Source of the DNA: a virus
DNA length: 26,187 bases
Direction: 5' to 3' (one strand)
IMG/VR virus record: IMGVR_UViG_3300005939_000045
Coordinates: 1-26,187 of that record
The notes under the pieces were generated by a model that worked only from the letters and a program-made list of their open reading frames with translations, searched no databases and had not been told where the DNA came from. The position numbers were made by a program, and so were the translations under genes. Every line of letters begins with the position of its first letter. Position 1 is the stretch's first letter. Of this stretch, positions 1-26,187 are shown in pieces.

Positions 1-98
1 AAGGTTGACCAAGTAATGTTGGAACCTGTAGAAGGTGCTGGAAGTCCAGCTTGCGCCATTACTGCTGATATGGATATATTTGTAGTTCCTAACGCCAT
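1..98 (-). CDS. Partial phage protein, probable tail/fibre-associated (N-terminus only)
   Basis: An ATG at 98-96 on the minus strand opens a frame that stays open to the left edge of the window, giving 32 complete residues beginning MALGTTNISISAVMAQAG. The start lies one base after the stop codon of the 1094-aa fibre gene, so the two are almost certainly co-transcribed. Short phage virion proteins beginning with MALGTTNIS-like sequences are common next to fibre genes, and I infer a tail-tip or fibre-associated role from that and from position. The rest of the gene is outside the window, so function is not assignable. The leader is A-rich with no Shine-Dalgarno sequence, like its neighbours. 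Confidence 0.6.
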   Translation of the reverse strand, partial: MALGTTNISISAVMAQAGLPAPSTGSNITWST

Positions 99-99
99 T

Positions 100-3000
100 T
101 TATTCTTTATTTTTAATTACTTCTTCAAGTTCTTTAACTCTATCAGTTAATTCTTTAATACCTTCTAATAATAGAGGAACTAAATTCTCATAATTAACTG
201 TTAAATAATCTTCACCTGATATAGATTCTCCTAATTCATCTCTATCAAATGGGGCAAATCTTATTGCTTCTGGTAAAACACTTTGAACATCTTGCGCGAA
301 AACCCCTATTCTTCTTATATCTTCTTCATCTTCGTTATATTTTGGTGCTAATTCGTTAGGCGTATATGTCATACCAGTAATTTGAGATATTTTATCTAAT
401 GGAGATTCAATAGGTAAGATATCCGTCTTTAATCTTTTATCAGAATAAAATCCGGTGATTTCCCCAGTAACTGTTGCAGCTCCAGTTACACTTAATGTGC
501 TTCCATTATATTGTAAACCAGAACTTGTTGTTACCGATGATCCACCTCTTAAAATATGATTAGCTGATAAAGAAGAAACTCCTGTTCCTCCTCTGGCTAC
601 GGGTAAAGTCCCTACTGTGATATCAGCAGTATTGATCAATCCAAGCGCATGTGAATGCGTACCAGTCCCTGCATTATTGCTAGAAGTTGATGTTACGGTA
701 GATGGCGTAGCCATTGAAACAAGACCCGATAAATTTATAGTGGTAAAATCCATTCCATTTCCAGGGCCGACTGAAGTTACTGTTCCACTTCCTCCACCAC
801 CAGCTGGTTGCCAAGTACCATCAGCTCTAAGGAAATTAGTTGTTCCTCCACCAGATGCAGGAGCTAAACCACCAACAGTTGATGTGAAATCATTTATTGT
901 ATGAGTATGACTTGATGCAGAAACAGAATTAGAAGTACTTCCAGTTAATGTTCCCGGAGTACCCATAGTAATGGTACCTGTATTTGTTATAGGTCCTCCT
1001 GTTAATCCATTTCCTGTCGCTATTGATGTTAATGTCCCAGCATTAGATGTCCAACCTTCATCATTAGTAAATTTACTAAGCCCTATGCCTGAAATTACTT
1101 GTCTATTTGCGGTGCCCCCATTACTCGCTATTAACCAATCTGTTGCTAATAATGGATCCCCGAGACTTAATCCTGTTACATCAGTTTGTTTGTTATTAAA
1201 GGTATTCCAATTTGCACTTGTAAGATAACCATCAGAACTAGTTGTAGCTTGATCAATACCTATTGAGCCATCAGATGTAATTATTCCTCCAGTTATAGGA
1301 GATAATGTTGATATTGTAGTAATACCTCCACTTCCTCCTCCAGAAGTAGAAACATCTAATAATCCAGCATTCCATATAAGTCCAGTTCCTATTGAAGATT
1401 CTTTAAAATATCCATCAATTTGTATACCGGCTCCTTCCATACTTACATTTCCGGAAACATCTAAATCACCAGTAATTATAAGAGATTCATTAATACTTAC
1501 ATTACCGGAAACATCTAAGCCATTATTAATTATAACAGATCCATCAATATTAACAGCATTGTTATCATAAACAGTTATTCCTGGTGTTATTCCACCTGTA
1601 TAAATATTTACTTGTCTGTAATTAGTAGATGAACCAATTTGTAAAGGTGAACCATATCCTAAAAGAATATTTCCACTTGTATCTCTTATAGCATTTTCGA
1701 TAGTAATATCCATAGCTTTCATACTGGAATCAACATGGAATGGAAATGAAGGATCTGGAGTAAAAACACCAATCCAATCATTTGGCCCATCAAGATTCAT
1801 ATAAATAGATGAATCAATTAATGGATCATCTCCTTCTGCATACATTGCTAATGAACCAGGTGTTCCATCACCAATATAACTATCAATACTATTTATTTGA
1901 TTTTGAACATCGGTTAAAGTATTTCCTTGTTGAGTTTGAATACCTGAAATATCCATGTATTGCTCAGTGATATAATTTATTGTACCGGTATGTTGATTTA
2001 ATATACTTAACGTTTTTTCTAAATTAGCGAAAACTGATGTCCAGTTATAAAGTGCAGTTTGAGATGAGGTAGACTCATCGAAGATAGTCGCTTGAGTATC
2101 ATCAATCATATTATCAGATTTGATATTAACTCTGAATGAGTATGATGAACCAAATCCTGTTGCAGTACTTTGTAATTTAGTTAATTGAGGAATAGCGATT
2201 TCCATTTCGGGGAATCCTGATGTATTACCAGCGGCAGCATCTAAAAATAAAACTCCTAATAAGTTAGTCGCTAATACTTTGTCTAATGTTTTATTATAGA
2301 CTGTATAATAAATAAGAACAGCATTAAATTGGAATTCATCATCAACAGAATCTTCGATCGCCATTTTATCCCATGTAAGGGTTGAATCTCCAAATATATT
2401 TTTAAGATTGTTTAGATTATATTCAATCCCAACAGCATCCACATTAGATCTTTGGAATTCAATTTCATCAGCTCCATTGTCATATTTAATATTGTAATTA
2501 TATGTACTTGGATCATCTAATATTGCAGATGAATCAGTAGCATACCAATTTTCATCAACAAACGATTGTCCCTGACCAGTATACCATGTTCCAGGTTGAT
2601 AACTAGATCCATCATGGACATCAACAAACATGTCATATGTTCCTGCTACAGTACTTGAATTAAGAACATCATAATCCGCTATCATACTTAATCCATCTGG
2701 ATGAGGTTTAGTATAATTTTCTCTTCCTTTAATGTTTATCCCACCTTCTCCTAATTTCATTTTCGGGAAGTAGTTATCATCAAAAGTTTGTTTAAAATAA
2801 GTCCTTGTTTGGCCGTGTGAAGTTGGAACTAAAACGTATGTCTCGTTATATGTTCCAAAAGTATCAGTTCTTACAGAACCGGCGCTAATTTCACCAACAT
2901 ATTTTACAACCGAGTTATAACCAACAGAAGAATCTGTGTCAATTTCCTCGATAAAATATCCATTATTAGAAACGTCCTTAGTCCAACGAACAGAACCAGT

Positions 3001-3384
3001 TTCCTTCATCCATTTCCAGAACACTCTTTCAGAAACAGTTCTTAATAAAGCAGGATTATAATCATCCTCTGAAAGTAACCAAGTTTCTAAGTTAAGAGCA
3101 TAATTTTGAAAAGATTCAGCCACAATAACACGACCATCCTTAATACTTGCAGAATCTTCAAAATTCTCCAATCCACCACTAATAGCAAATGGGTTAAATC
3201 TATTTTGCTGTAAATTAGTAGGGGCTGTAATTTCGGGAATATCAAGCAAAGCAAAATTAGACATCTTAACAATGTTATTTCGCTCATTTATGTTCAGGCC
3301 AATATCCTCAACAGCAGAACTAAATGTATATAAAGTTCCACCCTGGGTTCTCATTCGTTTAACAAAAGGCGTAATTTGTGACAT
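100..3384 (-). CDS. Tail fibre/spike protein with C-terminal S74 intramolecular chaperone
   Basis: 1094-aa fibre-type protein. Residues about 1-480 form a globular N-terminal part. Residues about 480-700 carry repeated beta-rich phrases (LDVSGNVS occurs twice) and a module, RDTSGNILLGYGSP, shared with the 599-aa protein upstream. Residues about 690-975 are Gly/Ser/Thr-rich with the common fibre phrases SHTHTIND, TNFLRADGTWQP and LPVARGGTG. From residue 981 the last 114 residues match the S74 (endosialidase-type) intramolecular chaperone: S981-D-K-R-L-K986 shows the Ser and Lys five residues apart that form the self-cleaving dyad in that family, followed by GVFAQDVQ and a C-terminal coiled coil. 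By family knowledge, this domain trimerises the fibre and is then cleaved off at S981. Last complete gene of the minus-strand fibre operon. Likely a receptor-binding or fibre component; the receptor cannot be told. Confidence 0.85.
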   Translation of the reverse strand: MSQITPFVKRMRTQGGTLYTFSSAVEDIGLNINERNNIVKMSNFALLDIPEITAPTNLQQNRFNPFAISGGLENFEDSASIKDGRVIVAESFQNYALNLETWLLSEDDYNPALLRTVSERVFWKWMKETGSVRWTKDVSNNGYFIEEIDTDSSVGYNSVVKYVGEISAGSVRTDTFGTYNETYVLVPTSHGQTRTYFKQTFDDNYFPKMKLGEGGINIKGRENYTKPHPDGLSMIADYDVLNSSTVAGTYDMFVDVHDGSSYQPGTWYTGQGQSFVDENWYATDSSAILDDPSTYNYNIKYDNGADEIEFQRSNVDAVGIEYNLNNLKNIFGDSTLTWDKMAIEDSVDDEFQFNAVLIYYTVYNKTLDKVLATNLLGVLFLDAAAGNTSGFPEMEIAIPQLTKLQSTATGFGSSYSFRVNIKSDNMIDDTQATIFDESTSSQTALYNWTSVFANLEKTLSILNQHTGTINYITEQYMDISGIQTQQGNTLTDVQNQINSIDSYIGDGTPGSLAMYAEGDDPLIDSSIYMNLDGPNDWIGVFTPDPSFPFHVDSSMKAMDITIENAIRDTSGNILLGYGSPLQIGSSTNYRQVNIYTGGITPGITVYDNNAVNIDGSVIINNGLDVSGNVSINESLIITGDLDVSGNVSMEGAGIQIDGYFKESSIGTGLIWNAGLLDVSTSGGGSGGITTISTLSPITGGIITSDGSIGIDQATTSSDGYLTSANWNTFNNKQTDVTGLSLGDPLLATDWLIASNGGTANRQVISGIGLSKFTNDEGWTSNAGTLTSIATGNGLTGGPITNTGTITMGTPGTLTGSTSNSVSASSHTHTINDFTSTVGGLAPASGGGTTNFLRADGTWQPAGGGGSGTVTSVGPGNGMDFTTINLSGLVSMATPSTVTSTSSNNAGTGTHSHALGLINTADITVGTLPVARGGTGVSSLSANHILRGGSSVTTSSGLQYNGSTLSVTGAATVTGEITGFYSDKRLKTDILPIESPLDKISQITGMTYTPNELAPKYNEDEEDIRRIGVFAQDVQSVLPEAIRFAPFDRDELGESISGEDYLTVNYENLVPLLLEGIKELTDRVKELEEVIKNKE
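103..444 (-). other. S74 intramolecular chaperone domain, predicted self-cleavage before Ser981
   Basis: Codons 981-1094 of the fibre gene. The first residues, SDKRLKTDI, are the hallmark of the family. The following segment (ITGMTYTPNE, RRIGVFAQDVQSVLPEAI, LTVNYENLVPLL) matches the usual order, and the final 25 or so residues (LLEGIKELTDRVKELEEVI) form a coiled coil. Ser981 and Lys986 are both present, so cleavage competence is expected from family knowledge but not shown here. Confidence 0.8.
1646..1695 (-). repeat. Shared fibre module, copy in the 1094-aa gene
   Basis: This 50-base stretch encodes NAIRDTSGNILLGYGSP and is clearly similar, at DNA level as well, to 8479-8528 in the 599-aa gene (NAVRDSSGGILIGYGSP). 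Such patches are typical sites for recombination between fibre genes. Confidence 0.65.
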
Positions 3385-3403
3385 ATTTTATTATTTCTTT
3401 TTT

Positions 3404-3422
3404 AATTTTTTATATTTATCTA
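3404..3422 (-). promoter_or_regulatory. Possible late-type promoter before the S74 fibre gene
   Basis: The 74-base gap between the 102-aa gene and the fibre gene reads, on the minus strand, AGATAAATATAAAAAAT about 20-38 bases before the ATG. It resembles, with changes, the AGATATATAAAATAAAA motif found in front of other units in the window and also contains a T4-late-like TA-rich core. The same gap holds a short GGG-CTTT-CCC hairpin further upstream. It may be a weak promoter inside the operon. Confidence 0.3.
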
Positions 3423-3458
3423 TTATACTCGGGAAAGCCCACTGAGAATCAATTTATT

Positions 3459-3767
3459 TTAATCTAATTGCACTCCATCCACATAAATATCAGGCTCAAC
3501 TAATTCAGGATATTTTATTCTCATAACTTCTTTTATTGCTAAAAAATCTGAAAGATCTTCACTGTTATAAGATTCTCCATCATTAAATGATTGTGTTAAT
3601 GATTCTTGGAACAATTTAAATAAGTTAAATATATCAACATCATTATAATACACATATTTTTCCATTAATAATCCATAATCATTTTCATCCTGAATTTCGG
3701 AATCTTTATGTACTTGAATTATATTAAGTACTTTTGTTTCTCTTTCTTCTAATGTTCCAAAACTCAT
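3459..3767 (-). CDS. Small acidic protein of unknown function in the fibre operon
   Basis: 102 aa, acidic, mostly helical by composition (ETKVLNIIQVHKDSEIQDENDYGLL, given here only as a sense of the N-terminal third), with no signal peptide, membrane segment or recognisable motif. Its ATG at 3767 overlaps the TGA of the upstream beta-propeller gene by four bases (ATGA), which points to translational coupling and to a role tied to that protein, for example as an assembly helper or partner. That role is inference from position only. The start is fixed by the overlap. A 74-base gap separates it from the fibre gene downstream. Confidence 0.65.
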   Translation of the reverse strand: MSFGTLEERETKVLNIIQVHKDSEIQDENDYGLLMEKYVYYNDVDIFNLFKLFQESLTQSFNDGESYNSEDLSDFLAIKEVMRIKYPELVEPDIYVDGVQLD

Positions 3768-4912
3768 ATCAAATTATCTTTATTTGGTTTCAATCGGTAT
3801 CTTCCTACTTCATTGTAATTAGATGGAGTGCTATCGTGTAATGATGCGATTATATCATCTGTTTCTTCTATAGCTTTAAATGATTGCATATATAAACCGG
3901 ATGCTAATGTTGTTATTTGATAACTTTCCATAAACAAACCGTCCGAAGCTCTATATTTTCTAATGTATTCTGTTGCCGTTGAATTTGCAGTACCTACCCT
4001 AAGTTGTACCCATACATTTCCGTCATCGGCCATGACACATCCTAAAGCTCTATTATAATTATCTGCTGCAGAATTTGTAGATAAATCAATTGACCATAAT
4101 AAATTCATAGCATTAGTTCCATCAAGTTTGATTAATTTATTTGTAAGCACACCTGCAGTACCATCATATTTAGTAGAATATACAGCATTATCATTATCTA
4201 TAGCTGGTCTGTTATACCTAGTATTCGCATTACTATTAGTATATGTCCAATTTGTTGAACCATCTGCATCTAATCTTACAATATAACTTCTACCTGTCAC
4301 AATTAAATATTCCTCATCTAAATCTAATTCTATATATGAAGAACCAAGAGTTCCTAGTGAAACTGCCCATTCTTCTCCTCCATCTGAAGCTCTAAGTTTA
4401 CGTATTGGATATCCTGATGTCGATCCATATCCTTCAAGGGTATAAATCATAGTCCCTGATTTATTTATTCTTTCTCTTAATTGATCACCGGTTTTACTTA
4501 CTTTCCATTGCTGTGCAAACGCTGAATTAGTTTTTCCTGCCTGTCCGGCTGCATACCCATCACCCCAATAATAATTATCAATAGAACTATCTGCTGTAAT
4601 AAAAGTAGGATACCCGCCGGAACTTAAAAGACTTTTCCAATTTTCAGTACCATCCGAAAGTTCTAAAGATAGAAAATCAGCATTAGAAGAATTGCTAGAA
4701 TAATTAGCTAATAATACTTTATCTTCCACAATACTAAGTCGTGCCGGCCCATTATCTGCCCATGAAGTTTTATTGGTCCAGATTGAAGCATCATGAATGT
4801 CATAAAATTTTGGATAAGGAATATTCCCTGACATTATTATACTTCCCATACCTAAAGGATTTATAATTGCATCCCCTGTAGAACCTGGTTTTATATTAAG
4901 TTTTCCACTCAT
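3764..4912 (-). CDS. PQQ-like beta-propeller protein, probable virion/adhesion component
   Basis: 382 aa. Five segments have the blade signature of PQQ-like (quinoprotein-type) beta-propellers, a strand, a D-G or S-D-G turn, then a Trp-containing strand: about residues 81-96 (LELSDGTENWKS), 172-186 (LRASDGGEEWAV), 212-225 (LDADGSTNWTY), 262-277 (LDGTNAMNLLWSI) and 319-333 (YRASDGLFMESY, lacking the Trp). The N-terminal 30 residues (KLNIKPGSTGDAIINPLG) read like the short attachment region of phage appendage proteins. There is no signal peptide. It sits between two fibre genes, 21 bases after the 846-aa fibre and overlapping the next gene by four bases. I infer a tail-associated or receptor/carbohydrate-contacting propeller; an enzymatic role has no support, since no cofactor residues are evident. 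Confidence 0.6.
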   Translation of the reverse strand: MSGKLNIKPGSTGDAIINPLGMGSIIMSGNIPYPKFYDIHDASIWTNKTSWADNGPARLSIVEDKVLLANYSSNSSNADFLSLELSDGTENWKSLLSSGGYPTFITADSSIDNYYWGDGYAAGQAGKTNSAFAQQWKVSKTGDQLRERINKSGTMIYTLEGYGSTSGYPIRKLRASDGGEEWAVSLGTLGSSYIELDLDEEYLIVTGRSYIVRLDADGSTNWTYTNSNANTRYNRPAIDNDNAVYSTKYDGTAGVLTNKLIKLDGTNAMNLLWSIDLSTNSAADNYNRALGCVMADDGNVWVQLRVGTANSTATEYIRKYRASDGLFMESYQITTLASGLYMQSFKAIEETDDIIASLHDSTPSNYNEVGRYRLKPNKDNLI

Positions 4913-4933
4913 GATATTAATTTAATTGTTATT

Positions 4934-7474
4934 TTATCCTGCAAACGCGCCTTTATATGTCCATGTGCCAGCAATTCTTCTTTCAAATACTAAACTACCA
5001 TCTGTGTCCGGGTAAAATCTCCATGATCCATTAGAATCTGGTGGACCCATATATTGAGCATCTGCTTCTACAACAAATCCTGTTATGCTAGCATCTCCCG
5101 CTCCATCAGCTTTTGCATAAATTTTAGCCACCGGATTACCTGCTATGTCAAAGGAATATGATTCTATAGTATTTACTGCAGGAACTGATGAAATCCCCAT
5201 ATCTACAAGTGATACCTCTCCGGCATCTTCTTCAACATTAATAGAGTTTAATTGTACATCATAATCATCATTAACTATTTGTATTAAACTTGAATCAACG
5301 TACCATTCTCTTTGTTCATTTATCCAAGTTGAAGTATCTGAGTCATAATTAAGAGTATCATATATTGATGCATCTGATATTGATACATCTGTTAGAGTAC
5401 TTAATGATGCTTCAATTAAATCATCTAGAGTATATGTAGTTAAGGTTCCATTTTCTATTCTTTTAAATGATAATTGAGTATCTTCTATTCCGGTACATAC
5501 ATCTACTAGATCTAGATACATCCCCCCACCTTCTTTCACTTCTGGTGTACCAGCATCATTATAGAAAAATGCCGCCACAGTTCCTATTCTATCACCATCA
5601 CTAGCTGTTTGCCCCGTTCTTTTCTTAATAAGTGCTAGTTTTGGGCCTTGTTGGTTATCAGCCGAGTTTTCAATAACTATACCACCATTTGTTCCCACGT
5701 CTGATGAATGATAGAATGTTGTATTTCCTGGTTGAAGGGAAGATATTTTAGTCCCATCTACATAAGTATCTAGAGAATATCCGGCCTGTATGTATGTAGT
5801 ATAAAATGGTGATAATGTTATTCTTTGGTTATCAAACTTAATTTTTTCTATTGTAACTCCCCCAGTTCCATTTTCTATGATATTACTAGCATAAATAGAT
5901 GAATCCACTTTTAATGCTCCACCTATTGAACCGTCATTAGTTACAGATAGGCTATCAAAAGGTTGTAATACATTATTAAAAAGATAATTAATAGACCCAT
6001 CTCTTGTTGCTAATGAACCATCAACATATGAGAATGATGTGAATAAGGTAGCTCCTTCAATTGTATCATTTAATGAAGCATCTATTCTTTCAATTGAAGC
6101 ATCTTGAATATTATTTTCTAAATATAACGCTGTGATTGAAGCATCATAGTCTTTTCCTGTACTAATCGTATCATATGTAATTTTTCCATTTAATGTATTG
6201 TAATAAAGAACTTGACCGGTCGATCCATCACCAATACTTGGGCAATATACTTCCCCAGTTTTTCCTATTTTAAATATCGAAGTAGTTGAACCGCCAAACC
6301 CTTTTATATCTAATATATTGGATTGCCCACCAGTATCTGAAATAGTAAAGTATGTAGATCCTGCTGCAAAAGAACCTAATGCTATTTGAGTATTACTAAC
6401 TCTGGATATAGTACTACCTGCGAAGAACCCCTTTGACCCCGTTCCGGGGCTAGTTAATGAAGCATTTGTTCCACCTGCAGTTATAAATGTATTATTATCA
6501 TTTTTTATGACAGTAGATCCAGTGGAATCTAGGATTCTAGAAATTCCTACGCTTAGTTGTCCAGTGCCATTATAAACAAGTCCTATTGATGTATCATACC
6601 TATTTTTTATATTATTCCAATAGGGAACTCCATTAGTTGTTGGATTATCTTCTCTAGTTGCAACAGCTTGTGTATTTCCTGGTAAATTTCCCTCATTTGT
6701 TTCAGATCCAACTCTAAATGTATCATCTGCTTCAGAGAAAATAAAGTAATAATCGGAAGCATCTCCTCTATTAATTTTTAATCCAGAAACCATTGTTCCT
6801 GGTGGAGTTCCACTCATTCCTGTATTAATATAAATGATATTATCAGAAACATCAAGATTAGTGGTATTTATATAAGTAACAGAGCCATCGATTGTTAAAT
6901 CTTTAGAAATTGTTAATGAACCATCAATAGTTAGAATTCCAGTAAATGTATCTGTAGTATTATCGAGTTTATTAATTTCCAAATTACTTATTGAAGTATC
7001 TCTTTCTTCAAGAGAAGCATCAACATATGAGAATGTTGGAAACAATGTTGCCGCTTCGATTGCATCATTTAGTGATACATCAATTCTAACGATTGAAGCA
7101 TCTAGTTGAGCAACATTTGTTGTATGAGTCTGAGTTAACGTATCTAAATCCCCAATTGAGGTATCTAAATTATCAGTTATAATAACTAAATTAGCTATAG
7201 AAGCATCTCTGGTTCCCAACGATCCATCAACGTATTCTTTAAAATCAGCCAGTGCTGAAGAATCAGATCCCACCACATCCCAAACAGGCGCGACTGCATC
7301 TGTTAAGATGTAAAGCGTTTTGTCTGATTCCACATAAATCTGTATCCCCTCATAGGCTCTGCCGACCGTTAGGATTGCATCTCTTGTAGCTATATTTGTT
7401 GCTATATAACGATCATAGTCTATTGGATCATTATTTGCTATTCTTACACCAAATGGTAAATTAAATTCTGCCAT
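4934..7474 (-). CDS. Long repeat-containing tail fibre-like structural protein
   Basis: 846 aa. The N-terminus (MAEFNLPFGVRIANNDPID and the following YEGIQIYVESDKTLYIL) resembles the baseplate- or fibre-attachment regions of phage appendage proteins. Residues about 75-170 and 460-500 hold repeated helical units of the form YVDGSL..RD.SI..L, including a duplicated block of about 32 residues (see the repeat entries). The segment around residues 180-260 (SLTISKDLTIDGSV, LDVSDNIIYINTG, SGLKINRGD) is a common beta-structured fibre element. The C-terminal 70 residues (MGPPDSNGSWRFYPDTDGSL) look like a cap domain. The protein is extremely rich in D-x-S triplets. Second gene of the fibre operon, 19 bases after the 599-aa gene. 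A fibre or baseplate-spoke role is likely; no catalytic motif is visible. Confidence 0.65.
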   Translation of the reverse strand: MAEFNLPFGVRIANNDPIDYDRYIATNIATRDAILTVGRAYEGIQIYVESDKTLYILTDAVAPVWDVVGSDSSALADFKEYVDGSLGTRDASIANLVIITDNLDTSIGDLDTLTQTHTTNVAQLDASIVRIDVSLNDAIEAATLFPTFSYVDASLEERDTSISNLEINKLDNTTDTFTGILTIDGSLTISKDLTIDGSVTYINTTNLDVSDNIIYINTGMSGTPPGTMVSGLKINRGDASDYYFIFSEADDTFRVGSETNEGNLPGNTQAVATREDNPTTNGVPYWNNIKNRYDTSIGLVYNGTGQLSVGISRILDSTGSTVIKNDNNTFITAGGTNASLTSPGTGSKGFFAGSTISRVSNTQIALGSFAAGSTYFTISDTGGQSNILDIKGFGGSTTSIFKIGKTGEVYCPSIGDGSTGQVLYYNTLNGKITYDTISTGKDYDASITALYLENNIQDASIERIDASLNDTIEGATLFTSFSYVDGSLATRDGSINYLFNNVLQPFDSLSVTNDGSIGGALKVDSSIYASNIIENGTGGVTIEKIKFDNQRITLSPFYTTYIQAGYSLDTYVDGTKISSLQPGNTTFYHSSDVGTNGGIVIENSADNQQGPKLALIKKRTGQTASDGDRIGTVAAFFYNDAGTPEVKEGGGMYLDLVDVCTGIEDTQLSFKRIENGTLTTYTLDDLIEASLSTLTDVSISDASIYDTLNYDSDTSTWINEQREWYVDSSLIQIVNDDYDVQLNSINVEEDAGEVSLVDMGISSVPAVNTIESYSFDIAGNPVAKIYAKADGAGDASITGFVVEADAQYMGPPDSNGSWRFYPDTDGSLVFERRIAGTWTYKGAFAG
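6011..6106 (-). repeat. Internal repeat of the 846-aa fibre, copy 2
   Basis: Encodes DASIERIDASLNDTIEGATL followed by FTSFSYVDGSL. It aligns without gaps to the copy at 7010-7105, offset by 999 bases, and the DNA itself is still clearly similar (shared TCAACATATGAGAATG). This indicates an in-frame duplication or recombination within the gene. Confidence 0.75.
7010..7105 (-). repeat. Internal repeat of the 846-aa fibre, copy 1
   Basis: Encodes DASIVRIDVSLNDAIEAATL followed by FPTFSYVDASL. It matches the copy at 6011-6106 in sequence and length. The heptad-like spacing of hydrophobic residues suggests a coiled-coil or shaft element. Confidence 0.75.
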
Positions 7475-7493
7475 GTCTATTGTTTATATTTTT

Positions 7494-9293
7494 TTAGCTA
7501 ATTGTAACTCTATAAGTTGCTGTTCCTGGATATCCACCACCACCGATAGTTGCTGTCCATGATTCATATGATTGTGCTGCGGCACCTGCATCATTTACTG
7601 ATATTGGAACTGCCGTAAATGAACTAGTAACATCAGCCATAGATGACTGAACATAATTTACTAATACTGTTTTTCCAATTGGAATGAAAAAGTATACATT
7701 AGGTGTTGAAGGAGCAATAGTTATATCAAATGTTCCGGTATCTGATCCACCCAAGAAACTTTTTGATGATAAAGCTCTTACCTGGGTAGAATTTATTGGA
7801 ACTGGTAATCCTGTACCTCTCCATGCGTATCTTCTAGCTGTCACAGTGCTCGAATTATCAGTTTTTATACCTGCTACTCTTAAAGCATCTAAATTAGTAC
7901 CAGCGTTTGATTTATTATCATAATATGCTCCTGTACCAGCGTCATAACTAATTGATACATCCCATATGTTAGAACCAAATATTAAATTATATGAACTAAA
8001 TACATGAGCTTGTGAATCTCCTGCAGTAGCATAGGTTCCATCAATAGTTCCATTTGGTAATTTAAATGTATAGTAATTTCCAGAACCAGTTAAATCCGGT
8101 CCATTTGTTTCATCTCCATTATTAATGTCTCCAGGGTTATAAATTCCAGTTGTAGATGGTGTCATTGGTAAACCAACTTCTAAAGTAGCGGTACTAATTC
8201 CACTTAATGTTGCATTATTTGTAGTTTGTATATATGCCATAACTGTTGGAAATAATAAATCATTAAATAATTGGTCATAAGTTTTTCCTCTTAAATCAGC
8301 TACTGTAGTTCCTGCTAAAATCCCCCCAACATCCACCGGCATTTCTAATGCATCTGATAATGTAGGATCATATTTACTTAAACCAACTTCTTCTCCATTT
8401 ACATATAAAGATCCATCTATTCTAGTATCTCCATAAATAGAAACATCTCTTCCTGATTCAGGATTATTAATTTGCACAGGTGATCCATATCCTATTAAAA
8501 TTCCTCCAGAACTATCTCTTACTGCATTATGAATTTGAATATCTCTTGTTACAAGAGTGCTTCCACTCATATAAATTGAAGAATCACCGATATTATTTAT
8601 TGTATCAAAAACTGGAATAGTTCCTATAGTTCCTGGCCCAACTGTACCTGATCCACCAGATGAGGAATCATCTGCTCCATATTTAAATTGTGTCCATGTA
8701 GAACCCCAAGAAGGATCATAACTAGTAGATATAAATTCCATATAAGCGATTCCTGAAGAACTAGCATCTACAGTATAATTTAAAAAAGTACATGGATCCA
8801 GTAAAATTTCAAAATCATCAGTACCACTAGCATCCCCAAAAAATATCCCCACAACTTGAGATAAATTATCATTTGATAAATTTATTGGATTCTCATTTGT
8901 TATTTTATAATAAGGTTTATTGACATCAATAACTTTAAATCCTGCAGGTTCATAAGGAACGTTCCACACTGATGTATCAATTCCATAAGTACATGGATCT
9001 CTGGGCACAAAAGCAGGGGTAGTGTACATTACATAATAATCGTAATCTGCAGTGGTTGAATTTTCGTAACGATTTGTCCACTGATTTTTTACAGTTAAGT
9101 TATCTACAACTACATTAACGAATTCACCGGTGGCACCTTTGACTCTTCCTGTTGTATGTAGTGGTTTTACAAGAATATCTCCTACCTCATCATAAAAAAG
9201 ATCCAAGTAAAGTTGGAAAGCAGTGAAATTGTCATTTACGATTTTAGGAATTTGTGGTACTAGCGTATTTAAGGATAATGGTGTCCAGTCCAT
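7494..9293 (-). CDS. Fibre/appendage structural protein, first gene of the fibre operon
   Basis: 599 aa. The N-terminal 60 residues (MDWTPLSLNTLVPQIPKIVND, then FTAFQLYLDLFYDEV) have the look of a baseplate-docking region. Residues about 220-310 carry the module RDSSGGILIGYGSPVQI plus a short beta-strand ladder (DVSIYGDTRIDGSLYV), shared with the 1094-aa fibre. The C-terminal half (residues about 330-599) is a beta-rich, Gly/Thr-rich region with PSTPNVYFFIPIG near residue 525 and no recognisable enzyme motif. Its ATG lies 10 bases after a late-promoter-like motif on the minus strand, so it heads the operon. Probably the fibre component that anchors to the baseplate or carries the next fibre segment; this is inference from order and composition. 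Confidence 0.6.
   Translation of the reverse strand: MDWTPLSLNTLVPQIPKIVNDNFTAFQLYLDLFYDEVGDILVKPLHTTGRVKGATGEFVNVVVDNLTVKNQWTNRYENSTTADYDYYVMYTTPAFVPRDPCTYGIDTSVWNVPYEPAGFKVIDVNKPYYKITNENPINLSNDNLSQVVGIFFGDASGTDDFEILLDPCTFLNYTVDASSSGIAYMEFISTSYDPSWGSTWTQFKYGADDSSSGGSGTVGPGTIGTIPVFDTINNIGDSSIYMSGSTLVTRDIQIHNAVRDSSGGILIGYGSPVQINNPESGRDVSIYGDTRIDGSLYVNGEEVGLSKYDPTLSDALEMPVDVGGILAGTTVADLRGKTYDQLFNDLLFPTVMAYIQTTNNATLSGISTATLEVGLPMTPSTTGIYNPGDINNGDETNGPDLTGSGNYYTFKLPNGTIDGTYATAGDSQAHVFSSYNLIFGSNIWDVSISYDAGTGAYYDNKSNAGTNLDALRVAGIKTDNSSTVTARRYAWRGTGLPVPINSTQVRALSSKSFLGGSDTGTFDITIAPSTPNVYFFIPIGKTVLVNYVQSSMADVTSSFTAVPISVNDAGAAAQSYESWTATIGGGGYPGTATYRVTIS
8479..8528 (-). repeat. Shared fibre module, copy in the 599-aa gene
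   Basis: Counterpart of 1646-1695; both copies are followed by a Q(I/V)-rich strand and further short strands. Confidence 0.65.
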
Positions 9294-9303
9294 AGTAATT
9301 TAT

Positions 9304-9320
9304 TTTTATTTTATATATCT
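9304..9320 (-). promoter_or_regulatory. Late-promoter-like motif driving the fibre operon
   Basis: Read on the minus strand this is AGATATATAAAATAAAA, identical over 17 bases to the copies before gp25 (16972-16988) and before the homing endonuclease (17355-17371). It ends 10 bases before the ATG at 9293. Position at the head of an operon and repetition in both orientations support a promoter; the TATA-rich core recalls T4 late promoters. No start site was measured. Confidence 0.6.
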
Positions 9321-9329
9321 ACATAGATT

Positions 9330-9354
9330 AGTTTAATGACTGGAGAATTAAACT
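9330..9354. promoter_or_regulatory. Inverted repeat between the divergent promoters
   Basis: AGTTTAAT (9330-9337) and ATTAAACT (9347-9354) form a perfect 8-base dyad around a 9-base centre, followed on the plus strand by a run of T. It sits midway between the two divergent promoter motifs. It could be an operator or a weak AT-rich terminator; the sequence alone cannot decide. Confidence 0.4.
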
Positions 9355-9390
9355 TTTTTCCGGAACTACACAAACTAACATTTACATGAA

Positions 9391-9406
9391 GGATATATAA
9401 TCTAAA
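9391..9406 (+). promoter_or_regulatory. Late-promoter-like motif variant before the S1-domain gene
   Basis: GGATATATAATCTAAA is a diverged copy of the AGATATATAAAATAAA motif, with the GATATATAA core kept. It ends 25 bases before the ATG at 9432, and it points opposite to the fibre promoter at 9304-9320. Confidence 0.45.
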
Positions 9407-9431
9407 TTATTCACTTTTAAAAATTAAAATA

Positions 9432-10664
9432 ATGTTCGAGCAAGTAAAAGATTTTAATTGGGAAATGTATGAAGACGGTTACACAGGAGCTTCTAAATTA
9501 ACACCCAATATAAAGATATTAGGATCAGACCACAAAAATAAATGCTTCTCTCGAGAGCCCTACGCCCAAAAGTTATTCGACTTATATTCGGGCCAAGATT
9601 CCAAAATAGTTAAAAAAGATTTATCCAAAGGAGATTGTGTATTAGTCTTAGACATCTTTAATATTAAAGATACTGAAATTGATTTAGAAATAGCTGGCGG
9701 ATTAACTATATCTATTGACCTTAAGAGGGAGAAGAGATTTGTACAAATGTTTGGTTATAATAACGTTGAGGAATTTACCTCACAATTAAATATCAAAGAA
9801 TATAAAGATAAATTAATCGAAGAGAATCTCATGGCATATGTCATTGAATCTAATCCAGTTAAAATATCATTATGGCAGGGTTATTTAATGAGTATCAGGC
9901 AGGAATTCATGCAGGAATTAGAAAATCCAACACAGGCATATAAATGTAAAGTAATATCAGCTAATAAAGGTGGATTCTTTGTAGAAGTTCAAGGTATTGA
10001 CGCATTTATGCCAGGGTCACTAGCCGCTGCTAATAAGATACAAGATTTCCAATCTTATGTAGGAAAAGAAGTTATTGTAATGATAGAAGACTATTTAAAG
10101 GACATGAAGTCCTTTATAGTGTCCCATAAAAAGTATATCGCCCATATACTTCCGCAAAAACTTAGAGAAATTGATTTAATGGACAAATATACCGGTACTG
10201 TAACAGGTGCTTCGAAATATGGTATCTTTATTGAATTTGGATCAGGGGAAGAATTTATATTTACTGGTTTATTGCACGTTTCTAAAATGACTGAAGAAAC
10301 CAAGGCTTTATTCAAAGCATGGCATTTTAAGCCAGGTGATCCAATCGAATTTTATGTAGGAGAGGTTACTAAAGATAATAGAGTTATATTAACTGAAGAA
10401 GATCCACAAGAAAAATTGAAGAAAATGCAGCAATTTATTTTTGATTCTAAGGATAAAATTTTAGAATCTGAAATAGCAGCAGTTATGAAATTTGGTGTAA
10501 TTGCCAATGTTGGTGATATCACTGGATTGATTCCTCTGAAAGAATTTAAGAAGCACCGAATATTTTTAAACAACTTTGTAGTCAAGGATAAGTTAAGGGT
10601 TATGTTTGACGAATATAAAGATGATAAAGTGGTCTTTCGGTTAGTAGGTAAAGAAGATATATAA
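9432..10664 (+). CDS. Protein with three S1 RNA-binding domains (ribosomal protein S1-like)
   Basis: 410 aa. Three consecutive S1-type OB folds are visible: residues about 169-234 (YKCKVISANKGGFFVEVQGIDAFMP), about 251-323 (YTGTVTGASKYGIFIEF, then TGLLHVSK and PGDPIEFYVGEV), and about 343-405 (EIAAVMKFGVIANVGDITGLIP). The GTV..(S/A)KYG.F(I/V).. pattern with a following LLHVSK is the S1 hallmark. Residues 1-165 are less conserved and include a possible degenerate S1/OB unit near 64-100 (SKGDCVLVLDIFNIKDTEI). It is shorter than cellular S1, which has up to six domains. Large phages are known to carry S1 homologues; the expected role is binding mRNA and influencing its recruitment to host ribosomes, or protecting phage RNA. 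It stands alone as a one-gene unit between its own promoter and a strong terminator. Confidence 0.8.
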   Translation: MFEQVKDFNWEMYEDGYTGASKLTPNIKILGSDHKNKCFSREPYAQKLFDLYSGQDSKIVKKDLSKGDCVLVLDIFNIKDTEIDLEIAGGLTISIDLKREKRFVQMFGYNNVEEFTSQLNIKEYKDKLIEENLMAYVIESNPVKISLWQGYLMSIRQEFMQELENPTQAYKCKVISANKGGFFVEVQGIDAFMPGSLAAANKIQDFQSYVGKEVIVMIEDYLKDMKSFIVSHKKYIAHILPQKLREIDLMDKYTGTVTGASKYGIFIEFGSGEEFIFTGLLHVSKMTEETKALFKAWHFKPGDPIEFYVGEVTKDNRVILTEEDPQEKLKKMQQFIFDSKDKILESEIAAVMKFGVIANVGDITGLIPLKEFKKHRIFLNNFVVKDKLRVMFDEYKDDKVVFRLVGKEDI

Positions 10665-10671
10665 AAAATTT

Positions 10672-10698
10672 AAAGGAGCTTTTAAAAGCTCCTTTTTT
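10672..10698 (+). terminator. Rho-independent terminator after the S1-like gene
   Basis: AAAGGAGCTTTT (10672-10683) is followed directly by its exact reverse complement AAAAGCTCCTTT (10684-10695) and a continuing T run. The GGAGC/GCTCC core gives a strong stem. It begins 7 bases after the stop codon at 10664 and ends 3 bases before the next promoter-like motif. Confidence 0.85.
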
Positions 10699-10701
10699 AT
10701 T

Positions 10702-10717
10702 GAATATATAAAATAAA
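10702..10717 (+). promoter_or_regulatory. Late-promoter-like motif heading the 10730-16914 operon
   Basis: GAATATATAAAATAAA differs from the 17-base motif only in its first bases. It lies directly after the terminator at 10672-10698 and 12 bases before the ATG at 10730. Confidence 0.55.
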
Positions 10718-10729
10718 TGTTATAACTAA

Positions 10730-12154
10730 ATGAATAAACCAAAACATTATAATTTACCAGAAGTTTTTAATAACACGAACATGGGTTATGTGTTTGAGTT
10801 TTATTCTTCAAAAGATACAAACTTTATTGTTAAAGAATTAAGTGAGTTAACTTCCAAAAGCGTAATGCTTACAAATGGGACTTCTCATTCTCCAAGTTTT
10901 GCCCGAGCTATTTTAGTAAAAGAATATGAAGGGGATAGACCTCGTTATTCTTTTCATATGGGTAGACAAAGATATGATTCAGCAATTCCGTTAATGAAAG
11001 AGGTCCTAGGGTGGATCTCAGAGACCTCTGTTTGCACTAGTGATACTTTGATGAGGGTTAATATGTCTTTTGATCATAGTCATTTAAAGACACTCCAGAG
11101 TATCTCCAGTATGAATGTTCAAAAACTTGTTCTTAAAATAGATGAGGAATTTATTTATGAGAAATTTCCATTACAAGAAGATTCACCTTATTGTATGTCA
11201 ATAAAAACATTACTCCCAGTAACAGAAGCTGTTTATGTTCCTGATTTAGTCAAGAATGTAAATTATGTTATTGGAATTCCAAAAAAGAATTTTTATGGAG
11301 TTAATTTTAAAGATCAAACCCAAGGAGTTTTAGAGTTTAATTATATTGGTGGAGATGATTATTCAGAAATGAGTAAAGAAATTTTAGAAGTTCTTCAATA
11401 TTATGTTATTAAGACTTATCAAAGTCTTAACGAAGTTGAGTTCACAAAACCTGAATTACTAGAACTTCAAACTATGACCGATGAATTTTACAAAATTCAA
11501 GAGGCTTATTATGAACCAGAAAAATTTACTGAATTATTTCCGGAGATAAAAGTTGGAATTGATATGAGAAGAGATACTCAAATGATGAAAGCTTATTGGC
11601 CAAAAATTAGAAATACTTTATTCCAGAGTGTCATAAATAATAACCTTAGAGAAGGAGAATTTAATTTAGACACAGAATATGGAGTTTATCAATTAAGAAG
11701 AGCTGATATAAACTGCACTAATCTAAAAGGATTTGATTTAGTATTATGTAATGTCCAAGGAGTTTTAGAACAATGTAACATGATATCATGTACAATAAAT
11801 AATGCAAGAATATATAATTCAAAGGTGGTTAAAGGAACTACAATTTCGGATTCTTATTTACAAAGAATGACTATAGAAAAAGAGAATACGATTAATAATT
11901 GTTTTGTTGAGAATAACTGGGAATTATTAAATTGTAATATAAATGATAGCATAATAAAATTTGCAGGTATTGGAAAATCAGCAAGAATAGATGAAAGCTC
12001 AGTACTTATAGATAGGGAAGAGAAAAACAGAGCTCCGGCAGTTGGTGTAGAGGTTGAAGAAATGAGAGATTATAAGTGGATTAAAAACCTAACCGGCAAA
12101 AAATCAGATGAACACGTATTTGGAAACGAATACATTAAAAAAAGATACATATAA
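10730..12154 (+). CDS. Possible amidoligase-like protein with C-terminal pentapeptide-like repeats
   Basis: 474 aa, not firmly recognised. The first 220 residues follow the outline of phage amidoligase-like (ATP-grasp-related) proteins: an early YVFEFY strand (residues 20-25, where the family has G-F-E-x-E), a middle segment TSDTLMRVNMSFD (about 103-115, where the family has C-G-x-H-x-H), and FYGVNFKDQTQGVLEFNYIGGDDY (about 188-211; family: AVN, then a (V/L)E(F/Y)R strand). The family's His residues are not seen, so it may be inactive or misassigned. Residues about 325-425 have short repeats spaced about five residues (ADINCTNLKGFDLVLCNVQG), resembling a pentapeptide-repeat beta-helix. First gene of its operon; one base separates its stop from the next start. 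Function unknown; a virion or cell-wall/peptide-modifying role is only a guess. Confidence 0.4.
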   Translation: MNKPKHYNLPEVFNNTNMGYVFEFYSSKDTNFIVKELSELTSKSVMLTNGTSHSPSFARAILVKEYEGDRPRYSFHMGRQRYDSAIPLMKEVLGWISETSVCTSDTLMRVNMSFDHSHLKTLQSISSMNVQKLVLKIDEEFIYEKFPLQEDSPYCMSIKTLLPVTEAVYVPDLVKNVNYVIGIPKKNFYGVNFKDQTQGVLEFNYIGGDDYSEMSKEILEVLQYYVIKTYQSLNEVEFTKPELLELQTMTDEFYKIQEAYYEPEKFTELFPEIKVGIDMRRDTQMMKAYWPKIRNTLFQSVINNNLREGEFNLDTEYGVYQLRRADINCTNLKGFDLVLCNVQGVLEQCNMISCTINNARIYNSKVVKGTTISDSYLQRMTIEKENTINNCFVENNWELLNCNINDSIIKFAGIGKSARIDESSVLIDREEKNRAPAVGVEVEEMRDYKWIKNLTGKKSDEHVFGNEYIKKRYI

Positions 12155-12155
12155 A

Positions 12156-12524
12156 ATGATATTTACAGGAAACCATGAATTACCAAGTCTTGAATTCATT
12201 GAAGATGAAGGTAGGTTAAAAATTTGGGGTAGATCAATTGCGACGGAAGCTAGAGCAGATTTTTGGCAGCCACTAATTGATAAACTAGAAGAATACCTGG
12301 AAGATCCTAGAGATATGGCTGTTACTATAGATCTGGATTATTTCGCAACATCCTCTGCAAAATCTTTGCTAGTAGTATTTAACCTATTAGCTGATAAAGC
12401 AATAATAAAAAATCGTAAAGTCATTATTAAATGGATTTATGAAGATGAAGATATGAAAGAAGCCGGAGAAGATTATATGTCAATGGTATCTAAATTAGAA
12501 TGGAAATTTATAGAAAAAGAATAA
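12156..12524 (+). CDS. SiaC-family (DUF1987) regulatory phosphoprotein homologue
   Basis: 122 aa from the ATG at 12156, which follows the previous stop by one base. A longer start at 12108 would overlap that gene by 47 bases and adds residues unlike the family. The whole protein matches the SiaC/DUF1987 pattern: LKIWGRSIATEARADFWQPL (family: GxSxPExxxxFYxPI), LEEYLEDPRDMAVTIDLDYF, ATSSAKSLL, and the signature WIYEDEDMKEAGEDY. In Pseudomonas aeruginosa SiaC, a Thr in the equivalent YFNTSS motif is phosphorylated by SiaB, and unphosphorylated SiaC activates the diguanylate cyclase SiaD. Here the Thr is kept (T65 in YFATSS). The family has an anti-sigma-antagonist-like fold. No kinase or cyclase partner lies in the window, so I infer that it acts on a host partner or was redeployed for a phage purpose. 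Confidence 0.8.
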   Translation: MIFTGNHELPSLEFIEDEGRLKIWGRSIATEARADFWQPLIDKLEEYLEDPRDMAVTIDLDYFATSSAKSLLVVFNLLADKAIIKNRKVIIKWIYEDEDMKEAGEDYMSMVSKLEWKFIEKE

Positions 12525-12525
12525 T

Positions 12526-12924
12526 ATGTCAACAAAGATTCCAAACACCGCCCAACATAATTTTACAGTAGAAGAAGGTATAGCAGCCTATAGTAAATAC
12601 CCTGCAACTAAATGGATAAAATTTGCATTTAAATATTTCTCTAAATCAACAGAGAAAGAAAATTTAAAACCAAGTAAAACCATCACAGGAATATTATTAG
12701 TACTTTTCCTTAGTGGATTTTTAGCTACAGTAATTAAATTACCAAGAGCAATCATAGGTCCTATAACATGCGCATACGCGAGTATATTATCAGTGTTAGT
12801 TCTATTTTTATTAGCAGCTACATTAGCAAATAATAGAAGAATTAAAAAAGTTATAAAAGAACTTGGATGTTCCATAGAAGAATGGAATAAATTCGTAAAT
12901 TCTCACAGAGATGAATTAAAATAA
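12526..12924 (+). CDS. Small membrane protein with two transmembrane helices
   Basis: 132 aa. Two hydrophobic helices are clear: residues about 53-71 (TITGILLVLFLSGFLATVI) and about 76-99 (IIGPITCAYASILSVLVLFL). They are followed by a basic segment (NNRRIKKVIKEL) and a short acidic/helical tail. The first 50 residues are soluble and contain several aromatic-lysine pairs (WIKFAFKYF). The ATG comes one base after the stop of the SiaC-like gene, so the two are probably co-translated, and a membrane partner or tether for that protein is conceivable. A holin cannot be excluded, but no lysin gene is nearby. No family recognised. Confidence 0.6.
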   Translation: MSTKIPNTAQHNFTVEEGIAAYSKYPATKWIKFAFKYFSKSTEKENLKPSKTITGILLVLFLSGFLATVIKLPRAIIGPITCAYASILSVLVLFLLAATLANNRRIKKVIKELGCSIEEWNKFVNSHRDELK

Positions 12925-12932
12925 AAAGTTAA

Positions 12933-13667
12933 ATGACTAAACAAGAACTTATAGATGAAGTAAAAGGTGAATTAACTGCCTCTTGTTCTCTTCCTTTTTC
13001 ACCTCCTGATAAGGAAATTACACGTATAATCGATTTAGAATCTAGATGGTTATTCAGAGAATACAGAGATGCTTTGGAAACTCGTTGGTATATCTTAGAT
13101 AAAAAATGGTATGGCACTCCAGAATGGAAAGCGACTAGAACTTTTCAATTACCTGAATGCTGTGTAGGTATTCAAGTTGTTTATGAATTGACTGGTGGCT
13201 CAAGAGTATTTGGTATTCATGACCCCGACCTTCAATTTGATAGATTAATGGCTGCTGACCTTTATTTGACTCCATTATCTTCAGATCAGATTACATATCG
13301 TACTATTCAGTGGTCATTTTGGGATTTATCAAGAGCCTTTAATCTTAGAGATATTCAAACAAAATTTAACTTAAACACTCACAGAATAGCTATACTTGGT
13401 AGAGATCCAGTTGAATCTTTATTTATTACCACAATGAATACTATTCCACACGAAGAATTTTATGATGATCCACTTGTTATTAAATGGATGATTGCAAAAG
13501 GAAAAATTTCATTAGCAAGAATTTTAGGAACTTTCAGTTATACTCTTCTTGGAAATGTTACAATTAATTATGCAGATATTAGAGCCGAAGGACAAGAAGA
13601 ATTAAAGGAGTTAAAAGAAAAGATTGCAAGCGACAATACTCCGGACTGGTTCCACATGTTCAACTAA
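12933..13667 (+). CDS. Probable virion structural (neck/head-completion type) protein
   Basis: 244 aa, soluble, no signal peptide. The C-terminal 70 residues (VIKWMIAKGKISLARILGTF, then TLLGNVTINYADIRAEGQEEL) resemble a region found in uncharacterised T4-like phage neck or structural proteins: a helix followed by a (L/P)GGV-like turn, TxNY, and a charged helix. It ends in an aromatic tail (PDWFHMFN). The middle part (residues about 60-170) is rich in Trp/Tyr and beta strands. The ATG lies 8 bases after the preceding stop with an A-rich leader. Position in a structural late operon fits, but I do not recognise the exact family. Confidence 0.4.
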   Translation: MTKQELIDEVKGELTASCSLPFSPPDKEITRIIDLESRWLFREYRDALETRWYILDKKWYGTPEWKATRTFQLPECCVGIQVVYELTGGSRVFGIHDPDLQFDRLMAADLYLTPLSSDQITYRTIQWSFWDLSRAFNLRDIQTKFNLNTHRIAILGRDPVESLFITTMNTIPHEEFYDDPLVIKWMIAKGKISLARILGTFSYTLLGNVTINYADIRAEGQEELKELKEKIASDNTPDWFHMFN

Positions 13668-13688
13668 CTAAAAATAAACTACTTAGAG

Positions 13689-15728
13689 GTGAAAGTTGTA
13701 AGAAATAAATTATTTGAAGATCCGGATCAATCATTTGCTAAAGGTGGCCAACCTTTGGATTGGTCAGTAGATTTAGCTCATCCATTTGGCGTTGGATCAA
13801 ATGGAAAAGTTGAAGTGGGACCACCAAGTACATCTCATGAAGAAGTTGGAGAAAAATCAGCTTTTGCATTTAATAATTATGAGGGAAGGATATGGCCACT
13901 GGCCGGAGTAATTGCCTTTTGGGAAGCTCCAACAAAGGGATATCTTATGGAAATTCTTCAGGAACTTATAATGCATGATGAAATATTTGTATATGAATTA
14001 GAAATGGAAGATTTTGATGATTTTCTATTTGATATTCCCAATCCTGATTTATCTGCTGATGATGAAGACTTAATAGTCACATTAAAAGAATATCCAGCTA
14101 ATCCGAAATTAAAATTATCTCATTTAAACAGACCGGAACATACAAAATCTCCGATGGATCCAACTAAGAAAACTCCTAATCAAAAGGTAACAGATAAAGT
14201 TGGTCAGAAAATAGATGATAAAAATACATGGAAGAGAAATCAACCATTTGAATCAGTAGTTAGAACATCTTTAACTGAAAGTCCAGATACAATGTGCGCT
14301 AATCCACGAATAACAGTTGGCGCATGGGGAGAATATCATGATAGTTGGCATTGTGCAACCAGGGATGAAAAAGTCGCAGCTTATAATGATGATGACGCTA
14401 GAGCTTTTGGAATAATTAATAAAGATGTCCATATGGGTAAAAAATTAGATAATGGAAGCTTTTGGATGTCAACCCCTGGTGAAACCCATTTAATAAGTGG
14501 AAGACATGATTATAAATTTGCAGGACGAATATGGCTAGGCAAAGGTCTTATCTCATTTTGGGAATACCCAAAACCCGGTGAAATGGCAAAATTTTTAGAT
14601 AAAATGGCCGAATACATGGAGAATAAACGATCATCTGAGAGTGATTTTATAAAAGATGAGAATAATAAGAAAATTTTCAACAAACCTATTAGAAACGCGT
14701 TGGATGATTTTCTTGTAGAAGTTATTGAAAAGGATGATAAAATTGTTAATGATACTAAAAATTATGATAAATCTGAAAAAGCTGTTTGGAAAACCAAAGA
14801 AGGACAGTGGGACACTTGGGGAAATGATCCTCATATTAGATTTTCTACAAAGTATATAAAACTTAAAAATTATGATAATCTTACTAGTGTTAAACAATTA
14901 GCACCAGAAGATATGGCTGGAGAACATGGTAAATCTCCTATGGATCCAACTAAGAAAAAAAGGAATGTTCCTACAGGATTTGGCTCTAAACATCCGGATG
15001 CTGAAGCAAAAGCAGAAGAAAGAAGAAACAAACCATTCGAATCCCTTATAACAGAAAGTCCTGATAAATTTGAATATGACGGAAAGGAATGGGGCGTTTT
15101 TGGATCAGGAGCCCTAGCGTTTGAAGTTGTTATAAATGATAAAACTGACGAAATTATCGATGTAAAATTCAATCCTAAAGAAGGATATCATTGTGATTTC
15201 TCAGAAACTACTAATGGACATGATAGAATATATCCAGGAAGAATATATCCCAAACCAAAAGTAATTACTTTTTGGGCATATCCCAGTTCAGATGAATTTG
15301 ATAAAATTATTAATCTGATGGAAAAATCTCTTGATCAGGATTTATGGAATAAGGGATGGAAAGTTGAAGTTTATTTAGGACAAAACAGTAAGCCAATTCA
15401 TGCAGGAGATAGACGATATGGTAACAACTATGATAGGAAATCTGATTTTAAAGAATTCATACCAATTGAACAATATATGGGTTCCCATGGGCCTCCAGCA
15501 GAAGAAAAACAAAAACATTTAATGTCTTATAAAGAAAAATTAGATCATAAAAGATCTACTGGATGGGGCAAAGGGTCCGGTTCTGATAAATATGGTAAGA
15601 AAAAACCCTTACCTTATAGACAAGCTATGCAAGCAGAAAGTTTCTATCCTGGATTAAATGAAAATCCCAACGCTACAATAGATCCAAAGGTTTGGGCAAA
15701 ATATAAAAACCCTAACGCTACTCCATAA
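13689..15728 (+). CDS. Multi-domain protein with three copies of an unknown FW(E/A)xP domain
   Basis: 679 aa of unknown function. I choose the GTG at 13689 because the frame has no ATG until about residue 86 and because KVVRNKLFEDPDQSFAKGG looks like a genuine start. Three degenerate copies of one domain follow: about 13689-14273, 14274-15050 and 15051-15656. Each contains GRI(W/Y)...(V/L)I(A/S/T)FW(E/A)(A/Y)P followed by a helix and a charged beta region. Copies 2 and 3 open with TESPD. Copies 1 and 2 end in SPMDPTKK(T/K), a lysine-rich linker, and copy 3 in RQAMQAESFYPGL. The frame then runs into TAA at 15726, only 21 residues into what looks like a fourth copy. It shares the reading frame with both neighbours. 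Residues are strongly hydrophilic with no membrane segment. Possibly an abundant virion or head-internal protein; that is a guess from the location. Confidence 0.6.
   Translation: MKVVRNKLFEDPDQSFAKGGQPLDWSVDLAHPFGVGSNGKVEVGPPSTSHEEVGEKSAFAFNNYEGRIWPLAGVIAFWEAPTKGYLMEILQELIMHDEIFVYELEMEDFDDFLFDIPNPDLSADDEDLIVTLKEYPANPKLKLSHLNRPEHTKSPMDPTKKTPNQKVTDKVGQKIDDKNTWKRNQPFESVVRTSLTESPDTMCANPRITVGAWGEYHDSWHCATRDEKVAAYNDDDARAFGIINKDVHMGKKLDNGSFWMSTPGETHLISGRHDYKFAGRIWLGKGLISFWEYPKPGEMAKFLDKMAEYMENKRSSESDFIKDENNKKIFNKPIRNALDDFLVEVIEKDDKIVNDTKNYDKSEKAVWKTKEGQWDTWGNDPHIRFSTKYIKLKNYDNLTSVKQLAPEDMAGEHGKSPMDPTKKKRNVPTGFGSKHPDAEAKAEERRNKPFESLITESPDKFEYDGKEWGVFGSGALAFEVVINDKTDEIIDVKFNPKEGYHCDFSETTNGHDRIYPGRIYPKPKVITFWAYPSSDEFDKIINLMEKSLDQDLWNKGWKVEVYLGQNSKPIHAGDRRYGNNYDRKSDFKEFIPIEQYMGSHGPPAEEKQKHLMSYKEKLDHKRSTGWGKGSGSDKYGKKKPLPYRQAMQAESFYPGLNENPNATIDPKVWAKYKNPNATP
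14148..14171 (+). repeat. SPMDPTKK linker repeat, copy 1
   Basis: Encodes SPMDPTKK at the end of domain copy 1. Nearly identical DNA recurs at 14934-14957 (SPMDPTKK), and a related version at 16188-16211 (SPMDPRKK). All lie at the same place relative to the repeated domain and are followed by basic residues. Confidence 0.7.
14934..14957 (+). repeat. SPMDPTKK linker repeat, copy 2
   Basis: Second copy, ending domain 2 and followed by KKRN, a basic low-complexity linker (to about 15035), then the NKPFESLITESPD start of domain 3. Confidence 0.7.
15618..15656 (+). repeat. RQAMQAESFYP repeat, copy 1
   Basis: Encodes RQAMQAESFYPGL at the end of domain 3. The same peptide (RQAMQAESFYPRL) is encoded at 16266-16304, at the end of domain 4, with many synonymous differences. 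This shows an old duplication that was kept at the protein level. Confidence 0.75.
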
Positions 15729-15755
15729 TCAATCAAATTTGATGAACAAGGAAAT

Positions 15756-16310
15756 GTGACATTTGGATATTATGGAGGGAAGCTATATACAAGGAAAGGA
15801 AATTCCACTCATCCTCAACTTTTCCAAATAGCCATGCACGATCCTAATAATGAATTAGATGCCAAAGAAGATAAAGAAAGAGGGAAAAATTCTGGAAGGA
15901 TTTATACTAATTACAAACTTTTAACATTTTGGGTATTTCCCAAAGACTATGAGGAACTGGAAAAAGTTATTAAAGATTTAGAAAAGAAACTAAAAATAAA
16001 TATTTTAAATGATCCGGAATGGAAAATAGAAATTCCTGCCGGAGAATTCAAAATGGCATTAGGCAAGGATTCCGGAAGTTGGGGAAGTTGGTACCCAAGA
16101 GTTGGCCAAATAGATATGATCCCTATAAAGGATTACAAAGGAGGTCATACAAGATCTGAAGAAGATATGGGACAACAACACGCATTTTCTCCTATGGATC
16201 CAAGAAAAAAGAAAAGAAAGGTTTGGAAATCAAAAGCTCCTCAAGGAATAGACAGGTTAAAAATTAGACAGGCAATGCAGGCTGAGAGTTTTTATCCTAG
16301 ACTAAAATAA
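15756..16310 (+). CDS. Fourth copy of the unknown FW domain, split from the 679-aa gene by one TAA
   Basis: 184 aa if the GTG at 15756 is used. The frame is the same as the 679-aa gene, and the nine codons between TAA (15726-15728) and this GTG also read sensibly (SIKFDEQGN). It has the complete hallmarks of the domain: GRIYTNYKLLTFWVFP, then a helix (YEELEKVIKDLEKKLKI), a charged beta region, SPMDPRKKKRK, and the same ending RQAMQAESFYPRL. The stop falls within the opening part of the domain, so this looks like one ancestral long protein (about 874 aa with one codon at the stop). Options: a recent nonsense change (for example CAA to TAA), programmed readthrough, reinitiation at this GTG or at the in-frame ATG near 15834, or a sequencing error. 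No ribosome binding site decides between them. Confidence 0.55.
   Translation: MTFGYYGGKLYTRKGNSTHPQLFQIAMHDPNNELDAKEDKERGKNSGRIYTNYKLLTFWVFPKDYEELEKVIKDLEKKLKINILNDPEWKIEIPAGEFKMALGKDSGSWGSWYPRVGQIDMIPIKDYKGGHTRSEEDMGQQHAFSPMDPRKKKRKVWKSKAPQGIDRLKIRQAMQAESFYPRLK
16188..16211 (+). repeat. SPMDPRKK linker repeat, copy 3
   Basis: Third copy of the SPMDP linker, near the end of domain 4, followed by KKRKVWKSKAPQG. See the copies at 14148-14171 and 14934-14957. Confidence 0.65.
16266..16304 (+). repeat. RQAMQAESFYP repeat, copy 2
   Basis: C-terminal end of the fourth domain copy. The protein repeat is near-perfect with 15618-15656, but codons differ at many third positions, so the duplication is not recent. 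Confidence 0.75.
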
Positions 16311-16318
16311 CAAACATC

Positions 16319-16546
16319 ATGAAATTTTTAAATTTAAAAAACCCTTGGTTGTGGACTGCAATACTAGCATTAATATCTATAGCTTTTGCATTTATTCATA
16401 AATTTACTGGGAGCGATTGGTCTTATATTGCTACATTTGTCCCATGGATTCCAGTAGGAATATTCGCTGTCGCTGCAATAGTATTTGCATTCATTATTAA
16501 TCCAGTTAGAGCTCTTATTAGAAAGATAAAAGAAAAGAAAAAGTAA
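16319..16546 (+). CDS. Very small membrane protein, two transmembrane helices
   Basis: 75 aa. Two hydrophobic helices, about residues 10-26 (LWTAILALISIAFAFIH) and about 37-61 (IATFVPWIPVGIFAVAAIVF), joined by a short loop with a Trp. They are followed by a strongly basic tail (RALIRKIKEKKK) that should stay in the cytoplasm. Its TAA overlaps the ATG of the next gene by one base (TAATG), so the two membrane proteins are translationally coupled. The size and layout are compatible with a holin, but there is no lysin beside it. Family not recognised. Confidence 0.55.
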   Translation: MKFLNLKNPWLWTAILALISIAFAFIHKFTGSDWSYIATFVPWIPVGIFAVAAIVFAFIINPVRALIRKIKEKKK

Positions 16547-16914
16547 TGTGGTGGATAAGTGTCATATTAATGATAATTGCAGGAATTTTAAATGCAACTA
16601 TGGATGTTCTAAAAACTCGTTTTAAAACTTCTATCTTTAGATTTTGGAAAAATCAACAATGGATTAACCCATCTCTTTCGTGGCATAATAAATGGAAACC
16701 AAAAACTAAATTTGGTGATTTAATAATGTCTACTGTTTTAGTATGGGTTACTGATATGTGGCATCTGGCTAAAATGTTAATGTTAATGTGTATAGCTTTT
16801 GCGATCTCATTTTATGATCCAGCAATATCATGGTGGTTAGATGTACTTATTATGTATTTTTCTTTTACTGTTCCTTTTGAGATATTCTATAGTAAAGTAT
16901 TAATTAAGACTTAA
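16546..16914 (+). CDS. Membrane protein of unknown family, Trp-rich loop
   Basis: 122 aa. The N-terminal helix (residues 2-17, WWISVILMIIAGILNA) is followed by NATMDVLKTRF, a Trp-rich basic loop (FWKNQQWINPSLSWHNKWK, about residues 33-51), then a hydrophobic C-terminal half (about 62-118) with TDMWHLAKMLMLMCIAFAIS and a final helix. I have the impression of a small family seen in Bacteroidota and their phages with a conserved TD-x-WH motif, but I cannot name it or its function. The start overlaps the preceding stop by one base. Last gene of its operon, 23 bases before a terminator stem. Confidence 0.55.
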   Translation: MWWISVILMIIAGILNATMDVLKTRFKTSIFRFWKNQQWINPSLSWHNKWKPKTKFGDLIMSTVLVWVTDMWHLAKMLMLMCIAFAISFYDPAISWWLDVLIMYFSFTVPFEIFYSKVLIKT

Positions 16915-16937
16915 CACCAAATAAAATCATAAAAATT

Positions 16938-16968
16938 AAAGGGGACTCAGCGTCTCCTTTTCTATTTT
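16938..16968 (+). terminator. Rho-independent terminator closing the 10730-16914 operon
   Basis: GGGGAC (16941-16946), loop TCAGC, and GTCTCC (16952-16957) pair with one G-T wobble. The flanking AAA/TTT extend the stem, and a T-rich tail follows (TTTTCTATTTTCT). It stands between the last membrane gene and the promoter motif before gp25. Confidence 0.8.
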
Positions 16969-16971
16969 CTT

Positions 16972-16988
16972 AGATATATAAAATAAAA
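16972..16988 (+). promoter_or_regulatory. Late-promoter-like motif heading the baseplate operon
   Basis: AGATATATAAAATAAAA, a perfect 17-base copy, begins 3 bases after the terminator tail and ends 4 bases before the ATG of gp25 at 16993. If the start site lies where it does in T4 late promoters, the mRNA leader would be very short. Confidence 0.6.
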
Positions 16989-16992
16989 CTAA

Positions 16993-17355
16993 ATGATACA
17001 AGAGATTTATATACGAAATCCTGAAGATCCTAACTTCAAAGTGAACGTGTTAGATCACTCAGATCCTATAGAAAGTATTATTTCCAAGATTAAAGTTATT
17101 TTTGGCACCCGCCAAGGACAAGTAATGGGTGATCTTAATTTTGGAGCTGGAATAGAGGATTTAGTATTTGAATCAAGAATAAACAAATTACAATTAGAAG
17201 AGGACATCAAGAGACAAATTGATGAATATGTTTCAGAATCTGCAGAATATAGAATTAGACCAAGTGTATCATTTGGAAGAGCTGAGGGATATGATTATTG
17301 TGTCATTGACATATTCATTGATGATCAAAGAACTTTTGGAATACTTATCAAGTGA
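16993..17355 (+). CDS. 25: Baseplate wedge protein, gp25 / GPW family
   Basis: 120 aa, the usual length for phage gp25 (T4 gp25 is about 130 aa). The family pattern is clear: DPIESIISKIKVIFGTRQGQ (about residues 24-43), VMGDLNFGAGIEDLVFE (family: hydrophobic-x-P/D-x-x-FG-x-x-L...LVFE), a helix LEEDIKRQIDEYV, and a C-terminal beta part ending VIDIFIDDQRTFGI. In T4-type tails, gp25 forms the core of the baseplate wedge next to gp6 and gp53 and links the sheath to the baseplate. It is the first gene of the baseplate operon, directly behind a promoter motif. Stop is TGA at 17353-17355. Confidence 0.85.
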   Translation: MIQEIYIRNPEDPNFKVNVLDHSDPIESIISKIKVIFGTRQGQVMGDLNFGAGIEDLVFESRINKLQLEEDIKRQIDEYVSESAEYRIRPSVSFGRAEGYDYCVIDIFIDDQRTFGILIK

Positions 17356-17371
17356 GATATATAAAATAAAA
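17355..17371 (+). promoter_or_regulatory. Late-promoter-like motif directly abutting the homing endonuclease start
   Basis: AGATATATAAAATAAAA is identical to the copy before gp25. Its first base is the last base of the gp25 stop codon and its last base touches the ATG at 17372. If it is a promoter, the transcript would be leaderless or nearly so. It may be the original promoter of the gp6-like gene, now separated from it by the inserted endonuclease gene. Confidence 0.5.
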
Positions 17372-18181
17372 ATGAATTATATTTACATTACAACTAATTT
17401 AAAAAATGGTAAACAATATATAGGTTCACATAAAGGAACTCAAGATGATAATTATTTAGGAAGTGGAAAATTATTGTTATATTCTGTTAAAAAATATGGT
17501 AAAGAGAAATTTAAAAGAGAAATATTAGAAGAATGTAAGGTGGAAGATAATTTAATATTAGAAACTAAATATATTAAAGAATATAATACTCTTACACCAA
17601 ATGGCTATAATATTTTAGAAAATGGAGGTCATATTATTTGGACAAATGAATTAAGAAAGAAAATAAGTGATAAACAAAAAGGGAAAACTCTTTCTACAGA
17701 TCATAAAAAAAATATAGGTAATTCATTAAAAGGAAAAAAACGAGATCCTAAAATTGGAAAAAAAATAAGAGAAACACGAATAAAAAACGATTCGTATAAA
17801 GTAAAAGATTCAACTAAGGAAAAAATAAGAATTGCAAATTTAGGAGAAAAAAATCCTAATTGGGGAAAGATTAGATCTAAAGAAACAAAAGAAAAGATAA
17901 GACAATCTAATTTAGGTAAAAAAAGATCTGAAGAAGTTAAAAAAAATATGAGTATTGGACAAATTGGAAAAAAATTATCAAAAGAGCATATTAAACAATT
18001 ACAAAAAAATGGTAAAAAAAATAAAGGGATAAAACATTCAGAAAAATCTAAAGATAATATGAGTAAAGCACATATTGGCATAAAACAAAAAAGAATAGTT
18101 TGTAAATATTGTAAAAAGGATATAGCAGTTAATATATATACAAGATTTCATGGAGAAAAATGTAAAAATAAACTAATTTAA
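17372..18181 (+). CDS. GIY-YIG homing endonuclease with NUMOD3 repeats (SegA-like)
   Basis: 269 aa from the ATG at 17372. An upstream in-frame ATG at 17219 lies inside gp25 and gives residues unlike the family, so I reject it. The N-terminal GIY-YIG nuclease shows Y-I-Y (residues 3-5), Y-I-G (16-18), the usual YLGSGKLLLYSVKKYGKEKF, and LETKYIKEYNT with the probable metal-binding Glu (about E64). Residues about 95-235 hold several NUMOD3-like DNA-binding repeats (KEKIRIANLGEKNPNWGK, KEKIRQSNLGKKRS). The C-terminus is a zinc-finger-like CKYCKKDI...FHGEKC. Such selfish enzymes cut an allele lacking the gene and spread by repair. It sits between gp25 and the gp6-like gene, as a free-standing insertion. 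It is visibly richer in A and in Lys/Asn codons than its neighbours, a sign of separate origin. It probably cuts in gp25 or the gp6-like gene of rival phages. Confidence 0.88.
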   Translation: MNYIYITTNLKNGKQYIGSHKGTQDDNYLGSGKLLLYSVKKYGKEKFKREILEECKVEDNLILETKYIKEYNTLTPNGYNILENGGHIIWTNELRKKISDKQKGKTLSTDHKKNIGNSLKGKKRDPKIGKKIRETRIKNDSYKVKDSTKEKIRIANLGEKNPNWGKIRSKETKEKIRQSNLGKKRSEEVKKNMSIGQIGKKLSKEHIKQLQKNGKKNKGIKHSEKSKDNMSKAHIGIKQKRIVCKYCKKDIAVNIYTRFHGEKCKNKLI

Positions 18182-18182
18182 T

Positions 18183-20102
18183 ATGGCTAGAACACCGAAC
18201 ATATTTAAAACACAACGAATTCGCTTATCCGAGCTATATCAGGATTCAATAAATTTCCTATCAACAACTTATGGTAATGTAGGACAATACTTTACTATGG
18301 CATCTCCTATGGGGCAGCTGTTACAAGTTATGTTGAATTATGGTAGAATGATTTTGTTTTATATCGAAGATTCAATTACAGAATTAAACATTAAAACTGC
18401 ATCTCGACCTAATAGTGTTAAAGGTTTAGCTAGTTTAACTGGCCATAATCCTTCTAGGGCTATGGCTGCCAGAGGGACTTTAACTTTTAATTGGAATGGT
18501 CAAAAATTAGATACTTATTCAAGTGTAGTAGTTGTTCCAAATTATACAACTCTTACTAACCAATCAAATGGATTAACTTATACTATTGTTCTTCCTGGTG
18601 AGGAGGCAAGACTTAACTTAACTAGCATTAAGAATATTTTGAATTGTAATATAATGCAAGGAACTATTGAGTACCAACAAGCAACTGGTACAGGAGATCC
18701 ATTACAATCATTTAATTTTGCAACTAAAAAGGGGGCTTCTATTGATAATTATTTTGTAAACGTTTATGTTAATGGAAAATTATGGCCCATGCAAGAATCT
18801 ATTTTAGATATGACATTTGATTTAGAAGGATGTTTAGTAAAAACAGGGCAGACTGGTGGACTCGATGTATTCTTTGGGAATGGATATAACGGAAAGGTAC
18901 CTGCATTAGGTTCTACTATTTTAGTTGAATATCTTATAACTGATGGAGAACCTGGAAATATAACTACCCAACAAGCAAACGCCCAGGATCAATGGAAATT
19001 TACATCTACTGGATATGCTCTTAATGGAGAGCAAATTGACTTAAATAAAATTTTAAATATTTCAGTTAAGAACACAATATTATTTGGAACATTAGAAGAG
19101 CCTTTGTATCTAACAAGGTTGTTAGCCCCTCATATGTCAAGAAGCTTTGTTCTAGCAAATGTAAATAACTACATTTATTTTTTACGTAAGCTAAATATGT
19201 TTACGATTATTGATGCAATACCAGGTTTTGCAACATTCGAAGATCAATTTGCACTAGATAAATATAATCAATCTAAGGGCGCATACGAACAACTTCAACA
19301 ACAATATTTAAATCTTACTGCAACATATGGAGTTGGATCTACACAAGCTATATCTAAAAAGGAAGAATTAGATGTAGCTAATCAACAATTATTCATAAAC
19401 CAACAAATATTAGAAGAACAAAAGAAAGATGATAACGTAATTTATTTGTTCTTAATTCCTGATGTCAATAAAAGAATTGCACCAGGAATAAATTATTTTG
19501 ATGCTCCGATTGAATCTTTTCAATTATCAAGTGACGAAGAAACTGCCATTCTTGATTTAATTGAAGAAAGTGGCCAAAGAGTTGTTACTGTAGATAATGC
19601 AATCTTAGATATTCAATATCCAAGATTTGTTCTTAATATGTCCCTTATTTTATGGGAAGGATATGAATATGATAACGTTAGAGAATCTATAATTTCTGCA
19701 ACATCTGATTATTTTTTGAAAAACACAAGAAGAGATAGAATTCCAGTTTCTGATATTGTAAGAGTTATTGAAGGCGTCGATGGAGTAGACTCAGTAAATG
19801 TATGGTTTGATGCCGACAAAGATAATTTTAATATTTATAGAACTCATTATGGAATAGATGATTACGGAGATATCATATTAGAAAGAACTGTTAAAGATGC
19901 TTGGAATAATAGCGTACCAGTTAAAGATGTATATGCTATGATAAGAGGTGGTTGGGAAAGTTCTAATGGAGTTTATTATGAAGATGGAACAGATAAAAGT
20001 AAATTATCAACAATAAATATTCAGGTTAGGGGTTATACTTCTAAAGATTTAAATGAGGAAAATAACCAAGCAATCTTAAATAATGTAGGAACTAACGTAT
20101 GA
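18183..20102 (+). CDS. 6: Baseplate wedge protein, gp6 / baseplate-J family
   Basis: 639 aa. Residues about 226-260 carry the baseplate-J hallmark (LDVFFGNGYNGKVPALGSTI, then VEYLITDGEPGNI; family: FG-D/N-G-x-x-G-x-x-P-x-x-G). The C-terminal part (about 500-560) has the other conserved block, VRESIISATSDYFLKNTRRD and IPVSDIVRVIEGVDGVDSVN. The N-terminus is helical (RLSELYQDSINFLSTTYGN) and should contact other wedge proteins. A coiled-coil insert of about 60 residues (about 360-420, YEQLQQQYLNLTATYG, ILEEQKKDD) interrupts the body. In contractile tails, gp6 dimers form the ring that holds the wedges together. Downstream of gp25 as in related phages, apart from the inserted endonuclease. The stop TGA overlaps the next ATG by four bases. 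Confidence 0.75.
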   Translation: MARTPNIFKTQRIRLSELYQDSINFLSTTYGNVGQYFTMASPMGQLLQVMLNYGRMILFYIEDSITELNIKTASRPNSVKGLASLTGHNPSRAMAARGTLTFNWNGQKLDTYSSVVVVPNYTTLTNQSNGLTYTIVLPGEEARLNLTSIKNILNCNIMQGTIEYQQATGTGDPLQSFNFATKKGASIDNYFVNVYVNGKLWPMQESILDMTFDLEGCLVKTGQTGGLDVFFGNGYNGKVPALGSTILVEYLITDGEPGNITTQQANAQDQWKFTSTGYALNGEQIDLNKILNISVKNTILFGTLEEPLYLTRLLAPHMSRSFVLANVNNYIYFLRKLNMFTIIDAIPGFATFEDQFALDKYNQSKGAYEQLQQQYLNLTATYGVGSTQAISKKEELDVANQQLFINQQILEEQKKDDNVIYLFLIPDVNKRIAPGINYFDAPIESFQLSSDEETAILDLIEESGQRVVTVDNAILDIQYPRFVLNMSLILWEGYEYDNVRESIISATSDYFLKNTRRDRIPVSDIVRVIEGVDGVDSVNVWFDADKDNFNIYRTHYGIDDYGDIILERTVKDAWNNSVPVKDVYAMIRGGWESSNGVYYEDGTDKSKLSTINIQVRGYTSKDLNEENNQAILNNVGTNV

Positions 20103-20392
20103 ACAAGTATGAATTAAATGTAGACGATCAACAAAGAAATCAGTCCTTTAAAGTACGAGCTTCTTATATGAATCAAGCTAAACACTTAAACGATAATTTT
20201 AAGAATCTTGGCTATGATTATCTTGGAAATATGCTTAAAAATGGTACATCACCAGAATTATGGGCAAACCCTCAGCAAATAAATATGTATGGGAAATTAG
20301 AAGGTCTTATTACTTATGTTCTGGAATCTTCGAAAATGATTAAAAAATGGTTTTCTATCGCACATTCTAAAAACACAACAATGATTAACTAA
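20099..20392 (+). CDS. Small protein between gp6-like and gp7-like genes, unknown
   Basis: 97 aa, hydrophilic, mixed helix, rich in Asn (MNKYELNVDDQQRNQSFKVR at the start). No membrane segment or motif is recognised. The ATGA overlap with the gp6-like stop and the single-base gap to the next gene show tight translational coupling within the baseplate operon. A small wedge component or assembly chaperone is a reasonable guess, and T4 gp53 fills a comparable role, but no sequence similarity to it can be claimed here. Confidence 0.6.
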   Translation: MNKYELNVDDQQRNQSFKVRASYMNQAKHLNDNFKNLGYDYLGNMLKNGTSPELWANPQQINMYGKLEGLITYVLESSKMIKKWFSIAHSKNTTMIN

Positions 20393-20393
20393 T

Positions 20394-23300
20394 ATGCAAT
20401 TAAACAATTGGAAATTATTCGATAAACACGGCAGCCCATTAAATTGGTATGCCGATGACTATTTAAGATTAAATTTTGTAGGCGATGTTAGTTCAGCATC
20501 TGCTGCGGGATATTTAATAACAGATCCATCTGGGATAGTTACCGATGCTGAAATAACTAATAGTGGATTCTATTATTATGACCCAACATCTATAAATTAT
20601 GATTATGTGTTTGGAGAAAAAGGAGTTGATATATCATCGGATGTTTCTATTGTATACACAGATGTTTCTATATTTAATCCAGATCCAGTAAATACACAAG
20701 GAATCGGATCATTAGAAGATATTGATGTTTCGGGTAATTTCTTATACCCTTCCACAGTTTATTCCTCAGCTTTATTTCTAAAGCCTGTTTCTCAAGGTCT
20801 TGTTGAAACAGAACACTTATATATTTTAGAAGACTTTGGAAATGATGTAGTCGGTAGACCATTTGATCCTTCTACTTCATCATTAGTATTTAGAATGTTG
20901 GGAGATGAGGATGAAATCAAATTTTTCACAGTAGATGCAGATTTAGAAGATATAACATGGACTGATGAATTAGTATTTGATGTAAGTACATATTCAGTAT
21001 CTACACCTCTTACTATAAATGTAGGATTTAGATCAGATACTGAAGGAGTTTTTGAAAGAAGTATTAGAATCTATAATGTCATTGATGGTATTTATTATAC
21101 TATGGGTGAAATTGTAGTTAATGCTGAAGCTATTGGTGAAGATGAAAGATTCAGAACTCTATTAGGAAACTTTGGGTTGCCCGATCCAAAAGATTTCCCT
21201 CATATGTTTAAAGAAGCTGATATTAATGAAGCTTTGCCTGATTATGAAATTATCAATCCCAAATCAAAATATATGATCCTGGAACATGCGGAAATCACCC
21301 CGTATATCGGAACATACAAAGCACTTATAAATGCTCTTAAATGGTTAGGGTATGATGATATTTATGTCAGAGAATGGTTCAAAAATGTAAAAGAGAATAA
21401 AAAACTTTCTCTTATAGTTCCTTATGAAGCAAGAGATAGAACTAAAACTATTCTTATGTTTTCTCCAGATGAACGAAGAGCTCTTAAAAAATTAAATCAA
21501 TTATCTCTTAATTATTGCATCACAAAGGAAACAGGCACTATAGATGCATGGGGAACCCCCGAAACAGAAAATTGCTATGAATATAATATAGAGGAGTTAT
21601 TTATTAAACTAGTTGCTCTTAAAAATTGGTTAGAGAAAAATATCATTGGGGTTAATGCTAGAATTATAGATATTACAGGTGAAGGTGTATATTTCGAAAG
21701 ATATATTAATCTTATATGGTCAACCGATAATATGGAATATGACTATTCTGGTTATCAAACTCTAACTCCGGAAACTACTCCTGATTTTTCTGAGTTAACT
21801 ACTGGTGAAGCATCTATTAATATGACATTAAAAGAATATGCATTAACTACTATCGGTACTCAAAAAACTAAAATATCTGATTATATTAACTATGTCTGGG
21901 ATCCTATTACTGGAGAATCTTTATCTCCATCTGATCCATCATATTTAGCAGATCCGGATCATTATTTAGAAGTTGGAGCTCCTTTATCACACCCATTTGT
22001 AGAAATTAATGATATTCAATGGAAGGCAACTGTTTCTAAAACAGATTCTGGAGTATTGACATCTACCCATGTTACAAATCCTCTATGGATTTATGAGAAT
22101 CAAATCAAATTTTATAATTTATTTGACACATCTACAGTATTTTATGATACATCTATTAATTTAGGAATAATTTTAGAAGAAGGTTATATTAGAGACGCAA
22201 GTAGCAATGATTGGCCAGGATCTGCAGCTTATCATATTTATCCCGAAACTGACCCATCTCTTGCTGGTGGTTATATATTAGAATCCTCCACCGGAGAAAT
22301 TTATAGATACGATGACTATGTTTGGTTATCAGATAATAGTGTAGGCTCCGGATCTTTATTACAATACGCATTTGATGAAACTTATAGAGTTCCATTATTA
22401 AGTTTTAAGAATTTTAGAACTATCGATGCTAGTAATATTGTCCACACATTTGATACTGATAAATTATATCACCTTGATATTTTAGATGGTAAGATTTTCA
22501 TGGATAATTTAGATCCATCTACTGCAGAACCAGTAGATGATGTTCGATCATATATTAATTTCCATTACGATACTAGTTCATTAGAACAAAATATAGAATT
22601 GAACATAGAATATATTTCACCTCGAATGCCATTGTATGTTATTGACCCAAGCGAATATTATTGGGCTGATCCATCCGGTTTAACTGGTGGTGATTCTTTA
22701 CTGGCATTAGATAATAGTATTTATACGATGAATGTAAATTATTCAGGTGATTATAATATTGAAGTATTTGCATGGGATGGTTATAATATCTTATATTCAA
22801 ATCATATAAGAGAACCTCACGATGTATACGTTAAATCACCTACAATTTATACTATCACATCACATTATTCAGATGTATCTATTACTGAATTAGATGTTAG
22901 TACTTTATTATTTGAAAATAATCTTCCAATATATGAAAGAGAAGTTCCATATTTAGGATTATCATTAGAAGAAGACGCAAGTGGAAATAACTACATCAGT
23001 ATTCCTTCTATTACATATTTCCAGGATGTTCCACAACCAGGAACAATTGATAAATTTTATCTTGCTTCTGAACAAATATCTAATATTTCTGGATCTAATG
23101 TAGATATTGTTAAACTATACGAAGAATTTTCAACAAATGATGATGTAGTTCTTATCAAAACTTATAAAGGATCTTATATGGCAGTAGATGAAGCCACTAC
23201 TTTTATTACAAGTGGAGGTCCAACAACATATACCTTAGATAGTATTCCATCAGATTTTATATTAGACGGTTCTCATAACATTTACATTCATAATGTTACC

Positions 23301-24011
23301 GAACGATCTACAAGTGATCCTTCTAATAACTTAGCCGCTGTTACATTTTCATTAGATGTTAGTAACTACACATTCTTAGATAATCAATTAGTGAATTTAA
23401 TAGTTAAAGATCTTTCTACTGGATATCAATGGGGATCAAGTTATAGGGTTATTGACGTTTCAAATGCAACACATACATTTGATATGAATTTCCCAGAATT
23501 TATAGTAAATGATCCTAGCCGATATGATATAAAAGCAAGACACGCTTATGCTTCTTTTGCTAATTATGAATTAGATGTATCAGCCGGCTCAGAAACTTCT
23601 AATATATTTGAAATTTATCATAATAAAGATTACAGAGAATACTTCCTAGACAATACATTCGTTATGATGAATATTTTATTTGATCAAGAGTATGCTAATG
23701 ATAATTGGTATGATTCTTCTTTAGGTTTAGATTCTTCAATATATTATTATCATGAACTTGCAGTGGATGTCCCAGTTGGAGAATTACTTATATTAAATTC
23801 TTTGTATGATCCATGTACTTATTTACTAGATCAAAATAACATTTGGACTATTAAGGAGAATATTTCTCAAGATGTAGTTTTCAGAGTATTTAACAAATCT
23901 GTTCCATTTGTTTTTGATACATCTGGATATTATGATGTAATCGCTGAAAGTTATGATAGTTATGGTAACTTAGCTTCTCGAACATACCCAGGATTAATAC
24001 ATGTTGTATAA
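20394..24011 (+). CDS. 7: Large baseplate wedge protein, gp7 / tail-protein-I like, with Ig-like C-terminal region
   Basis: 1205 aa; T4 gp7 is about 1030 aa. Residues about 252-335 resemble the tail-protein-I (P2 gpI type) domain: FGLPDPKDFPHMF, then ITPYIGTYKALINALKWLGY and VREWF, where the family has the KGT..AL..AL..LGY....EWW pattern. In contractile tails the gpI-type protein corresponds to T4 gp7, which clamps gp6 dimers. N-terminal (about 1-240) and C-terminal (about 700-1205) parts are beta-rich. The C-terminal part has Ig/PKD-like phrases (SGDYNIEVFAWDGYN, SGYYDVIAESYDSYGN). It contains roughly 30 D-x-S triplets, against one or two in the gp6-like protein. Gene order gp25, gp6, small, gp7 supports the call. 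The stop overlaps the next start by one base. Confidence 0.6.
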   Translation: MQLNNWKLFDKHGSPLNWYADDYLRLNFVGDVSSASAAGYLITDPSGIVTDAEITNSGFYYYDPTSINYDYVFGEKGVDISSDVSIVYTDVSIFNPDPVNTQGIGSLEDIDVSGNFLYPSTVYSSALFLKPVSQGLVETEHLYILEDFGNDVVGRPFDPSTSSLVFRMLGDEDEIKFFTVDADLEDITWTDELVFDVSTYSVSTPLTINVGFRSDTEGVFERSIRIYNVIDGIYYTMGEIVVNAEAIGEDERFRTLLGNFGLPDPKDFPHMFKEADINEALPDYEIINPKSKYMILEHAEITPYIGTYKALINALKWLGYDDIYVREWFKNVKENKKLSLIVPYEARDRTKTILMFSPDERRALKKLNQLSLNYCITKETGTIDAWGTPETENCYEYNIEELFIKLVALKNWLEKNIIGVNARIIDITGEGVYFERYINLIWSTDNMEYDYSGYQTLTPETTPDFSELTTGEASINMTLKEYALTTIGTQKTKISDYINYVWDPITGESLSPSDPSYLADPDHYLEVGAPLSHPFVEINDIQWKATVSKTDSGVLTSTHVTNPLWIYENQIKFYNLFDTSTVFYDTSINLGIILEEGYIRDASSNDWPGSAAYHIYPETDPSLAGGYILESSTGEIYRYDDYVWLSDNSVGSGSLLQYAFDETYRVPLLSFKNFRTIDASNIVHTFDTDKLYHLDILDGKIFMDNLDPSTAEPVDDVRSYINFHYDTSSLEQNIELNIEYISPRMPLYVIDPSEYYWADPSGLTGGDSLLALDNSIYTMNVNYSGDYNIEVFAWDGYNILYSNHIREPHDVYVKSPTIYTITSHYSDVSITELDVSTLLFENNLPIYEREVPYLGLSLEEDASGNNYISIPSITYFQDVPQPGTIDKFYLASEQISNISGSNVDIVKLYEEFSTNDDVVLIKTYKGSYMAVDEATTFITSGGPTTYTLDSIPSDFILDGSHNIYIHNVTERSTSDPSNNLAAVTFSLDVSNYTFLDNQLVNLIVKDLSTGYQWGSSYRVIDVSNATHTFDMNFPEFIVNDPSRYDIKARHAYASFANYELDVSAGSETSNIFEIYHNKDYREYFLDNTFVMMNILFDQEYANDNWYDSSLGLDSSIYYYHELAVDVPVGELLILNSLYDPCTYLLDQNNIWTIKENISQDVVFRVFNKSVPFVFDTSGYYDVIAESYDSYGNLASRTYPGLIHVV

Positions 24012-24310
24012 TGAAACGAGTACAAAAAATCGATCTTCCATCTCTTGACATCAATAAATCATACGTAGAAATTGATGGTGTAGGATGGAGATCCCCTTCT
24101 CATATTAGTATAAAGGGCATAATGGATTTTATGCAACTTGATATTGATAAGGAAACTAATGTTCGTTTAGTTACATTCACTAATCAAGATGTTTCAATAA
24201 ACGATAACCCTAACCCAATACCAAACAATTTACAATTGTCTATGGATGAGAATTTCTTATATATCTGGGTTAAAAAAAGATGGAAGAGAGTTCCATTATC
24301 AGAATTTTAA
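24011..24310 (+). CDS. Small beta-rich protein at the end of the baseplate operon
   Basis: 99 aa. The ATG overlaps the previous TAA by one base. The C-terminus, SMDENFLYIWVKKRWKRVPLSEF in outline (DENFLYIWVKKRWKRVPL), resembles short strands seen at the base of fibre and appendage proteins, including the YEGIQIYVESDKTLYIL part of the 846-aa fibre. I therefore suspect a baseplate-fibre connecting protein. This is weak. Its stop codon shares the TTAA at 24307-24310 with the stop of the convergent minus-strand gene. Confidence 0.55.
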   Translation: MKRVQKIDLPSLDINKSYVEIDGVGWRSPSHISIKGIMDFMQLDIDKETNVRLVTFTNQDVSINDNPNPIPNNLQLSMDENFLYIWVKKRWKRVPLSEF

Positions 24311-26187
24311 CCTATTGGGAAAGGTGGAAACCCTGGCATGCCATAAGTTTGAGAACCTGATACAGTAAAATCTTTAGCAAGAAAAGTTAAATATGGGATA
24401 TTTAATAATCCAAGATTTTCATATGCAGGGAATGGATCTTTTTTAATTAAAGTCGGCATAGCAACTTTAATAACTGATAGATATTTTTTGTAATCAAAAG
24501 CTTCTCCTCCTTTAGTCATTAATTTTTCATTATCTAATCTAAACCTATTTGTTATTTTCTCTAAAGGAATTGGATTTATATTATCGTCAATTTCACTTGC
24601 GATATTTATAATAGGCTTTGGATTTTTCAATGTAATTCCAAAATTAGCTGTTTCAGGTTGTAAGGTTATCGGTAAAGGCGCTACTATTTTATCTGCTTTA
24701 TCTGCCAATACATCTAATTTATCAAATTGCTTCAAAATCAAATCTTCAGTTTGTTGAATCTTTGATATCCCAGCATCTTCAGACCCACTTCCAGTAGTAG
24801 TTCCTAATGTAGCTGCTTCGTATGCAATTTTATATTTTTTCTCCTCCGCCCATCTTTTTAATTTTATCTCTGTTCTTTGTTCTTTTAAGCTAACATTTGC
24901 TGTATTCCAATTAATTTGTTCTTGATCAAATTTCTTAGTCTTGGGAGGCTTTCCTAATCTGTGATTTTTAATAGCTGCTTCAGCTCCTTCAACTTCTATA
25001 TTCAACTCATTTACGTTTACTTTAATTTTATCAGCAAAATTTACTAAAGCATCTTTCTTAAAATCAGATAATTGTCCAGATATTTCCGTTTTAAGAGCAG
25101 AAATTTGATTTCTAATAAATGTAGCAGGATCAGCAATAGGCAAACTATAATTAGTAGAATAATTAACCATTAACACCATAGGAAATACCCATATTCCTGT
25201 AATTGTTAATCCTAACACTATAAATCCATAACTAGTGGTTATTGGTTTTATAGGAATGTAAACAGTTGGAAGTAATAATGGACCAGTTGGTAAAATAAAT
25301 CCAGTACTCCACGTTAACGGATTTAAACCAACTAATGTTGCAAATGAACAATATTTAAGCCAATATTTTATTGATCCTAAATCTGTTTCTGTGGATCCCC
25401 CTAAATTTGGATCTCTATCAGGTCCTTTACAACCAGTTTTATCAGAAATTAAATATGATCTATAATCTTCTCCTTCAATTTCAGTTATAGAATATCCAGT
25501 GAATAATGCTAAGCCTTCTAATCTTTGTTCTAACTCAGCAATTTCATCAGGGAGTGCATCAAATCTTTTCCATAAATTCCCAAAGAAATTAGAAATATAA
25601 TTACCTTCTTTTACAACTTGTTTTTTATTATCAGCTTCTTTTAAATCTTTATACTCTTCATTTTTAGTTTTAATGTCTAAATAAAATTCATAAAGATACA
25701 TCAACTTGGAAATTAATTCAGTTTTTTCATAATTTTCTAATTTATTAGGATTTTTTATATCTTCTAACCAATCTTTTACATCAGAAAGTTTTTTATCTTC
25801 TGCATAGATGTCTAATCCCTTTTGGAACCAATCACCTATAGTAATCCCTTTTTCTAGTTCTTTAATGTAATCATTTCCTTTTTCTTTTATATCTTCTGGT
25901 TTCCACCCATCTAACACATATCTTTGGTCTGTGAAAATATTTATTTGATCTCTATATTCTAAAGTTAAACCGCTTGGATCCTTTATTGAGTTCAATGCTG
26001 CAGTTAATTCAACAATATAATATTCAATCAACACATAATCTTCTTTTTTAGGATTAGCTACTTTAGCTCTAGTAGCATTATATTCTATACTTCTTAAATA
26101 TTTATTGACTATTTTTTCTTCTGTGTTAACTTCCTCTTGTATTATATGAAGAGATTCGTTCTCTGCATTTTTCTTTACATTATCTTC
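24307..26187 (-). CDS. Large protein of unknown function, 5' end beyond the window
   Basis: At least 626 residues are visible. The frame has a GTG at 26034-26032, but it stays open from there to the right edge (…EEKIVNKYLRSIEYNATRAK precedes it), so the true start lies outside. The N-terminal visible half is highly charged and helical (KDLKEADNKKQVVKEG, LPDEIAELEQRLEG). It is followed by a hydrophobic, Pro-rich centre (LLLPTVYIPIKPITTSYGFI, then VLGLTITGIWVFPMVLMVNY), which may be a membrane-inserting or buried segment. Then come a coiled-coil region (FIRNQISALKTEISGQLSDF, EAAIKNHRLGKPPKTKKFD) and a C-terminus ending GSQTYGMPGFPPFPIG. Such a mix suggests a virion protein, perhaps tail-associated or involved in DNA delivery. 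No family recognised. Opposite orientation to the baseplate operon. Confidence 0.55.
   Translation of the reverse strand, partial: EDNVKKNAENESLHIIQEEVNTEEKIVNKYLRSIEYNATRAKVANPKKEDYVLIEYYIVELTAALNSIKDPSGLTLEYRDQINIFTDQRYVLDGWKPEDIKEKGNDYIKELEKGITIGDWFQKGLDIYAEDKKLSDVKDWLEDIKNPNKLENYEKTELISKLMYLYEFYLDIKTKNEEYKDLKEADNKKQVVKEGNYISNFFGNLWKRFDALPDEIAELEQRLEGLALFTGYSITEIEGEDYRSYLISDKTGCKGPDRDPNLGGSTETDLGSIKYWLKYCSFATLVGLNPLTWSTGFILPTGPLLLPTVYIPIKPITTSYGFIVLGLTITGIWVFPMVLMVNYSTNYSLPIADPATFIRNQISALKTEISGQLSDFKKDALVNFADKIKVNVNELNIEVEGAEAAIKNHRLGKPPKTKKFDQEQINWNTANVSLKEQRTEIKLKRWAEEKKYKIAYEAATLGTTTGSGSEDAGISKIQQTEDLILKQFDKLDVLADKADKIVAPLPITLQPETANFGITLKNPKPIINIASEIDDNINPIPLEKITNRFRLDNEKLMTKGGEAFDYKKYLSVIKVAMPTLIKKDPFPAYENLGLLNIPYLTFLAKDFTVSGSQTYGMPGFPPFPIG

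What the first reader, a model, noticed from the sequence alone, without database searches (positions are those of the whole stretch)
12156..12524. Phage-encoded SiaC-family protein keeping the phospho-acceptor threonine
The protein carries the full DUF1987/SiaC signature, including YFATSS with T65 and DEDMKEAGEDY. In bacteria this family switches a diguanylate cyclase according to phosphorylation by SiaB. A phage copy in a structural operon, without a kinase or cyclase nearby, suggests manipulation of host c-di-GMP/biofilm signalling or mimicry of a host partner protein.
Basis: partly seen in the sequence, partly recalled or inferred. Interest (0 to 1): 0.65.

Follow-up and report, generated by a model that had tools for sequence, protein, structure and literature searches.

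The report
Phage-borne copy of a bacterial switch protein

Summary
ORF 12156-12524 (+) encodes a 122-aa SiaC-family protein (Pfam PF09345, E 4.8e-24). Its predicted fold (pLDDT 94) matches Pseudomonas SiaC crystal structures at TM about 0.9, and the acceptor threonine is kept (T65 = T68). One detail is wrong: the motif is not intact. The Asn before the threonine, present in all 88 bacterial homologues compared, is Ala64 here.

The phage is related to Lak-type/"Mahaphage" megaphages of Bacteroidota. The gene lies in a variable cargo slot between two conserved late genes. That slot is empty in 10 of 28 relatives and holds other genes in most of the rest. SiaC is therefore cargo, not a conserved structural gene. 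I found eight distinct viral contigs carrying stand-alone SiaC genes in several contexts. None carries the kinase SiaB, a GGDEF cyclase or a SpoIIE phosphatase.

Of 36 SiaC-bearing Bacteroidota genomes searched, 35 have SiaB-family kinases but only 2 have any GGDEF domain. Best reading: a host-derived SiaC that acts as a surrogate or decoy substrate in the host's SiaB/PP2C partner switch, with an unknown output. I found no earlier report of a phage SiaC in the collections and open-access papers searched.

The parts
12156..12524 (+). SiaC-family (PF09345/DUF1987) protein, 122 aa; predicted phospho-acceptor T65 (codon 12348-12350); N-to-A substitution at residue 64 (codon 12345-12347)
   Evidence: Pfam E 4.8e-24; AF2 pLDDT 94.3; Foldseek to 6k4f/6kko/7e6g TM about 0.9; alignment
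10730..12154 (+). Conserved 474-aa late gene forming the left edge of the cargo slot; predicted glutamine-synthetase/amidoligase-like body with a beta-strand-rich C-terminus (weak fold match)
   Evidence: Found in nearly all relatives whose contigs reach this region; AF2 84.5, Foldseek glutamine synthetase E 2e-4 but TM only about 0.25-0.3; stop codon is 1 bp before the SiaC start
12526..12924 (+). Small protein with hydrophobic, membrane-like segments (132 aa), second cargo gene; also beside SiaC in L059, and present without SiaC in L008, L011, L012
   Evidence: 1 bp after the SiaC stop
12933..13667 (+). Head-tail adaptor (Ad2-like), conserved right edge of the slot
   Evidence: PHROG 211 E 2e-5; conserved in relatives
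9432..10664 (+). S1 RNA-binding-domain protein (context)
   Evidence: Pfam S1 E 4.2e-21
16993..17355 (+). gp25-like baseplate wedge protein (context: late/structural cluster)
   Evidence: Pfam GPW_gp25 E 1.4e-5, just under its cut-off
18183..20102 (+). gp6-like baseplate wedge protein used to place the phage
   Evidence: PHROG 219 E 2e-21; 44% to Lak phages; 47 IMG/VR contigs

Best explanation
The gene is a host-derived, stand-alone SiaC phosphoprotein carried as accessory cargo by a Lak-related megaphage of Bacteroidota. Shown: family, fold, acceptor threonine, cargo-slot position, and absence of partner genes in the viral records searched. Inferred: it is made late, because it is packed 1 bp from its late-gene neighbours. 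It then enters the host's SiaB-kinase/SpoIIE-PP2C partner switch and competes with the host's own SiaC, either as a decoy substrate that occupies SiaB-type kinases or as a surrogate that holds the downstream partner in one state. The downstream partner is unlikely to be a diguanylate cyclase in these hosts, so the output is some other, still unknown, SiaC-controlled function.
For: Family and fold. T65 is kept and the acceptor is T or S in all 8 phage copies; the Tyr and Trp equivalent to Y62 and W93 are also invariant. Stand-alone in all 8 viral carriers: no SiaB/DUF6272, no GGDEF (the 9 records include all 8 carriers), no SpoIIE PP2C. SiaC-bearing Bacteroidota have the partners: SiaB family in 35/36 genomes; 38 of 80 loci have SiaB immediately upstream and one has a SiaB-SiaC fusion; SpoIIE PP2C genes with PAS/GAF/TPR sensors are nearby; two DUF6272 neighbours tested pass NCBI's SiaB-family kinase model. 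Host phylum: the gp6 relatives are phages of Prevotella, Tenacibaculum, Flavobacterium and Chryseobacterium (plus Sphingomonas phage PAU), and the SiaC relatives in bacteria are almost all Bacteroidota. Cargo behaviour: the slot is empty in 10 of 28 relatives and variable in the others. The mechanism it would exploit (SiaB phosphorylates T68, SiaA removes it, unphosphorylated SiaC binds its target) is established in P. aeruginosa (PMC7647112, PMC8457831).
Against: No experimental data. No host is known for this phage and no host SiaB was paired with it. Loss of the invariant Asn (A64) may weaken target or kinase binding. Late expression is odd for a takeover protein. T65 phosphorylation is inferred by homology only. 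The target of SiaC in Bacteroidota is unknown.
Confidence: 0.55

Rival explanations
1. The protein acts as in Pseudomonas: unphosphorylated phage SiaC binds a host diguanylate cyclase and raises c-di-GMP/biofilm.
For: SiaC fold and T65 kept; in P. aeruginosa SiaC activates the cyclase SiaD (PMC8457831).
Against: Only 2 of 36 SiaC-bearing Bacteroidota genomes have any GGDEF domain (control genomes rang). The motif scan of the 80 SiaC loci gave only three weak hits, all five genes away in similar 272-274-aa proteins. A64 removes one of the three residues of the N67/T68/S69 SiaD-binding triad. Below NCBI's SiaC equivalog cut-off.
Confidence: 0.06
2. It is a virion or morphogenesis component: the SiaC fold was re-used as a structural or assembly factor, which is why it sits among late genes.
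For: Packed 1 bp from its neighbours in the late cluster; same position in the phage with the closest copy, L059.
Against: Absent from the slot in nearly all relatives that keep both flanking genes; other phages carry SiaC away from structural genes, beside tRNA arrays or an epimerase-like gene; it lacks the N-terminal tag seen on many cargo proteins of these phages; the acceptor T/S would not need to be kept.
Confidence: 0.1
3. SiaC family member re-targeted to a new phage or host partner unrelated to SiaB/PP2C, for example a STAS-like anti-anti-sigma or adaptor role.
For: Long branches of several phage copies in the tree; A64 substitution; the positions equivalent to Pae D29, Y31, D79 and R103 differ from Pseudomonas, though most Bacteroidota copies differ there too.
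Against: All 8 phage copies keep T/S at the acceptor and the invariant Tyr and Trp, which argues that phosphorylation still matters.
Confidence: 0.24
4. Passenger gene: recently picked-up host DNA with no selected function.
For: The slot is an insertion hot spot.
Against: Composition matches its neighbours (GC 0.317, GC3 0.195), an intact 54%-identical copy sits in the same slot in another phage, and phage copies recur in 8 contigs with the acceptor kept.
Confidence: 0.05

Closest known systems
Pseudomonas aeruginosa SiaC (PDB 6k4f, 6kkp, 6kko, 7e6g), part of the SiaABCD partner switch
   Same: Family, fold (TM about 0.9), acceptor Thr in the same place, invariant Tyr and Trp
   Different: About 23% identity; Ala for the N67 equivalent; no siaB, siaD or SpoIIE phosphatase gene found with it; below the NCBI SiaC equivalog cut-off
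Bacteroidota SiaC/DUF1987 proteins, often adjacent to or fused with SiaB-family kinases (DUF6272) and near SpoIIE PP2C proteins
   Same: Closest cellular relatives (up to 42-43% identity); same acceptor motif
   Different: The phage copy is stand-alone and lacks the Asn conserved in all of them
SiaC copies in other viral contigs found here (L059, L060, L061, L062, L145, L146, L149)
   Same: Stand-alone SiaC in viral contigs; L059 (54%) sits in the same slot
   Different: Different genomic contexts in the others; all keep Asn; L149 has Ser as acceptor
Phage proteins that interfere with host signalling, such as PIT4 of Pseudomonas phage LSL4 (PMC10714779, affects two-component systems)
   Same: General strategy: a small phage protein acting on host signal transduction
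   Different: Unrelated protein and pathway; no SiaC-type phage protein appeared in the open-access papers searched

Membership tests
SiaC family (Pfam PF09345, formerly DUF1987) | Profile match above Pfam's gathering score over the whole domain | tested here: met
   84.8 bits against 24.5, profile 4-119 of 120
SiaC family (Pfam PF09345, formerly DUF1987) | SiaC fold | tested here: met
   AF2 pLDDT 94.3; Foldseek hits 1-8 are all SiaC, TM 0.87-0.92
SiaC family (Pfam PF09345, formerly DUF1987) | Acceptor Thr/Ser preceded by the conserved Asn | tested here: inconclusive
   T65 present; the preceding Asn (88/88 in bacteria) is Ala64
SiaC, biofilm-regulation phosphoprotein (NCBIfam NF038265 equivalog) | Score above the equivalog cut-off of 150 bits | tested here: not met
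   44.7 bits; four Bacteroidota SiaCs (tblastn segments) also score only 66-86
SiaABCD-type partner switch | Kinase SiaB encoded with SiaC | tested here: not met
   No DUF6272 in any of the 8 viral carriers; the same search found it in 35 of 36 SiaC-bearing bacterial genomes. Most viral records are fragments.
SiaABCD-type partner switch | Diguanylate cyclase SiaD encoded with SiaC | tested here: not met
   No GGDEF in the 9 phage records searched
SiaABCD-type partner switch | Phosphorylation of the acceptor Thr by SiaB and phosphorylation-dependent binding to a target | not testable with these tools
   Needs biochemistry
Phage structural/virion protein | Conserved at the locus across the lineage like its structural neighbours | tested here: not met
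   Of 28 relatives with both flanking genes, only L059 has SiaC in the slot

The most novel reading that the evidence does not exclude
Megaphages of Bacteroidota repeatedly capture SiaC and use it as a decoy phospho-acceptor that jams a widespread, GGDEF-independent SiaB/PP2C partner switch, which would make that switch a host stress or anti-phage response worth disabling.
Probability: 0.25. Interest if true: 0.72.

Novelty: new member of a known kind. Interest (0 to 1): 0.45.

Why it matters
SiaB/SiaC partner switches are abundant in Bacteroidota (up to 13 SiaB-family hits per genome), yet their output appears unknown; no paper found in the library describes them. Phages that carry the regulated protein alone point to this switch as something worth controlling during infection, and give a small, testable handle on its function. 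It also corrects a natural but wrong inference, that SiaC means c-di-GMP.

Tried and rejected
No SiaC match by tblastn in 50,697 annotated phage records, with the window protein or the L062 copy. No PHROG, PADLOC or convincing BFVD structure hit (best E 0.011). SiaC searched for and not found in Lak-C1 or LR756500; the weak LR756501 hit covers about half the profile and contains stops, rejected. A structure of the natural SiaB-SiaC fusion (L065) was prepared to examine the kinase interface, but the tool gives no coordinates and two of three alignments appeared to place SiaB rows on the SiaC half, so the job was not spent. Monophyly of phage SiaCs: not resolved; the best tree needs 4 changes, but a single clade is not rejected (p-AU 0.33), so independent capture is suggested, not shown. 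Recent acquisition by composition: no sign. No Rfam hit in the window. Nine cargo genes of the slot in other relatives gave no Pfam hits.

Full report
1. The observation. ORF 12156-12524 (+) encodes 122 aa. Pfam assigns it to SiaC (PF09345) at E 4.8e-24 over the whole domain. By sequence the only solved relatives below E 0.01 are P. aeruginosa SiaC. AlphaFold2 on a 36-row alignment gives pLDDT 94.3, and the top eight PDB fold matches are all SiaC at TM 0.87-0.92. The acceptor threonine is residue 65 as stated and aligns with T68, the residue phosphorylated by SiaB and dephosphorylated by SiaA in P. aeruginosa (PMC7647112).

2. A correction. The motif is YFATSS, where the family has Y-F-N-T-[SA]-S. 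The Asn is present in all 88 bacterial sequences aligned and in the seven other phage copies, and is Ala only here. In P. aeruginosa N67, T68 and S69 together form a key part of the SiaD contact: the triple alanine mutant loses binding, while N67A alone still restores biofilm formation (PMC8457831). The substitution is therefore notable but not proof of inactivity. NCBI's equivalog model for the biofilm regulator SiaC scores 44.7 bits against a cut-off of 150; four Bacteroidota SiaCs also fall short of it (66-86 bits). The right name is SiaC-family protein, not SiaC.

3. The phage. The window is an IMG/VR fragment (G000). Its gp6-like baseplate protein is 44% identical to Prevotella Lak phages and 31% to the 735-kb LR756501 genome; the remaining matches are other uncultured huge phages, phages of Flavobacterium, Tenacibaculum and Chryseobacterium, and Sphingomonas phage PAU. 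PMC7162821 places the genomes over 634 kb in the Mahaphage clade with predicted Bacteroidetes hosts, as for Lak phages. A Bacteroidota host is therefore likely but unproven. The scan with the gp6-like protein returned 47 IMG/VR contigs.

4. The gene's place. It begins 1 bp after the stop of a conserved 474-aa gene and ends 1 bp before the next gene; composition matches the neighbours. Across 28 relatives that keep both the 474-aa gene and the head-tail adaptor gene, the space between them is empty in 10 (gap -13 to 21 bp) and filled with differing small genes or genes related to the window's GIY-YIG-like ORF in the others. Only the window and L059, whose SiaC is 54% identical, hold SiaC there; L008, among the closest relatives by gp6 (80%), lacks it. 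This is a cargo slot. Late expression is inferred from the packing and is not shown.

5. Recurrence. Scans of viral contigs found eight distinct carriers: the window phage, L059, L060, L061 (260-kb contig), L062 (323-kb contig), L145 (167 kb), L146 and L149. Contexts differ: the late-gene slot (window, L059), a tRNA-array region (L062, L146), next to an epimerase-like gene (L061), near a transposase-like gene (L145), and near an integrase-like gene (L149); the last three are read from the sequence, without a family search. The acceptor is Thr in seven and Ser in L149. None carries SiaB, a GGDEF domain or a SpoIIE phosphatase. Most are fragments, so absence is shown only as far as each record goes. 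SiaC is absent from the complete Lak-C1 genome.

6. Bacterial relatives. The 80 best genomic loci are Bacteroidota apart from one labelled Chlorobi. In 38, a SiaB-family kinase gene lies immediately upstream, and in L065 the two are fused; the two DUF6272 neighbours tested pass NCBI's SiaB-family kinase model. SpoIIE PP2C proteins with PAS, GAF or TPR domains are nearby. Of 36 such genomes searched whole, 35 have SiaB-family proteins and only 2 have any GGDEF domain at E up to 1e-6 (the control genomes rang). MAG completeness is not known, but one family was found almost everywhere and the other almost nowhere. In Bacteroidota, SiaC must mostly act on something other than a diguanylate cyclase.

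7. Tree. The window and L059 group with 99-100% bootstrap support. L061 and L146 group with 100%. L145 falls among bacterial sequences with modest support (82/80). The best tree needs four changes of the phage label, but one phage clade is not rejected (p-AU 0.33), branches are long and columns few. Repeated capture is suggested, not shown.

8. Mechanism. Best supported: a surrogate or decoy phospho-acceptor in the host's SiaB/PP2C switch. Shown: fold, acceptor, stand-alone state, partners present in SiaC-bearing Bacteroidota. Inferred: expression, phosphorylation, competition with host SiaC, benefit to the phage. Decoy is preferred over activator because the acceptor is kept in every phage copy while this copy has lost the Asn next to it; that preference is weak.

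9. Novelty. Of the open-access papers searched, only PMC8457831 uses the name DUF1987 and none describes a phage copy. PHROGs, BFVD and the annotated phage records hold no relative at the thresholds used. Most subscription journals were not searched. The family is known and phage interference with host signalling is known, so I class it as a new member of a known kind.

Noticed in passing
L146:9757-12249 (+) and L062:8590-10306 (+): Phage-encoded Major Vault Protein: Pfam MVP_shoulder E 9.9e-28 and Vault_3 3.3e-14 in L146 (830 aa), PDB vault proteins at E 8e-25; the 323-kb phage contig has a 69%-identical copy. Both lie 1.4-3.3 kb downstream of that phage's SiaC. One library search for major vault protein with phage showed no obvious earlier report in the ten papers listed.
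   Followed up: partly
L059:4250, L153:11733-14119, L060:4685, L022:7726, L016:6865, L039:3885, L011:7086 and others; possibly window 13689: A shared N-terminal tag, roughly M[KR]AK[LF][VI]xE[SKA][LFI], on many otherwise different proteins: 27 of 670 phage ORFs against 0 of 882 bacterial ORFs with a pattern chosen after seeing examples. It resembles in concept the capsid-targeting peptide of T4 internal proteins; SiaC lacks it.
   Followed up: partly
window 10730-12154: The conserved 474-aa late protein is predicted with a body weakly similar to glutamine synthetase (Foldseek E 2e-4, TM only about 0.25) and a strand-rich C-terminus with weak pentapeptide-repeat matches; possibly an amidoligase-type enzyme.
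   Followed up: partly
L065:4662-5621 (+): Natural fusion of a SiaB-family kinase (DUF6272) with SiaC in a Bacteroidota MAG, a ready-made construct for studying the kinase-substrate interface.
   Followed up: partly
window 17219-18181: ORF resembling GIY-YIG homing endonucleases between the gp25-like and gp6-like genes; relatives of it sit at many different positions in related phages, suggesting heavy homing-endonuclease traffic.
   Followed up: no
L060, L153: Several proteins, some of them ankyrin-repeat-like, share the start motif IKHLTPRSEEE.
   Followed up: no
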